Source: Chloroflexota bacterium
Lineage (GTDB): Bacteria; Chloroflexota; UBA11872
DNA: 64,000 nt
Reading direction: 5' to 3'
NCBI GenBank assembly: GCA_028873795.1
Contig: JAPPNP010000070.1
Coordinates: forward strand, 1-64,000
A model generated the notes under the pieces. The model was not told where the DNA came from. It was given only the letters and a program-made list of their open reading frames with translations, and did not search any database. This document shows positions 1 through 64,000 of this stretch, piece by piece. The translations under genes and the position numbers were made by a program. Within the stretch, counting starts at the first letter, position 1, and each line of letters starts with the position of its first letter.

Positions 1-2
1 AC

Positions 3-26
3 GCCGCCGAGGTTGCGCTCGGCGGC
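3..26 (-). terminator. Hairpin just downstream of tRNA-Glu
   Basis: A perfect 9-bp stem (GCCGCCGAG at 3-11 with CTCGGCGGC at 18-26) and a 6-base loop lies 24 bases beyond the 3' end of the minus-strand tRNA. Position and GC-rich stem fit an intrinsic terminator or 3' processing barrier. The window ends before any U-tract could be seen, so termination itself is unproven. Confidence 0.4.
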
Positions 27-49
27 CCGGTTATGAACACAGTATCTGG

Positions 50-126
50 TGGTAGGGCATGCGGGATTCGAACCCGCGATCTCCGCCTTGAGAGGGCGGT
101 GTCCTAGGCCGCTAGACGAATGCCCC
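50..126 (-). tRNA. tRNA-Glu (anticodon CTC), CCA encoded
   Basis: Read on the minus strand it starts GGGGCATTCGTCTAG and folds into a full cloverleaf. The 7-bp acceptor stem begins with a G-U pair, the anticodon stem is CCGCC/GGCGG, and the loop CTCTCAA carries anticodon CTC, which reads the glutamate codon GAG. The T-loop is GTTCGAATC. The 3' CCA is encoded at 50-52. It is a single gene, not part of a visible tRNA cluster. Confidence 0.95.
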
Positions 127-219
127 ATGCGGCGCTGCGCCGCCCGCCATGCTACCGAAACGGCAATGTGCGGTGTAGGCGCGTAGAATCGAGAGTCGGG
201 GGCGCGGTGCTTGCCGGGG

Positions 220-254
220 CCCTCACCCTAGCCCTCTCCCAGAGGGAGAGGGGA
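220..254. repeat. CCCTCACCCTAGCCCTC-type intergenic palindrome, copy 1
   Basis: A C-rich run (CCCTCACCCTAGCCCTCTCC) is followed by its complement (GAGGGAGAGGGG), forming a hairpin upstream of ffh. A diverged copy lies at 2473-2508 and a third, weaker one at 21064-21100, so this is a dispersed family and not an ffh-specific signal. Both of the first two copies are followed by the same short flank, GGACCGGAC or TCGGAC-like. Confidence 0.7.
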
Positions 255-304
255 TCGGACCGGAATTCGAAGGAGAGCTACCACGCCTAGCCGGACCACC
301 GCCG

Positions 305-1642
305 ATGTTTGACACCCTGACCGAGCGGCTGGGGGGCGTGTTCGAGCGCCTCGGGCGCCGCGGGCGGCTGTCCGAGAGGGATGTAACCGCCGCGCTGCGC
401 GAGGTGCGCATGGCGCTGCTCGAGGCCGACGTCAACTTCAAAGTGGCGCGGGATCTCGTGGCGGGCATCCGGGAGCGCGCCGTGGGCGCCGAGGTCCTCG
501 ACAGCGTCACGCCGGCCCAGCAGGTCATCAAGATCGTCAACGATCAGCTGGTTGAGCTGCTGGGCACCGAGGCGGTGCCGCTAGCGACCGCATCCAAGCC
601 GCCAACCGTCGTAATGCTGGTGGGTCTGCAGGGGTCGGGCAAGACCACTGCGGCGGCCAAGCTGGCGTTGGGCGCCAAGGGCCGCGGCGGCACGCCCCTG
701 CTGGTGGCGGCGGACACCCAGCGGCCCGCTGCGATCGATCAGCTGGTCACGCTCGCGCGGCAGGTCGAATTGCCGGTTCACGAGGAAGGCACCAGCGCCG
801 CGCCGCTGGATATCGCCGTCAACGGCGTGGCGCGCGCCCGCGCCGAGGGCCACAGTCACGTGATCCTCGACACCGCCGGCCGACTGCAGGTCGACGACGC
901 GCTGATGGACGAGATTGGACGCATCTCGAAGCGCATCACGCCCAACGAGACACTGCTGGTCGCGGACGCCACTACCGGCCAGGAAGCGGTGGCCGTGTCC
1001 GAGGCGTTCCACGCCCGCAGCCCGCTCACGGGGCTGATCCTGACCAAGCTCGACGGCGACGCCAGGGGCGGCGCGGCGCTGTCGGTACGGGCCGTGACCG
1101 GGGTGCCCATCAAGTTCGTCGGCACCGGCGAGTCCATCGAGCCGCTGGAAACATTCCATCCCGACCGCATGGCCTCGCGGATTCTGGGAATGGGCGACGT
1201 GCTCTCGCTGGTCGAGCGCGCCGAGCAGGTTATCGACGAGCGCAAGGCCAAGGAGATGCAGCGCAAGATGCGCGAGGCGTCCTTTGGGTTGGACGACTTC
1301 CTGGATCAACTCGAGCAGGTGAAGCAGATGGGGTCGCTGAGCCAGGTGATGAGCATGCTGCCGGGCATGAGCGGCGCGATGAACGACCCGAACGTGCGGC
1401 AGGCCGTGGAGGGCAAGGGGCTGCGCCGCTTTGAGGCGATCATCCTCTCCATGACGCCCCAGGAACGCGCGTCGCCGGACATCATCACGGGACGGCGGCG
1501 GCGGCGCATCGCGGACGGCAGCGGCACGTCGGTGCAGGACGTGAACCAGCTACTCAAGCAGTTCAAGCAAGCCCGCCAAATGATGCAGATGATGAGCAGC
1601 GGCAAGATGCCGGCCGGCCTCAAGGGGTTATTCGGAGGCTAG
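305..1642 (+). CDS. ffh: Signal recognition particle protein Ffh
   Basis: A 445-residue SRP54-type GTPase that binds signal sequences and SRP RNA and delivers ribosomes to the membrane receptor FtsY. The N domain is residues 1-95. The G domain shows GLQGSGKTT (about 108), DTAGRLQ (about 188), and TKLDGDARGG (about 247). The C-terminal M domain is methionine rich, including a run of QMMQMM near the end, and has a basic RRRRR helix for RNA binding. Length is normal for the family. The start MFDTL is canonical. A purine-rich GAAGGAGAG lies about 30 bases upstream, too far to be a good ribosome site. The TAG stop overlaps the stop of the convergent next gene in the shared tetranucleotide CTAG. 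Confidence 0.97.
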   Translation: MFDTLTERLGGVFERLGRRGRLSERDVTAALREVRMALLEADVNFKVARDLVAGIRERAVGAEVLDSVTPAQQVIKIVNDQLVELLGTEAVPLATASKPPTVVMLVGLQGSGKTTAAAKLALGAKGRGGTPLLVAADTQRPAAIDQLVTLARQVELPVHEEGTSAAPLDIAVNGVARARAEGHSHVILDTAGRLQVDDALMDEIGRISKRITPNETLLVADATTGQEAVAVSEAFHARSPLTGLILTKLDGDARGGAALSVRAVTGVPIKFVGTGESIEPLETFHPDRMASRILGMGDVLSLVERAEQVIDERKAKEMQRKMREASFGLDDFLDQLEQVKQMGSLSQVMSMLPGMSGAMNDPNVRQAVEGKGLRRFEAIILSMTPQERASPDIITGRRRRRIADGSGTSVQDVNQLLKQFKQARQMMQMMSSGKMPAGLKGLFGG

Positions 1643-2451
1643 GCGAGCGCCGGCGCGTCGCCGGCAAGCTCGTGGTCGCGCCAATCGGTCAAGAACATAT
1701 GGCCGGGGGCATGGGTGATCATCAGCGGCGGGCGCGAGGCCTGCGCCACGGCCTGGGGCGTGACGCCGCAGGCCCAGAAGACCGGCACCTCATCGGGGCG
1801 AATCTCAACAGGGTCGCCCCAATCGGGCGCTGCGATGTCCGCGATGCCCAGCGCTTGTGGGTCGCCGGCGTGCACGGGCGCGCCGTGCACGCGCGGATAG
1901 CGAGCCGTGATTTCGTGGGCCTCGTCGACTCGATCGGCCGGGATGGGCCGCATGCTCACGACTATGGGACCGGCGAACGGACCGACGGGCGCGCAGGCGA
2001 CCGAGGTGCGGTACATGGGCACGGTCACGTCCTGCTCCAGGTGACGCAGCGGGAAACCGGCGTCTTGTAGCGCGGCCTCGAACGTGAAGCTGCAGCCGAG
2101 CAGGAATCCCACCATGTCGTCTTGCCACTGCATTAGCGCATCGGTTGGCTCCCCGCCGCGCGCCTCTCCGTCGACGTACACGCGGTAGCGCGGGGCGTCG
2201 CGGCGGATGTCCGCGCCGGGGGCGAATCGAGACGGCTCGGCGTCACCAACCGCGGTGCGCTCCAAGAGCGGGCACGGCTGTGGATTGGCCCGGCAGAAGG
2301 CCTCGAAGTCGTCGGCCAGCGCGGCCGGCAGCATCACCAGGTTGGCCTGCACATAGCCCCGGGCCAGTCCGGCGGTAGTCGCGGTCCAAGAGGCGGCGCG
2401 GCAGGCGGCGCGCACGGCCGCGCCGGTTTCGAGTCGTTCGGTGATGACCAT
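1639..2451 (-). CDS. DUF1445 / D-glutamate cyclase family hydro-lyase
   Basis: A 270-residue soluble protein of the UPF0317/DUF1445 (YcsI-like) family, annotated in databases as putative hydro-lyase and, from work on the mammalian mitochondrial protein DGLUCY, linked to conversion of D-glutamate to 5-oxo-D-proline. Family features include the N-terminal helix with GYVQANLVMLP, the central WQDDMVGFLLGCSFTFEAAL segment and the C-terminal WACGVTPQ and HAPGHMFLTD motifs. The next gene (2554-3450) is the DUF4392 partner that is fused to this domain in DGLUCY, which strengthens the assignment. Activity in this organism is inferred; other hydro-lyase substrates remain possible. Confidence 0.85.
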   Translation of the reverse strand: MVITERLETGAAVRAACRAASWTATTAGLARGYVQANLVMLPAALADDFEAFCRANPQPCPLLERTAVGDAEPSRFAPGADIRRDAPRYRVYVDGEARGGEPTDALMQWQDDMVGFLLGCSFTFEAALQDAGFPLRHLEQDVTVPMYRTSVACAPVGPFAGPIVVSMRPIPADRVDEAHEITARYPRVHGAPVHAGDPQALGIADIAAPDWGDPVEIRPDEVPVFWACGVTPQAVAQASRPPLMITHAPGHMFLTDWRDHELAGDAPALA

Positions 2452-2472
2452 GCGGGGGCTCGTTGCCGGAAT

Positions 2473-2508
2473 CCCCTCATCCTAGCCTTCTCCCCAGGGG
2501 AGAAGGGA
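2473..2508. repeat. CCCTCACCC-type intergenic palindrome, copy 2
   Basis: The sequence CCCCTCATCCTAGCCTTCTC followed by CCAGGGGAGAAGGGA forms a hairpin upstream of the DUF1445 gene. It matches the copy at 220-254 with several compensated substitutions, so the stem is kept although the bases differ. Confidence 0.6.
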
Positions 2509-2553
2509 CCGGACATTCGCTACCTGAGGCCTAAATCGGTCGACGAGACCGGC

Positions 2554-3450
2554 TCATGCCACGCTTGAGATTCCCCGATAGCGCTCGACAATGGCGCGAA
2601 TTCGGGCGAGCATCTCGGCGTTCACCGCCGGCGAGTGACCATCGACCATGGCGGTGTTCGAGCGGGTCATGCCGTCCACCGCGCCCGCCGCCACGAGACG
2701 CGAAATCCAACTCGCTTCGGTGTCACCGCCCGGCAGCGTGTCGCGCCCCGTCACGATATCCAGCATGGCGACCAGGCCATAGGCGCCCCAGTTGCTGACC
2801 TCGGCCAGCAGCAGGTGCTGCGCGCGGGTCACGCTGACGCCGGGGATGAGGCCCTTGGCCTGGAGGCAGGGCGCAATGGCGCCCATGCCGATCTCGTTGC
2901 CGCCGTCGCCGACCGCCACCGAGAGGGGCGCGCGCATCAGCGGGTCCAGTGCGGCGGCGATGCCGGTGATGTCCTCGCCACGCATAGTCAATCGACGCCC
3001 GTCCGCCGTCGTGCCCGGCCGCTCGATCGCCACCACCAGATCGGGTGCGTTCTCGCGGCGCAACGCTTCGCAGGCCTCTGCGGCGCCGCGCTCGGTGCAC
3101 GGCGCCGCAATGACCGGGCCGACGTCAGTAAGCAGCGCGTCGACGACGGGCACGGTCGTGTCACAGGCCACGGTGACCACGGCCCAGCCGAGCGTCGTGA
3201 GCGTCCGGCCGACGGCCATCGTCCCTGGGGGTCCGTCGGTCTCTCCGATCCCGCCAACCGGAAATCCCGTGAGGAGCATCGCCTGCGCGGGCGGGCGATC
3301 CGCGATTGCTACGGCAGCACGGGCGTAGGCGTCACCGGGCAGCAGCCCGCGGCAGGCGCCAAGGCCGCGAGCGTCCGTAGGAAAGACGACGTCGGCGATT
3401 TCAACCGCGGCGGAGGCGTTGCGGTGCTGGTTGGTCATCATCTGGATCAC
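2554..3450 (-). CDS. DUF4392 protein, D-glutamate cyclase C-terminal type
   Basis: A 298-residue protein of the DUF4392 family, the C-terminal half of mammalian D-glutamate cyclase. Characteristic stretches are LLTGFPVGGIGETDGPPG near residue 60, a central VVAIERPG strand, the glycine-rich VGDGGNEIGMG around residue 185, and SNWGAYGL near 218. It lies 102 bases upstream of the DUF1445 gene on the same strand, so the two are probably co-transcribed and may form a complex. The first start codon here is GTG at 3450 (MIQMMTNQ); internal ATGs at residues 4 and 5 are equally possible. The exact reaction of this half is not established. Confidence 0.82.
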   Translation of the reverse strand: MIQMMTNQHRNASAAVEIADVVFPTDARGLGACRGLLPGDAYARAAVAIADRPPAQAMLLTGFPVGGIGETDGPPGTMAVGRTLTTLGWAVVTVACDTTVPVVDALLTDVGPVIAAPCTERGAAEACEALRRENAPDLVVAIERPGTTADGRRLTMRGEDITGIAAALDPLMRAPLSVAVGDGGNEIGMGAIAPCLQAKGLIPGVSVTRAQHLLLAEVSNWGAYGLVAMLDIVTGRDTLPGGDTEASWISRLVAAGAVDGMTRSNTAMVDGHSPAVNAEMLARIRAIVERYRGISSVA

Positions 3451-3513
3451 GAGTCACTCGCGGAGGTGGCGGAAGCATACGCGACGCGCATCGACTTTCG
3501 GCGACGCCCCTGC

Positions 3514-4215
3514 TCAGGTCGCACCAATGACGCCGAACGCGGCAAGTCCGCCCACGTAGAGCGCCGTGCCCGAAAGCGCCACGAGAGCCTCCGTGCGCCC
3601 GATCCCTCGGGGGAGCAGCGCCATGACTCCCATGTTCACGGCCGCGTGAATCGGGATGAGGGCAACCACCAGCAGCGGCCACTGCGCGACGAGCAGCGTA
3701 AACCCGATGTGCGCGGCGCCGGCGAACAGGCGCTCGACGACGCCCCAGGCCGGCGCGATCTCGCGGTCCAGACCTATCTTGGCGAGTTCCTGCTGGGCCT
3801 CCAGCGCCTTGGGGTCGTCACGCCGCATGAGCGAGAGCCGTACGAAACCGACCTGGATGCCGTAGACGGCCTCCACCGCGGCCCAGCCCGCGCCGATGGC
3901 ATAGGCCGTGGCGAAATCCCGGCTGGCCACAAGCACCACGACCAGCCGCACCACCTCCTCGGTTGGGCCCGCCAGCGCGGGCGTCCAGCGGCGCATGACG
4001 TCCATGTCGGCGCCGAGTCGCCGCAGGCCCAGGATGACCGGCAGGCGCAGCACCAGCGCCAGAACCCATCCCAGCGCGCCCGCCCCAAACCAGCCCCACG
4101 ACACCTCATGGCCCAGCCAAACAGGCACAAAGACAAGCGCGGCGGTTGCCGCGAGGGCACCGACGCCGCCCGCCGCCTGCCCCAGAGTCCCCCGCAACGG
4201 CGTCCGGGCTGTCAT
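3514..4215 (-). CDS. YhfC-type glutamic intramembrane protease candidate
   Basis: A 233-residue polytopic membrane protein with about six hydrophobic segments. It carries the pattern expected of the YhfC/PrsW/CPBP glutamic intramembrane proteases: E86-E87-V-V-R90 inside a membrane segment, E115 in GWAAVE, H169 in the segment RLFAGAAHIG, and H190 and N194 in IPIHAAVN. These positions match the order EExxR, then E, H and H/N known for the YhfC subgroup. The substrate is unknown. It sits 63 bases upstream of the DUF4392 gene in the same direction. A general integral membrane protein without protease activity is the alternative. Confidence 0.68.
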   Translation of the reverse strand: MTARTPLRGTLGQAAGGVGALAATAALVFVPVWLGHEVSWGWFGAGALGWVLALVLRLPVILGLRRLGADMDVMRRWTPALAGPTEEVVRLVVVLVASRDFATAYAIGAGWAAVEAVYGIQVGFVRLSLMRRDDPKALEAQQELAKIGLDREIAPAWGVVERLFAGAAHIGFTLLVAQWPLLVVALIPIHAAVNMGVMALLPRGIGRTEALVALSGTALYVGGLAAFGVIGAT

Positions 4216-4272
4216 CCTGGCAGCTCGCGAGCGGAGTTCTCGTCTGCCGACAGGTGCAATCGCGGCGCCGCG

Positions 4273-5307
4273 CTACAGATCCAGATTCACCGGCTCCCAC
4301 TGGCGTGATTTCGCGCTGCGGTAGGCCGCGTCGATCACCATGTTGGCGATGTAGCCGTCGACAAAGTCCTCGTCGGACGGCTTGCCGTGGCTCAGGGCCT
4401 CGACGAAATGGAACATCTGGCCGTGGTAGCCGTACTGCCAGGCCTCGTCGGCTTGCGGGAAGGTCCAGCCGGTGTCGGAGTCGGCCTTCTCCTGCACGTA
4501 GCCGATCGAGTTGAGGCTGAAGGCGCGGATGGGCGTGCCGTGGGTGGAGTTGATGTGGATCAGCCCGTCGGTACCGTAGATCTCGGTGCGCACGTCCATG
4601 CCGCCGTGATTGCTCCAGCCGGCTTCGACCTGGCCCAGGCTGTCGTTTTCGAAGCGGATCAGCGCAATGGCGTTGTCCTCGAACGGCACATCATGCTCCA
4701 GGGTGTCGGCCCAGCAGAACACCTCCTTGGGCATCACGTCCTTGCCGATGAACACGCGGCAGGCGGCTACGGCATGAATGCCCATGCCCAGGAGCGGTCC
4801 GCCGCCGCTCTTTTCCACGTCCCAGGCGTAGCTCGCGTGCGAACCCGTGTGGGCTTCGCGCGCGCGGACGATGAGCACCTTGCCGATGGCCCCGTCCTCC
4901 ACCGCCTGCCGCGCCCGAAGCACGTCCGGCATGAAGGCCTCGGTTTCGGCGTAGCCGTGCCATACGCCGTGCTCGCGCACCGCGTCGAGGATGGTCTTGG
5001 CCTCGGGGCCGTTGCGGCCCAAGGGCTTCGTGCAAACCACGGCCTTGCCCGCCTCGGCGGCCGCGATGCAGGCCGGGGCGTGGGCGTCGTTCGGCAGACC
5101 GACCGCGACCAGATCGACGTCGTCGCGGGCGACGGCCGCGTTCATGTCGGTGGTCCACTCGGGAATGCCCCACTCAGCCGCGAACTTCGCGGCCCGGGCC
5201 TCGCTGCGCGAGAAGTTCACCACGACCTGTTGCCCCGGCACGTAGCGCAGCGCGCGCATGAAGAAGTCACACACGAACCCGCTGCCGAGCATGGCGATGC
5301 GAATCAT
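4273..5307 (-). CDS. Gfo/Idh/MocA-family NAD(P)-dependent oxidoreductase
   Basis: A 344-residue sugar- or inositol-type dehydrogenase. The N-terminal Rossmann fold begins MIRIAMLGSGFVCDFFMRAL; the signature catalytic lysine lies in CTKPLGRNG near residue 95 (usual EKP); and GMGIHAVAACRVF near residue 177 gives the usual Gx(2)H histidine of the C-terminal alpha/beta domain. Substrate cannot be told from sequence. It is followed 57 bases later by the YhfC-like gene and preceded by the SLC13-type transporter (21-base gap), so uptake and oxidation of the same compound is possible but unproven. Confidence 0.9.
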   Translation of the reverse strand: MIRIAMLGSGFVCDFFMRALRYVPGQQVVVNFSRSEARAAKFAAEWGIPEWTTDMNAAVARDDVDLVAVGLPNDAHAPACIAAAEAGKAVVCTKPLGRNGPEAKTILDAVREHGVWHGYAETEAFMPDVLRARQAVEDGAIGKVLIVRAREAHTGSHASYAWDVEKSGGGPLLGMGIHAVAACRVFIGKDVMPKEVFCWADTLEHDVPFEDNAIALIRFENDSLGQVEAGWSNHGGMDVRTEIYGTDGLIHINSTHGTPIRAFSLNSIGYVQEKADSDTGWTFPQADEAWQYGYHGQMFHFVEALSHGKPSDEDFVDGYIANMVIDAAYRSAKSRQWEPVNLDL

Positions 5308-5328
5308 TTGGACGGCCCCCCTTTGGGT

Positions 5329-7146
5329 TTATGAACCTCCGGCGCCAAACATCAGCGCCAGCATGCCGAAGTCGACGAGCAATACAAGCAGCGCGATGGG
5401 AATGCCGGCGCGCGCGTAGTCGCGCGGACGAAAGTTCCCCGGTCCCATGACGAGCAGATTGACCGGGTGCGCGTAGGCGGTGATGAATCCGGTGGAGGCC
5501 GCCAGCGCCACGCCCATGGCAAACATGCGGGGGTCCGCGCCGACCAGGGCCGCGGCGCTGAGCGCCACGGGCGCCATCAGCACCGCGGTGACGTGATTCC
5601 CGAGCACGTGGGTGAACATGGCGGTGAGCAGGAGCATGCTCGCGAGCACGATCCAGGGACCGCCGTCGCCCAGCGACTCGGCCAGCGACTCCCCGACCAG
5701 CGCCGCGGCGCCGCTCTGTCGCATGGCCTCGGCCAGCGTCAGCATGCCGCCGATGACCACGATGGCGCGCCAGTCGACGGCGGCCAGCGTCTCGCGGCCG
5801 CGGACGCAGCCGGTCACGACCATGGCCGCCGCCGCCGCCAGCGCCACGATGGCCACCGGCGCGAGTTGAAGCAGGAGCGCGGCGACGAAACCGGCCACGA
5901 TGGCGACGGCGATGGGCGCCTGTCGCGGACGCAGCGTCAGGCCCACCCGCTCGGTCACCACCACGAAGTCCGGGTCGTCGCGCAGCTCCGCGATTCGCGG
6001 CAGCGGTCCGAGCACCAGCAACGCATCGCCGACGCGCAGCGGCATGTCATGGAGGTGGGTGCGCCGGGGCGCCCCGTCTCGCCAGATTCCCAAGACGCTC
6101 AGCCCGTAGCGATCCCGGAAGTTGAGCGAGGGCACCGTCTCACCCACCAGGGTGCTGCGCGGGGCCAGCGACGCCTCGGCGAACTCCACGTTCTCCGTTT
6201 GCAGCGCGGCGGCGCCCAGGGTCGATGGACGCGGCTCCGGCAGCGCAAATCGCTCACGCAGCCGGGTGATGTCACGGTCGCGGGCGCTCATGACCAGCAC
6301 CTCGCCCGCGTGCAGCACCACCTCGGGCGCCGGCGCAATGTCCGTGCCGCCCTGCCGCTGGATGGCCACGATCGAGATGCCGAAGTCGGTGCGGATGCCG
6401 CTCTCGCGCAGGGTCAGGCCCACGAGCGGGCTCACGGGCGGAATGGCGACTTCGTAAAGGCGTTCTTCGAGCCGATAGGGCACGTGGTCCTCGCGCGCTC
6501 GCGGGAGCAAGGCGTCACCGGCGGCGCCCGACGCATGCCGCGGCAATAGCCGGTGCCGCCCGAACACCAGCGCCAGAACGCCGGCAACCAGAATCGCCGC
6601 GCCGAACGGCGTGAAATCCAGCAGGCCGAACGGCTCGATGCCTTCCCGGGCGACCACGCTGTTTACCAGCAGGTTCGACGGCGTCCCCACCAGGGTGAGC
6701 ACGCTGCCAAGCAGGGTGGCGTATGACAGCGGTAGCAATACTCGGGAAATCGGGATCTTGAGCTCGCGCGCGGCGGCCACCGCGGCGGGCAGAAGCACGC
6801 CGCCCGCGGCAATCGCGTTCATGAAGCCCGAGAGCAGGGCGGCCGCGAGCACCGTGAAGGCGATCAGCCGCGCCTCGCTGTTCCCAGCGAGGCGCCCGAT
6901 CAAACGACCCATCCAGTGCGCCACGCCGGTGTTCGCGAGGCCGGCGCTCATCACCATCACCGCGCCGATCGTTACGACCGCGCTGTTCGAGAACCCGCGG
7001 AGGGCCGCCTCGAAGTCGATCGCGCGGCCGAAAAACAGGGCCAGCAGCACGGCAATGGCCGTCACCTCGAACGGCACGCGTCCGCTGGCCAAGACCACAA
7101 CCGCCACGCCCACGACCACCAGCACGAACACGATTTCGCCGGTCAT
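5329..7146 (-). CDS. SLC13/DASS-type permease with two TrkA-C (RCK_C) domains
   Basis: A 605-residue secondary transporter. Hydrophobic helices span residues 1-200 and 390-605, and the cytoplasmic middle (about 205-380) holds two TrkA-C-like modules, seen as GLTLRESGIRTDFGISIVAI with VLVMSARD, then GETVPSLNFRDRYGLSVLGI with ALLVLG. The loop VGTPSNLLVNSVV (about 155) matches the SNT anion-binding motif of DASS transporters. The family moves dicarboxylates or sulfate with sodium; RCK_C modules bind regulatory ligands in other transporters. Position next to the oxidoreductase at 4273-5307 suggests an organic acid substrate, which is inference. Confidence 0.85.
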   Translation of the reverse strand: MTGEIVFVLVVVGVAVVVLASGRVPFEVTAIAVLLALFFGRAIDFEAALRGFSNSAVVTIGAVMVMSAGLANTGVAHWMGRLIGRLAGNSEARLIAFTVLAAALLSGFMNAIAAGGVLLPAAVAAARELKIPISRVLLPLSYATLLGSVLTLVGTPSNLLVNSVVAREGIEPFGLLDFTPFGAAILVAGVLALVFGRHRLLPRHASGAAGDALLPRAREDHVPYRLEERLYEVAIPPVSPLVGLTLRESGIRTDFGISIVAIQRQGGTDIAPAPEVVLHAGEVLVMSARDRDITRLRERFALPEPRPSTLGAAALQTENVEFAEASLAPRSTLVGETVPSLNFRDRYGLSVLGIWRDGAPRRTHLHDMPLRVGDALLVLGPLPRIAELRDDPDFVVVTERVGLTLRPRQAPIAVAIVAGFVAALLLQLAPVAIVALAAAAAMVVTGCVRGRETLAAVDWRAIVVIGGMLTLAEAMRQSGAAALVGESLAESLGDGGPWIVLASMLLLTAMFTHVLGNHVTAVLMAPVALSAAALVGADPRMFAMGVALAASTGFITAYAHPVNLLVMGPGNFRPRDYARAGIPIALLVLLVDFGMLALMFGAGGS

Positions 7147-7173
7147 CCGGCGAGTCCGCGCCGCACGGAGCGG

Positions 7174-8127
7174 CTAGTCCTCATGCACGTCGAGTTCCAG
7201 CAGCGACGCGGCGCCTTCGACATAGGTCGGATAGCGCAGCTCGACGCCGAGCTCCCGGCGCACCTTGGCGTTGGAGGCCGGGTACGAGCCGGTCACCAGC
7301 CCAAAGAGGCTGGAGGATATCGACGCCTTGGTGCGCGTGAGGCGGGTGAAGCCTTCGTGCAGCTTCACCAGCCCCTGCACCAGGTGCTTGGGCGACGATC
7401 GCGGCGGGCGCGCTCCGGCCTGCGCCGCGAGGTAGCGAAGGTATTCGCTGGTGGGCGCCGGGTCGTCATCGACCGCGAGGTAGACGTCGCCTGAACGCCC
7501 ACGCGACGCGACGGCTTCGATGATGGCGGCGGCGTCCTCCACGTGAATGCGGCTCGTCGGGTTCTTTCCGCCGCCAATAAGCCGCAGGTTCCCGCCCCGC
7601 AGCGACTCGAGCGTCCCGCCTCCCGGACCGTAGACGGTCCCCGCCCGCACGATGCGCGCCGGGAAGCCGTCCGTCTCGTGCTGTTCCAGCAGATAGTCCT
7701 CCGTCTCGACATTGAGCCGACCCAGGACCGTATTTGGCCGCAGCGGCGATTCCTCGGTCAACGTGTCCGGCGAACCCGATCCATAGACGGCCATGGTGCT
7801 GCCATAGACGAACGAGCCGATCTCAATCCCCTCCAGGGCCTCGACGACATTCATGACCCCGCGGATGGTGCGCCGTTCCATGTCGTCCTCGGTATCCGAC
7901 ACGCTGCGCATCACGTAGAAGACGTGGTCCCCGTCCCGGCCGAGGTCTTCGAGCTCGTCCGGGTCGCCCACGTCCGCGAGCTCGATCGTGACGCCAAGCT
8001 CATCGAGCTCGGGCGCGGCATCTTCGTGCTCGTCGATGCCCCGCACATCCCAGCCCGCGGCCACCAAGCGGCGCGCCAGGGCGCTGCCGGTGAAGCCGGT
8101 GATGCCGATGATGAGTCCGCTAGGCAT
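7174..8127 (-). CDS. NAD-dependent epimerase/dehydratase (extended SDR)
   Basis: A 317-residue extended short-chain dehydrogenase using the ATG at 8127 (MPSGLIIGITGFTGSALARR). The NAD site is the shortened GITGFTGSALA; the S-Y-K triad is represented by YGSTMAVYGSG (Ser about 122) and the later VLGRLNVETEDYL region, in which the usual YxxxK is replaced by an N-x-E arrangement, so catalysis is uncertain. RAGTVYGPGGG near 175 is the family substrate-side motif. A GTG/ATG farther upstream would add 19 Arg-rich residues that do not resemble the family. It is divergent from the amidohydrolase gene. Confidence 0.8.
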   Translation of the reverse strand: MPSGLIIGITGFTGSALARRLVAAGWDVRGIDEHEDAAPELDELGVTIELADVGDPDELEDLGRDGDHVFYVMRSVSDTEDDMERRTIRGVMNVVEALEGIEIGSFVYGSTMAVYGSGSPDTLTEESPLRPNTVLGRLNVETEDYLLEQHETDGFPARIVRAGTVYGPGGGTLESLRGGNLRLIGGGKNPTSRIHVEDAAAIIEAVASRGRSGDVYLAVDDDPAPTSEYLRYLAAQAGARPPRSSPKHLVQGLVKLHEGFTRLTRTKASISSSLFGLVTGSYPASNAKVRRELGVELRYPTYVEGAASLLELDVHED

Positions 8128-8265
8128 GCGTCTTCGGCCGGATGGCGAGGGCCTCTCTATCGTGACGCCACGTCTCACGCCCATGCAAGCCGGCCGGAGT
8201 TGCTAGTCCCTCTAGAATGGCCGAGCCGGTCCACTCTCCGCAGCTACGACTCAGGCCGGGCTCGA

Positions 8266-9765
8266 ATGAATAGGCTGACCGCCTCCGACCTCCCGCCGAA
8301 TCTCACGCGCCGGAGACTCCTCGGGCTTGGGGCGATTGGCGCTGGAGCGTTCCTTGGCACCTCCTTGGCCGGTTGCCAAGAGGCCGCAGTCACAACTCTG
8401 GCGCCTCCCGAATCGTGGGACTACGCCTTTGTGCAGGTTCAGGTGGCGCCCATGGACTCTGACGCACTTCTTCCTGACCAGACCGTCGTGACGGCTGGCG
8501 GGCGCATTGTGGCGATGGGACCGTCCAGCGCAATCACCCTTCCAGCCCACGTCGGGCAGATCGACGGCCGCGGGCGCTATCTCATGCCGGGATTGGCGGA
8601 CATGCACGTGCACCTCGCGGGGCCATTCGGCGCCTACGGAATCCGTGATCCGCTCAACCCGGAAACGATTGCCACAGCTGAAGACGACCTCTTGCTCTAT
8701 GCCGCCAATGGGGTGACCACGATTCGCAACATGTTCGGCATTCCGTTTCATGTCGGCCTCAAGCAACGAATCGTTGACGAGGACCTTCTGGCTCCCACGC
8801 TGTACACGTCGGGCCCGCGCATCGCGACGGGCAACTGGCATCCATCCCTAGTGCTCGCAACGCCTCAGGAGGCTGACCGGGAAGTCCGGGCACAGCGGCT
8901 GGCCGGCTACGACTTCGTGAAGGTTGGCTCGGAGTCGCCCGTAAAGATCTACGACGCCATCGTGAACACAGCCGCGGAGATTGGCATCCCCGTCATCGGG
9001 CACGTCAACTGGCGCGTAGGCGTGGCGGGCATCATTGCAGCCGGCCAGTCCAGCATCGAGCATCTGGATGGCTACCTCTACGCGGCCCGCGCGAACGAGC
9101 GCGCCACGATCGGTGCCGACCGCCCGTGCTTGTGGGCGGACCGGGTCGATACAGCCAAGATCGATGGCCTTGTGGCACAAACGGCTGTCGCCGGGGCGTG
9201 GAATTGCCCAACGCTTTCGACGAACAACCGGCCTCTTGCTCAAGGCGATGTCGGCACCTTCGTGCGGCGATTCGAAATGCGTCTAGTCCCTCCCGACACT
9301 CGCGCGGCATGGGCGCATCTGACCGGTTCGATCCCCGATCGAAACCCGCAGCAGGAACGCTGCTACAGCCTCCACCAGTCCATCGTCAAGGCCCTCAGCG
9401 ACGCCGATGCGCCGCTCCTCCTGGGCACGGACGGCTGGGGCTACTTCATGATTCCCGGCTTCGCGATCCATGAGGAACTCTGGAGTTTCGTCGATGCCGG
9501 ACTGACGCCCTTCCAGGCGCTGCGGGCGGCGACGAGCGAGCCTGGGCGATATCTTCGGGAGGCACTTGGCATCGACGAGGACTTCGGAGTGGTGAAGCTC
9601 GGCGCACGGGCGGATCTGCTCTTGCTCAACTCAAATCCCCTCACCGATGTGGCGAATGTTGCAGACCGTGCAGGGGTGATGCTTAGGGGACGGTGGGTGC
9701 CCGAGACTGAGCTCGCTGATCACCTGCTCGACCTTGCCGAGCGCATGCACAAGCGGGCAGCCTGA
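8266..9765 (+). CDS. Tat-exported lipoprotein amidohydrolase
   Basis: A 499-residue metal-dependent hydrolase of the imidazolonepropionase-like amidohydrolase group. Residues 1-37 combine a twin-arginine signal (TRRRLLGLG, Arg15-17) with a lipobox LAGC (Cys37), so it should be exported folded and lipid-anchored outside the membrane. Metal ligands are visible: H114 and H116 (DMHVH), K219, H246 (VIGHVN), H266 (SIEHLDG) and D389 (LLGTDG). The start is the ATG at 8266; upstream in-frame codons overlap the divergent epimerase. The substrate is unknown; peptidase, isoaspartyl-type and lactonase activities all occur in this group. Confidence 0.85.
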   Translation: MNRLTASDLPPNLTRRRLLGLGAIGAGAFLGTSLAGCQEAAVTTLAPPESWDYAFVQVQVAPMDSDALLPDQTVVTAGGRIVAMGPSSAITLPAHVGQIDGRGRYLMPGLADMHVHLAGPFGAYGIRDPLNPETIATAEDDLLLYAANGVTTIRNMFGIPFHVGLKQRIVDEDLLAPTLYTSGPRIATGNWHPSLVLATPQEADREVRAQRLAGYDFVKVGSESPVKIYDAIVNTAAEIGIPVIGHVNWRVGVAGIIAAGQSSIEHLDGYLYAARANERATIGADRPCLWADRVDTAKIDGLVAQTAVAGAWNCPTLSTNNRPLAQGDVGTFVRRFEMRLVPPDTRAAWAHLTGSIPDRNPQQERCYSLHQSIVKALSDADAPLLLGTDGWGYFMIPGFAIHEELWSFVDAGLTPFQALRAATSEPGRYLREALGIDEDFGVVKLGARADLLLLNSNPLTDVANVADRAGVMLRGRWVPETELADHLLDLAERMHKRAA

Positions 9766-9945
9766 GCGCCACACGTGACGCAGCACCGCGCGTCGCTTCT
9801 CGCGCGTATGGACATCGGGCGGGTCGGGACATCCGACTCCAGAACCACCGTCGTCCCAAGGGTTCGCTACAGGCGCGGTCGCATTGGACGTTTCGCTACT
9901 GTTGAGTGTCTCGCAGGTGTGCATCGCTGCCGCTAGGCTAGTGGC

Positions 9946-11043
9946 ATGACATCTTCCGGCGAACGCCTTCGCATCGGCGTCATCTTCGGCGGGCGCTCCG
10001 GTGAGCACGAGGTGTCGCTGCGGTCGGCGTCGTTCGTGATGGACTCCCTCGACCGCGCCAAGTACGACGTGGTGCCCATCGGCATCGGGAAACAGGGCGA
10101 GTGGCTGCTGGACGCCGATCCGATGCGCCGTCTCAGCGCCGCGCCCGCGGCCGAATCCGGCGCGTCGCTGCCGGTCACGCTGCCGACGGCGCACCTCCCC
10201 GCCGCGGGACGGGCGTCGGTTGGAGCGCTCGACCTGGTGTTTCCGATGCTGCACGGCACCTACGGTGAAGACGGCACGGTGCAAGGACTGCTCGAGCTTG
10301 CCGATCTGCCGTACGTAGGCTCGGGCGTCACGGGCTCGGCCGTAGCCATGGACAAGGGACTGGCGAATACGATTCTGCGCGACCACGGCCTGCCCGTCGG
10401 CTCGTGGCAGGTTGTCACCGCGCCAATGTGGCGGGCCGATCCAGCGATCGTCCGAGCAGATATCGAAGCCCGACTGTCGTACCCGCTCTTCGTCAAGCCG
10501 TGCAACCTGGGAAGCAGCGTGGGGGTTTCCAAGGTCCACCACGCCGGTGAGCTCGACGACGCGATGGCCGCCGCCGCCGAGTTCGACCGACGCATCATCG
10601 TCGAGCAAGGCATTCCGAACGCGCGTGAGATCGAGGTCAGCATTCTCGGCAACGATGAGCCGGAGGCGTCGGTGTGCGGCGAGGTCGTTCCGGCGGGCGA
10701 GTTCTACGACTACGTGTCGAAATACGAGGACGACCGATCGCAGGCCATCGTCCCGGCCGATTTGCCGCCCGCGCTGGCCGATCGCATTCGCCAAGACGCC
10801 GTGCGAGCGTTTTGCGCGCTGGACTGCGCCGGCTACGCGCGGGTGGACTTTCTGGTCGACGCCGAGACGCTGGAGCCGGTGATCGGGGAGATCAACACCA
10901 TCCCCGGCTTCACCGAGATCAGCATGTACCCAAAGCTATGGGAGGCCAGCGGCGTACCCGCGCGGGAGCTTATGGACCGGCTGATCCGGCTGGCGCTCGA
11001 GCGTCACCAGGAACGCCGGAGCCTGCGGACGTCCTACACGTAG
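9946..11043 (+). CDS. ddl: D-alanine--D-alanine ligase
   Basis: A 365-residue ATP-grasp enzyme making D-Ala-D-Ala for peptidoglycan. Motifs are [17 protein letters not shown] (residues 12-28), [16 protein letters not shown] (ATP-grasp entry), [15 protein letters not shown] (lid), EFYDYVSKY (the tyrosine that favours D-Ala over D-lactate as acceptor), and [16 protein letters not shown] with the Mg-binding Glu/Asn. Length is normal. It is a single gene; a -10-like TAGGCT lies 7 bases before the ATG, so the mRNA may be nearly leaderless. Its presence argues that the organism builds peptidoglycan. Confidence 0.96.
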
Positions 11044-11053
11044 GGGATCGAGG

Positions 11054-11764
11054 CTAGAGCCCAGTCTCCTCGCGAAGTTTGGCCACCGTGAATCCCGGCT
11101 GCGTCGCAAACTCCTTGCGCTTGGCCTCGTAGGCCAGCACCTGACGCGACGCTTCGGCAAGGTCGCCCGCGACCTCGTCCGGGATCACCACCACGCCGTT
11201 CTCGTCGGCGTGCACGAGATCGCCCATCCTGATGGGCGTGCCGTCGATGATCACCGGCTCGCCCGGCTCCAGGCTCACCGACGTGCCGTGAGAGACGGTC
11301 ACGCCGCGGGCGAAGTACTGGACGCCAATCTCACGCACCTCGGAGAGGTCCCGCACGCAACCATCGGTGACCACGGCCACCCCGCCCAACGCCTTGAAGA
11401 TGGTGGCCATGACGTCGCCGAAATGGCAGGACTTGGCCGGGTTGTTTCCCGAATCTTGAATCACCAGGATCGTCGGGCTCGGAGACCGCTCCACCAGCTC
11501 CCACAAATCCATCTGCCCCGATGGATTGCGCTGGCGCCCGTGGGTCGTGCTATCGCCCTTCACGGTCACCGCGTAGCCCACCACGGCCTCGCCGATCTCG
11601 GGGAACAGGCAACGCACGTCGCTGCCGATGTAGCCCTCGGTCCGGTCCCGGACGTTGAACTCTTCGATCGCGTTGGCGATCGTGGCTGAATCGATCTGGC
11701 GCAGCTCTTCGAGCTGTTCGGGCGTCAAGTTGACGGCCAAGGCGCACCTCGTGGCGTCCTTCAT
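11054..11764 (-). CDS. RraA / HMG-aldolase family protein
   Basis: A 236-residue member of the RraA-like fold (formerly called dimethylmenaquinone methyltransferase). The catalytic region is seen as SCHFGDVMATIFKALG and VVTDGCVRDLSEV, giving the G-D and D-G-x-x-R-D residues that bind metal and pyruvate in 4-hydroxy-4-methyl-2-oxoglutarate/oxaloacetate aldolases. Homologues either act as such aldolases or, as E. coli RraA, inhibit RNase E; the intact G-x(20)-R-D pattern favours the aldolase role here. The ATG at 11764 has no good ribosome site; a TTG nine codons in is preceded by GAGGT and could be the real start. Confidence 0.85.
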   Translation of the reverse strand: MKDATRCALAVNLTPEQLEELRQIDSATIANAIEEFNVRDRTEGYIGSDVRCLFPEIGEAVVGYAVTVKGDSTTHGRQRNPSGQMDLWELVERSPSPTILVIQDSGNNPAKSCHFGDVMATIFKALGGVAVVTDGCVRDLSEVREIGVQYFARGVTVSHGTSVSLEPGEPVIIDGTPIRMGDLVHADENGVVVIPDEVAGDLAEASRQVLAYEAKRKEFATQPGFTVAKLREETGL

Positions 11765-11827
11765 ACGCGCGGCAAAACCGTAGCACGGTCCGGCCGGATC
11801 GCCGGGACCGGATGGTCGTCGTATCGC

Positions 11828-12631
11828 CTAGCCGAGCTCCTGCGAGCGGCGATAGGCCGCGGCCACGGCGGCGAGGAACGCCTCACGCAGGTCCCGTTCC
11901 TCGAATATGTCGAGCGCGGCGGCCGTGGTGCCGCCGGGCGAGGTGACGGCTTGCCGCAGGGCTTGGGCGCTCAGGTCTCCGGCGTTCCATAGCTCGGCGG
12001 ATCCGATGAGGGTCTCGCGGACGAGCGTGGTGGCGATCTCCCGGTCGAGCCCGACCGACACGGCGGCGTCAATCCACGCCTCGGCAACCAGATAGACATA
12101 GGCCGGGCCGCTGCCGTGCACGGCCGTCGCGGCGTCGAGCATGCCTTCCGCTTGAACTTCGATCTCGGTGCCGAACGATCCCAGGATCTGCTGGGTGAGA
12201 CGCCGATCGGCGGCGTCGACGCCCCTGCCGGCGATCCATACCGTTGTGCCCCGCCCGATTTGCGCCGGGGTATTCGGCATCGCGCGCACGACGCGAGCCG
12301 TGCCCAACCCCGCCTCCATGGTTTCGAGGCGTACGCCGGCCATGATCGAAATCACCAGTGGCGACGGCGCCAGCGCGGGGCGGAGAACTTCTGCAATCTC
12401 CGGAAACGACTGCGGCTTCACGGCCAGCACCAGCGCCCGCGCGTTGGCCACGTCCTGCGGCAGCCCCTCTCCGGCGGATGCGCCACTGGCCGCCACCACC
12501 GCCTCACGGCGTGCGTCGTCGATCTCGCTCACGACGATCGACGCAGCGGGAACCGTGCCGCTGGCGGCGAGCGCTGAAACGACGGCGCCGCCCATCGCCC
12601 CGGCGCCGATGACGGTGACGCGCTCGCTCAC
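11828..12631 (-). CDS. proC: Pyrroline-5-carboxylate reductase
   Basis: A 267-residue NAD(P)H enzyme for the last step of proline synthesis. It opens VTVIGAGAMGGAVVSALA (Rossmann motif), continues with LAVKPQSFPEI (about 72), SIMAGV (about 105), RAMPNTPAQIGRGTTVW (about 118) and ends with the dimer-forming HGSGPAYVYLVAEAWIDA and SPGGTTAAALD motifs that mark the active site. The start chosen is GTG at 12631, preceded by GAGGT eight bases upstream; a longer reading has no family similarity. It lies 64 bases downstream of comEC on the same strand. Confidence 0.95.
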   Translation of the reverse strand: MSERVTVIGAGAMGGAVVSALAASGTVPAASIVVSEIDDARREAVVAASGASAGEGLPQDVANARALVLAVKPQSFPEIAEVLRPALAPSPLVISIMAGVRLETMEAGLGTARVVRAMPNTPAQIGRGTTVWIAGRGVDAADRRLTQQILGSFGTEIEVQAEGMLDAATAVHGSGPAYVYLVAEAWIDAAVSVGLDREIATTLVRETLIGSAELWNAGDLSAQALRQAVTSPGGTTAAALDIFEERDLREAFLAAVAAAYRRSQELG

Positions 12632-12695
12632 GGATCGCGACCTCGAGGAACAATCATCGTTGGCGATCCTACCTGCCGCGGAGGCTGGCCAAGGC

Positions 12696-14924
12696 TCAGT
12701 GCCGCACCTCGATGGTTCCCAAGTCGGCGCGAATTCGGGCGCTGCCCACAAGACGCGCGGTGTCGGGCTGGGACGCCGGGACGACGATTCTTCCGTCCTC
12801 GTCCACGGCCCGCGCCACGATCTCGGGCAGTCGAGGATGCGGGGCGATCACAACCACAGCGCCTGCATCGCGCAAGGCGGACGCGGGGATGGCTCCAAGC
12901 GACGTTGACCGACCGAGCACCACCACCTCCGCCCGCAACCCCGGTGGCAGCGAGGGCTGCGGCACGGTCGGCGGCGCGACAGCGAAGGCCGCGTCGCCCG
13001 ACTCCACCACTACCCAAATGCCGCCATCTACCGCGATGAGCTCAGTCTCGAGTGCTCCAGTGATCCGACGCGTGTCGGCAGTGACGGGTGCGCGGCCGGC
13101 ACGGTCGGGCGCCACGAGGTGCGCTCCCAGCGCGTGAACCGGAGGCGCCTGCACCATGTCCACGTCTCGTGCGCCTACGAGGTCAACGGCCATGTGCGAG
13201 ACGTCGCCGCCGGACGAGGCGACGGCCAGGTTGTCGACCTGGAGGTCCCAGCGCGGCAGCGCGCGGTCAAGCAGTAAGCGGTCCATCCGGCTTCCCGCCA
13301 CGGCTACCCGGTCATCGCCCTTTCGGACGTAGACGGTGGGGGCGCGCCCCACGAGGTCGACGGTAGCCACGGTGGCGCCGTCGTCGAACAGTCGCGGCAT
13401 TCCGGCGACAGCCATCGCCGGCGGGGCGATCAAGGCGATGAGCGCCACGCCGTAGGTGGCGCGTCGGGGAAGCACGATCAATCCGGCGCGTGAACGAACG
13501 ATGCGCGGCGGCGGGCGACCAAGCAGGACCAGCGCCGCGCCGATGCAGATATATGAGGCCAGCGCTTGCGGGAAGTCGAATCCCGTGGTGGCGAGTGAAG
13601 CGCCCGGCAATTGCGCGGCGAGCCGCCCCGCCTGAATCAAGTATTCGAGCGGCAGCCAGGCGGCCCAGCCGACCACGTCGGCGGCCGGCCACCCGGCGGA
13701 GGCCCAGATGGCGACCGGCGCACCGGTGGCCATGATGGCGGCGGGCGCCGCAAGGGCGAGCAGATTGGCCGGCACCGCCATGAGCTGAAAGCGCTCGAAC
13801 GTGTGCGCAATGATCGGGGTCACCATCAAGCTGGCGGCCACGGTGGTGGCGAGCAGCTCTGCGCTCCACCTGGGCATCCGGGCGCGCTCCGTAAGCGCCG
13901 CTGAAATGCGGGGCGCAATTACGATCAGGCCCAGCGTGCCCGCGAATGACAGTTGGAACCCGACGTCGCCGAGCGCCTGGGGCTGCACCAGCGCCATGCC
14001 GGCCCCGGCGAGCCCCAGGGCGGTCAAGGTGTCCGCGTCTCGGCCGAAGATCCACGCCAGCAGCACCAAGTCGCCCATGATGGCCGCGCGAACCACGCCT
14101 GGCTCGGCGCCGGCCAACACTGCGTAGAGCGGAAGCAGCACGGCCGCCAAGCCAACTCCGTAGCGGCCCAGCGCCCATCCGGCCAGCCACCGAACCCAGA
14201 GCGCGATCAAAGTGATGTTGAAGCCCGAGATGGCGACGATATGAATCAGGCCGGAGGTCAGGAAGTCGTCGCGCAACTCATCGGGGAGGCGCTGGCGGAT
14301 GCCCACGAGCATGGCCGAAAGGAGCGAGGCGTGCGGCTCTGGCAACGCCGAGCGGATGCTGGAATCGACGTGCCGCCGTAGGCGCAGCAGCGGCGGGGGA
14401 TCGGGAGCCGCGCCCGCCTCGATCACCGTGATCTGCGGATCGTCGAGCGTCCCCGCCCACGAGTCCGTATGCCCGAGCAGGGCGTTTGTGGCGCGAGGGT
14501 GCGACGGAACAAGTCTGCCGCTCGCCACGACTCGCGCGTTCGGCAACGCCAGTGACCTTGGAACGAACACCTGCACGCGTCCCGCGGCTCGCTGCGGTTC
14601 CTGGCCCTCTCCGGTTTCCACAGCCTCGACTTGCAGTGTCCGCCGTGGCCCAGATGCGTCGTCCGCAACGGTTGCCATGACCGTGAGCGCGGAGCCCGCG
14701 GGCGCCTGCAGCAAGGGTGGCTGCGAGGCCACATGATGTCCACCGCGCGCCAGACCAAGGGCCAGCGCGGCCAAGACTGCGCCCATCAACAGCGGACGGC
14801 GGCCGGTCAGGGCCGATGCAGCTCCAACGAGCGCCAGCCCAATGACCACCCAGGCGGGCGCGGGCCCCCACCAGGCCGCGAGCGCAATGCCGAGCAGGAT
14901 CGCGGCGGCCATCCAGGCGGTCAC
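12696..14924 (-). CDS. comEC: ComEC/Rec2 DNA uptake channel
   Basis: A 742-residue competence protein that carries transforming DNA across the inner membrane. The first third has helices and an extracytoplasmic OB-like ComEC_N-associated region; the centre is the Competence domain with the hallmark HIVAISGFNITLIALWVRW (around 245) and RAAIMGDLVLL; the C-terminal third looks like a degenerate metallo-beta-lactamase domain (DGATVATVDLVG onward) that lacks a clear HxHxDH, unlike many relatives with an active nuclease. The chosen start is the GTG overlapping the comEA stop (GTGA), with an ATG four codons later as the alternative. Confidence 0.92.
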   Translation of the reverse strand: MTAWMAAAILLGIALAAWWGPAPAWVVIGLALVGAASALTGRRPLLMGAVLAALALGLARGGHHVASQPPLLQAPAGSALTVMATVADDASGPRRTLQVEAVETGEGQEPQRAAGRVQVFVPRSLALPNARVVASGRLVPSHPRATNALLGHTDSWAGTLDDPQITVIEAGAAPDPPPLLRLRRHVDSSIRSALPEPHASLLSAMLVGIRQRLPDELRDDFLTSGLIHIVAISGFNITLIALWVRWLAGWALGRYGVGLAAVLLPLYAVLAGAEPGVVRAAIMGDLVLLAWIFGRDADTLTALGLAGAGMALVQPQALGDVGFQLSFAGTLGLIVIAPRISAALTERARMPRWSAELLATTVAASLMVTPIIAHTFERFQLMAVPANLLALAAPAAIMATGAPVAIWASAGWPAADVVGWAAWLPLEYLIQAGRLAAQLPGASLATTGFDFPQALASYICIGAALVLLGRPPPRIVRSRAGLIVLPRRATYGVALIALIAPPAMAVAGMPRLFDDGATVATVDLVGRAPTVYVRKGDDRVAVAGSRMDRLLLDRALPRWDLQVDNLAVASSGGDVSHMAVDLVGARDVDMVQAPPVHALGAHLVAPDRAGRAPVTADTRRITGALETELIAVDGGIWVVVESGDAAFAVAPPTVPQPSLPPGLRAEVVVLGRSTSLGAIPASALRDAGAVVVIAPHPRLPEIVARAVDEDGRIVVPASQPDTARLVGSARIRADLGTIEVRH

Positions 14925-15325
14925 GGGTCGACGGGCACTTGTGAGCGAAACTGTTCCACCACGCGCGCGGGAATGCCGAGGTCGACGAGCGTCTGCGCCT
15001 CGGTGATGGGGCCAAACAGTCGACGGTGGGTCGTGATCCGCTCCGCATACAGGGGACCGATGCCCGTGACCTGATCTGCCAGGGCGTCGGCCGATGCGGT
15101 ATTGATCCACTGGAGTGCTGCGGCGGAGACCTCAATCCCAAGAGGCGGCTGCACGGCGGGTGGGGACGCGAATCCGGGCAGGGCGCCGGGGGTCAGCAGC
15201 GCCAGTGCCACGGCAGCGGGCGCGAGGACCAGTCCAACCCAGCGATAGACCCGCGAAGGCCGCGGGGACTCGCCGGTTACGGACTGCCCGTCCGCCGGCT
15301 GCTCGTGCTCGGACGTGTTCGCCAA
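14921..15325 (-). CDS. comEA: ComEA-like helix-hairpin-helix DNA receptor
   Basis: About 134 residues if it starts at the TTG at 15325, directly after the upstream stop; an ATG at 15427 would overlap the MoeA-PBP gene by about 100 bases. There is one membrane anchor (VGLVLAPAAVALALL) followed by a linker and a single helix-hairpin-helix DNA-binding module: WINTASADALADQVTGIGP then AERITTHRRLFG. This is the usual layout of ComEA, the surface receptor that hands double-stranded DNA to ComEC, encoded next in a four-base overlap. The start is the uncertain part. Confidence 0.87.
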   Translation of the reverse strand: MANTSEHEQPADGQSVTGESPRPSRVYRWVGLVLAPAAVALALLTPGALPGFASPPAVQPPLGIEVSAAALQWINTASADALADQVTGIGPLYAERITTHRRLFGPITEAQTLVDLGIPARVVEQFRSQVPVDP

Positions 15326-15326
15326 G

Positions 15327-17336
15327 CTACGGCGGCGTTTCGCGCGTCGGCGACTCTGGGAGTTCGGCGGCCACCCGTCCCATCCGCGACGTGTCGTAGC
15401 CGCCCATAGCCTCGACCTGACCTGCAAAGGCCGGGTCGCGCAGCACCTCCAGCACGGGCCGCAGCACCGGCGACTCGTAGTGCTCGCGCGGGATCACGAG
15501 GTCGTAGCGCTCTTGAAGCAACGGGATGAAGTCGAGCTTCAGCGCCCGGGCGGCGGCCAGCACGCCGAGACCGGCATGGGCGCCGCCGGCGGCCACTTCG
15601 GCGGCCACCGCGACGTGGGTGTAGAGCTCACGTTCGTAGCCGGCGATGGGCGCGCCCTCGAGGCCGCGGCGGCTCAACTCATAGTCCAGCAGCATCCGCG
15701 TTCCCGAGCCGCGCTGCCGGTTCACGTACGCCACGTCGTCACGCAACAGGTCGTCGATTCCGTGAATCCGTTGCGGATTGCCCCGCGCCACCATGAGCCC
15801 CTGGTTGCGGTGCGCAAAGGTCACCAGCAGGACGTCGCGGCCCGGAAGGATGCGCTGGACGTCGGCCACGTTGTAGTCCCCGGTGGCCGGATCGATCAGG
15901 TGGCATCCGGCCGCATGCGCTGTGTTCCGGCGCAGCGCCACCAGCCCGCCCTGGCTGCCGACGTTGGTCGACGCCACCGCCGCCGGGGCGAACCGCCGGT
16001 GCACCTCATTGGCCAGCAGGTCGAGGGCGGGGTCATGGCTGCCGATGATGACGGCGGTGTGGTTCACGGCCTCGGGATGGGTGAGCAGGTCCACGTCGAC
16101 CGTCGATCCGGCCGGCAGGCCCTCGGACATCCGGGGAATGCTGATGATGCCGTCGGCCCGCACCATCGAGGTGATCATGCCGGCCCCGCGCGCAAGCGGA
16201 GCGGCAATGGTGCGCTCCCCCACGCGACCGAGCTTGACGCGCACGAATTCGTCGTCGCCCATGGGCGACACCACGGCCCGCGGCACCACCGCCTGGAGCC
16301 TCGGTCGGGGCGGCCGCTGACGCCCGAGCCCGGCATCGACAAGCGGCGCCACGAAGAGCTCCATGGCCAGCGCCGCGGACACGGGATAGCCGGGGATTCC
16401 CACGACGGCGCGCCCACGAGCGACACCCAGGACCACCGGGTGACCCGGCCGGATCGCCACGCCGTGCACGAGCACCTCGCCGAGGTCGGCGATGACGCGC
16501 GCCGTGAAGTCTTCGGCGCCAGCCGATGAGCCGGCGTTGATGACCACGATGTCGGCGCGCTCCAGCGCCTCGTCCACCGCCGCCCGCAGGCGCCCGAAGT
16601 CGTCGGGAATCGGCGGCAAGCGCTCGGCTTTCGCGCCCCACTCGCGGGCGGCCGCCGCGAGCATGAGCGAGTTCGAGTCCACGATCTCTCCCGGCCCGGC
16701 CTCCACTCCCGGCGGCACTAGCTCCGAGCCCGTGGGAATGATCGCCACGCGCGGGGGGCGGCGCACGTCGATGGATGCGTGGCCGGCCGCGGCGGCGGCG
16801 GCGATGTCCACGGGCCGGAGCGGGTGCCCGGCCGGCAACACCAACTCGGTCGCCACAATGTCCTCACCCAGCGGGCGGACGTGCTGCCACGGCGCCACCG
16901 CGGCCAGGATCTCGACGCTGCCGTCGCCAATCTCATGCAGGTCCTCGGCCATCACCACCGCATCCATGCCGGGCGGCATGGCGTCGCCCGTGTCGATCCA
17001 GAGGGCGTCTCGGTCGAGCCGCAGGCGCAGCGGCGAGGTGGGCGACGCGCCGCTCGTCGAATCCGCCGCAACCGCGACGCCATCCATCGCGGCGGCGTGA
17101 TAGTGGGGATTCGAGGTGCGGGCCCAAACCGCCGACGCCGTTACCCGGCCGACGGCTGCGTCGAGCGGCAGCGACACGGGCGGGCCAGGCGCGAGCGCTC
17201 CGGCGACGGCCAGCGCCCGGTGGAAACGCGCCCGCGCCTCATCCAGCGGCACGTCCTGTAGATAGGGAACGCGATCGGCGCCGTCGGGTGGATCGGCCTG
17301 CGCGGGTTGCTCACCCGATAGGCGGCGGGCGGTCAT
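15327..17336 (-). CDS. MoeA-PBP fusion (molybdopterin molybdotransferase plus PBP-like domain)
   Basis: A 669-residue two-domain protein. Residues 25-425 are MoeA: YHAAAMDGVAV (78-89, the MDG motif), IPTGSELV (200-207), INAGSSAGAEDFT (266-278) and GIPGYPVSAAL (313-323). Residues 427-650 are a LysR-substrate/PBP-like module (COG1910) with STNVGSQGGLVALRR and NRQRGSGTRMLLDYEL, as in proteins that sense molybdate or tungstate. MoeA inserts the metal into adenylated molybdopterin; the PBP part presumably binds oxyanion or senses the cofactor. The ATG overlaps the stop of the upstream moeA (ATGA), so translation is coupled. No recognised DNA-binding domain is present. Confidence 0.9.
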   Translation of the reverse strand: MTARRLSGEQPAQADPPDGADRVPYLQDVPLDEARARFHRALAVAGALAPGPPVSLPLDAAVGRVTASAVWARTSNPHYHAAAMDGVAVAADSTSGASPTSPLRLRLDRDALWIDTGDAMPPGMDAVVMAEDLHEIGDGSVEILAAVAPWQHVRPLGEDIVATELVLPAGHPLRPVDIAAAAAAGHASIDVRRPPRVAIIPTGSELVPPGVEAGPGEIVDSNSLMLAAAAREWGAKAERLPPIPDDFGRLRAAVDEALERADIVVINAGSSAGAEDFTARVIADLGEVLVHGVAIRPGHPVVLGVARGRAVVGIPGYPVSAALAMELFVAPLVDAGLGRQRPPRPRLQAVVPRAVVSPMGDDEFVRVKLGRVGERTIAAPLARGAGMITSMVRADGIISIPRMSEGLPAGSTVDVDLLTHPEAVNHTAVIIGSHDPALDLLANEVHRRFAPAAVASTNVGSQGGLVALRRNTAHAAGCHLIDPATGDYNVADVQRILPGRDVLLVTFAHRNQGLMVARGNPQRIHGIDDLLRDDVAYVNRQRGSGTRMLLDYELSRRGLEGAPIAGYERELYTHVAVAAEVAAGGAHAGLGVLAAARALKLDFIPLLQERYDLVIPREHYESPVLRPVLEVLRDPAFAGQVEAMGGYDTSRMGRVAAELPESPTRETPP

Positions 17337-18571
17337 GCCAGCGGGCGAATCTCGACCGACGCGCCGGCCGGAAGTCCGTTGGCATCGGCCGGGATTCGGA
17401 CGAGCGCGTCGGCGCGCACGAGCGTGAAGATCAGGTTCGATGCGCCGAAGATTGGCTCCGCCCACATTTCGTCGTCGCGCTCGGCCAGGGATGCCGGGAT
17501 GAAGTCCACGCGTCCGGCCGTGGAAGCCACGTTGCGGGTCAACCGGGCGCGCAGCGGGGGCGCGGGGCTGTGCGCGGGCGCTCCTTGCAGACGCCGCAGC
17601 GTCGGCGCCACCAGCAGGTCGAACACGACGAGCGCCGAGACCGGGTTCCCAGGCAGTCCAAACACCGGCGTGCCCTCGGCCAGCGCCACGATCGACGGCT
17701 TGCCCGGCTTGAGGGCCAGACCGTGCGCCAAGATCCCCGGCGATCCGAGCGACTCGATCACGTGCGCCGTGTGATCGCGTGCACTGACGGAGCTGCCGGC
17801 GCTGATGACGACGACGTCGCACTCGGACAGCGCATCACGCGCGGTCGTCTCCAGCGCCGAGCGCGCGTCGGGCACGATGCCGTAGGTCCGCGCCGCGCCG
17901 CCGGCGCGCTCCACTTCGACGCTGAGCGTGGTCGAGTTCACGTCGCGGACCTCGCCCGGTACCGGTGTGTGCTGGGGCGGGACGATTTCATCGCCGGTGG
18001 CGATCAGCCCCACGATTGGAGACTGGGCAACCGAGACGCGCGTCACGCCCAGTGCGGCCAGCCCGCCGAGATCCTGCGATCGCAGACGCGCCCCCTGGGG
18101 AATCACCACCGCCCCTTCCGCCACGTCATCGCCGCGCTGAATCACCGCATCTCGGGCGGCGACCGGCCGCATGACGTCGATGGCGCCGTCATCGATCCAC
18201 TCGGTGTGCTCGACCATAACCACCGCGTCGCTGCCGTCGGGCAACATGCCGCCGGTGTGGATGACCATGGCCTCGCCGGGCGCAATGCCGCGCGTCGGCG
18301 GCGCGCCCATTGGCACCTCGCCAACGACGGCGAGGGCGGCGGGCAGGGCCTCAGTCGCGCCAAAGGTGTCCGACGCGCGCACGGCGAAGCCATCCATCAG
18401 CGATCGGTCGAACGCCGGACTGGGCTCGGGCGCACGCACGGCGCGCGGCGCGGTCCGGCCGGTAGCGGCCGACAGCGACACGCTCTCCACGCGCGGCTCG
18501 GGCAAGCCGGATTCGAGGAGCCGTTCCAGCGCCGTTTCGGGCGAGACGACTTCGAATAGATCGGTTGCCAT
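17333..18571 (-). CDS. moeA: Molybdopterin molybdotransferase MoeA
   Basis: A 412-residue MoeA. Seen are FDRSLMDGFAVRASD (about 55-69), IATGDEIV (about 190), the MPT-binding VISAGSSVSARDHTAHV (about 255) and VFGLPGNPVSALVVFDLL (about 300), then the C-terminal beta-barrel. It adds molybdate to MPT-AMP in molybdenum cofactor synthesis. The start is the ATG at 18571; the longer reading upstream is arginine-rich and non-family. Together with the fused paralogue downstream it forms a tandem pair like those in archaea, where one copy may serve Mo and the other W; this division is inference. Confidence 0.94.
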   Translation of the reverse strand: MATDLFEVVSPETALERLLESGLPEPRVESVSLSAATGRTAPRAVRAPEPSPAFDRSLMDGFAVRASDTFGATEALPAALAVVGEVPMGAPPTRGIAPGEAMVIHTGGMLPDGSDAVVMVEHTEWIDDGAIDVMRPVAARDAVIQRGDDVAEGAVVIPQGARLRSQDLGGLAALGVTRVSVAQSPIVGLIATGDEIVPPQHTPVPGEVRDVNSTTLSVEVERAGGAARTYGIVPDARSALETTARDALSECDVVVISAGSSVSARDHTAHVIESLGSPGILAHGLALKPGKPSIVALAEGTPVFGLPGNPVSALVVFDLLVAPTLRRLQGAPAHSPAPPLRARLTRNVASTAGRVDFIPASLAERDDEMWAEPIFGASNLIFTLVRADALVRIPADANGLPAGASVEIRPLA

Positions 18572-18684
18572 GCCCGCGGCGCTTTGCAGATGACGGCTGT
18601 GCGCCTGATTCTGTCGCGCGGGCGACGCCGCGTCCACGCGGGGGCGCCCGATACACTTTGGCGGCATCTGCCCATGAGCCGCCG

Positions 18685-18963
18685 ATGACCGACGCGCCAC
18701 AGTCTCGCGACGATCCCCGGGCGGCGACGCCGCTCGATGTCGGCGGCGTCGAAGTCGAGGTATCCGTGTGGCGCGGCGGATCCCGTTGGCGCGCCGCCGC
18801 CCAGGTTGGCCCACGGGAAGTGATGGTCATGGATGCGGCGAGCCGCGACGACGCGCTCGTCCGCCTGCGCGAGAGCCTGCTGGCCAACGCCGAGGTCGTC
18901 CGGGCGCTCGGCCTGGCGCCGATCAGGCGCTGGTCGGCCAATCCCTACTGGAAGGGCCGCTAG
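18685..18963 (+). CDS. Small hypothetical protein, 92 residues
   Basis: I do not recognise a family. The ATG at 18685 gives MTDAPQSRDD..., an acidic N-terminus, then a compact domain with two likely beta strands (VEVEVSVWRGGSRWRAAAQV, EVMVMDAAS) and a helix (DDALVRLRESLLANAEVVRAL), ending NPYWKGR. The strand-strand-helix order with an amphipathic helix suggests a small alpha/beta protein. It is divergent from moeA (113-base gap) and 169 bases before groEL. A -10-like TACACT at 18652-18657 lies upstream. Codon use with third-position G/C looks like the neighbouring real genes. Confidence 0.6.
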   Translation: MTDAPQSRDDPRAATPLDVGGVEVEVSVWRGGSRWRAAAQVGPREVMVMDAASRDDALVRLRESLLANAEVVRALGLAPIRRWSANPYWKGR

Positions 18964-19117
18964 CCGCGCAAGGCCGCGATCGAGATTCCGGCGGCTGATT
19001 CTGTCTCGCGACGGGCCTCTGCGCTACAATTCGGCGCTAACGAAGCCATTCACCGGCTGATCCGCGCGCCGGGTCCCGCAATTCCCCGCGCGCCTTTCCC
19101 ACACAGCTCGCCCAATC

Positions 19118-19123
19118 AGGAGG
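19118..19123 (+). promoter_or_regulatory. Strong Shine-Dalgarno of groEL
   Basis: AGGAGG sits nine bases before the groEL ATG at 19133, one of the few near-perfect ribosome sites in the window. A possible -10 element TACAAT lies at 19025-19030 without a convincing -35. No CIRCE inverted repeat (TTAGCACTC spaced GAGTGCTAA) is present in 18964-19132. Confidence 0.75.
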
Positions 19124-19132
19124 CTGCCGACT

Positions 19133-20770
19133 ATGCCTGGCAATCCCAAAGAGCTCCGATTCAGCGCCGAGGCCCGCGGTGCCCTGCTACAGGGCGTGGA
19201 TGCGGTCGCCAACGCGGTCCGCGTCACCCTGGGTCCTCGGGGACGCAACGTCGCGCTGGGCCGAAATTTCGGGGCTCCCGTAGTCACCAACGACGGCGTG
19301 ACGGTCGCCCGAGACATCGAGCTCGGCAGCAACTTCGCGAATATGGGCACCCAGCTCATCAAGGAAGCAGCCAGCAAGACCAACGATGTCGCCGGCGATG
19401 GCACGACCACCGCCACGGTCTTGGCGCAGGCCATGATTCACGGCGGCTTGCGGGCGATCGCGGCCGACATGAACCCGATGATCCTCAAGCGCGGGATTCA
19501 GAAGGCGCTCAAGGCGGCCGACGACGCCATCGGCGAACAGTCGCGCGAGGTGGACGACCCGCGCCAGATGGAGTGGGTCGCCACAATCTCGTCCGGCGAT
19601 CCCGAAGTTGGCCGCATGATCGCCGAGTCCCTGGACCGCGCGGGCAAGAACGGCGCGGTCTCGGTTGAAGAAGGCCGCACCAACGCGCTGGAGCTCGAGC
19701 TGGTGGACGGCATGCAGCTCGACCGCGGCTACATCTCGCCGTATCTGATCAGCAACACCGATCGCATGTCGGCCGAGCTCGAAGACGCCAGTATCTTCGT
19801 GACCGACTGGCAGCTCAAGAGCGCCCAGGACATGCTGCCGTTCCTGGAGCGGTTGGTGCAGGGCGGACACCGCAACGTGCTGTTCATTGCCGAAGACGTC
19901 GAGGGCGACATGCTGGCGACGTTGATCGTCAACAAGGCCCGCGGCCTCCTGAACTCAATCGCGATCAAGGCGCCGGCCTACGGGGACCGGCGGAAGGCGA
20001 TGTTGGAAGACATTGCGATCTTGACCCAGGCGACCGTGGTGGCGCGCGATCTGGGCGAGGATCTCAAGGACACGCCACTGTCCGTGCTCGGCAAGGCTCG
20101 TCGCGTCATGGTGACCAAGGACGAGACCACCGTCGTCGAGGGCGCCGGATCGACGCGCGACATCAACGCCCGCATCGATCAGATTCGAGCGGAGATGGAC
20201 AACACCGATTCGGCCTATGACCGCGAGAAGCTCCAGGAGCGCGCGGCCAAGCTGGCCGGCGGTGTGGCGGTGCTGCGCGTGGGCGCCCCGACCGAGGTGG
20301 AGCTCAAGGAGAAGAAGCACCGCGTCGAGGACGCGCTTTCAGCGACCCAGGCGGCCGTGGAGGAGGGCATCGTGCCCGGCGCGGGCACGGCGTACATCCG
20401 CGCGATGGCCGCCGTCGACCAGGTGCACAAGGAGCTTTCCGGCGACGAGGCGATCGGCGCGCGCATCGTGCGCGACGCGCTGCCGGTTCCCCTGCGGCAG
20501 ATCGCCGTGAACGCCGGCGAGACGGGCGACGTCATCGTCCAGCAAGTCGCCGACGCCGAAGGCCCGCTGGGCTACAACGGCGCGGACGGACAGATCGCCG
20601 ACCTGACCGAGGTTGGCGTGGTCGATCCGACCAAGGTCGTGCGGGCCGCGCTGCAAAACGCCGGCAGCGTGGCGATGATGATCCTTTCGACGGAAACGCT
20701 CATCGCGGACCTGCCGCCGAAGAAGAAGGCCACGCCGATTCCGCCCGCCGGCGACCTCGGCATGATGTAG
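19133..20770 (+). CDS. groL: 60 kDa chaperonin GroEL
   Basis: A 545-residue ATP-dependent folding chaperone forming double heptameric rings. Family motifs: [19 protein letters not shown] (about 30), the catalytic [16 protein letters not shown] (about 84), [37 protein letters not shown] region (about 180), [20 protein letters not shown] in the apical domain, and [11 protein letters not shown] near 412 (usual GGG). The C-terminus ends DLGMM without the GGM repeats of most group I chaperonins. No groES lies next to it, so the co-chaperonin must be elsewhere. Followed by a strong hairpin terminator. Confidence 0.98.
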
Positions 20771-20787
20771 CCGACGGGCGACGAACG

Positions 20788-20818
20788 CGAAACCCGGCGC
20801 CTGGTGCGCCGGGTTTCG
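20788..20818 (+). terminator. Hairpin terminator after groEL
   Basis: A perfect 13-bp inverted repeat (CGAAACCCGGCGC, loop CTGGT, GCGCCGGGTTTCG) begins 18 bases after the groEL stop. The A-rich left and T-containing right arms resemble a bidirectional intrinsic terminator, although no long T-run follows. The downstream gene, rpoD, converges on it. Confidence 0.75.
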
Positions 20819-20917
20819 TGCGTTAAGGCGGGGGTGCGGCGGTACGGGGCGCGTGAATCGCGCGGGCGCTGTCCCCATTTCTCGTCTTCCCGTTCCAGGA
20901 GACTTGTGAGTTGAGAG

Positions 20918-20945
20918 GTAGGGGCGGTTCGCGAACCGCCCCTAC
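20918..20945. repeat. 28-bp perfect palindrome GTAGGGGCGGTTCG/CGAACCGCCCCTAC
   Basis: A perfect self-complementary 28-mer in the groEL/rpoD convergent spacer. Related but shorter hairpins occur at 55114-55134 and around 57874-57893, each followed by CCCTAC- or CCGAC-like sequence. This is a REP-like dispersed palindrome family. Confidence 0.8.
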
Positions 20946-20970
20946 ACCCGGGCGAAAGGGTGCGGCGGGC

Positions 20971-21004
20971 CTGGATTCCGGCTTCCGCCGGAATGACGGA
21001 CGGG
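20971..21004. repeat. GGATTCCGGCTTCCGCCGGAATGACGG repeat, copy 1
   Basis: The 34 bases here are identical to those at 55174-55207. The core is a hairpin (ATTCCGGC ... GCCGGAAT). Together with the palindrome at 20918-20945 and the C/G-rich copy at 21064-21100 it fills most of the 346-base spacer 20771-21116, which contains no gene that I can support. Confidence 0.85.
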
Positions 21005-21063
21005 TGACGCAAACGTTTCCTCGGCGAGGGACCCAGGAGTCTGCCCCCCAACACGGAGTGGGA

Positions 21064-21100
21064 CCCCCATCCCGACCTTCCCCCTTCCAGGGGGAAGGCG
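21064..21100. repeat. CCCTCACCC-type palindrome, diverged copy 3
   Basis: CCCCCATCCCGACCTTCCCC followed by CTTCCAGGGGGAAGGCG forms a hairpin similar in layout to the copies at 220-254 and 2473-2508. It ends just before the rpoD stop codon. Confidence 0.5.
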
Positions 21101-21116
21101 TTCGGCCATCAGTCTG

Positions 21117-22229
21117 CTAGGCCAGAAAGTCCTTGAGGCGACGGGCGAGGCGCGGGTGGCGGAGCTTGCGCAGCGCCTGTGACTCGATCTGGCGGATGCG
21201 CTCGCGCGTCAAGCCGAACTCCTGCCCGACCTGGTCGAGGGTTCGCGGGGTGTCGTCATCGAGGCCGTATCGCAGCCGCAGGATCTTCTGCTCCCGCGGA
21301 TCGAGCATCTCCATCACGTTGTCGAGCTGCTCGGTCAGCAGTTGCCGTGTGGCGGCCTCCATGGGCTCCACCGCGTCGTCGTCGGGGATGAGATGCCCAA
21401 TTTCGGTATCGCCGTCCTCGCCGATCGGCGTTTCGAGTGAAATGGGCAACCGGGCCGCCTGCTTCAGCTCGCCGATCTGGTCCTCCGACATCTCCATCTC
21501 GCCGGCGATCTCGTCGTCGGTCGGCTCGCGTCCCAGCCGGAGCTGCAGATCGCGCTGCACGCGGTAGGACTTGGTGAGCTTCTCGTGCACGTGGACCGGC
21601 AGACGGATGGTGCGGCTCTGCTCGGCGATGGCGCGGGTGACGGCTTGCCGAATCCACCAGGTGGCGTAGGTGCTGAACTTGTAGCCGCGCCGCCAGTCGA
21701 ACTTTTCGGCGGCGCGCATAAGCCCGGCGTTACCCTCCTGGATGAGGTCCAATAGCGGGATGCCGTGTCCGGTGTATTTCTTGGCCACGCTCACGACGAG
21801 TCGGAGGTTGGCCGTAATCAGGTGCTCGCGCGCGCTTTCGTCACCGCGCTCGATGCGCTGCGCCAAGTCCACCTCTTCCTTGGCGGTGAGCAGCAGAATG
21901 CGGCCAATCTCGTTGAGATAGCTGCGAACCGTGTCCTGACTCGCCGATTCGAGCTCGAACTCCGCTTCACGCTGGCTGCGGGCCGTGGTGATGGGCGCGG
22001 GCTCTTCGGTGCGTTCCTCGGGCCGCTCGTCCCGAAGCTCGATTTCCTCCTCCGCGAGCCGCTCGCGGAACCACTGCACGATCTCTTCCGGGATCTGCGT
22101 GGTGTCGGGCAGCACTCGATTGATCGCGTCGCGGTAGATGAATCCCGGCTCGGCGCCGAGCGCCACCAGCTCGGCGAGGCCGTTTTCGAGGGTTTCTTCG
22201 TCTAGAACCAGGGCTACTTCAAGCGTCAA
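21117..22229 (-). CDS. rpoD: Principal RNA polymerase sigma factor (sigma-70, RpoD/SigA)
   Basis: A 370-residue primary sigma factor. It has a short region 1.1-like N-terminus, region 1.2 ([21 protein letters not shown]), region 2 ([27 protein letters not shown], then [21 protein letters not shown], the -10-reading helix), region 3 ([13 protein letters not shown]) and region 4 ([15 protein letters not shown], then [20 protein letters not shown], the -35 helix-turn-helix). Region 4 is standard, so classical TTGACA/TATAAT-type promoters are expected. The first in-frame start is TTG at 22229 with AAGG about 12 bases upstream. It converges on groEL. Confidence 0.96.
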
Positions 22230-22532
22230 CGACAGCCAACCTTCATTTGCAGCAGTGCGTCAGTCCCCATCCCCGCGCGAATGACTCCGGACCCATGCCG
22301 ACGCGGCGCGCCAGCGCGTGGAAGTCTCGGAAGCTGCGTCTGCCGATCCGGAATAAAGGGGTCAGACATGACTCGGGCGTTCGCCCGCGAGGTCCGGTCG
22401 AGGCGTGGACGCAGCAGCCCCATCCAGCGCACGGATTCCAATCTCCCTGTAATTGTATACACCCGCGCAGGGCCCGCGTAAGCGAGACTTCGAAATCTGC
22501 CGAGTCGTTGCACGGCGCGGGAGCGCGCCCCT
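22230..22532. other. Divergent intergenic region between rpoD and cupredoxin gene
   Basis: No gene is supported in these 303 bases. An AT-rich spot, TGTAATTGTATACA (22448-22461), can serve as a -10 element on either strand (TATACA forward, TACAAT reverse), but no clear -35 partner was found. The remainder is GC-rich with no repeat copy that I recognise. Confidence 0.4.
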
Positions 22533-23015
22533 ATGCTTGACCGTCGGCAAGCGGTTGCCGACCAACCTCCGAGGCCTCAGATCCCGACACCCGTGCGTCG
22601 CGCCCTGGTCCCGCTGCTTCTGGTCGCGTCTTTTCTGCTCGCCGCCTGCGGCGAGGGGCTGGCCTATGCGGTGGCCGAGAATCCGCCGCCCGATTTCCTG
22701 ACCACGCCGACCACGGAGTGCCTCGCGCCGTCTTGCCAGGTGATCGACGTCACCATGTCGGACTTCAAGATCGTGCCGTCGTCCATGACGACGAGCGCGT
22801 CGCGGGTTCGCTTCCGGATTACGAACGAAGGCACGTTCACCCACTCGCTGGAGCTTGCCCTGGACCGCGATCCCGTCACGTCGCCGAACATCGGGCCTGG
22901 CCAGACGGGATACCTGGACGTCGACGTCCGGCCGGGCACGCACACGCTCACGTGTCCGATCACCGGCCACGCGGTGCGGGGCCAGCGGGCGACGCTCGAG
23001 GTGACCGGGGGGTAG
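22533..23015 (+). CDS. Cupredoxin-like lipoprotein
   Basis: A 160-residue predicted lipoprotein: a basic N-terminus, hydrophobic stretch and lipobox LLAAC (Cys about 39), then a plastocyanin-like beta-sandwich. Copper ligands of type 1 sites are partly present: His in FTHSLELAL (about 109) and the loop C-P-I-T-G-H (about 144-149). The usual axial methionine after that histidine is not there (the segment reads AVRGQRATLEV), so copper, if bound, would have an altered site. Position next to ctaG and the oxidase operon, convergent with it, suggests electron transfer or copper delivery to the oxidase, which is inference. Confidence 0.8.
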   Translation: MLDRRQAVADQPPRPQIPTPVRRALVPLLLVASFLLAACGEGLAYAVAENPPPDFLTTPTTECLAPSCQVIDVTMSDFKIVPSSMTTSASRVRFRITNEGTFTHSLELALDRDPVTSPNIGPGQTGYLDVDVRPGTHTLTCPITGHAVRGQRATLEVTGG

Positions 23016-23096
23016 GCCTGGGGCGGTGGCCGTACGGTCGGCTACGAGGGGCGCCCCTACGGGAACAGCCGGCGTGTGCCGGGAGGATTGGGGATT

Positions 23097-23116
23097 CCAC
23101 GCTGCGCGCAGCGTGG
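23097..23116. repeat. 20-bp palindrome CCACGCTGCG/CGCAGCGTGG
   Basis: A perfect palindrome followed by GCCACCGGAC. The same palindrome-plus-flank occurs at 58024-58045 (CCCAGGCTGCG type) and, inverted, at 57794-57815, where the flank GGTGGC precedes it. It is a dispersed hairpin family in convergent spacers. Confidence 0.7.
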
Positions 23117-23160
23117 GCCACCGGACAAGCATTCGGCTCGCCTCCAGATTCGTCCGGACT

Positions 23161-23188
23161 GGATTCCGGCTTCCGCCGGAATGACGGA
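23161..23188. repeat. GGATTCCGGCTTCCGCCGGAATGACGG repeat, copy 2
   Basis: Core identical to 20974-21000 and preceded by CCGGACT, a flank also seen at 55168-55175 and 57929-57936. It lies between the convergent cupredoxin and ctaG genes. Confidence 0.85.
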
Positions 23189-23240
23189 GAGCTACGGCGA
23201 GGGTCTCCTACGACGGACAATAGTCTCGACCGGTGGCCCT

Positions 23241-24017
23241 CTACAGCGGTGGCCGGGGTGAAGCCGGCGTGGCGTCGGGGCCCCGGTTGAGCCAACGGAT
23301 GAACTTGACGCTGAGAATCGTCCACAGCACCAGGGTTCCGCCGAGCTTCATGATGAGCCCGCCGATTCGCTGGTCGACGAGCGCCTCGGCGCCGCGGGCC
23401 AGCTCGTAGGTTGGATACAGCGGGTCGTCAGCAAACACGAATATGACGCTGAAGAATCCCGATGGGATTGAGAGCAGCAGCAGATAGAGCATCTGCATGG
23501 GCGCCACGGCCGGCGGAACGGCGCGCACGCGGCTGAGCACCGGCCACCACATCACGAGGCCGCCGACGATCATGGTGAGGTGCTCGAAGTCGTGAGCGAT
23601 GCGGTCCTGCAGCGCCAGCTCGTACAGCGGCGGCATGTGCCAGATCCAGAAGGCGGTGGTGCTGAGCCCCAGCGCCACGGGCAACCGCGTCGCCTGCTGC
23701 GCGACGAAGCGGAAGGCGCGCACGCGAAAGACGGGCCCCAGCAGCCAGTCGGGCAATCCAATGAGCAGCAGGGGCGCCGCCGCGAACACCAGCAAGGTGT
23801 GCTGCCACATGTGGACGCTGAAGTGCGTTCCCGCGAGCGTGTCGAACGGCGGGTGCAGCGTCACGAAGAGTGTGACGGTGGCGGTCACGAAGGCGGCGAT
23901 CCGGGGCCACGCGACCGGTTCCACGCGGTCCGGGTTGAGGGGGCTCACGGCGTAGAGATATCCGCCCGTGAGCACGAGCAGCCCCAGGGTGATTTCGGGG
24001 ATTAGGTAGAAGGTCAT
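23241..24017 (-). CDS. ctaG: Cytochrome c oxidase assembly factor CtaG (caa3 type)
   Basis: About 258 residues with six to seven membrane helices, of the Bacillus-type CtaG family (not the Cox11 type). Diagnostic histidine-rich motifs are HFSVHMWQHTLLVFAAAPLLLIG (around 67-89), FWIWHMPPLYELAL (around 122-135) and HDFEHLTMIVGG (around 143). These are thought to bind copper for the CuB centre of subunit I. Start ATG at 24017, with a GTG one codon earlier. It lies downstream of ctaF after a repeat-bearing gap of 243 bases, so it may be transcribed with the oxidase or separately. Confidence 0.92.
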   Translation of the reverse strand: MTFYLIPEITLGLLVLTGGYLYAVSPLNPDRVEPVAWPRIAAFVTATVTLFVTLHPPFDTLAGTHFSVHMWQHTLLVFAAAPLLLIGLPDWLLGPVFRVRAFRFVAQQATRLPVALGLSTTAFWIWHMPPLYELALQDRIAHDFEHLTMIVGGLVMWWPVLSRVRAVPPAVAPMQMLYLLLLSIPSGFFSVIFVFADDPLYPTYELARGAEALVDQRIGGLIMKLGGTLVLWTILSVKFIRWLNRGPDATPASPRPPL

Positions 24018-24195
24018 CACCGAAGTCTACGCAGGGCGGGGCGGGTGGGCGTAGCCACGTGGGGATTCAGCCGACCGCCCCCACCCGCCGCAAAACCCTC
24101 AACCTGACCATCCACCAATGGGGGCCATCGCGAATCTCAGCCAAGCGCAACGATGACCGCGAGAATTCTCTGCGCCCCCAGATTCACTGAAAGGC

Positions 24196-24223
24196 GGATT
24201 CCGGCCTCCGCGGGAATGACGGG
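24196..24223. repeat. GGATTCCGGCCTCCGCGGGAATGACGG repeat, copy 3
   Basis: A variant of the family with a slightly different stem. The preceding bases CCCCCAGATTCACTGAAAGG match those before the copy at 33836-33863, so the repeat unit is longer than the hairpin alone. It occupies the gap between ctaF and ctaG. Confidence 0.75.
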
Positions 24224-24260
24224 CGGTTGCTGGAACGACACCGCCGGAGAAAGCGCCTCC

Positions 24261-24605
24261 CTACGCGATCAGACCGGTGAGCGTCCAGAACAGGAACAGA
24301 ATGATCACGATGGTGGTCGCGATCATGAACGGGAACATGAAGAGCGCGGTGAAGAGCCGGTCGTCTCCCTTCAGGTGCATGTAATACATGACCACGCCGG
24401 CGCCCTTGAGGAACGACAGGATGAGCAGCGACGTCGTCGTCCACACGGTGCCCAGGGCATTACGGATAGCGTCGATGCTGGGAATCATGATCTCGACGAT
24501 GGTGACGACCGTGAGAATGACCCCGACCACCACGTAGTGGGCGTAGCCGTGGCGCTCGTGGTGCTCCTCGGCGGCGTGGCCCTCGGGGGGATGCTCGGCT
24601 GACAT
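24261..24605 (-). CDS. ctaF: Cytochrome c oxidase subunit IV
   Basis: A 114-residue prokaryotic COX4-type subunit with a His/Glu-rich N-terminus (HPPEGHAAEEHHERHGHAHY-like composition) and three membrane helices, the first being VVVGVILTVVTIVEIMIPSI. The family stabilises the subunit I-III core. Start ATG at 24605, 16 bases after the ctaE stop. It is the last gene of the tight ctaC-D-E-F operon. Confidence 0.88.
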   Translation of the reverse strand: MSAEHPPEGHAAEEHHERHGYAHYVVVGVILTVVTIVEIMIPSIDAIRNALGTVWTTTSLLILSFLKGAGVVMYYMHLKGDDRLFTALFMFPFMIATTIVIILFLFWTLTGLIA

Positions 24606-24621
24606 CAGTGCGTCACTCGGT

Positions 24622-25239
24622 CTAGATCAGGTAGATCAGGGTGAAGATGGCCACCCAGACGAGGTCCACGAAGTGCCAGTACAAACCGACCATCTCGACA
24701 CCCCAGGTGTCGGCGCCCTGATAGCGGCCGCGATAGGAGTAGTAGACCACGGCGAGCAGCCACAGAATGCCAATGGCAACGTGCGCGCCGTGGAAGCCGA
24801 CCAGCATGTAGAAGGAGGCGGCGAAGAGATTGGTGGACGGCGTCAGGCCCTCGCGGACGAATGCCGTGAACTCGTAAACCTGGCCGCCGAGGAAGATGGC
24901 CCCAAACGCGACGACGACCATCAGCCAAAAGCGGCCCCAATTCAGGCTGCGATTTCGGAACGCGGCCAGCGACAGCACCATCGCGAGACTGCTGGTGAGC
25001 AGCACGAAAGTCGTGAACGACGTGAGCACCAGGTCCAGCATTCCCTGGCCGGCCTCAAAGGTGTGGTCGCCGTGCCCCAGCATGACCCCCAAGGTGTTGT
25101 GCTTGTTGATCAGCATGACCAGGATCAGGCTGCCGAAGAACATCGTCTCCGAGCCCAGGAAGGCCCACATGGCCACCTTGCGGCTGTCGAGGCCGGTGGA
25201 CGTGGGGTGCTCTTCGTGTGCGTGGGCGTCGGCGGTCAT
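24622..25239 (-). CDS. ctaE: Cytochrome c oxidase subunit III
   Basis: A 205-residue five-helix subunit III. Seen are KVAMWAFLGSETMFFGSLI (first helix with the Glu), the central ASFYMLVGFHGAHVAIGILWL (around 140-160, the conserved GFHGxHV motif) and the terminal DLVWVAIFTLIYLI. The ATG overlaps the ctaD stop (ATGA), so translation is coupled. The N-terminal two helices of the seven-helix mitochondrial form are missing, as is usual for caa3-type enzymes in which subunit I carries them. Confidence 0.95.
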   Translation of the reverse strand: MTADAHAHEEHPTSTGLDSRKVAMWAFLGSETMFFGSLILVMLINKHNTLGVMLGHGDHTFEAGQGMLDLVLTSFTTFVLLTSSLAMVLSLAAFRNRSLNWGRFWLMVVVAFGAIFLGGQVYEFTAFVREGLTPSTNLFAASFYMLVGFHGAHVAIGILWLLAVVYYSYRGRYQGADTWGVEMVGLYWHFVDLVWVAIFTLIYLI

Positions 25240-27074
25240 CCGGGCGGTTCCTCGATCCAGCCAATGAGGGAGATGCCGAAGATCAACGCCCCGAGCAAGA
25301 CGAAAATCTGGTGGAAGATGAGCCCACAGGCCGCGAGCACCATGCCCGCGGCCACCAAGATGGGCCAGTACGACGGATTGGGCATGTGGATGTGCGGTTC
25401 GTCGTCCTCATGGTCCGACTCGGCGACGGGAGGCTCCGTCACGACTGCGCCGGTGTGACCGCCGCCGCGCTTCTCCTTCCACACGGGGTAGCGGTCGTCG
25501 ACCACGGGCACCTCGGCGAAGTTGTAGACCGGCGGCGGCGACGACATCGACCATTCGAGCGTGCCGCCGTCCCAGGGGTCGGGCCCGGCGTCACGCCCGC
25601 TTCGCAACGAGCGAAAGGCGTTGATGGCGAAGATGAGCATCGAGAGCCCGATGAGCCAGGCGCCCACGGTGGACATCAGGTTCCAGGCGTCCCAGCCCAT
25701 GTCGGCGCCGTAGGTGTGAATCCGCCGGGGCATGCCGTCGATACCCAACTGGTGCTGCGGCCCGAACGCGAGATTGAAGCCAATCATCATGAGCCAGAAG
25801 TGAACCTTGCCCCAGCCTTCGCTCAGCATGCGGCCAGTCATCTTGGGGAACCAGAAGTAGATGCCGGCGAACAGGCCAAAGATGGTGCCGCCGAACAGCA
25901 CGTAGTGCAGGTGGGCCACCACGTAGTAGGTGTCCTGAACCTGGGTATCCACCGGGGGCGAACCCAGGCTGACGCCGGTGAGACCGCCAAGAATGAACAT
26001 GGCGATGAAGCCAATGGCGAAGAGCATGGGCGTGCGCAAGCTGATCGATCCGCCCCAGAGCGTGGCGATCCAGTTGAAGATCTTGACGCCGGTCGGGACG
26101 GCCACGGCCATGGTGGAGATCGCGAAGGCGGTGTCCGCCACCGGCCCCAGGCCGACGGTGAACATGTGGTGCGTCCACACGCCGAATCCAACCAGCGCGA
26201 TTGCCGCGCCCGAGTAAGCCACGACCGCGTAGCCGAACAGCGGCTTGCGCGAGAACGTGGGCAGGACGTCGGACACGACGCCCATGGCCGGCAGGATCAG
26301 AATGTAGACCTCGGGATGGCCAAACACCCAGAAGAGGTGCTGCCAGAGGATCGGATCGCCGCCGCCTTGATAGAGGAAGAAGCTGGTTCCCAAGTAGCGA
26401 TCGAATAAGAGCAGCACCAGCCCAATGGTGATGACGGGGAAGGCGAAGATGATCAGGAACCCGGTGATGAGGGTCATCCAGACGAACATGGGCATGCGGT
26501 TGAACGTCATGCCGGGCGCCCGCATGTTGATGATCGTGACGATGAAGTTGATGGAGGCCAGAATCGACGAGACGCCGAGGATCTGCAGCCCGAACGCCCA
26601 AAAGTCGACCGCGTGCGTGTCGGCGAACTCGGTGGCGGTCAGCGGCGCGTAGCCAAACCAGCCCATGGCCGGAGCGCCGCCGGCGATGAAGCTGATGTTC
26701 AAGAAAATGCCGCCAAACAGATAGACCCAATAGCTGAGCGCGTTCAGCCGCGGAAAGGCGACGTCGCGCGCGCCGATCATCAGCGGTACCAGGAGGTTGA
26801 AGAACGCCGCCGAGAGGGGCATCAGCGCCAGGAACACCATGGTCGTGCCGTGCATGGTGAAGAGCTCGGCGAACCGATCCGGATCGACGAGATCGAGCTC
26901 CGGCCGCGAAAGCTGCAACCGGATCATCAACGCCTCCACGCCGCCCAGCGCAAAGAACGCCAACGAGGTGACGAAATACAGCACGGCGATGCGCTTGTGA
27001 TCGACGGTGGTAATCCAACTCCACGCCGTGCCGGCGTAGGTGTTGGGCCGAACGCTGACCGTGGTCGTGGCCAT
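25236..27074 (-). CDS. ctaD: Cytochrome c oxidase subunit I (A-family haem-copper oxidase)
   Basis: 612 residues from the ATG at 27074, which has GGAG upstream. All redox ligands are present: H75 (MHGTTM) and H390 for the low-spin haem, H253 with cross-linked Y257 (GHPEVY), H302-H303 (THHMF) for CuB, and H388 for the oxygen-binding haem. GHPEVY places it in the A family with a K-channel and D-channel. The C-terminus (about 560-612) adds two helices (YWPILVAAGMVLAACGLIFH and on) as in caa3 oxidases. It reduces oxygen and pumps protons at the cytoplasmic membrane. Confidence 0.97.
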   Translation of the reverse strand: MATTTVSVRPNTYAGTAWSWITTVDHKRIAVLYFVTSLAFFALGGVEALMIRLQLSRPELDLVDPDRFAELFTMHGTTMVFLALMPLSAAFFNLLVPLMIGARDVAFPRLNALSYWVYLFGGIFLNISFIAGGAPAMGWFGYAPLTATEFADTHAVDFWAFGLQILGVSSILASINFIVTIINMRAPGMTFNRMPMFVWMTLITGFLIIFAFPVITIGLVLLLFDRYLGTSFFLYQGGGDPILWQHLFWVFGHPEVYILILPAMGVVSDVLPTFSRKPLFGYAVVAYSGAAIALVGFGVWTHHMFTVGLGPVADTAFAISTMAVAVPTGVKIFNWIATLWGGSISLRTPMLFAIGFIAMFILGGLTGVSLGSPPVDTQVQDTYYVVAHLHYVLFGGTIFGLFAGIYFWFPKMTGRMLSEGWGKVHFWLMMIGFNLAFGPQHQLGIDGMPRRIHTYGADMGWDAWNLMSTVGAWLIGLSMLIFAINAFRSLRSGRDAGPDPWDGGTLEWSMSSPPPVYNFAEVPVVDDRYPVWKEKRGGGHTGAVVTEPPVAESDHEDDEPHIHMPNPSYWPILVAAGMVLAACGLIFHQIFVLLGALIFGISLIGWIEEPPG

Positions 27075-27120
27075 CAGACACTGCTCCGCGGGGACGCCGC
27101 CGCGACTCGGCCGCACCGTA

Positions 27121-28119
27121 TCACTTGAGGCCCATCAGATATTCCGTGAGCGCCTCGATCTCATCTTCGGTGAGCTCACGCGGCAAGATCATCAGATTGC
27201 CGGGCTTCATGTCTCCAGGATCGCGGAGCCAGTGCTCCAGGTCGGTGCGCGTCATGCCCATCGTGTTGGCCGCAATGTGGGCACGGCTGCCGACATGCGT
27301 GAGGTCGGGCCCGATGGTGCCGATGTCAGTGACGCCGCGGATCGTGTGGCACAGCGCGCAGCCGGCCGGCGTCAGCAAGGCTTCGCCGGCCTGCGCCAAC
27401 TCGCTGGTCGGCGGCACGCGGTCGGTGAGCTGGTGGGCCGCCCAGGCGTCGAACTCGTCGGGCTCTTCCACCACAACCGTGAAACGCATCAAGGCATGGG
27501 CCGTCCCGCAGAATTCGGCGCACTGGCCCTGAAAGGTGCCGGTCTGCTCCGGCAGAATCCGGAAGACGCTCGTGCGGCCGGGAACCATGTCCAACTTGCC
27601 GCGCAAGGCCGGCACCCAGAAGCTGTGCAGCACGTCCTCGCTCTTGATGATGATGGCGGCGGGCTTGCCGACCGGCAGGTGCAGCTCGTTCGCGGTCACC
27701 ACGCCCAGATCGGGATAGACGAACTCGAACCACCATTGGTGGCCGATCGCCTCCACGCGCACGGCGTCGTCCTCGGGCTCCTGGGCGTTGGCAAAGATGA
27801 CCGGCACCGTGAACGCCGCCAAGAGGACGACCAGAATGGTGGGGGCGATGGTCCACCCGATTTCGAGCTTGAGGTTGCCGTGGGTCTGCGCCGGCAGCGT
27901 GTCGCCGCGGCGTCGGCGAAAGCGAAAAATCGTGTAGAGCAGCGCACCTTCGACCACGATGAACACGGCGAGACCTGACCAGAAGACCACCATGAAGAGC
28001 CAGTGGGAGGCGCGCGCGGCCTCCGTGGTGGGCTCGAGGACGGTCTGCGGCGTCACGCCGCACGCCGCCAACGCCAGGGCGGCAGTCACGAGGGCCGCGC
28101 TAAGGCTGACCCGCCGCAT
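27121..28119 (-). CDS. ctaC: Cytochrome c oxidase subunit II fused to cytochrome c
   Basis: 332 residues from the ATG at 28119 (in-frame ATGs at 28170 and 28182 are alternatives). It is a predicted lipoprotein (lipobox ending C20) with two membrane helices. The CuA site is complete: H165, C200, E202, C204, H208 and M211 in QGQCAEFCGTAHALM. A cytochrome c domain follows with C254-A-L-C257-H258 and probable axial M310. The fusion is the caa3 hallmark: electrons pass from the attached haem c to CuA to subunit I. First gene of the ctaC-D-E-F operon, 46 bases before ctaD. Confidence 0.95.
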   Translation of the reverse strand: MRRVSLSAALVTAALALAACGVTPQTVLEPTTEAARASHWLFMVVFWSGLAVFIVVEGALLYTIFRFRRRRGDTLPAQTHGNLKLEIGWTIAPTILVVLLAAFTVPVIFANAQEPEDDAVRVEAIGHQWWFEFVYPDLGVVTANELHLPVGKPAAIIIKSEDVLHSFWVPALRGKLDMVPGRTSVFRILPEQTGTFQGQCAEFCGTAHALMRFTVVVEEPDEFDAWAAHQLTDRVPPTSELAQAGEALLTPAGCALCHTIRGVTDIGTIGPDLTHVGSRAHIAANTMGMTRTDLEHWLRDPGDMKPGNLMILPRELTEDEIEALTEYLMGLK

Positions 28120-28448
28120 GACCCGCTGCGCCGCCCCGGTGGCGCTAGGCCTCAGGTGCGTGCCGTGCATCAGGGCGCGCATGAGGCGCACCGGTTGTCC
28201 AAATGGCAGTTGTGCGTTTGATGAGTAGGCTGGCGGACGCGCCAGATTACCATGAGGGCGGCGGTGATTTGGTGCCCGAACCGACCGACCGCCGCGAGAC
28301 CGGCGGACTCGCACGGGACTCGTGAAATCCGCGGCGGCAGGGGGTCGGTGTAGGCGCCGCGCGCTCGCCTTGCCTGCCCTGCGTACTTGGCGGCCGCGGG
28401 CGCCGGAGAGGCAGCCCCAGGCCCGGATTGCCGCGACCTCATCGGTTC

Positions 28449-28478
28449 TTGACATCGAATTTCGCGCGGTGCTAGCGT
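28449..28478 (+). promoter_or_regulatory. Predicted rho promoter
   Basis: TTGACA (28449-28454), an 18-base spacer and TAGCGT (28473-28478) give a sigma-70-type promoter with a consensus -35 box, the best in the window. The expected transcript start near 28485 leaves a leader of about 210 bases before rho. The spacer 28120-28693 between ctaC and rho holds no gene that I can support. Confidence 0.65.
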
Positions 28479-28510
28479 GAGTTGAGTCGCCCGCATACTC
28501 GACAACGGGC

Positions 28511-28564
28511 ACCCCGGCAACGAACCGGGTCCGCAACTTCACCGCGTTCGCAAAGGTTCGTTGC
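28511..28564 (+). promoter_or_regulatory. Mutually exclusive hairpins in the rho leader
   Basis: Two stems compete for the same bases. One is ACCCCGG/CCGGGT (28511-28530, six pairs with one bulge); the other is a perfect 10-bp stem GCAACGAACC (28517-28526) with GGTTCGTTGC (28555-28564) around a 28-base loop. Such alternatives are typical of attenuators, and rho is autoregulated by premature termination in E. coli. No short leader peptide is clear. The switch is inference from base pairing alone. Confidence 0.45.
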
Positions 28565-28693
28565 GCGTCTTGGACCTCGTAGGTATCCCATGCGCGAGCC
28601 ATATCATCGGCCCTTGCCACCGTGCCAGGATTTTTCGGCGCCTCGTCGGCGTGGGCGCGCGCCTTGTGGGTCGGGGTCGGGGAGGAACTGGAC

Positions 28694-30091
28694 ATGATGG
28701 ACTCCGGTGGCGGCGGCAGTCGCGGCGGGCACAATCGGCGGTCCCGACGCCCAGGACGCGGACGCCGCGGCGGCGGACACGGCCGCCAGCGGAACTACGA
28801 ACTGCAGGAAGATCCGGGCATCGAGTGGGCCGAGCTCGAGGCGCGCTCGATGGACGAGCTGCAAGCCCTGGCCACGGAACTGGGCATTCAGCCCAATGGC
28901 GAGGTCGATACCACCAAAGAGCAACTGATCAATCTGATCGTCCAGGCGCGCAATGAGCGCGAAGGCTCCCTGTTTCTCGAGGGCGTGCTGGAGATCGTGG
29001 ACGAGGGTTACGGATTCCTCCGGCGCGACCCGCACTGGATGCCAAGTCCCGAGGACGTCTATGTCTCCCAGTCGCAGATCCGCCGCTTCAGCCTGCGCAC
29101 GGGCGATCTCGTCAGCGGCCAAGTGCGGCCGGCGCGCCAAAACGACCGCTACCACGGGCTGGTGCGCGTGGTGGCCGTCAACGGCCTCGACCCGGAGCGC
29201 GCGCGCAACCGCTTGCTGTTCGAGAAGCTGGTTCCCGTCTTCCCCAATGAGCAGCTGCGACTGGAGCACGCCAAAGCGGAGCTGACGTCCCGCGTCATCG
29301 ACATCGTGTCGCCGATTGGGCGCGGCCAGCGGGGCCTGGTGCTCTCGCCGCCGAAGGCCGGCAAGACGGAGTTGATGAAGCGCGTCGCCCGCTCGGTTTT
29401 GAATAACTACAGCGACGTGCGGGTGATTGTGGCGCTGATCGGCGAACGCCCGGAGGAAGTCACCGATTGGGAGCGCACGGTCGATGGCGCCGAGGTGATC
29501 AGCTCGACGTTTGACGAGCAGCCGCAGAGCCACACGCGGGTCGCCGAGATGACGTCGGCGCGCGCCAAGCGCCAGGTGGAGGGCGGCGAGGACGTGTTGA
29601 TTCTGCTGGACAGCATCACGCGACTCACCCGGGCCTACAACCTGGTGCAGCCGTCCAGCGGTCGCACGCTCTCGGGAGGCATCGAGCCGCAAGCCCTCTA
29701 TCCGCCCAAGGGATTCTTCGGCGCCGCGCGCAACGTGGACGACGGCGGCAGCCTAACCATCATCGCCTCGTGCCTGATCGAGACCGGCAGCCGCATGGAC
29801 GAGGTGATTTACGAGGAGTTCAAGGGCACCGGCAATTGGGAGCTGATGCTCGACCGGCGCCTGGCCGAGCGCGGCACGTTCCCGGCGGTCGACGTGTTGC
29901 GGTCGGGCACCCGTCGCGTGGAGTTGCTGCTGGCCGACGACGAGCTGAAATACTTCTGGCGGCTGCGGCGGATGCTCAATGCGCTGGACTCGCACGACGC
30001 CTCAAACTCCACCGAGCTGATGTTCGATCGCATGCGCCGCACGGATAGCAACGCGGCCTTCTTCAAGTCTCTCAGTGAGCAGGGTGGGTAG
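28694..30091 (+). CDS. rho: Transcription termination factor Rho
   Basis: 465 residues from the ATG at 28694, chosen because GGAGG lies eight bases upstream; a GTG at 28622 would add an unsupported extension. The N-terminus is a basic Gly/Arg-rich tail (residues 4-34), then the Rho N helix bundle ([13 protein letters not shown]), the OB-fold RNA-binding domain ([29 protein letters not shown]), and the RecA-like motor with SPPKAGKTE (218-226), [13 protein letters not shown] and [13 protein letters not shown]. It is a hexameric RNA helicase releasing transcripts. The RG-rich tail is longer than in E. coli and resembles extra RNA-binding tails of other high-GC bacteria. Confidence 0.97.
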
Positions 30092-30146
30092 ATTCGGCTT
30101 ATGATCTACGCCGCTTCACATTGCAACGGCTTCGACCGGTCCTGAT

Positions 30147-30683
30147 ATGCCAAACGTCAAAGTAGTGCTGATCAAAGACGTGCCAAGCCTGGGCCAGATT
30201 GGCGATGTCGCCTCCGTGTCGGCCGGCTACGCGCGCAACTTCCTCTTGCCCCGCGGCTTCGCCGTGACCGCCACCGCCAAGCGACTGTCCGACACGCACT
30301 TTCAGCAGGAGCTGGTCGACCGCCGCGAAGCGGCCGCGCGGGCCGAGGCGGAAGGCATCGCCGGCGCGCTGCAGGGCCAGGCCATCACAATTGCGGTGGT
30401 GGTGGGCGGCCAAGGCCGAATGCACGGCCAGATCACGAACCAGGACGTGGCCACGGCGATTCACGAACAACTCGGCGTGGAGATCGACCGCCACACCCTG
30501 CAGATCGACAGTCCAATCCGGTCGCTGGGCCGCTATCTGCTGCCGATTCGGGTCGCGGCCGGCGTGGAGGCCTCCATCACCCTCGAAGTGACGGAATACG
30601 AAGAGCCCGAGGAAGAGCCCGAAGAGCCGGAGGACGCCGAGACGAGCGGCGTCGAGGCGGAGGAACTGGACCTCGCGCGCTAG
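30147..30683 (+). CDS. rplI: 50S ribosomal protein L9
   Basis: A 178-residue L9. The N-domain MPNVKVVLIKDVPSLGQIGD is followed by the family signature GYARNFLLPRGFAVTAT (residues 27-43), the long connecting helix and the C-terminal rRNA-binding domain with GRMHGQITNQDVATAI. About 30 acidic residues (EEPEEEPEEPEDAE and on) extend beyond the usual length. It lies between rho and dnaB; the rplI-dnaB order is a common bacterial arrangement. Confidence 0.95.
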   Translation: MPNVKVVLIKDVPSLGQIGDVASVSAGYARNFLLPRGFAVTATAKRLSDTHFQQELVDRREAAARAEAEGIAGALQGQAITIAVVVGGQGRMHGQITNQDVATAIHEQLGVEIDRHTLQIDSPIRSLGRYLLPIRVAAGVEASITLEVTEYEEPEEEPEEPEDAETSGVEAEELDLAR

Positions 30684-30749
30684 CGCCAACCTCCGTCTTT
30701 TTCGTCACTTTCGAGACCACATCTTTCCCCTAGTGACTGTGGACAGATC

Positions 30750-30840
30750 CTGACTGTTCGTATTATGTATGGTAAGATTCCGGGTGTTGAGTTTTCCACA
30801 GCTCGTGCATGCGCGGGCCTGTGAAAACTCTGCAACGAGC
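30750..30840 (+). promoter_or_regulatory. Predicted dnaB promoter with structured leader
   Basis: CTGACT (30750-30755), 17 bases and TAAGAT (30773-30778) make a plausible promoter in a locally AT-rich patch. Right at the expected transcript start is an inverted repeat, GAGTTTTCCACAG (30789-30801) with CTGTGAAAACTC (30819-30830), 12 pairs with one bulge. The loop bases CTCGT (30802-30806) can pair with ACGAG (30835-30839), so an H-type pseudoknot is possible. TTTTCCACA and the nearby TGTGGACAG also resemble degenerate DnaA boxes (TTATCCACA). Confidence 0.45.
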
Positions 30841-30949
30841 GCCTTCATGCCGCTCTGTGATTGGTTCATGTCCCTGCACCGTCGCGCGCGCCGCGGGGCA
30901 TCGGTAAGGTCGCGCCGCGATTGATTGGCGAACGGACGACACTTCTGCT

Positions 30950-32287
30950 GTGACGACTGAAATCGAACGACTGCCGCCCCAGGACCTCGATGCCGAGCGC
31001 GCGGTGCTTGGCAGCCTGTTGATCGACTCGGACGCGGTGAGCGCCATCAGCGGCAAGATCCAGTCCGACGACTTCTACCGCGAGCAGCATCGCGCCATCT
31101 TCGACGCGGTGAGCAATATCGCCGAGCGCAACGAGCGCTCGGACGCCGTGACGGTGTCGGACGAGCTTCGCAGGTCCGAAAGCCTGGACCTCGCCGGCGG
31201 GCCGCCGTATATCGCCGATCTCATCAACGCGGTGCCCACGGCATTCCACGTGGAGCACTACGCGGACATCGTGCGGCGGGCCGGCATCCTGCGGCGCGTG
31301 ATTCAGGCCGCCGGGCAAATGGTGGCCGAGGCCTATCGCGCCGGCGCCGATCCGGACGCCGTGCTGGACCACGCCGAGAGCCTGATCTTCGGCATCGCCA
31401 ACGAGATGCGGACCAGCGATTTCGAGCCGCTTCGCGCGATCTTGCACGAGTTCAACGACCAGCTGATGTTTCGGATGCAGCATCGCGGCGTGCTGAGCGG
31501 CGTATCCACGGGCATCAGCCAGCTCGACCGTCTGACGGGTGGGCTGCAGCGCTCGGACTTAATCGTCCTGGCGGCCCGGCCGGGCATGGGGAAGACATCG
31601 TTCGCCTTGCAGCTGGCGCTGCAAGCGTGGGAGGACGACAAGGAAATCCCGGTCGGCTTCTTCGCGCTGGAGATGCCGGGGCACCAGCTGGCGCAGCGCA
31701 TCGTGAGCCATCGCGCCCGGGTCGACTCGATGCGCATTCGGGACGGCAATCTCAACGACGACGAGCTTCGCCGGACCGTGGCCGCGATGACCGGATTGGG
31801 CGAGTACTCGATTCTGATTGACGATTCGCCATCCCTGAGCGTGCTCGAGTTGCGGGGCAAGGCGCGGCGCATGCAGTTGGAGCACAGCATCGGCCTGTTG
31901 ATCATCGACTACTTGCAGCTGATGAGCTCGGCGGTCTACCGCGATAACCGGGTGCAAGAAATCACCGAGATCACCCGGTCCCTAAAGTCACTGGCCCGTG
32001 AACTCAATATCCCGGTCGTGGCCTGCGCCCAGCTCTCGCGCGCGGTGGAGCAGCGGCCCAACCCCACGCCCCGGTTGTCGGATCTTCGGGAGAGCGGTTC
32101 AATCGAGCAGGATGCTGACGTCGTAATCTTCCTCCACGAGCACGAGCGCGAAGACGAGGTGATCGGAAAGCCCGCGGACCTGCGCCTGACGATTGCCAAG
32201 CAGCGCAATGGGCCGATCGGTGAGCTCGATCTGCGGTTCGTGCGCTCGCATGGCCGATTCGAGGAAGCCCCCGAGCGATCGCTCTAG
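30950..32287 (+). CDS. dnaB: Replicative DNA helicase DnaB
   Basis: A 445-residue hexameric helicase. The N-terminal domain begins with PPQDLDAERAVLGSLLIDSD; the linker is followed by the RecA-like motor: STGISQLDRLTGGLQ, Walker A AARPGMGKTSF (208-218), E of Walker motif FFALEMPG, Walker B LLIIDYLQLM (about 318) and the arginine-finger region SDLRESGSIEQDADVV. The start is GTG at 30950. No intein is present, although DnaB is a common intein site. Upstream lies a structured leader (see 30750-30840). Confidence 0.97.
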   Translation: MTTEIERLPPQDLDAERAVLGSLLIDSDAVSAISGKIQSDDFYREQHRAIFDAVSNIAERNERSDAVTVSDELRRSESLDLAGGPPYIADLINAVPTAFHVEHYADIVRRAGILRRVIQAAGQMVAEAYRAGADPDAVLDHAESLIFGIANEMRTSDFEPLRAILHEFNDQLMFRMQHRGVLSGVSTGISQLDRLTGGLQRSDLIVLAARPGMGKTSFALQLALQAWEDDKEIPVGFFALEMPGHQLAQRIVSHRARVDSMRIRDGNLNDDELRRTVAAMTGLGEYSILIDDSPSLSVLELRGKARRMQLEHSIGLLIIDYLQLMSSAVYRDNRVQEITEITRSLKSLARELNIPVVACAQLSRAVEQRPNPTPRLSDLRESGSIEQDADVVIFLHEHEREDEVIGKPADLRLTIAKQRNGPIGELDLRFVRSHGRFEEAPERSL

Positions 32288-32307
32288 GGCCGCCAGAGGA
32301 GACCGTC

Positions 32308-33486
32308 ATGGCTGATGTGCCCCAGGGCCGAGACTTTCGCGTGCCGCCGGTGATCCACGTCGGCGAAGGCGCCCTCACGCGGCTGCCGGAAACCCTGGCC
32401 GACCTGGGCATCCACCGCGCGGTGCTGGTGACGGATCGCGTGCTGGCCGCGGGGCCGTGGATGCCCACCTTGCGGGCGTATGCGGCCGAGGCCGAGGTGG
32501 AGCTCACGGTCGACGACGCCCTGACGGCGGAGCCAACGACGGAGGACGTGGACCGCGCCCTGGGACTGATTCGCGGCGGCGATGCCGACGGCGTGATCGC
32601 GTTCGGGGGCGGCAGCGCCATCGATACCGCCAAATCGGCCGCGATCCTGGCGGGCAACCCGGGCGGGCTGCCCGACTATGAGGGCTACGAGCGGATTCCG
32701 CGCCCGGGGATTCCGGTGATCGCGATTCCCACGACCGCCGGCACGGGCGCGGAAGTCACGCGGGGCGTGGCGGTGACGGACCCGGTGCGCGACGTGAAGA
32801 TGCTGCTGATGAGCGCGCACCTGGTGCCCGCGGCCGCCATCGTCGACCCCGCGCCGACCGTGAGCATGCCGCCGGGGGTGACGGCATCCACGGGGCTGGA
32901 CGCGCTAACGCACGCCATCGAGGCCTACGTCTCGCGCAAGAGCTATCCCCTCACCGATGCGCTGGCGATCGACGCCGTCAAGCGGATCGCCGGAGCGCTG
33001 GTGCGGGCCTACACGTGCCCGGACGACCTGGCGGCGCGCGATGCGATGGCGCGGGGCTCGTTGCACGCGGGCATGGCGTTTCACAACTCGTCGGTGGCGC
33101 TGGTGCACGGCATGTCGCGTCCCATCGGCGCGCTGTTTCACGTCCCGCACGGGCTGTCGAACGCCATGCTGCTGCCGGCGGTGATGGCGTTCAGCATCCC
33201 GGGGGCCGTGGCGCGCTATGCCGACATCGGTCGAGCCATGGACGCGGCCGGTCCCGGCGCGACCGACGAGGAGGCCGCCGCGAGCGCCATGCGGATGGTG
33301 GAAGAGCTTTGCGCCCAGGTCGAGGTGCCGACGCTCGCCGCGTGGGGCGTCGATCGCGAGGCGTTTCGACGCGCCATGCCCAAGATGGCGCGCGACGCGC
33401 TGGCGAGCGGCAGTCCGGGCAACAACCCTCGGCTGGCCACCGAGGCCGAGATCGTGGAGCTCTACGAGCAGGTGATCAGCCTTTAG
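32308..33486 (+). CDS. Iron-containing alcohol dehydrogenase
   Basis: A 392-residue group III alcohol dehydrogenase, start ATG 32308 with GGAG seven bases upstream and 20 bases after dnaB. Motifs are FGGGSAIDTAKSAAI (cofactor), IPTTAGTGAEVT, STGLDALTHAIEAYV with the Asp/His metal ligands, and the signature HNSSVALVHGMSRPIGALFHVPHGLSN carrying the remaining two histidines. Substrate is unknown; relatives oxidise small alcohols, 1,3-propanediol, lactaldehyde or reduce hydroxybutyrate semialdehyde. Co-transcription with dnaB looks accidental. Confidence 0.93.
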   Translation: MADVPQGRDFRVPPVIHVGEGALTRLPETLADLGIHRAVLVTDRVLAAGPWMPTLRAYAAEAEVELTVDDALTAEPTTEDVDRALGLIRGGDADGVIAFGGGSAIDTAKSAAILAGNPGGLPDYEGYERIPRPGIPVIAIPTTAGTGAEVTRGVAVTDPVRDVKMLLMSAHLVPAAAIVDPAPTVSMPPGVTASTGLDALTHAIEAYVSRKSYPLTDALAIDAVKRIAGALVRAYTCPDDLAARDAMARGSLHAGMAFHNSSVALVHGMSRPIGALFHVPHGLSNAMLLPAVMAFSIPGAVARYADIGRAMDAAGPGATDEEAAASAMRMVEELCAQVEVPTLAAWGVDREAFRRAMPKMARDALASGSPGNNPRLATEAEIVELYEQVISL

Positions 33487-33582
33487 GTAGCTAGTTTTGG
33501 GTTGGCGACCGTGGAGGTCCCGTTGTGGCCCGACAGGCTCACCACGAACGGGACGACCAGTTGGCGGTTGACGAGCGCCGGT

Positions 33583-33610
33583 AGTTTCCGGCCTCTGCGG
33601 GAATGACGGA
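33583..33610. repeat. TTCCGGCCTCTGCGGGAATGACGG repeat, copy 4
   Basis: A degenerate member of the GGATTCCGG...GGAATGACGG family. It is the first of three repeat elements in the 484-base spacer 33487-33970 between the alcohol dehydrogenase gene and secA. Upstream, CCCGACAGGCTCACCACGAA (about 33523-33546) resembles another common intergenic repeat, echoed by GACAGGCTCGGAGCC near 58108. Confidence 0.65.
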
Positions 33611-33632
33611 TTTGCGGCCGGAATGTTGCAAA

Positions 33633-33718
33633 TGTCATTCCGAACGCAGTGAGGAATCTAAGGACGTTGGCGCATGCTCCGCGCCCCTTAGAATCCTCAC
33701 CTTCGGCTCGGAATGACA
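33633..33718. repeat. 86-bp imperfect inverted repeat, MITE-like, copy 1
   Basis: The left arm starts GTCATTCCGAACGCAGTGAG and the right arm ends CTTCGGCTCGGAATGAC; the two arms of about 30 bases pair imperfectly around a short GC-rich middle. A second copy lies at 63887-63969, with the first 30 bases identical. No transposase is nearby. The element looks non-coding. Confidence 0.8.
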
Positions 33719-33835
33719 AGGAGGCAACGCAAGGACCGGGATTCCCGCTCCCCGCGTGCGGAGACATTTGCAGAATCCAGCCGGGCTGGGGGATGACCGG
33801 GCACATCCCGTCCGCCCCCAGATTCAATGACGGGT

Positions 33836-33863
33836 GGATTCCCGCCTTCGCGGGTATGACGGA
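33836..33863. repeat. GGATTCCCGCCTTCGCGGGTATGACGG repeat, copy 5
   Basis: A family variant with stem CCCGC/GCGGG, preceded by CCCCCAGATTCAATGACGGG as at copy 3 (24196-24223). It lies 58 bases before the secA promoter element. Confidence 0.7.
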
Positions 33864-33920
33864 AGTCCAACGACCGGCTACGTGGTTGGCGATGCCACGG
33901 TCAGGCGCCGAATCCGCCGA

Positions 33921-33926
33921 TATACT
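33921..33926 (+). promoter_or_regulatory. -10 element TATACT upstream of secA
   Basis: TATACT within GATATACTCG, 44 bases before the secA ATG, with a poor -35. Nearly the same block (CGTATACTC) precedes the genes at 52225 and 55324. The secA leader contains AGCGGCCGCGAGCGGCC and a T-run but no clear ribosome site. Confidence 0.5.
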
Positions 33927-33970
33927 CGACTGACATAGCGGCCGCGAGCGGCCGGACTTCTTTTTTCGCC

Positions 33971-36604
<2,634 letters not shown>

Positions 36605-36615
36605 TCCGCCGCGCC

Positions 36616-37744
36616 ATGCCATCCGCCCTCGAAGCCGCCGACGTGCTCCAGTCCGCACGCTCGCTCTGCGACCGCGTGCGTGATTTTCGGGGGCATCTTT
36701 GACCTGGCGTCCGACGCCGAGCGCCTGGCCGAGCTAGAGGCGCAGATCGCCGAGCCCGAGTTCTGGGGAGACCAGGCTCGGGCCCGCGACACCATGCGCG
36801 AGATTACGCGCCTGAAGTCCCGAATCGAAACGTGGGACGGGCTGGACGCCGCAGCGTCCGAGGTCTTGGAGCTGGCGGAGTTGGCGGACGCCGATGACGG
36901 CGAGATGCTCGCCGAGGTCGCATCCGAAACATCGGCGCTGACGCAGCGCCTGGATGCGCTCGAGACGCAGCTGCTGCTCGGCGGGGAGTTCGACGCCCAC
37001 GACGCCTTTCTCACCATTCAGTCGGGGGCTGGGGGGACCGAGAGCCAAGACTGGGCCGAGATGTTGCTGCGCATGTACTCGCGGTGGTCGGAACGGCGCA
37101 AGTACCGCGCCGCCGTCATCGACGTATCGCCGGGTGAAGAGGCCGGCATCAAGAGCGCCACGCTGCAGATCGAGGGCGACTTTGCCTATGGCTATCTCAA
37201 GGCCGAGCGCGGCGTGCACCGGCTGGTGCGCCAATCGCCGTTCGACGCCGGCAACCGGCGCCACACCTCATTCGCCCGCGTGGACGTGATTCCGGTGTTG
37301 GAAGAGGCCGGCGACATTGAGATCGACCCGGCCGATCTCCGCGTCGAGACGTTCCGGGCCGGGGGCCACGGCGGGCAATACGTCAACAAGACCGACTCAG
37401 CCGTGCGCATCACGCATCAGCCGTCAGGCATCGTGGTGAGTTCCCAGAACCAACGGTCGCAGCACCAAAACCGCGAGGTTGCGCTGCAGGTGCTGCGCGC
37501 GCGTCTGCTGGAACGGGACCTGGCCGAGCGCGAGGCCGAGCAGGTGCGGCTGCGAGGCGATCTGAAGGCGGTCGACTTCGGCAGCCAGATCCGCTCGTAT
37601 GTGCTGCATCCCTACCGCATGGTCAAGGACGTTCGCACCGGTGTGGAGGTGGGCAACGCGCAGGCGGTACTGGACGGCGACCTCGACGTCTTCATCGACC
37701 GATACCTCCGGGAAACGGCGCCCTCGACCGTGGGGCAGCCGTAG
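36616..37744 (+). CDS. prfB: Peptide chain release factor 2 (programmed +1 frameshift)
   Basis: The gene starts at ATG 36616 and reads 28 codons to CTT, where TGA (36700-36702) blocks the zero frame. The ribosome shifts +1 to GAC at 36701, giving 375 residues in total. The shift site is the classic one: GGGGG, three bases, CTTTGAC. The protein has the RF2 signature SPF in [12 protein letters not shown] (codon reader for UGA) and GGQ in [14 protein letters not shown] (peptidyl hydrolysis). The frameshift autoregulates RF2 levels because low RF2 favours shifting. Annotating only the downstream frame would lose the N-terminus. Confidence 0.96.
36688..36702 (+). promoter_or_regulatory. prfB +1 frameshift site
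   Basis: CGGGGGCATCTTTGA: an internal Shine-Dalgarno-like GGGGG (36689-36693), a three-base spacer, the slippery CTT codon and the in-frame TGA. Spacing and sequence match the E. coli site (AGGGGGTATCTTTGA) almost base for base. Confidence 0.93.
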
Positions 37745-37746
37745 TG

Positions 37747-39114
37747 ATGGGACGCGCTGTCCGAGGCCCACTGGCGGCCATGCTGGTGGCGCTGGCGCTC
37801 ATGGGGGCGGGGGTTGCGTCGGCGGCGACCGACGTGGACGCGGCGGTGCTCACGGCGGACGTGGCGTTTGGCGACGGCATCACGTTTCGCCTGGAAATGC
37901 CGCACCCCGCGGCGGAGCCTGCCGGCGTCGAGGTGCGCTACGGGCTCCCGGACGGGATCGTGGTCCGCCGGTCTCCGGCGGCGGTTGATCTGGCCGGTGG
38001 CGTCCTGCGCGCCACCTACGCCTGGGAACCGCGAGTCCCGCTAGTCGTCGGTACCGAGATCGAATATCGGTTCGCGATTCGTTCGGGCGACGGACCGGAG
38101 ACTCGAACCGCCCCGGCGACGGTCAGCTATATCGACGCGTCATTGCCGTGGACGACCGCCAGCGAGGGGTTGGTCGAAATCTGGTACCACGCCGGCGGCG
38201 AGGCCATCGAAGCCGACGCACGCGCCGGCATTCGCGCGGCCCTGGACGTCTTGCGCCAGAGCTACGGGGCCGAGCTGGAGCGACCAACGCGGCTGATGCT
38301 CTACGCCGACATCGAGCGCATGCGCCGGGACCTGGGCGGCGGCGCAAGCCCGTGGGTCGGCGGCGCCGCGATCGCCGAGCTCAACGTGACGGTGCTGTAT
38401 GCGCCGGTGGAAAACCGCGATCCGCTCGACCTCCAGGCCACGGTGGCGCATGAAATCACGCACATCGTCCTGGAACACCGCACGGAGAACTCCTTCGGGG
38501 GCTTGCCGGCCTGGCTCCACGAGGGATTGGCCACCACGGTGGAGTCAACAATCGCCGAGCGATTTCCCTACGACGAGATCATGACCCGAGTGGTGGCGCG
38601 GGATGAGTTCGTTTCCCTGCGCGGAATCACCGGGAGCTTCCCGGCCTCCGGCCAGGCGGCCTTGAATGCCTACGCGCAGAGCAACTCGCTTCTGGGGTAC
38701 ATCATCGAGACCTGGGGCCCGGAAGGTGTGGCGCGACTGCTGGAGGCTTACGCGGGCGGCGTTTCGGACAACGAAGCCGTGCAAGAGGCGTTGGGTGTCT
38801 CACTCGACGAGCTCGATCGCGCGTGGCTGGGAACCTATGGGGTGGAGCATCCAACCTTCGCGTCACTCACGGCGCCCGACGTCGCCGCCGCCACGTCACC
38901 GCCGAACGACGACGCCGCGACGCGCCCACTGCCGGTGTCCGACCTTGTTGCCGCCGCGCTCGCCGTCCTCGCCATCGCGGCCGGCGCGGTTACGCTGTTC
39001 CGGGGCCGGCGCCCGCCCGTCGACCCCGATCTGCCGAAGGCCGATACGCGCTGGGATGGCGGCGCCGTGCCCCTGGGAGCCCCGCTGGGCGCGGCGCGCG
39101 GGCGACGGCCATGA
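37747..39114 (+). CDS. Secreted peptidase-MA-like gluzincin with C-terminal membrane anchor
   Basis: About 455 residues. A signal peptide (residues 1-25) is followed by a beta-rich domain (about 35-130), then a zinc peptidase domain with VAHEITHIVLEHRTE (HExxH about residue 236) and LPAWLHEGLATTVE (third ligand Glu), the pattern of the peptidase MA/gluzincin clan. Near the C-terminus is a hydrophobic segment LVAAALAVLAIAAGAVTLF and a short cytoplasmic tail, so the protease should sit outside the membrane. It is translationally coupled to prfB (GTG overlapping the TAG at 37744, ATG at 37747) and overlaps ftsE by ATGA. A cell-wall or envelope role is suggested by context only. Confidence 0.83.
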   Translation: MGRAVRGPLAAMLVALALMGAGVASAATDVDAAVLTADVAFGDGITFRLEMPHPAAEPAGVEVRYGLPDGIVVRRSPAAVDLAGGVLRATYAWEPRVPLVVGTEIEYRFAIRSGDGPETRTAPATVSYIDASLPWTTASEGLVEIWYHAGGEAIEADARAGIRAALDVLRQSYGAELERPTRLMLYADIERMRRDLGGGASPWVGGAAIAELNVTVLYAPVENRDPLDLQATVAHEITHIVLEHRTENSFGGLPAWLHEGLATTVESTIAERFPYDEIMTRVVARDEFVSLRGITGSFPASGQAALNAYAQSNSLLGYIIETWGPEGVARLLEAYAGGVSDNEAVQEALGVSLDELDRAWLGTYGVEHPTFASLTAPDVAAATSPPNDDAATRPLPVSDLVAAALAVLAIAAGAVTLFRGRRPPVDPDLPKADTRWDGGAVPLGAPLGAARGRRP

Positions 39115-39791
39115 TCGTTCTCGAGGACGTGCACAAGGTCTACCCAAACGGCACGCAGGCGCTGAACGGCGTGAGCCTGGAGATCCCGGAGCGAGACTTC
39201 GCATTCCTGGTAGGTCCCAGCGGCGCGGGCAAGACGACCATCATTCGGCTAATCAATCGCGACGAGACCGTGACCACCGGCAGCGTGTTTGTGGAAGCCA
39301 CCGACGTGACGCGGCTGAGGCGCCGCGACGTACCCAGCCTGCGCCGTCGCGTGGGCGTGATCTACCAGGACTACAAGCTATTGCCCTCACTGACGGTGCG
39401 GCAAAACGTCGAGTTCGTGCTCAAGGCCACCAACGAGTTCGATCACCTGTCCGACGGGCTGGTGGAGGAGACGCTCGCGACCGTGGGACTCACGCGGCGG
39501 ACCAATCACTACCCCCACCAACTGTCGGGCGGCGAGCAGCAGCGAACGGCCATTGCCCGCGCGCTGGTGCGGCGGTGCCCGATACTGGTGGCCGACGAGC
39601 CGACGGGAAACCTCGATCAGGAATCCGGCTGGGAGACCATCCAGCTGCTCGTCCAACTCAACGCGCGGGGCACCACGGTTGTCATCGCCACCCACAACCG
39701 CACGCTGGTCGACACGATGCGGCGGCGCGTGATCGAAATCGAGCGCGGGCGGGTGGTTCGGGACGAACCCGAGGGTGGCTACTATGGCTAG
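39111..39791 (+). CDS. ftsE: Cell division ATP-binding protein FtsE
   Basis: A 226-residue ABC ATPase, start ATG 39111 overlapping the previous stop. Walker A is GPSGAGKTT (35-43), Q-loop VIYQDYKLL, signature [17 protein letters not shown], Walker [14 protein letters not shown]-loop VIATHN. FtsE pairs with FtsX to drive activation of peptidoglycan hydrolases at the septum. It overlaps ftsX. Confidence 0.96.
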
Positions 39792-40674
39792 GCTGCACGT
39801 CGCCCGCTACCTGCTCGGCTCGGCGTTCACGGGGCTCTGGCGCAACCGCACCATGACCGGCGGCGCCATCGTGACCACGGCCATCATGCTCATCACGCTG
39901 GCCGGGTTTCTGGCCATCAACGACACCCTGAATCAGATGGTGACGGCGCTGGGACGCAAGAGCAACCTGATCGCCTATGTGCGCGACGAGGCGCGTCCCA
40001 CCCAGGTGACGGCGATCATTGACGATCTGCGGACGCGGCCCGGCGTCGGCGAAGTCCAGTTCGTGTCCAAGGAGGACGCGCTGGCGATCTTCGAGTCGCG
40101 GTTCGTGGATCAGCGCGACATCCTCGACGTGTTGCAGAGCAACCCGCTGCCGGCCAGCGTGGAGCTGCGGCTGAACAATCCGGCCGTGGTCCCCGAGCTG
40201 GCGCAGGAGCTGCAAGCGATGACCGCGGTCTTCGACGACGTGGTGGTGCCACTGGACGTGGTCGAAGAGGTAATTGGAATCTCCAACCTGGCCCGCGTGG
40301 CCGGCTCGGTCATCATCATCGCCCTGACCGGCGTCACGCTGTTCGTGATCGTCAATACGATTCGGATTGCCGTATTCGCGCGCCGCCAAGAGATTGAAAT
40401 CATGAAGCTGGTGGGCGCCACGGACTGGTTTGTGCGCGGCCCGTTCGTGGCGGAGGGCGCGATCATCGGCGGCATCGGGGCGGGCATCGCGGCCATCGCG
40501 CTGGTGGTGCTTTACGCCCAAGCCGCGCCGGTGGTTACGCGCATCGTGTCTTTCCTGCCCGTGTCGACGGACACCGATTTCGTACGCAACTTGGCGGTCT
40601 TCACGCTGCTTGTGGGGCTGATCGTCGGCAGCCTGGGCAGCTACTTCTCGGTTCGCCGCTACCTCTCGGTATAG
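39784..40674 (+). CDS. ftsX: Cell division protein FtsX
   Basis: 296 residues from the ATG at 39784 (a GTG at 39775 is the alternative). One N-terminal helix, a large extracytoplasmic loop (about 45-165, ECD in which other FtsX proteins contact hydrolase activators), then three C-terminal helices with the FtsX core: IVNTIRIAVFARRQEIEIMKLVGATDWFVRGPF. It overlaps ftsE by eight bases and is followed ten bases later by a second ftsE-like gene. Confidence 0.95.
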   Translation: MARLHVARYLLGSAFTGLWRNRTMTGGAIVTTAIMLITLAGFLAINDTLNQMVTALGRKSNLIAYVRDEARPTQVTAIIDDLRTRPGVGEVQFVSKEDALAIFESRFVDQRDILDVLQSNPLPASVELRLNNPAVVPELAQELQAMTAVFDDVVVPLDVVEEVIGISNLARVAGSVIIIALTGVTLFVIVNTIRIAVFARRQEIEIMKLVGATDWFVRGPFVAEGAIIGGIGAGIAAIALVVLYAQAAPVVTRIVSFLPVSTDTDFVRNLAVFTLLVGLIVGSLGSYFSVRRYLSV

Positions 40675-40684
40675 GGCGCGCCGC

Positions 40685-41386
40685 GTGATCGTGCTGCAAT
40701 CGGTCACCAAGAGCTACGGGGACGTGCGGGCGGTTGACGGCGTCACGCTGGCGATCTCGCGCGGCGAGTTCGCGTTCCTCATGGGCACCAATGGGGCGGG
40801 CAAGACCACGCTGCTGCGCCTGATATCCCGCGAGGAACAGCCGGATGCCGGCGTCGTGCTCGTCGGGGGCGGCAATACCGCCGAACTCTCCGGGCCGAGT
40901 CTGACCCGGTTGCGGCGACGCATGGGCGTGGTTTACCAGGACACCCGCCTCATGCCGAACGCCACGGTGGCCGAAAACGTCGCGCTGCCGCTCCGCGTGC
41001 GGGGCATGGGGGGATCGTCCGTCGCGTCGGGCGTGACGGCGGTGCTCGAGCGGGTCGGCTTGGCCGACAAGAAGGCGCGCTTTCCTCGCGAGCTGTCTGG
41101 GGGTGAGCAGCGCAAGGTGGCCATTGCCCGCGCGGTCATCGCCAGCCCCGAGATCCTGCTCTGCGACGAACCGACGGAGAGCCTGAGCGCCGAGCGGGCG
41201 GCGGAGATCGTGGACCTGCTGCTGGATATCAATGCCGACGGCGTGACCACCGTCGTCGCCACGCATGACACGGGCACGGTCAACCGCCTGCGGCGGCGAG
41301 TGATCCATATGGACAGCGGCTGCGTGCAATCGGACACGCTGGTTGGCTCGGCCGCTCCGTCGCTTCCCACGAACGGACCGAGCTAG
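40685..41386 (+). CDS. Second FtsE-like ABC ATPase
   Basis: A 233-residue ABC ATPase with start GTG 40685, clearly a paralogue of ftsE by position and overall pattern. Walker A GTNGAGKTT (34-42), Q-loop VVYQDTRLM, signature RELSGGEQRKVAIARAV, Walker B ILLCDEPTE, H-loop VVATHD. The D-loop differs: ESLS where FtsE has GNLD. All catalytic residues for ATP binding and hydrolysis remain. It has no permease partner of its own here, so it may heterodimerise with FtsE on FtsX, or act with an unlinked permease. A LolD/MacB-type identity is the main alternative. Confidence 0.85.
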   Translation: MIVLQSVTKSYGDVRAVDGVTLAISRGEFAFLMGTNGAGKTTLLRLISREEQPDAGVVLVGGGNTAELSGPSLTRLRRRMGVVYQDTRLMPNATVAENVALPLRVRGMGGSSVASGVTAVLERVGLADKKARFPRELSGGEQRKVAIARAVIASPEILLCDEPTESLSAERAAEIVDLLLDINADGVTTVVATHDTGTVNRLRRRVIHMDSGCVQSDTLVGSAAPSLPTNGPS

Positions 41387-41431
41387 CCCCGGCACTGGCA
41401 TACTGGGCTCCCCCCGGGAGCGCCACCGTGG

Positions 41432-41456
41432 GCTGCGCCACCGAAAGTGGCGCAGC
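41432..41456 (+). terminator. Hairpin after the ftsE-ftsX-ftsE run
   Basis: A perfect 10-bp stem (GCTGCGCCAC, loop CGAAA, GTGGCGCAGC) 46 bases after the second ftsE stop. There is no T-run. It may be a weak terminator or processing site between this group and ctpA. Confidence 0.5.
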
Positions 41457-41499
41457 GCTGCGCTAGGGTCTTAGGGCGACCTCGCCAAGGGCTCCTCGC

Positions 41500-42822
41500 A
41501 TGAATCGCAACCTTCGGACGGCCATGCTGATGGCGGCCGCCGTGGTTGCCCTATGCGCGGTGTTCGGCGCGGGCTTCGTTGCCGGGACAATCACGGGTGA
41601 CCCGGGCATTCAACCGCAGGCCCAGTTCGCCGGCCCGGTTCCCGCCGAATTGCCGGCCGATGTGGACGCGGACCAACAACCCCGTCCGCTGGCCTTCCCG
41701 ACCGCCGGCGCCCGGCCCGACACGCCCCCCGACTTTGACGACGTCGACCTCACCCTGTTCTGGGAGGCCTGGAGCGTCATTCAGGACCACTTCTACGGCG
41801 GTCCGCTCGACCCGGAGGTCTTGCGGGAAGGCGCGATTCGCGGTCTGGCCGAGGCGACCGAGGACCAACACACCGTCTACCAGAACTCCGAGGAAGCCGA
41901 GCGCTCGCGTGAGCGAATACGCGGCAGCTTCGTTGGCGTGGGCATCCGCATCGAGCTGCGCGACGAAACGCCGTTCGTGCTGACGCCTCTGCCCGACTCA
42001 CCGGCCGAACGTGCCGGGATTCGCGCCAACGAGTTCGTCGTCGCCGTCGACGGCGTGTCAACCCGCGGCATGGCGCTGGACGAGTTCGGCAGGCGCGTGC
42101 GCGGCGAGGAAGGGACGTCGGTGGTCCTCACCATGCAGCCCGAGGGCAGCGAGGACACGCGCGACGTCAGCGTCGTGCGGGCGCGGGTTATTGTGCCGTC
42201 GGTCACCAAGGATCAATTCGACGAGATCGGCTACGTGCGCATTGCCAATTTCGGAAGCCGCACGTCGAGCGAGCTGCGGCAGGCCCTGGACGACCTCGAG
42301 GCCGAGGACATCTCCGCCCTGGTGCTCGACCTGCGCAACAATCCGGGCGGGTTGCTCAATGCCAGCGTCCGAGTGGCGGCCCAGTTCCTGGCCCAGGGAC
42401 AGACCATCCTGATTCAAGAACACCGCCATGAGGGCCGCACCCGCTGGCGGGTGCAGGACGAGGGGGGCGACACCACGACGCCGATGCTGGTGTTGGTGAA
42501 CGGCGGATCGGCCAGCGCCTCCGAAATCGTGGCCGGCGCGCTCCAAGCGCACGGCCGGGCGCAGTTGATGGGCGAGGAGACCTTCGGGAAGGGCTCGATG
42601 CAGGAACTGCATCAGCTGTCCGATGAGTCCATCATGCGAGTGACGAGCGGCATTTGGATCACGCCGAACGACGTCAACCTCAACGACTCGGGGCTTACGC
42701 CGGACGTGGCGCACGAGTCCACGGACGGGCCCTACGGCGGTGAGGATGACGAGCTCCTGCAGGAGGCGCTGAGCCGGCTCCGCGCGGACCGCATTCCGGA
42801 CGTGGACCCGAAGCTGCCGTAA
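41500..42822 (+). CDS. ctpA: Carboxyl-terminal processing protease (S41 family)
   Basis: A 440-residue exported serine protease: N-terminal anchor/signal (residues 8-30), a helical segment with DEDQHTVY-type tethering (about 118-130), a PDZ domain (about 142-225), and the S41 catalytic core. Nucleophile S339 in NGGSASASE and general base K364 in TFGKGSMQ are 25 residues apart, as in E. coli Prc. In several bacteria ctpA/B follows ftsEX, and CtpB/CtpA cleave septal or envelope proteins. It is convergent with the PASTA gene. Confidence 0.94.
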   Translation: MNRNLRTAMLMAAAVVALCAVFGAGFVAGTITGDPGIQPQAQFAGPVPAELPADVDADQQPRPLAFPTAGARPDTPPDFDDVDLTLFWEAWSVIQDHFYGGPLDPEVLREGAIRGLAEATEDQHTVYQNSEEAERSRERIRGSFVGVGIRIELRDETPFVLTPLPDSPAERAGIRANEFVVAVDGVSTRGMALDEFGRRVRGEEGTSVVLTMQPEGSEDTRDVSVVRARVIVPSVTKDQFDEIGYVRIANFGSRTSSELRQALDDLEAEDISALVLDLRNNPGGLLNASVRVAAQFLAQGQTILIQEHRHEGRTRWRVQDEGGDTTTPMLVLVNGGSASASEIVAGALQAHGRAQLMGEETFGKGSMQELHQLSDESIMRVTSGIWITPNDVNLNDSGLTPDVAHESTDGPYGGEDDELLQEALSRLRADRIPDVDPKLP

Positions 42823-42884
42823 GCCCGGCAGGCCGCTGACGTCGGAACGGGCCGGACGCTCCCGCCCCGACTCGAAGCCGCCGG

Positions 42885-44039
42885 CTATCCGCTTGGAGGC
42901 TCCGCCTGCACGCCGCCGGGTATCGCCACCGTGAGCCGCACGCTGAATCCGCGCGGTACTTGCGCGCCGGCGCCCGGCTCTTGCTCCATGACGCGCTCGT
43001 CGGCCACGCCGCCTGTCGGCAGCCGGGTGAGCTCGCCGATGAAGAGCCCGCGATCGAGAAGCTCGCGCTCGGCCGCCGCCGTCGATAGTCCGCGCAATTC
43101 GGGCACCTCGATCTCGCCCACCCGCACGACGGTCAGCGCAACCTCGCCGCCGCGCGCCAGGGACGCGCCGGGTTCCGGGTCCTGCGACTCGACGACCCCA
43201 TTCGGCACGCTGCCGGTTTCCTTGTAGGCCACCTCGCCCACCACCAGGCCGGCCAGCTCGACGGCGCGGCGCGCGTCGTCTTCGGAGCGGCCGGACAGCG
43301 GCGGCACGGTTACCGTTTCAACGCCGCGGCTCAGGTGCAGCACCACCGCCGAGCGGCGATTGATGACGCTGCCGGCGATTGGATCCTGCCGCAGCACATG
43401 GTCGGCCGGCACGTCCTGGCTGAACGCCGCGACCTCCAGCACCTGGAAGCCGCCGGCCTCGAGCCGCGCGCGGGCCGCCGCGGCGCTGAGACCCACCACG
43501 CTCGGAACGGCAGCCTGCGGCCGTCCCAGACTGAGCGTGGCGCGAATCGGCTCGCTGGTGTCATGTCGGCTGCCCGCCTCCGGAGTCTGCCGGCTGATCA
43601 GGCCCTCGGCAACGGTTTCGTTGAAGTCTTCGTCAAAGACGATGCGAAACTCCGCGTCGGTTGCGGCGGCTTCCGCGACGGCGCGCGTCAATCCCGTCAA
43701 TTCCGGAACGGTTGCGAGACTCGCACGGCTGTCGTCGGCCCGCGGCACGAGGAGTTCTCCGGTGTTCGCCGCTTCCGGCTCCGGGGCCAGGAGGAATTGC
43801 GCCTCGCCGAAGAAGTCGTCCACGCCTTCGACGGGGTTGCCAATGGCCGCCAAAATGAGCGAAAAGGCCACGGCTCCCGCGGCGATCACGCTGAGCAATA
43901 GCCAAACGCGCGGTGATGCCGTGCGGCTCTCGGGCGCCGGCCGCCGGACGACCGGCACGCGTGGGCGCTGCCCGGTGGGGCGACGCGGCGTCCGCGCCAG
44001 CACCGCGGCCCATCTGCGCCTCCGGCGATGCCCGGTCAT
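42885..44039 (-). CDS. Membrane-anchored PASTA-repeat protein without kinase
   Basis: A 384-residue protein: basic cytoplasmic N-terminus (1-44), one membrane helix (VWLLLSVIAAGAVAFSLIL), then four PASTA domains outside the cell starting near 107 (ATVPELTGL), 176 (AAVPSVVGL), 245 (VTVPPLSGR) and 313 (IEVPELRGL). PASTA modules bind peptidoglycan muropeptides or beta-lactams in kinases and PBPs. No kinase or transpeptidase domain is present, and the N-terminus is too short for one. It lies 17 bases after smc in the same direction. It might localise division or chromosome functions to new wall. Confidence 0.9.
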   Translation of the reverse strand: MTGHRRRRRWAAVLARTPRRPTGQRPRVPVVRRPAPESRTASPRVWLLLSVIAAGAVAFSLILAAIGNPVEGVDDFFGEAQFLLAPEPEAANTGELLVPRADDSRASLATVPELTGLTRAVAEAAATDAEFRIVFDEDFNETVAEGLISRQTPEAGSRHDTSEPIRATLSLGRPQAAVPSVVGLSAAAARARLEAGGFQVLEVAAFSQDVPADHVLRQDPIAGSVINRRSAVVLHLSRGVETVTVPPLSGRSEDDARRAVELAGLVVGEVAYKETGSVPNGVVESQDPEPGASLARGGEVALTVVRVGEIEVPELRGLSTAAAERELLDRGLFIGELTRLPTGGVADERVMEQEPGAGAQVPRGFSVRLTVAIPGGVQAEPPSG

Positions 44040-44056
44040 GCTCGTTTCCGTGTCGG

Positions 44057-47000
44057 CTAGGTGAGGGACGGCGCTTTCACGGAAGCTGCCCGGCCGTTGG
44101 CGGCCTGGTGGCCATTTGTGGCCTGGTGCCCGTTCGCGGCGTGGTGGCCGTTCGCGGCCTGGTGGCCGTTCACGCCGTTTGCCGCACCATTCAGCGACAG
44201 CGAGAGCAGGTCCGAGACGCCGTCCTCGTGCATGGTCACACCGTAGATCGCCGCGGCGGACTCGACCGTGATGGCGTTGTGCGTGATCACCAGGATCTGG
44301 CTTCGCTCCCCGAGTTTGTTGAGCTGCTGGCAGAACCGCCCGACGTTGGCATCGTCCAGCGCGGCGTCCACCTCGTCGAGCACGCAGAACGGGCTCTGAC
44401 GCACGTGCAGCAGGGCCATGATCAGCGCCGCGGACACCAGCGCGCGCTCGCCGCCGGATAGGGCGGCCAGCTCCTGCTGCCGTCGACCGGGGAGCTTGAC
44501 CTGGAATTCAACGCCGGTGGTCTCGACATCGTCGGGCGCCGTGAGGACCATCGTGGCCGATCCGCCGCCGAAAAGCTCTCGGAAGAGGCGGCTGAAGTGC
44601 GCGTTGATCGATTCGAAGGTCGAGACGAATTGACTGTGCAACTCCCGCTGCAGGCGGGCGGTGAGGGCCCGCAGATTGGCCTCCGCCCCCTCGAGATCGG
44701 CGATTTGCGACCGCGCGTCGTCTACGCGCGCCTGCTGCTCGCGAAAGGCCTCGGGCGCCAGCGGATTCAGCGGACCGAGCTCCGCGAGGTCCCGCCTCAG
44801 GTCGGCCGCCCGTCGCTCGACGCGCCCGAGCGGCTCGTCGAGGCGCTTGGGCCTCAGATCGGGCAGGCCCAGATCGTCGCGCGCGGCGCGCTGCAACTCG
44901 GCTAATCGCTCGGCCAGCCGCTCCGTCTCCCGCTGGGCCGCCGTGAGGTCGTCACCCGTCCGCCGCTCTTCCTCCGCCCGTTGCGCGGCCTCCAAGTGCA
45001 GCCGCTGCGCGCGCAAGCGAACCTCGAGCAGCTCACGCTCCGCGTCCCGCGCCTCCGTGCGGGCGGCCTTGGCCGCCGCCGCGGCTTCATCAAGATCGGC
45101 GCTGATGGCGTCGCACTCCTCCTGGGTGGCCAGGCGATTGGCCGCCATCTCCTCGGCGAGCGCCTCCGCCCGCTCACGCTCGGCGCCCACGCCCTCCAAG
45201 AGCGTCGTGCGGGCGTTGGCCCGGGCGCGGAGCTCGGCGACGCGCGCCGTGTCGGCCCGCTGATCCGCCGCCGCGGCCGCGTGGTCGCGCTCCAACGCCG
45301 CAAGATCGCCCGGTCCCTCGGACGCCGTGCCCGGCTCCGAAGGCAGCTCGGCGAGCGAGCGCTCGACATCGGCTCGTTGGCTCACCTGCCGGTCCAAATC
45401 TTCGTCAAGCGACTCGAGGCGCGCCGCGACCTCGGAACGTCGATCGGCCAGCGTGGTCGCGCGGGACGAGAGTCGCTCCATCGCCACCGCGGCCACCGTC
45501 AGCGCCTCGCGGGCCGCGCTGTGCGCGGCGGTCCGCTCGGTCCGGGTCCGTTGTGCGGCATCGGCGCTCGCCGTGGCAGCCTGCGCGGCTTCCGCTGCCG
45601 CGGCCAGCTTTCGCTCCGCGTCGTCGCGATCCCGCGCGGCGCGCGCGATGGCCGCGCCAATGCTCTCCAGGCGATCGGCGACGGGATCGGTCTTGGCATG
45701 CGTCGCGCCGATGCGAATCGAACCGTCCGTGTCGATGGCGGCGCCCGCAAGCGCCACGATCATCGGCATCGGACCGTTGTTCGCGTGCGCCGCGCGCACC
45801 CGAAACGCCGCATCCAGGTCTGCCACCACGACGATCCGTCGCAGCAGGCGGCGGATCCTGGGGTCGTCCACCTTGACGTAGGCATCGAGACTTCCGAGCA
45901 CGTCGGCGTCGGCCCGCAGGGCTTCGGAGAGTTTCGGCATTCCCACGGCCTCGACGAGGCGCAGTCTCGCCGGGGCGAGGTTCAGCGAATGAATTACATC
46001 GACGGCGGCCGATAGGTCGGCGCGATCGCGAATCATCCAGTCGTTGAGCGCATCGGACAGCGCGGCGTCGAGCAGCGGCTCGCGGCGCGTACGCGCGTCC
46101 GGCAGCAGCTCGCGCAGCCGGCCCAGCACCCCGGGCACGCGCTCGCGCAGCGCCGCGTCGGACGGCCCGGCGTCGCCATTTGACGCCTGAGCCGTCTGCA
46201 GGGCGCGCCGTTCGGCTTCGAGGGTCTCGAGGCGGCTGGCTGCATCGGCCAGCAGGCGCTCCGCGGTCGCCAGGTCGCCGGCCCGGGCCTGCTGCGCTTG
46301 GTGCGCGGCGCCGGCCTCAGCCTCGGCTGCCTCGTGGTCGGCGGCGGTTTGCTCAACACGCTGCTGCGCCGCCGCCATCCGGCCGGTGCTTCCCGCAGCC
46401 TCCTGCTCCGCCGCTTGCTGGGAGTGCGCCAGGCTCTCCAACTCGCCGGCCAGGCGAGATTGTTCACGTGTCAGTTGGTCGGTGCGCTCGCGCAGCATTG
46501 CGCCACGGGCCTTGAGTTCGGCCAACGCAGCGGCGTGGGCGTCGCGCAGGTCCGCCGCGGCGCGTGCATCCGCCAACGCCGCGGCCAGGTGCGCCAGATG
46601 CTCTGCCCGGCGTTCCGCCTGGTGTTCCAGTTCACCGCGGGTGCGATCTTCCTGCGCGGCTTCAGCCTCCAGCGCGGCCTTTCGGGCATCGAGCGCGCGA
46701 GCACGCTCCGGCGCGTCGGCAGCGCGCGCCTCCAGATGCACCAGGCGCTCGCGCAGCTGTTGCTGCCGAGCCTCGAGCGCGCCCAGGGCGGCTACGGCCG
46801 CGGTTTCGTCCTCGCGACGCTGCCGCAACAGCGTGTCGTGACCCTGCGCGTCGAGGTCGGCCGCCGACGCTTGCCGGCGCAACTCCGTCGCGGGTGTCGC
46901 CGTCAGCGCCGCCATGCGCCGCGCCACGGCTTGCTCGCGCTCTTCGGCTTCGCCGATTTGCCGACCGACCGTATCCAGCCGGTGCCCGAGCAGCGCCACG

Positions 47001-47677
47001 CGGAGGGCGCGCAGCTCGGACTCGAGCTCCCGGCCCTGCTCAGCGATCTCGGCCTGGCGTCGGAGAGTCTCGAGGCCGGGCTCGATTTCCGCCACGAGGT
47101 CGCGCAGTCGCTCGAGATTTCGACGGGTTCCCGTTAAGCGTCGCTCGGCCTGGTCGCGCCGGGCTTGAAATCTGCCGATGCCGGCGACCTCTTCGAGAAA
47201 GCTCCGGCGCTCCTCGGGACGCTGCCGCAGCGTCGCGTCGATGTGGCCCTGGCTCACGATGGAGGCCCCGCCGGCCCCAATGCCGCCCGCGCTCATCAAG
47301 TCGACAATGTCGCGCAGGCGCACGCGCGCGCCGTTGAGGGTGTACTCGCTGTCGCCGGAGCGAAATAGACGGCGGCCGATGACAACTTCCGCGTATGGCG
47401 TCGGCAGCCAGGCGTCGGCGTTGTCGAATACGAGCAGCACCTCGGCCATGCCGGTGCGCGGGCGCGAAGCGGTGCCGCCGAAGATCATCTCGTCGGACCG
47501 GCGGACGCGAAGGGTTCGCAGGGTCTGCTCGCCGAGCGCCCAGCGAATGGCGTCGGCCAGGTTGCTCTTGCCGGACCCGTTCGGACCAACCACCGCGGTG
47601 ACTCCCTGCGGCAACTCGACCACGGTGCGCCGCGAGAACGTCTTGAAGCCCTGCAGCTCAATTCGTCGCAAATGCAT
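44057..47677 (-). CDS. smc: Chromosome segregation ATPase SMC
   Basis: A 1206-residue SMC: N-terminal head with GPNGSGKSNLADAIRWALGEQ (31-51), long Ala/Glu/Arg-rich coiled coil (about 165-500), hinge (about 505-650), return coil, and C-terminal head with signature LSGGERALVSAALIMALLHV and Walker B FCVLDEVDAALDD. It compacts and segregates DNA as a ring with ScpA/ScpB. After the head ends (about 1160) a tail of some 44 residues contains hexapeptide repeats NGHQAA; no such tail is known to me in SMC proteins. rnc-smc adjacency (three bases apart) is common; ftsY, often next, is replaced by the PASTA gene. Confidence 0.96.
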   Translation of the reverse strand: MHLRRIELQGFKTFSRRTVVELPQGVTAVVGPNGSGKSNLADAIRWALGEQTLRTLRVRRSDEMIFGGTASRPRTGMAEVLLVFDNADAWLPTPYAEVVIGRRLFRSGDSEYTLNGARVRLRDIVDLMSAGGIGAGGASIVSQGHIDATLRQRPEERRSFLEEVAGIGRFQARRDQAERRLTGTRRNLERLRDLVAEIEPGLETLRRQAEIAEQGRELESELRALRVALLGHRLDTVGRQIGEAEEREQAVARRMAALTATPATELRRQASAADLDAQGHDTLLRQRREDETAAVAALGALEARQQQLRERLVHLEARAADAPERARALDARKAALEAEAAQEDRTRGELEHQAERRAEHLAHLAAALADARAAADLRDAHAAALAELKARGAMLRERTDQLTREQSRLAGELESLAHSQQAAEQEAAGSTGRMAAAQQRVEQTAADHEAAEAEAGAAHQAQQARAGDLATAERLLADAASRLETLEAERRALQTAQASNGDAGPSDAALRERVPGVLGRLRELLPDARTRREPLLDAALSDALNDWMIRDRADLSAAVDVIHSLNLAPARLRLVEAVGMPKLSEALRADADVLGSLDAYVKVDDPRIRRLLRRIVVVADLDAAFRVRAAHANNGPMPMIVALAGAAIDTDGSIRIGATHAKTDPVADRLESIGAAIARAARDRDDAERKLAAAAEAAQAATASADAAQRTRTERTAAHSAAREALTVAAVAMERLSSRATTLADRRSEVAARLESLDEDLDRQVSQRADVERSLAELPSEPGTASEGPGDLAALERDHAAAAADQRADTARVAELRARANARTTLLEGVGAERERAEALAEEMAANRLATQEECDAISADLDEAAAAAKAARTEARDAERELLEVRLRAQRLHLEAAQRAEEERRTGDDLTAAQRETERLAERLAELQRAARDDLGLPDLRPKRLDEPLGRVERRAADLRRDLAELGPLNPLAPEAFREQQARVDDARSQIADLEGAEANLRALTARLQRELHSQFVSTFESINAHFSRLFRELFGGGSATMVLTAPDDVETTGVEFQVKLPGRRQQELAALSGGERALVSAALIMALLHVRQSPFCVLDEVDAALDDANVGRFCQQLNKLGERSQILVITHNAITVESAAAIYGVTMHEDGVSDLLSLSLNGAANGVNGHQAANGHHAANGHQATNGHQAANGRAASVKAPSLT
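44100..44171. repeat. Four 18-bp tandem repeats in the smc 3' end
   Basis: Units at 44100, 44118, 44136 and 44154, each close to GCGGCCTGGTGGCCGTTC, encode the NGHQAA-type hexapeptides of the SMC tail. The units differ by one to three bases, mostly synonymous or conservative (NGHHAA, NGHQAT). Confidence 0.9.
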
Positions 47678-47680
47678 CGT

Positions 47681-48397
47681 TCAGCCGCTTCCGTTCAAGA
47701 GGCGCAGGGCGGCGCGCGCGGCGTCCTGCTCGGCGCGCTGCTTGCTCGAACCTTCGCCCTGGGCCAACTGCTCGTCGTCGACCGTCACGGCCATGCGGAA
47801 GCGGCGGTCATGGTCGGGCCCGCTGGCATCGACCAGCTCATAGACCGGCGTCGCGGTGCGCTCGACGTGCAGCCGTTCTTGCAGCTGCGTCTTGTAGTCC
47901 TTTTGGGGGCCGGCGCGACCACGCGCGCCGAGCGCCTCGCTCACGAACGGGGTGATGAAATCTCGCGCCGCCTCGAGTCCGGCGTCGAGATAGACGGCGC
48001 CGACCAACGCCTCGAAGGCGCGGCCGAGCACGGAGGCGCGCTTGCGCGCCCCGGTCAGTTCGGCGCCGCGCCCCAGCATCAGATGCGCGCCAAGGCCGAG
48101 CGCTTCGGCGAATCTGGCCGCAGCGTTCAAATTGACCAGCGAGGCGCGAGCCCGGGTCAGCTGTCCCTCGTCGAACTCGGGATGACGCTCGTAGAGCAAC
48201 TCAGTCGTCACCAGGCCCAAGACGGCATCGCCGAGGAACTCGAGTCGCTCGTTGGAGTCGGTCGGCGCCAGGTCGACTTCGTTGATCAGCGAGCGATGCA
48301 CCAGGGCCTGCCGCAGCAGCGCGGGGTTGGTGAAGCGAACGCCAATCTGTTCCTGGAGCGCAGCCGGCGCCCGTGGCGCCGCGTCAGGCGCAGCCAT
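47681..48397 (-). CDS. rnc: Ribonuclease III
   Basis: A 238-residue dsRNA endonuclease for rRNA and mRNA processing. The signature NERLEFLGDAVLGLVTTELLY (about 48-68) carries the catalytic Glu and Asp; a second acidic pair is in GRAFEALVGAVYLDAGLE (about 124). The C-terminal double-stranded RNA-binding domain is KTQLQERLHVERTATPVYEL to SSKQRAEQDAARAALRLL. Start ATG 48397. Stop is three bases before smc. Confidence 0.96.
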   Translation of the reverse strand: MAAPDAAPRAPAALQEQIGVRFTNPALLRQALVHRSLINEVDLAPTDSNERLEFLGDAVLGLVTTELLYERHPEFDEGQLTRARASLVNLNAAARFAEALGLGAHLMLGRGAELTGARKRASVLGRAFEALVGAVYLDAGLEAARDFITPFVSEALGARGRAGPQKDYKTQLQERLHVERTATPVYELVDASGPDHDRRFRMAVTVDDEQLAQGEGSSKQRAEQDAARAALRLLNGSG

Positions 48398-48506
48398 GGA
48401 CCAACGCCGCAGTGGCAGCGGATAAACGAAGGGTCGGTGAAACAGAAGGTCGAGACGTAGCGCGGGGAAGCCGCAAGCTCAGACGATGACCTCCTTGCCT
48501 CCCCTG

Positions 48507-49460
48507 CTAGGTCTGCGCCGCCGGAACCGGATATACCGGCGCACACCACGATCGGTAGCGGGCGTTTCCGCCACGCACGATGTCAAAGTATAAGTCCTGG
48601 AGCGCGCGCGTGACGGGACCGATGCCGCCGTCGCCGAGCACGCGCCCATCGACCTCGCGCACGGGCGAGATCTGCGCGCCGGTACCCACCAGAAACAGCT
48701 CGTCGGCGATGTACAGCTCGGTGCGGTCGACGGAGCGCTCAATGGTGTCGATCTGAAGCTCGTCGCGCGCGATTTGGATGATCGTGCGCCGGGTCACGCC
48801 TTCGAGGATGTCGTCGCTGACGGAGGGCGTGACCAGGACGCCGTCGCGCACGAGAAACACGTTTTCGCCCGTTCCCTCGCTGACGTGGCCGTCCTCGGTG
48901 AGCATGATGGCCTCGTCAAACCCGGCCTCGACGGCCTCGGTCTTGGCCACGGAGGAGTTGACGTAGAGCCCGGCCACCTTGCCTCGGGCCGGGATCATGT
49001 TGTCGTTGATTCGCCGCCACGACGCGACCGTGCAGCGGATCGGCTTCTCGACGTCCAGGTACGGGCCGAAGGGCACGGCGAACATGGTGATCTCGTCATC
49101 GATGAGGGCCGGGCCGTTGGCGGTCGGCTTGATCATGCTCAAGCCGATTTGCTGGGCCGCCTTGTAAACCAACGGGCGCACGTAGACGTCCTCTTGGAAA
49201 TCGCCGGAGCGCACAACCTGGCAAGCGATGTCGACCAGCTCATCGTCGGTGTGGGGGATCGCCATGCGCAGGATCTTGGCGGACTGCCGCAGCCGCACGA
49301 AGTGCTCGCGGGCGCGGAACAGGTACATCTGCTCGTCATCCTCGTTCCAGTAGCCGCGGATGCCTTCGATGACGCCGGTGCCGTAGTTAAGCCCATGCGT
49401 CATGACGCTCACCTTGGCGTCGGCGAAATCGACAAACGAGCCCTGAAAGAAGGCCTGCAC
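48507..49460 (-). CDS. ilvE: Branched-chain amino acid aminotransferase
   Basis: A 317-residue fold-type IV PLP enzyme that interconverts Val, Leu and Ile with their 2-oxo acids. Features are VMTHGLNYGTGVIEGIRGY (about 19), RPLVYKAAQQIGL, the region NMIPARGKVAGLYVNSSVAKTEAVEAGFDEAIML with the PLP lysine, and SEGTGENVFLVRDGVLVTP (about 205). The start is GTG 49460. It is alone in its direction after rnc (109-base gap). Confidence 0.94.
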   Translation of the reverse strand: MQAFFQGSFVDFADAKVSVMTHGLNYGTGVIEGIRGYWNEDDEQMYLFRAREHFVRLRQSAKILRMAIPHTDDELVDIACQVVRSGDFQEDVYVRPLVYKAAQQIGLSMIKPTANGPALIDDEITMFAVPFGPYLDVEKPIRCTVASWRRINDNMIPARGKVAGLYVNSSVAKTEAVEAGFDEAIMLTEDGHVSEGTGENVFLVRDGVLVTPSVSDDILEGVTRRTIIQIARDELQIDTIERSVDRTELYIADELFLVGTGAQISPVREVDGRVLGDGGIGPVTRALQDLYFDIVRGGNARYRSWCAPVYPVPAAQT

Positions 49461-49559
49461 GGGCGGGTCCTAGACGCGGATAGCACGCACGGCGGCGTGC
49501 AACGGGCTGCGAGCAAGCAGCCGATGGAACCGCGGCGAGCTTAGCACTTAGGGGCGCGC

Positions 49560-50084
49560 TTACGGCCTTTCGCCGTAGCTGCGCCGCCGCAGAAACACCA
49601 GCTCGCCGCGCAGGTCGGTGGTCGCGTGGTAGGCCTTGAAGCCCCACTTCTCATACAAGCGGCGGGCGTAGTCGTTGGGGGCGTCGACCCCGATGGTGAG
49701 CACATCGGCGCCGCGCGCCTCGGCTTCGCAGGAGGCGGCGCGCGTCAAGGCCTCGGCAATGCCCAAGCGTCGGAAGGGCTCCGCCACGATCAACGTATGC
49801 AGATACGCGGCTCGCCGGCCGTCCGCGATGCCGCGGTCAAGATGCCGGTGCCGGATCCACATCTGCGCGACGAGCGCTCCGTTGAACATCGCCACCAGCC
49901 CGGTTTGGACGCGCTGGCGTTGCTCGTCGAAGTACCGCCGCAGCACGCGGCGCTGGGCGAGCCGCCGCTCGGAACCCCACAGCTCGCTCATGGGCTCGAG
50001 ATCCTCGGGCGCGGCGCGCCGAATCTCGATCGGCGTGTCGATGGTCACCCGATGCGAGCCGTCGGCGGCAACCTCGATGGTCAT
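49560..50084 (-). CDS. GNAT-family N-acetyltransferase
   Basis: A 174-residue acetyltransferase. The acetyl-CoA loop is seen in LHTLIVAEPFRRLGIAEALT (R-R-x-G-I-A, about 105-124), and motif B in NDYARRLYEKWGFKAYHAT near 150. The substrate is unknown. Start ATG 50084 overlaps the CoA-transferase stop (ATGA), so it is translated downstream of that gene. The longer in-frame extension is Arg-rich non-coding sequence. Confidence 0.87.
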   Translation of the reverse strand: MTIEVAADGSHRVTIDTPIEIRRAAPEDLEPMSELWGSERRLAQRRVLRRYFDEQRQRVQTGLVAMFNGALVAQMWIRHRHLDRGIADGRRAAYLHTLIVAEPFRRLGIAEALTRAASCEAEARGADVLTIGVDAPNDYARRLYEKWGFKAYHATTDLRGELVFLRRRSYGERP

Positions 50085-51289
50085 GACGGTTTGGGCGCGG
50101 GGATGCCGATGGCGCCGTCCTGCGCGAGGCGATCGAACTCGGTCGAGTCCACGTCGAGCAGTTCGCCCAGCACGGCACGCGTGTGCGCGCCCCAGGCGGG
50201 CGACGGATCGCCCAGGTCGACGTCCACGCCCGACGCCTTGATGGGCGCACCGGGCACCGGCAGACGCCCGACGTTGGGCTGGTCCATTTCCACGATCATG
50301 TCGCGGGCGCGCAGGTGGGGATCGTCCAGGAGGTCGGACATGCGGTTGACTTTCGCACAGGGGATGCCGGCCTCGAGCAGGACTTCCAGCCAATGCGCCG
50401 TGCCGTGCGCGCGCAGCACGTCTTCTAAGGCGACGGCCAGCTCCTCGGCGCGCTCGGCGCGCAGGGCATTGGTGGCAAACCGCTCGTCATCCGCCAACGT
50501 CGGCGCGCCGAGTGCGGCGCACAGCCGGCGCCAGAGCGCGTCGTTGCCGCAGGCGATCACGATCTGGCCATCGGCGGTAGCGAAGGAGCTGAAGGGCGCA
50601 ATGGCGGGATGTCGGTTGCCGATGGGACCGGGGTCCTCGCCGCTGACCCAATAGCGCGCCATGGCGTTCTCGACCACGGCCACCACCGCGTCCATCATCC
50701 CGAGGTCGACGTGGCAGCCCTCGCCGGTGCGTTCACGGCGTTGCAGCGCGGCGAGCACCGCGACGGTCGCGTAGAGCGCGGGCACGATGTCGCCCAAGGA
50801 GGCCCCCACGCGCGTGGGGCCACCGCCGGCCGGCCCGGTGATTCCCATGAGGCCGCCCATGGCCTGGATGATGACGTCGTAGGCCCCGCGATCGCGATAG
50901 GGGCCGACCTGGCCGAAGCCCGACACGGACACGTACACGATGTCGGAGTTGCGCTCACGGACCGCGTCGTACCCGAGCCCGAGCCGCTCGAGCGTGCCGG
51001 GCCGGTAGTTTTCGACGAGCACGTCGGCGCGCGCCGCGAGCCCGAGGGCCAACTCGACGGCCCGCGGGTGCTTGAGGTTGAGCGCCACGCTCTCCTTGCC
51101 GCGATTGATGCTGGCGAAGTAGAGACTGTGGCCATCGACGAACGGCCCCATCCCACGAGCTTCATCGCCCTCGGGGCTTTCGACCTTGATCACGCGCGCG
51201 CCGAGATCGGCGAGCGTCATGGTGCAGAACGGCCCGGCAAGCACCCGCGTGAAGTCCAATACCAGGGCGCCGTCGAGGAATCCCGCCAT
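50081..51289 (-). CDS. CaiB/BaiF-type (family III) CoA-transferase
   Basis: A 402-residue enzyme moving CoA between carboxylic acids. Family features: VLDFTRVLAGPFCTMTLADLGARVIKVE (N-terminus), RGKESVALNLKHPRAVELAL, VENYRPGTLERLGLGYD, and the acid region EGCHVDLGMMDAVVAVVENA, where an Asp near 177 is the likely acyl-accepting residue. Start ATG 51289 with GGAG upstream. It lies 31 bases downstream of the TauE/SafE gene; the trio with the acetyltransferase may serve import and use of an organic or sulfonated acid, which is inference. Confidence 0.92.
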   Translation of the reverse strand: MAGFLDGALVLDFTRVLAGPFCTMTLADLGARVIKVESPEGDEARGMGPFVDGHSLYFASINRGKESVALNLKHPRAVELALGLAARADVLVENYRPGTLERLGLGYDAVRERNSDIVYVSVSGFGQVGPYRDRGAYDVIIQAMGGLMGITGPAGGGPTRVGASLGDIVPALYATVAVLAALQRRERTGEGCHVDLGMMDAVVAVVENAMARYWVSGEDPGPIGNRHPAIAPFSSFATADGQIVIACGNDALWRRLCAALGAPTLADDERFATNALRAERAEELAVALEDVLRAHGTAHWLEVLLEAGIPCAKVNRMSDLLDDPHLRARDMIVEMDQPNVGRLPVPGAPIKASGVDVDLGDPSPAWGAHTRAVLGELLDVDSTEFDRLAQDGAIGIPAPKPS

Positions 51290-51320
51290 TAGGAGTCGCT
51301 CCGGGCCGGTTGCCGGCGGC

Positions 51321-52145
51321 TCACGACGCGCCGGTGCGCGCGGCGCGGATGCGCTGCACCAGCCACCCCTGGACGCCGACCATGCGCTGGGCCGAATAGA
51401 TCGCGAATACGGCGAAGAGGATGCGCAGGCCAAAGGCGGGAATGAACTGCGCGAACTGCGCGCCGACGGCGCCGCCCACGATGCCCCCGGCGGCGATGTA
51501 GAGCGCCCAACGGAAATCGACGTTGCCCTGGCGAAAGTGCTGCGCGGCGCCGGAGATTGCGGTGGGCACGATGACGGCCAGCGAGATGCCCTGGGCGACG
51601 TGCTGCTCGATGCCCATCACGATCACCATGGCGGGCACCATGACGATGCCTCCCCCCACGCCCATGGTGCCCGCGACCAACCCGGTGACCGTGCCGGCCA
51701 CGAGCGCGGCCACGATGAGCTGAAGACCCTCCATTTGCCCAAACATGGCGGCGCTCTGCGCCGAGAGCAGCAGCCGAATCGCCGTAAGCATCAGCAGCAC
51801 GGCGAACCCGCGCCGGAGGACCGTGGCGTTGAGATGCTTGGTCAGTCGCGCGCCCACCACCGCGAATCCGACGGACGTGCCGGCCAGCGATACCACCACC
51901 AGCCAATCCATGCCGTGCGCGATCCAATAGGGAATCACCGCGCTGATGGCGATGGGCACGATCATGGCCAGCGAGGTGCCGTGCGCGCGGTGCTGGGTCA
52001 TCGCCAGGATGGCGACCATCAACGGCACCATGACGATGCCGCCGCCGACGCCCACAAGCCCGCTGATCAGGCCACCGGTGAGGCCGATCGCGATGACAAA
52101 GGGGGCGGGCGGGCGCTGGGCCGGCGACGCTGGCGGAGACGACAT
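51321..52145 (-). CDS. TauE/SafE-family anion exporter/permease
   Basis: A 274-residue eight-helix membrane protein with the duplicated family motif: GLISGLVGVGGGIVMVPLM (about 25-43) and GLVAGTMGVGGGIVMVPAMV (about 157-176). Members move sulfite, sulfoacetate, taurine-derived acids or other organic anions. The ATG at 52145 follows a minus-strand TATAAT by about 11 bases, suggesting a nearly leaderless transcript divergent from the debranching-enzyme gene. Confidence 0.92.
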   Translation of the reverse strand: MSSPPASPAQRPPAPFVIAIGLTGGLISGLVGVGGGIVMVPLMVAILAMTQHRAHGTSLAMIVPIAISAVIPYWIAHGMDWLVVVSLAGTSVGFAVVGARLTKHLNATVLRRGFAVLLMLTAIRLLLSAQSAAMFGQMEGLQLIVAALVAGTVTGLVAGTMGVGGGIVMVPAMVIVMGIEQHVAQGISLAVIVPTAISGAAQHFRQGNVDFRWALYIAAGGIVGGAVGAQFAQFIPAFGLRILFAVFAIYSAQRMVGVQGWLVQRIRAARTGAS

Positions 52146-52156
52146 GGGATTGGCGG

Positions 52157-52192
52157 ATTATAGGGAGGCGGGAAACCGCCGCCGCGTATACT
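52157..52192. promoter_or_regulatory. Divergent -10 elements between TauE-like and debranching-enzyme genes
   Basis: TATAAT on the minus strand (52162-52157) faces the TauE/SafE gene, and TATACT on the plus strand (52187-52192, in CGTATACTC) faces the gene at 52225. No convincing -35 boxes were found for either. Confidence 0.5.
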
Positions 52193-52224
52193 CAGGCCCC
52201 GCCGACGTGTAGCCGGGGAGCGCC

Positions 52225-54213
52225 GTGTCCTCCCCTCCGCAGGTTCCCAATCTCCGCCTGGCTGCGTCCCTCTTTGGACAGCAGCTCGATCCGCTGCGTG
52301 AGCGCGAGTGGCTGGTCACCAACGGCCTGGGCGGCTATGCCGCCGGCACGGTTGGCGGTCCGGCCACGCGCCGCTATCACGGATTGCTCGTCGCCGCGGC
52401 GCCCCCGCCCAACGCCCGCTGGGTGATGGTGGCCGGGGCGCAGGTCCAGGCCACGGTCGGCGACGAGGGCTTCTGGCTCTCCACGCACGAATACGCGGAC
52501 GGCACGGTCCATCCGGATGGGTACCGCCACCTGGCCGGATTCGAGCTGATCGGCAGTCGACCAAGCTGGACCTGGAACCTTGCCGGTCAGTCGCTGCGCG
52601 GCGACCTGTGGATGCCCCACGGCGCCAACCGGACGGTGATTCGCTATTGCAATGACGGAGAGGCGCCGGTCGAGGTCGAATGGCAACCCCTGGTGACGCT
52701 GCGCTGGTTTCACCAACTGGTCACGGGGGTGCGCCCCGTCGATCTCGAACAGACCCCGGATGACCGCGTCGTCTTGAGACACGGTGACGCGCCGCCGCTG
52801 ACAATCGACCACGCGGGCTGGGAGTTCGACGAGGCACAGGATTGGCACTGGAATCTGGCGCGCGCCGTCGAGCGGGAGCGCGGCTTCGACCACCAGGAAG
52901 ACGCCTTCACGCCGGGTGTCTTTCGCAGCACCATCCAGCCCGGGGACTCCACGTCGCTGGTACTCGCCGCGGGGGATCCGGCGGATGTGAGCGACGTCGA
53001 GCGCGAGCCGTCGGCCGAGGACACTCGCGCCGCGGAGCTCGTGGACGGGTCCACGAGTGACCTCGAGGCCCGGCTGCGGCTGGCGGCCGACCAGGTGCTG
53101 GTGCAGCGCGGCGGCCGGGCGCACGCCGCGCTGCCGAACACGGTGATTGCGGGCTATCCCTGGTTTGGCGATTGGGGGCGTGACACGTTTATCGCCCTGC
53201 CAGGTCTCTGCCTGGCCACGGGACGGACGGACGTGGCCCGCGCCGTGCTGGTGGCCTACGCCAGCTTCGTGGACCAGGGCATGGTCCCGAATCGCTGGCC
53301 CGATGCGGGCGATACCCCGGAGTACATCTCGGTCGATGCGGCGCTGTGGTTCCTCCACGCGCTCGAAGCCTATGTGGACGCCACCGGCGACTCGGAAATC
53401 CTGGAGGGCCTGGGCACCGCCGTGCTGGACATCGTGGACTGGCACGTTCGCGGCACGCGGCACGGTATTCGAATGGACCCGGACGACGGGCTGCTCACAC
53501 AGGGCGCCGAGGGTCTGCAGCTCACCTGGATGGACGCCAAGGTCGGCGATTGGGTGGTGACGCCGCGGCGCGGCAAGCCGGTGGAGATCAATGCCCTGTG
53601 GTGGCGCGGGCTGACCTTTGCCGCGCGGGCTCTTGAAAGCCTGCAGTGGGATGCGGGTGACACGCGCGAGCTCGCGGATCAAGCGGCGACTTCGTTCGCG
53701 CGGCGGTTCTGGAACGCCGACACCGGCTGCCTCTACGACATCGTGGACGGGCCGTCGGGCGACGATGCGTCCATCCGGCCCAATCAGGTCATCGCGCTGG
53801 CCGTGGGCCCGAACCTGCTCCCATCCGCCCGCGCCGAGTCGGCGCTGGCGGTGGTGGAACGGGACCTGGTAACGCCGGTGGGCCTGCGCAGCCTCGCGCC
53901 CGCCGACGCCGCCTACCGGCGCGAGTATGGCGGCGATTCGGTCCAGCGCGACGGCGCCTATCATCAAGGGCCGGTGTGGAGTTGGTTGCTCGGCATGTAC
54001 GTGCGCGCGGCCGTGGCCCTCGGTCGGACGCGGCGCGATCTGCACTGGATCGAGGGCGGCTTGGAGCGGCATCTCGCGGAAGGAGCGATCGGCACGGTCA
54101 GCGAGATCTTTCAGCCCGAGTCGCCATTTGCTCCGGAGGGCGCATTTGCCCAGGCGTGGGGCATTGGCGAATGGCTCTACGCGCTTCAGGCGCTGCGCCG
54201 CGCGCCGCCGTGA
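52225..54213 (+). CDS. Amylo-alpha-1,6-glucosidase / glycogen debranching enzyme
   Basis: A 662-residue enzyme with the two-domain GDE layout. The N-domain (about 20-240) shows EREWLVTNGLGGYAAGTVGG and RRYHGLLVAA; the catalytic (alpha/alpha)6 domain (about 290-650, GH133-type) shows IAGYPWFGDWGRDTFIALPG with the acidic Asp, MVPNRWPDAGDTPEYISVDA, TWMDAKVGDWVVTPRRGKPVEINAL and FQPESPFAPEGAFAQAWGIGE. It removes alpha-1,6 branches of glycogen-like polymers. Start GTG 52225. Its stop overlaps the start of the alpha/beta hydrolase gene. Confidence 0.94.
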   Translation: MSSPPQVPNLRLAASLFGQQLDPLREREWLVTNGLGGYAAGTVGGPATRRYHGLLVAAAPPPNARWVMVAGAQVQATVGDEGFWLSTHEYADGTVHPDGYRHLAGFELIGSRPSWTWNLAGQSLRGDLWMPHGANRTVIRYCNDGEAPVEVEWQPLVTLRWFHQLVTGVRPVDLEQTPDDRVVLRHGDAPPLTIDHAGWEFDEAQDWHWNLARAVERERGFDHQEDAFTPGVFRSTIQPGDSTSLVLAAGDPADVSDVEREPSAEDTRAAELVDGSTSDLEARLRLAADQVLVQRGGRAHAALPNTVIAGYPWFGDWGRDTFIALPGLCLATGRTDVARAVLVAYASFVDQGMVPNRWPDAGDTPEYISVDAALWFLHALEAYVDATGDSEILEGLGTAVLDIVDWHVRGTRHGIRMDPDDGLLTQGAEGLQLTWMDAKVGDWVVTPRRGKPVEINALWWRGLTFAARALESLQWDAGDTRELADQAATSFARRFWNADTGCLYDIVDGPSGDDASIRPNQVIALAVGPNLLPSARAESALAVVERDLVTPVGLRSLAPADAAYRREYGGDSVQRDGAYHQGPVWSWLLGMYVRAAVALGRTRRDLHWIEGGLERHLAEGAIGTVSEIFQPESPFAPEGAFAQAWGIGEWLYALQALRRAPP

Positions 54214-55106
54214 ACTCGGTGGATGAACATTGGGCGCCACCAAGCGGCCGGCGCATCGAGTTGGCGTCGGGCATCTGCCACTATCGAGAAGCCGGGCAGG
54301 GCGGCCCGACCATCGTTCTCCTGCACGGATTGCCGAGCGACTCGCGCGTATACGGATTGCTGCAGCCGCTGCTTGCGGACGCGGCGCGCACGCTGGCCCC
54401 CGACCTGCTGGGGTGGGGCTTCTCCGAGCCCAACGAGGGGCTCGAGTTCGGCTTCGACACCATCGACCGCAACCTGGCCCAGTTCATCGACGCGCACGGT
54501 CTCGATGACGTCGTGCTGGTGGGGCACGAGATGACGGGACCCGCGGCGATTCGCTGGGCGGTGGCGAATCCCGGGCGGACCCGCGGCCTCGTACTGCTCA
54601 ACTCCTACTACGGCTGGAATTCGGCCCGCATGCCGCCGGCGCTGAAGGCCCTGCACGTGCCGCTGGCGGGCCCGGTGTTGCAGCGGGCCATGGGCCTCAT
54701 GCGCTCGCTGCTCTTCGGCAACCTCTACCGCTGGCAACTCGGCCGCGTGTGGGGCGCGCACACGGATCTCTCCGACGAGTTGACCCGGACCTTTCGGGAC
54801 ACGTTCGCGGCATCCTCCATCGCGCGCCAGGCCTTGCACCGCATCACCAAGGGCCTCCCGGCGCAGATCAACGCCAACCAGCGGCGGCTGGACCTGCTGG
54901 CTCAGCTGCGGTGCCGCACGCTGATCGTGTGGGGAGGCCGCGACCCGTACCTTGGTCCGCACGTGGCGCGCCAATTCCGCCGGCTCATTCCCAACTCGGA
55001 GCTCATCCTGATCCACGACGTGGGGCATTTCGTGCAGGTGGAGGCGGCCGAAGATGTCGCGGGCGCCATCGGGGCATTCGTGGAGCGGTGTCGGGCGGAG
55101 GGGTAG
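54210..55106 (+). CDS. Alpha/beta-hydrolase with Glu at the nucleophile position
   Basis: A 298-residue alpha/beta-fold protein, start GTG 54210 overlapping the previous stop (GTGA). Oxyanion-hole motif LLHGLPSDSRV (38-48), elbow V-G-H-E107-M-T-G, acid D245 (GRDPYLGP) and base H273 (DVGHFVQVE) are all present. The elbow normally holds Ser (esterases), Asp (haloalkane dehalogenases, epoxide hydrolases) or Cys; Glu here is unusual, so the standard mechanism is in doubt. The overall layout resembles the dehalogenase/epoxide hydrolase branch. A sequencing error is unlikely because a single-base change from GAG to a Ser codon is not possible. Substrate unknown. Confidence 0.85.
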   Translation: MNSVDEHWAPPSGRRIELASGICHYREAGQGGPTIVLLHGLPSDSRVYGLLQPLLADAARTLAPDLLGWGFSEPNEGLEFGFDTIDRNLAQFIDAHGLDDVVLVGHEMTGPAAIRWAVANPGRTRGLVLLNSYYGWNSARMPPALKALHVPLAGPVLQRAMGLMRSLLFGNLYRWQLGRVWGAHTDLSDELTRTFRDTFAASSIARQALHRITKGLPAQINANQRRLDLLAQLRCRTLIVWGGRDPYLGPHVARQFRRLIPNSELILIHDVGHFVQVEAAEDVAGAIGAFVERCRAEG

Positions 55107-55113
55107 GGGGAAC

Positions 55114-55134
55114 GGGCGGGTCTGAGACCCGCCC
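55114..55134 (+). terminator. Palindrome GGGCGGGTCT/AGACCCGCCC after the hydrolase gene
   Basis: A 10-bp perfect stem with a one-base centre, eight bases after the stop at 55106. It is related to the palindrome at 20918-20945 and so belongs to the repeat family, but its position could let it act as a terminator. No T-run follows. Confidence 0.45.
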
Positions 55135-55173
55135 CTACCTCGGGCATTCGGCGCGTCCGGGGGCTCGACCGGA

Positions 55174-55207
55174 CTGGATTCCGGCTTCCGCCGGAATGAC
55201 GGACGGG
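55174..55207. repeat. GGATTCCGGCTTCCGCCGGAATGACGG repeat, copy 6
   Basis: All 34 bases are identical to 20971-21004, some 34 kb away. Flank GACCGG before it is shared with the copies at 57935-57965 and 63798-63858. Confidence 0.85.
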
Positions 55208-55285
55208 TTGGGCCAGGATCTCCTTTCGCGGGAATTGCGAACCCGGGTGGCCAGACTTCCGGATCGGTCGCTTGCTTCGCGTCCG

Positions 55286-55291
55286 TATACT
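55286..55291 (+). promoter_or_regulatory. -10 element TATACT upstream of the dehydrogenase gene
   Basis: TATACT in CGTATACTC, 33 bases before the ATG at 55324. Same block and distance as for the gene at 52225. No clear -35 box. Confidence 0.45.
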
Positions 55292-55323
55292 CGCCAGCGC
55301 GACTCCGCACACACCCAACTGAC

Positions 55324-56412
55324 ATGAGCACGCACCGCATTGCCCTACTTCCCGGTGACGGCATCGGCGTCGACGTGGTCCGCGAAGGGCAGTTGGTCCT
55401 CGACACGCTGGCCCAGACGACCGGCGCGATGCGGTGGGACATGCAGGAGTTTCCCTGGAGCTGCGACTACTACCTGCAGCACGGCCAATACATGCCGGAC
55501 GACGCGCTCGACACCCTGGATGGCTTCGACGCGATTCTGTACGGCGCCTGCGGGTTGCCGGACGTGGTGCCCGACGAGATTTCCCAGCACCAGGGCGTGC
55601 TGCGCGTGCGGCAAGGCTTCGAGCTTTATGTCAATCTGCGTCCGGCGCGCTTGCTGCCCGGCCTGCCGACCCCGCTGGCGGGGAAGGGGCCGGGCGACTT
55701 CGATCTGCTCTGCGTGCGCGAGAACTCGGAAGGCGAATACGCGGGTTGCGGCGGGCGCGTCCACCAGGGCTCGTCGTATGAAGTGGCGCTGCAAACGACG
55801 GTCTTCACTCGCGAAGGCGTCGAGCGGATCATTCGCTACGCGTTCGACTTGACCATGCGATTGGGCCGGCGTCACGTGACCAACGTGACCAAGTCCAACG
55901 CGCTGCAGTTCGCGCCGGTGTTTTGGGATGAGGTGTTCGAAGAGGTGGCCGCCGACTACCCCGGCATCACCACCGACCGCAACCTGGTGGACGCGGCGGC
56001 GGCGCGGATGGTAAGCAGCCCCGAGACCTTCGATGTACTCGTGGCGTCGAATCTCTTCGGCGACATTCTTTCGGACATTGGCGGCGCGCTGATGGGCAGC
56101 CTGGGCGTGCCGGCGAGCGCCAATATCAACCCGGAGGGCGCGCACCCGCCCATGTTCGAGCCGGTGCACGGGTCGGCGCCGGACATCGCGGGCCAGGGCA
56201 TTGCGTCGCCCATCGCCACGATTTGGGCCGCGGCGATGATGGTGGAGCACCTGGGCCATGCCAAAGAAGCCGAGCTGGTGATGGCGGCGCTCGGTGATGT
56301 GACAGCCTCCGGCGCCCTCACCCCGGATCTCGGCGGCGACGCAACGACCGCGGACTGCGGCGCGGCCGTGCGGGACGCCCTGCGCGCCCGCGCGGTGTCC
56401 GCCGCGGCGTAG
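55324..56412 (+). CDS. Tartrate/D-malate/isopropylmalate-type dehydrogenase
   Basis: A 362-residue beta-decarboxylating dehydrogenase. ALLPGDGIGVDVVREG (residues 7-22), YVNLRPARLLPG (Arg substrate ligands), CVRENSEGEYAG (about 131), TNVTKSNALQF (Lys), DILSDIGGALMGSLGVPASANI and EPVHGSAPDIAGQGIASP (about 279) are the family landmarks. Short N-terminal spacing and VCVRENSEGEYAG match tartrate/D-malate dehydrogenases (TtuC/DmlA) more than LeuB; substrate is not decided by sequence. It stands alone with its own -10 element. Confidence 0.9.
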   Translation: MSTHRIALLPGDGIGVDVVREGQLVLDTLAQTTGAMRWDMQEFPWSCDYYLQHGQYMPDDALDTLDGFDAILYGACGLPDVVPDEISQHQGVLRVRQGFELYVNLRPARLLPGLPTPLAGKGPGDFDLLCVRENSEGEYAGCGGRVHQGSSYEVALQTTVFTREGVERIIRYAFDLTMRLGRRHVTNVTKSNALQFAPVFWDEVFEEVAADYPGITTDRNLVDAAAARMVSSPETFDVLVASNLFGDILSDIGGALMGSLGVPASANINPEGAHPPMFEPVHGSAPDIAGQGIASPIATIWAAAMMVEHLGHAKEAELVMAALGDVTASGALTPDLGGDATTADCGAAVRDALRARAVSAAA

Positions 56413-56421
56413 CCCCACCCC

Positions 56422-56450
56422 TTGTCCGAGAGCGAGTTGACCCCTAGGAT
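56422..56450 (+). promoter_or_regulatory. Predicted promoter of the Tat-like fusion gene
   Basis: TTGTCC (56422-56427), 17 bases and TAGGAT (56445-56450). Four of six matches in each box with ideal spacing. It would give a leader of about 42 bases before the ATG at 56500. Confidence 0.5.
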
Positions 56451-56499
56451 GGAATTCCAAGTCCACCGCGAAGCCTGCGCCACGGTGTAGGCCACCTCT

Positions 56500-57759
56500 A
56501 TGTTCGGCGTCGGACTCGAAGAATTCATCGCGATCATCCTGGTCGCGCTCATCGTCCTGGGCCCCGAGCGGCTGCCCATCGCCATGCGCACGGTCGGCCG
56601 CTGGGTGCGGAAACTGCGCGACATGTCGCGCGAGTTCCGACGCGAGTTTGCCGAAGAGTTCGCCTTCATCCAGGAGGAAATGAGCGAGCTGCGCCGGGAG
56701 GCCGACGCCACCCGCAGCGAGCTGGCGGAGATTCGGCGCGAGCTCGGCCAGACGGTCCAAGAGACCACCGACGAGGTCACAAGCATCAGGGACGATGTGG
56801 TGTCCGACGTGCAGGGCGCGGTCGACGCGGTCAGCGGGCGGGACTCGGCGTCCACGCCCGCCCTCCCGCCGCCAGCCGCGACCACCTCGAACGGCGCGGC
56901 GTCGGCGAACGGCGAGCAGCAGAGCCCGAGCATGCCGGCGTTCGCTCCGAACGCGGCGGACGCGATGGCGCTCGCCATCTCGGAGACCTTCAGCTCCAAC
57001 GGGGTCACGGCGGCGGACAACGGCGCCGTGGACGCGCCGGAACCCGCGGTCACGACCGACAAACCTCCGGCGCGGCTGGAGGCGTTTGCGCCGGATGTGG
57101 GCGAGCCGGACAGGCCGCCGGACCTGCACCCGGCGGCGCCCGTGCTGCCGCCGCCGCGGGAATCCCTTCCCGAGCCGCCCGCGCCGCCGGCACCCGCCGA
57201 GATGGCCCCGACTCCGGAGGCGGCCCCGTCGGTCGGCATCGGCAAAGTGCCGGAGCCCGGGCTGCGAAATCAGCTGGGTGGGTTCATGCGGCTGATCATC
57301 ATGAAGGCGCTGGAGACTGATTCCGCGTTCCGCGAGCAGGCCGAAGAGGCCCTCCGCGCGCAGGCGCGCGCCGACGCGCTGGCCGCCGCCGAGGGCGAGG
57401 AAGACCCCGACGTTCTCGAGCTGGTGGCCGCGTGGGTGCGCCAGCGGCGCCAGCTGGTCGGCAACGAGAACATCACAGTGCGGCAAAAGGCGCCCGAGTC
57501 GGCGATCGTCGAGCTGTTCGAGTGCCCCTATGGACTCAAGTCCGGCGACGCGCACCCGGTGTGCGACGTGAGCAACGTCTACGACACGGCCTTTTTCGAG
57601 CAGTTCGACATGACCTCGATGTACGCGACGCGCATGTCGGACGGCGCGGCTCACTGCAAGCTGATGGTGGTGACCAACGAGCGGCTGAAGGCGGTGGAGC
57701 AGAGCGAGACGGAAGACGAGACCGCCGAGGCGAAGGAGCCGGCCGAGCCCGCGAGCTGA
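56500..57759 (+). CDS. TatA/B-like membrane protein fused to a three-cysteine C-terminal domain
   Basis: 419 residues in three parts. Residues 1-27 look like TatA/TatB: MFGVGLEEFIAIILVALIVLG then PERLP, followed by an amphipathic and coiled-coil helix (30-110). Residues 115-250 are a Pro/Ala-rich, NG-bearing linker. Residues 255-395 form a globular domain with C342 (ECPYG), C355 (HPVCDV) and C386 (AHCKLMV), the spacing C-P-Y, C, G-x-x-H-C seen in V4R or L-2-amino-thiazoline-4-carboxylate hydrolase-like domains. That domain assignment is from motif memory and needs a profile search. No other tat gene is nearby. Function unknown; the cysteines could bind metal. Confidence 0.8.
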   Translation: MFGVGLEEFIAIILVALIVLGPERLPIAMRTVGRWVRKLRDMSREFRREFAEEFAFIQEEMSELRREADATRSELAEIRRELGQTVQETTDEVTSIRDDVVSDVQGAVDAVSGRDSASTPALPPPAATTSNGAASANGEQQSPSMPAFAPNAADAMALAISETFSSNGVTAADNGAVDAPEPAVTTDKPPARLEAFAPDVGEPDRPPDLHPAAPVLPPPRESLPEPPAPPAPAEMAPTPEAAPSVGIGKVPEPGLRNQLGGFMRLIIMKALETDSAFREQAEEALRAQARADALAAAEGEEDPDVLELVAAWVRQRRQLVGNENITVRQKAPESAIVELFECPYGLKSGDAHPVCDVSNVYDTAFFEQFDMTSMYATRMSDGAAHCKLMVVTNERLKAVEQSETEDETAEAKEPAEPAS

Positions 57760-57793
57760 GCCGGGGGCGTGTCGGCTTAACGCGGGCCGGTGG

Positions 57794-57815
57794 CCCACGC
57801 TGCGTGCAGCGTGGG
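57794..57815. repeat. Palindrome CCCACGCTGCGTGCAGCGTGGG
   Basis: A 10-bp stem with a two-base centre, the inverted counterpart of the element at 23097-23116, preceded by GGTGGC. It starts the 395-base spacer 57760-58154 between the convergent Tat-like and FtsH-like genes, which is made largely of repeats and has no gene that I can support. Confidence 0.7.
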
Positions 57816-57934
57816 ATTGGTCATCCCCTCACCCGAACCATCTCCTACGGTCGAGGCCTTTGCAGAATCCAGTAGAGACGGGTCTCGGACCCGCCCGACG
57901 CCAAGCATCCGGCACGCATCCAGACTCGACCGGA

Positions 57935-57965
57935 CTGGATTCCGGCCTCCGCCGGAATGACCGAA
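57935..57965. repeat. GGATTCCGGCCTCCGCCGGAATGACCG repeat, copy 7
   Basis: A family member preceded by GACCGGA and followed by AAGGGTTACGCAAAGG, close to GACGGGTGACGCAAACG after copy 1, so homology extends beyond the hairpin. Confidence 0.8.
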
Positions 57966-58023
57966 GGGTTACGCAAAGGCCTCACGGTGGGGAAAGGAAA
58001 CCCGACCGGCCGTGGCTAAGGCT

Positions 58024-58045
58024 CCCAGGCTGCGCGCAGCCTGGG
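58024..58045. repeat. 22-bp perfect palindrome CCCAGGCTGCG/CGCAGCCTGGG
   Basis: Followed by GCCACCGGAC like the element at 23097-23116, with covarying stem bases (CCACGC versus CCAGGC). Confidence 0.7.
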
Positions 58046-58154
58046 CCACCGGACCGACTAGTCCACCGGGCCGCCCGTTCGCGGTGAGCTCGTCGAACCG
58101 CGCCCTCCGACAGGCTCGGAGCCTGCCGAAGGGTCGAACGGACCGGGCCCCGTC

Positions 58155-60011
<1,857 letters not shown>

Positions 60012-60283
60012 GCCGGCGTCTCCCCCCGAGCGTGGCCTCTGGCGCGTCGCTCGCGGCGCGCACCATGCCGCCTGGCGATGAACGGCAAGTATACCCCTGG
60101 GCGCGGCGCCCAAGGTGAAGATTCGCACGAAGCGACCGCGGCGCGGCAGGTCGAGCCGCTGAAAGTCTTCGTGAAATCCAAGGGGATCCCAGCCTCCGTC
60201 CGTCGCAATCCTTTCGATAATTCCTACGACGAGCGCACGCCGAACGGATTGGGGCAGCCCTAACCGGTCCTTTGGGACTATCC

Positions 60284-62665
60284 CTAGCGGGCGGGGCCGT
60301 CGTGCCAGCGCCGGGCGAACAGCGCCAGCCGCGATTGGACGATGCCGAAGACCGAGTCCGGGTGAAAGCGTCCGCTCGCGCCGGGTTCCCCGGCGGGAAC
60401 GCCAGTGAGCAACTCGATGCCGCCGCTGATGGTATCCGTGGTGTAGACGTGAAACTGTCCGGCGTCGATGGCCTTGGCCACGTCCCAGCGCAGGGTGAGG
60501 TGTTTGGCATTCGCGGCCGGCAGCAGCACGCCCTGGGCGCCGGTGAGCCCGCGCGCGCGGCACAAATCGAAAAACCCCTCGACCTTCTGGGTCACGCCGC
60601 CGACGGCCTGGACCTGGCCGTGCTGGTTAACCGAGCCGGTCACCGCCACGTCCTGCCACAGCGGGAGGCCGCTCAGGCTCGAGAGCAATGCGTAAAGCTC
60701 GGCGGACGACGCGCTGTCGCCCTCGATGCCGCCGTAGGACTGCTCGAACACGAGGGTGGCGGTGAGGCTCAGCGGACCCTCGATCCCGAATGCGCCGCTC
60801 ACAAACCCGGACAGGATCATGGCGCCCTTGTCGTGGATGGGCCCGGTGAGCTTGGCTTCGCGATCGATGCTGAGCACGCCGTCGCGCCCGGGGTAGGTGC
60901 GGGCGGAAATCCGGTGCACCTGGCCGAAGTCGTAGCCTCCCAGGCCGACGACGGACAGTCCATTGACCTGCCCGACCGCCGCCCCCTCGATCTCCACCAT
61001 CACGGTGCCGTCGGCGATCCGGTCCCGGATCTTTTCCTCGGTCAGGTTGCTGCGGCGGATTCGCTCGTCGATCGACGACCAGACGTGCTCCTCGCTCACC
61101 ACGTCGGCGCCGGCCCGGCGCGCCCAGTGCCCGGCTTCCCTGATGATGTCGCTGAGGTCGCCGAACCGGGTCGACAGGCGGCGGCGGTCCTGCGCCAGGC
61201 GCACGCCTTCCTCAACGATGCGGGCCACGGCCGTGCGGTCGAAGTGGGGTAAGCCTTCGTCGTGGCAGCGGGCGGCGATGAACCGGGCATAGCGATTCAT
61301 GTTGGCGTCGTTGAGGTCGATCTCGGTGTCGAACTCGGCCCGAACTTTGAACAAGTCGCCGAAATCGGGATCGGCGTCGTGGAGCAGGTAGTAGACCCAC
61401 GGCGCGCCGACCAGCGCAACCTTGACGTCGAGCGGAATGGGTTCGGGATCGAGGCGCGCCGGAGCCGCCAATCCCAGGCCTTCCGCCACGGTCTCGATGC
61501 GGATCACCTGGTCGCGCAGCGCTCGCTTGAGCCCGTCGTACGCCGCGGCGTTGGGCAGCACGTCCTCCGCCTGCACGACTAGGAAGCCGCCGTTGGCGGC
61601 GTGCAGCGCGCCGGGCTTGATCATGGTGAAGTCCGTGGTGACGGCACCCATGGCCTGGCGCTGCTCGATCTGGCCAAAGAGGTTGGGATAGGTCGGATGT
61701 CCTTCGCGAACCAGCGGCGCCCCCGTGTCCGGGGCGTGGGTCACGAGGACATTGACTTGATAGGGCAAAAAAGGATCGGCGCGATACCGCGCCGCGGGTT
61801 CTGCCGTCGAGCCGTCGGCCTCGCTCTCGCGGAAGTCTTCGAAGTTCTCGGTGGCGTTCTGCTCGACGGCGTCCAAGTAGGCCGTCACGTCGTCGTGGCC
61901 GCGGTAGGCCTCGCGCAAGTCTTCGAGCAGTGGCCGGACGACGCTGCGGGCGACATCGATGTTGAGCGCATGCAGCCGATCACGCGCCTGGCGTTGCCCC
62001 TGGCGCAGCGCCCGCATGGTGTCCGCCAGCGCATCGTCGAGGACGCCGCGCGCCTGCTGGATGGCGTCACGCTCGGATTCGGGCAGTTGCCGCAGGGCGT
62101 CGGGGGTGAGCGGCTGGCCGTCGCGAACCGCGGCGACGCTGAGACCCACCGGCGTCTGCACGAGCGCATGTCCGGCGGCACGGGCTTGACGGTCCAACGC
62201 CTGGAGCGCCGCCTGCCGCTCGCCCTGTTCCCGCTGGGTGATGGCGCGTCGCTGGACCTCGTATTCGTCGGTGCCAAAGGCCCGCACCATTTCGATTTGG
62301 AGGGCCTCCACCAGGTCGGCCATGCGACGGCGAAGGTCGGGCGCCGCGCCGGGCGGAAGGCGCAGCGCCCGTGGGCGGTGCGGTTCGTCGAAGTTGTGGA
62401 CGTAGCACCAATCGGGCGGGGTGGGGCGGCTATCCGCCACGGCCCGGAGACGCTCGAAGATCATGGACGTTCGTCCGGTACCCGGAAGCCCCATGGCAAA
62501 GATGTTGAATCCGGGGCTGCGGATGTCCACGCCGAACTCCAGCGATCGCTCGGCGCGTTCCTGGCCGATCAGGGCGTCCGGACGCTCGAGCTCGGCGGTC
62601 GACTCGAAGCCCAGCGTGCCCGGGTCGCAGGTCCAACGCACCGCGTCGGCGGATAGCTTGGTCAC
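60284..62665 (-). CDS. Lon-like ATP-dependent protease (AAA_32/Lon_C type)
   Basis: 793 residues from GTG 62665. An N-terminal P-loop region has GLPGTGRTS (59-67) with Arg where Lys is usual; a long helical insertion (about 110-240) follows, then ANGGFLVVQAEDVLPNAAAYDGLKRALRDQ, the AAA-type Walker B/sensor zone. The C-terminal Lon protease domain holds S653 (GDSASSAE) and K694 (GGVTQKVEG), 41 residues apart, near the 43 of E. coli Lon. This family is soluble and distinct from LonA. It lies 272 bases upstream of the FtsH-like gene and is divergent from the dehydrogenase gene. Confidence 0.9.
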   Translation of the reverse strand: MTKLSADAVRWTCDPGTLGFESTAELERPDALIGQERAERSLEFGVDIRSPGFNIFAMGLPGTGRTSMIFERLRAVADSRPTPPDWCYVHNFDEPHRPRALRLPPGAAPDLRRRMADLVEALQIEMVRAFGTDEYEVQRRAITQREQGERQAALQALDRQARAAGHALVQTPVGLSVAAVRDGQPLTPDALRQLPESERDAIQQARGVLDDALADTMRALRQGQRQARDRLHALNIDVARSVVRPLLEDLREAYRGHDDVTAYLDAVEQNATENFEDFRESEADGSTAEPAARYRADPFLPYQVNVLVTHAPDTGAPLVREGHPTYPNLFGQIEQRQAMGAVTTDFTMIKPGALHAANGGFLVVQAEDVLPNAAAYDGLKRALRDQVIRIETVAEGLGLAAPARLDPEPIPLDVKVALVGAPWVYYLLHDADPDFGDLFKVRAEFDTEIDLNDANMNRYARFIAARCHDEGLPHFDRTAVARIVEEGVRLAQDRRRLSTRFGDLSDIIREAGHWARRAGADVVSEEHVWSSIDERIRRSNLTEEKIRDRIADGTVMVEIEGAAVGQVNGLSVVGLGGYDFGQVHRISARTYPGRDGVLSIDREAKLTGPIHDKGAMILSGFVSGAFGIEGPLSLTATLVFEQSYGGIEGDSASSAELYALLSSLSGLPLWQDVAVTGSVNQHGQVQAVGGVTQKVEGFFDLCRARGLTGAQGVLLPAANAKHLTLRWDVAKAIDAGQFHVYTTDTISGGIELLTGVPAGEPGASGRFHPDSVFGIVQSRLALFARRWHDGPAR

Positions 62666-62785
62666 GCCCGAGGGCGGGCTAGGCGCGTCGCGGCGAACGG
62701 GATCGGTGGGCAGCGGAGCGCCCTCGGGATGGAACGCGGCGAAGTCTAGCAGTGGGCCCGGCGGCAGCCGCCTACACTGTCGCGC

Positions 62786-63772
62786 GTGCGCCGCAACGTC
62801 GACGAAACCGAGGAAGCCTTGAACGTTGTGATCGACTACCCGTTGGGCACAAGCGCCGACTGGGATCCGATGCGGGCCGAGTTTCCGGACGACGAGTTCA
62901 CCTGGACCGCCAAGCTCGAAGCGTCTTTCCCTGCATTGCGCGAGGCGGAGGTCATCGGCTCCGGGCGGCCGCTGGGGCCCGGCGTGCTCGACGCGGCGCC
63001 GAACGTGCGCTGGGTCCAGGTCTTTTCGGCGGGCGTTGAGGAATATCTGAAATCTCCAGGCCTCCTGGAGCGCGATCTGGTGTTGACCAACGTGAAGGTC
63101 GTGCTGGGCAGCCACGTCGCCGAAACCGGCATCGCGCTGCTCACGGGCCTGTCGCGCGGCATCGCGCCGGCGGTGCTGGCTCAGCAGGAAGAGCGCTGGG
63201 ATCCGTCGATTCAGGTGGACGAGCTGACGGGTAAGCGAGCGCTGGTCGTCGGGGCCGGCGGCATCGGCCGCGCGCTGGCCCGGCGGCTGGACGGTCTCGA
63301 GGTCGAGGTGCGCGCCGTGGACATCTATCCGCAGGAGCCCGACGCCTACATCCGCGAGGTGCGGCTGGTGAGCGAGATGGCCGACATGCTGCCCGAGACG
63401 GACATTCTCGCGATTTGCTGCCCCAGCACCGCCGAGACCCAGCGTCTGATTGACGCGAGCGTGTTCGACCTGCTGCCTGACGACGCCTATCTGATCAACA
63501 TCTCGCGCGGCGCGGTGGTGGACACGCCCGCGCTTGTCGACGCCCTGCGCAGCGGCAGGCTGCGCGGCGCGGGCCTCGACGTGCTCGACCAGGAACCGCC
63601 GCCGGCCGGCCACCCGATCTGGGGCTTTCCCAACGTGATGATCACGCCGCACAACGGCGGCGCGTCGCCGCTGCGCGTGGCCCGGATCCGCGAGTTCTTC
63701 GCAAGCAACCTGCATCGCTACAAGGCGGGCGAGCCGCTGGAGAACGTGGTGGACGTGGAGGCTGGATTCTGA
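62786..63772 (+). CDS. D-2-hydroxyacid dehydrogenase (NAD-dependent)
   Basis: A 328-residue enzyme of the D-isomer 2-hydroxyacid dehydrogenase family. NAD motif VVGAGGIGRALARRL (about 155), active-site Arg in LINISRGAVVDTPALVDAL (about 237), Glu in GLDVLDQEPPP (about 262) and His in MITPHNGGASP (about 291). The substrate is unknown; relatives act on glyoxylate, hydroxypyruvate or phosphoglycerate. Start GTG 62786, only seven bases after TACACT (62773-62778), so it may be leaderless. Confidence 0.92.
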   Translation: MRRNVDETEEALNVVIDYPLGTSADWDPMRAEFPDDEFTWTAKLEASFPALREAEVIGSGRPLGPGVLDAAPNVRWVQVFSAGVEEYLKSPGLLERDLVLTNVKVVLGSHVAETGIALLTGLSRGIAPAVLAQQEERWDPSIQVDELTGKRALVVGAGGIGRALARRLDGLEVEVRAVDIYPQEPDAYIREVRLVSEMADMLPETDILAICCPSTAETQRLIDASVFDLLPDDAYLINISRGAVVDTPALVDALRSGRLRGAGLDVLDQEPPPAGHPIWGFPNVMITPHNGGASPLRVARIREFFASNLHRYKAGEPLENVVDVEAGF

Positions 63773-63797
63773 GGGGTGGCTGACGGTTCCAGGTTTG

Positions 63798-63858
63798 ACC
63801 GGACTGGATTCCCGCCCCGTATCGAGTGTGGGGCAGGCTCTTCGCTCGAATGACGGAG
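63798..63858. repeat. GGATTCCCGCC...GAATGACGGA repeat with insertion, copy 8
   Basis: Starts GACCGGACTGGATTCCCGCC and ends TCGAATGACGGA like the other copies, but about 30 extra bases (including GTGTGGGGCAGGCTC) sit in the middle. This may be a hybrid of two repeat families. Confidence 0.55.
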
Positions 63859-63886
63859 AAGGCGCGAGCGACGGAAATGACAGAGA

Positions 63887-63969
63887 TGTCATTCCGAACG
63901 CAGTGAGGAATCTAAAGGCGTTCTGCCTTCTCCCGGCCCCTTAGATTTCTCGCTCCGCTCGAAATTACA
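63887..63969. repeat. 83-bp imperfect inverted repeat, MITE-like, copy 2
   Basis: The first 30 bases are identical to the copy at 33633-33718. The right arm is diverged (CTCGCTCCGCTCGAAATTAC). It occupies the end of the window after the dehydrogenase gene; nothing coding is seen in 63773-64000. Confidence 0.8.
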
Positions 63970-64000
63970 AGGCGGCCGCTCCGCAGCCGCCGGATTCCAG

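Follow-up and report, generated by a model that had tools for sequence, protein, structure and literature searches.

In the window, that is, the whole stretch of 64,000 nucleotides of Chloroflexota DNA that was analysed, we identified a gene whose product very probably joins TatB to a C-terminal domain of the ATC_hydrolase/MetOD1/SufR-C-terminal superfamily (Table 1). The tail domain, of about 140 aa, carries three cysteines with a conserved spacing, and the fusion recurs throughout the family and the order to which this genome belongs. A tail that holds a cofactor on its three cysteines and thereby links Tat export to cofactor or redox status is an explanation of this architecture that we regard as evenly poised between right and wrong.

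The TatB head and the layout of the protein

The forward-strand frame is free of stops over 419 aa, has a GC3 of 0.89-0.92 throughout and shows codon-position GC contents typical of coding sequence. An initial annotation of this DNA had described a Tat-like N terminus and, beyond a long linker, a C-terminal domain in which C342, C355 and C386 occur; this anatomy was confirmed by translation. In comparisons with three congeners, dN/dS was 0-0.09 for the head (residues 1-110) and 0.04-0.12 for the tail domain (residues 253-398), while the linker showed the highest values of the ORF (0.20-0.36). The protein thus consists of two constrained parts with a loose linker between them, and both the TatB head and the three-cysteine tail are under purifying selection. 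Identity to relatives drops from the TatB head to the charged helix (residues 51-110). Residues 253-320, the helical first segment of the tail domain, are 94-97% conserved within the genus and 45-55% between genera.

Table 1. Coordinates of the TatB gene, its parts, nearby genes and relatives with UPF0175 or UPF0175-like tails (window positions unless a locus is named)
Feature	Position	Strand	Basis or remark
Whole gene: TatB with C-terminal three-cysteine domain, 419 aa	56500..57759	+	ORF; full-length conservation in 19/19 family genomes; purifying selection
TatB head, residues 2-74 (transmembrane helix, G-P-E-R-L-P, amphipathic helix)	56503..56721	+	TIGR01410 and PF02416 above cut-off
Charged coiled-coil-like helix, residues 51-110	56650..56829	+	Weak coiled-coil-type Pfam matches; sequence reading
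Pro/Ala-rich linker, residues 111-252, presumably disordered	56830..57255	+	Low identity among relatives; highest dN/dS
Helical N-terminal part of tail domain, residues 253-320	57256..57459	+	Conservation; helices in low-confidence model
Cysteine-bearing alpha/beta part of tail domain, residues 321-392	57460..57675	+	Profile-profile match to ATC_hydrolase, SufR, MetOD1
C342 codon, first cysteine of C-x12-C-x30-C	57523..57525	+	Kept in all readable Cys-bearing tails
C355 codon, second cysteine	57562..57564	+	Kept in all readable Cys-bearing tails
C386 codon, third cysteine	57655..57657	+	Kept in all readable Cys-bearing tails
FtsH-like gene (AAA plus Peptidase_M41)	58155-60563	-	Convergent with tatB
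LonB/LonC-like gene (AAA_32, LonC_helical, Lon_C)	60284-63892	-	Convergent with tatB
UPF0175-tailed TatB ORF, family f3	L122:6362-7987
TatB ORFs with a weak UPF0175-like tail motif, family f4	L124:6508-7446; L126, L128, L129, L130

The N terminus, previously read as TatA/TatB-like, withstood comparison with the profiles of both families: residues 2-74 matched TIGR01410 (tatB) with 66.1 bits (cut-off, 56.5), and residues 4-49 matched PF02416 (TatA_B_E) with 25.2 bits (cut-off, 21). Residues 1-110 alone scored 29.9 bits against PF02416. The genome of the window encodes one short TatA (C59) and one TatC (C36), and the 419-aa ORF is its sole other PF02416 match. Judged by its sequence, the ORF is therefore a genuine TatB, the only TatB-like protein of the genome and the presumptive partner of TatC.

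The same arrangement was observed across the class. A long TatB-like ORF of at least 267 aa was present in 39 of the 41 genomes analysed; the copy in G034 measures 160 aa, the ORF being cut by a contig end, and no long TatB match was found in G026 and G029, which are 89% and 77% complete. These long ORFs scored above or near the TIGR01410 cut-off in nearly every genome, and most of the genomes also encode a separate short TatA. That the protein is not a working TatB but a TatA/B-like anchor on an unrelated sensor, the real TatB having been missed in gaps of an assembly of 89 contigs, is highly improbable given one long TatB-like protein, at or near the cut-off and beside a short TatA, in nearly every genome of the class. 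The head resembles TatB in its transmembrane helix, its G-P-E-R-L-P motif and its amphipathic helix. The protein as a whole differs from E. coli TatB, which has 171 aa and is predicted to be mostly random coil from residue 96 (PMC9436932), in that a conserved domain follows.

Distribution and cysteines of the tail domain

Other proteins with the same two-part architecture were then sought, as the initial annotation had proposed; they were found in other genomes, and their neighbours were listed. The fusion was present, with one copy each, in 19/19 genomes of the family, 24/24 of the order and 30/41 of the class, and spans three lineages of one Chloroflexota class. Since head and tail occur together in all genomes of the family and the order, the fusion is more than a chance event. 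In a second lineage (f5), the tail is only about 16% identical in the cysteine region and has the same layout. The three-cysteine tail sat on the TatB ORF in every case read, and a stand-alone tail domain was never found in the class, where every occurrence seen was at the end of TatB. Outside the class, a sample of 400 Chloroflexota genomes yielded no three-cysteine tail domain; the single extra match that this sample gave inside the class, in G026 (family f4), was weak and lay in a frame with a stop.

The spacing C-x12-C-x30-C was observed in 35 of the 37 tail sequences and in all 27 readable intact tails. The other two of the 37, which belong to genera g3 and g6 (family f2), carry D, A and T at the three cysteine places. 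The cysteines are thus either all present or all gone, indicating that they act as a set, and we consider it probable that they form one metal or redox site. Moreover, two genera keep the fusion without the cysteines, so that the tail must have a cofactor-free use there. The tails of g3 and g6 group together in the tree, a grouping to be read with caution because of long branches, and a single loss of the cysteines in the common ancestor of the two genera would be the simplest reading.

These data also bear on the C-P-Y...C...G-x-x-H-C motif noted at the outset. The three cysteines are conserved in C-terminal homologues together with their spacing, but the histidine is not: residue 385 in Cys-bearing relatives is H, S, R, Q, F or W, and the histidine was consequently rejected as a fourth ligand. 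In the f5 tails (A3, L086-L091), an extra cysteine was seen soon after the second conserved one (C-x2-C), where a fourth ligand is possible.

Elsewhere in the class, the three-cysteine domain is replaced at the end of TatB by UPF0175-type sequences. The TatB ORF of family f3 ends in UPF0175 (31.6 bits; cut-off, 27.9), and the TatB tails of family f4 finish in a helical motif resembling UPF0175, with weak matches (E 0.005-0.05) or none. Taken together with the three-cysteine tails, this indicates that the TatB end carries different domains by lineage within one class. The idea that all long TatB tails of the phylum carry domains was rejected, since those read from other classes end in low-complexity sequence. 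We know of no report of a three-cysteine or UPF0175 domain on TatB, and none was found in the open-access literature that was searched.

Affiliation, candidate ligand and proposed role of the tail

The tail was compared with known families by profile-profile comparison (hhalign), using partner alignments assembled from Chloroflexota members that searches for each family had retrieved. It matched ATC_hydrolase at 95.6%, the SufR C-terminal domain at 55% and MetOD1 at 51%, with the cysteines in register in the alignments printed. As controls, 60 column-shuffled alignments per family gave no more than 2.1%, and reversed alignments no more than 0.13%; the controls of the ATC_hydrolase comparison reached at most 0.3%. 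When the cysteines were masked, the match to ATC_hydrolase stayed at 54% while those to SufR and MetOD1 vanished, showing that the relation to ATC_hydrolase is not based on the cysteines alone. Taken separately, the f1/f2 tails matched ATC_hydrolase at 95% and the f5 tails at 85%, and the two groups matched one another at about 98%; each group alone gave a weak match to SufR (7-12%), and ATC_hydrolase was the best match for each. The alignments of ATC_hydrolase, SufR and MetOD1 also matched one another, and MetOD1, V4R and ATC_hydrolase have been reported to be related and to share a cluster of three conserved cysteines (PMC5847659). Both observations support placement of the tail in this superfamily. 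By sequence comparison, the C-terminal part thus showed a similarity that is remote but controlled, and membership of the tail in the ATC_hydrolase/MetOD1/SufR-C-terminal superfamily is supported, whereas membership of any one family is not.

Indeed, no tail reached the gathering score of PF14196 (ATC_hydrolase; 28.1 bits), the best single tail having an E value of 0.0037, and no gathering-level PF14196 match was found in the genome of the window or in the sampled genomes of the order. Similarly, the gathering score of MetOD1 (PF18546; 23.8 bits) was not reached by the window protein (13.8 bits) or by the best tail (E 0.006), and neither the window protein nor the tails matched V4R (PF02830). 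The 419-aa protein gave no match to TIGR02702 (SufR) and lacks the winged-helix DNA-binding N terminus, its head being TatB. A sequence search of the PDB with the tail profile returned chance-level matches only, and an AlphaFold2 model of residues 247-400, based on a four-sequence alignment, gave a mean pLDDT of 44 with no residue above 70 and thus no confirmation of the fold. The label V4R/ATC-hydrolase-like given to the domain in the initial annotation therefore holds at the level of the superfamily, but is backed by no Pfam gathering score, and the cysteine spacing is unlike that of the V4R protein MsvR.

Each of the related families shares some features with the tail. ATC_hydrolase (PF14196) is the best profile-profile match, with the three cysteines aligned and a final G-x-x-C, but the first cysteine gap is x12 in the tail as against mostly x18-20 in the collected ATC_hydrolase proteins, and the tail sits on a membrane protein. 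The SufR C-terminal domain shares the C-P, the x12 first gap, about x27-30 to the third cysteine and the final G-x-x-C, but the head here is TatB and the profile match is only moderate. MetOD1 has three cysteines in common with the tail, to which it is weakly matched. A 147-aa stand-alone ATC_hydrolase-type protein (L176:1468-1911; CPLGL...C...AEGDPYC) with a pattern resembling the TatB tail was noticed in a small Chloroflexota genome.

Cysteine spacing bears directly on the nature of the ligand. In the Fe-S cluster repressor SufR (Rv1460), function depends on C203, C216 and C244 (x12, x27), and the protein has been reconstituted with an Fe-S cluster (PMC6034842). In the archaeal regulator MsvR, the V4R cysteines C206, C232 and C240 (x25, x7) modulate redox-dependent DNA binding (PMC3729527). 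The first gap of the tail (x12) is that of SufR and the second is x30, compared to x27-28 in SufR, so that the spacing is nearer to the Fe-S ligands of SufR than to MsvR, and an MsvR/V4R-like arrangement was rejected on this ground. The genome of the window also encodes a SufR-like regulator (TIGR02702, E 1.9e-25, below the model cut-off) at L232:2688-3335, which carries C-x12-C-x27-C and whose adjoining ORFs read, by eye, as a cysteine desulfurase and an A-type Fe-S carrier. Spacing and regulator together favour Fe-S, by analogy, and our tentative preference for an Fe-S cluster over other metals and over a pure thiol switch falls just short of even confidence. Overall homology, on the other hand, favours ATC_hydrolase, a family that includes a hydrolase, and the cysteines may instead hold zinc or act as a thiol switch.

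A thiol redox switch without Fe-S, in which disulfides (or a structural zinc) would reshape the tail and tune TatB to redox conditions as in MsvR, is the less likely reading, even though the redox-dependent DNA binding of MsvR provides a precedent (PMC3729527) and both the three-cysteine cluster common to MetOD1, V4R and ATC_hydrolase (PMC5847659) and the retention or loss of the cysteines as a set would fit it. The main argument against it is again the spacing, which sets the tail apart from MsvR and closer to the Fe-S ligands of SufR.

Tat exports folded, often cofactor-loaded proteins, and TatB has its N terminus outside and its C terminus in the cytoplasm. The tail domain would thus be cytoplasmic and anchored to the TatBC receptor. 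The membrane-extrinsic, cytoplasmic part of E. coli TatB takes part in folding quality control and has chaperone-like activity, and export of native substrates continues when E. coli TatB is truncated to about 50 residues (PMC9436932). The latter result means that the tail need not matter for export, and the former makes a cofactor- or redox-checking tail the best guess. We propose that a domain of a ligand-binding superfamily is joined by a flexible linker to the cytoplasmic end of TatB. Next to the TatBC receptor, its three cysteines would together bind a single cofactor, for which an Fe-S cluster is the likeliest candidate, another metal being the alternative. How the cytoplasmic part of TatB engages folded precursors would then vary with the state, or the redox state, of this cofactor, and export of cofactor-dependent proteins could thereby be coupled to cofactor or redox status. 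That the tail modulates Tat export at all is a suggestion to which we give slightly less than even weight.

Alternatively, the tail may be a module for docking or dimerisation that serves precursor chaperones, or may lengthen the quality-control arm, with structural cysteines and nothing sensed. The two genera with Cys-less tails would fit such a role, as would the UPF0175 domain on TatB in other families, as if the TatB end were a general attachment place. We consider this unlikely, as three cysteines and a spacing kept strictly across tails about 16% identical are more than a scaffold needs. More improbable still is a membrane-tethered enzyme, in which an ATC_hydrolase-like tail would have a small molecule, perhaps one with sulfur, as its substrate, while TatB would serve only as the anchor of this enzyme or be bifunctional. 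Its support comes from ATC_hydrolase being the best profile-profile match, with masked cysteines too; it is opposed by the missed PF14196 gathering score, by the shorter first cysteine gap, by the restriction of the domain to TatB in the class and by metabolic neighbours of tatB that differ between lineages.

The cytoplasmic part of E. coli TatB has been implicated (PMC9436932) in an open question of the field, namely how Tat discriminates between completed, cofactor-loaded precursors and incomplete ones. In the lineage described here, a conserved cysteine domain occupies that very place, and two genera provide a natural variant of it that lacks the cysteines. Whether TatB checks cofactors or redox state can thus be tested directly on a single purified domain and a few mutants. 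If the cofactor-checking reading is true, export of folded cofactor proteins would depend directly on the Fe-S or redox status of the cell. The broader notion of a Tat translocase with a SufR-type Fe-S/redox checkpoint on TatB, whose end would serve as a slot for exchangeable regulatory domains (three-cysteine or UPF0175), is conceivable but rather doubtful.

Genomic neighbourhood of tatB

The next genes after tatB had been described as FtsH-like and Lon-like. Both indeed follow (Table 1), but they lie on the opposite strand and are not immediate neighbours of tatB in the related genomes examined, where the neighbours differ; a linkage to FtsH/Lon as conserved tatB context was thus rejected. 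At the loci examined, tatB was not linked to tatA, to tatC or to any Fe-S gene.

Two further kinds of neighbour were seen. In three loci of family f2, tatB is immediately preceded, in the same orientation, by an ORF of about 520-576 aa for a Lon-type AAA protease (L052:8011-9741, L053:8447-10090 and L055:4466-6031), Lon_C being confirmed by Pfam for L053 only. Several relatives have a Cys-bearing ORF near tatB (L053:10174-10974, L055:3507-4421, L059:5149-5979 and L060:3942-4763), which was assigned to DUF6062 by Pfam in L053 and by resemblance at the other loci.
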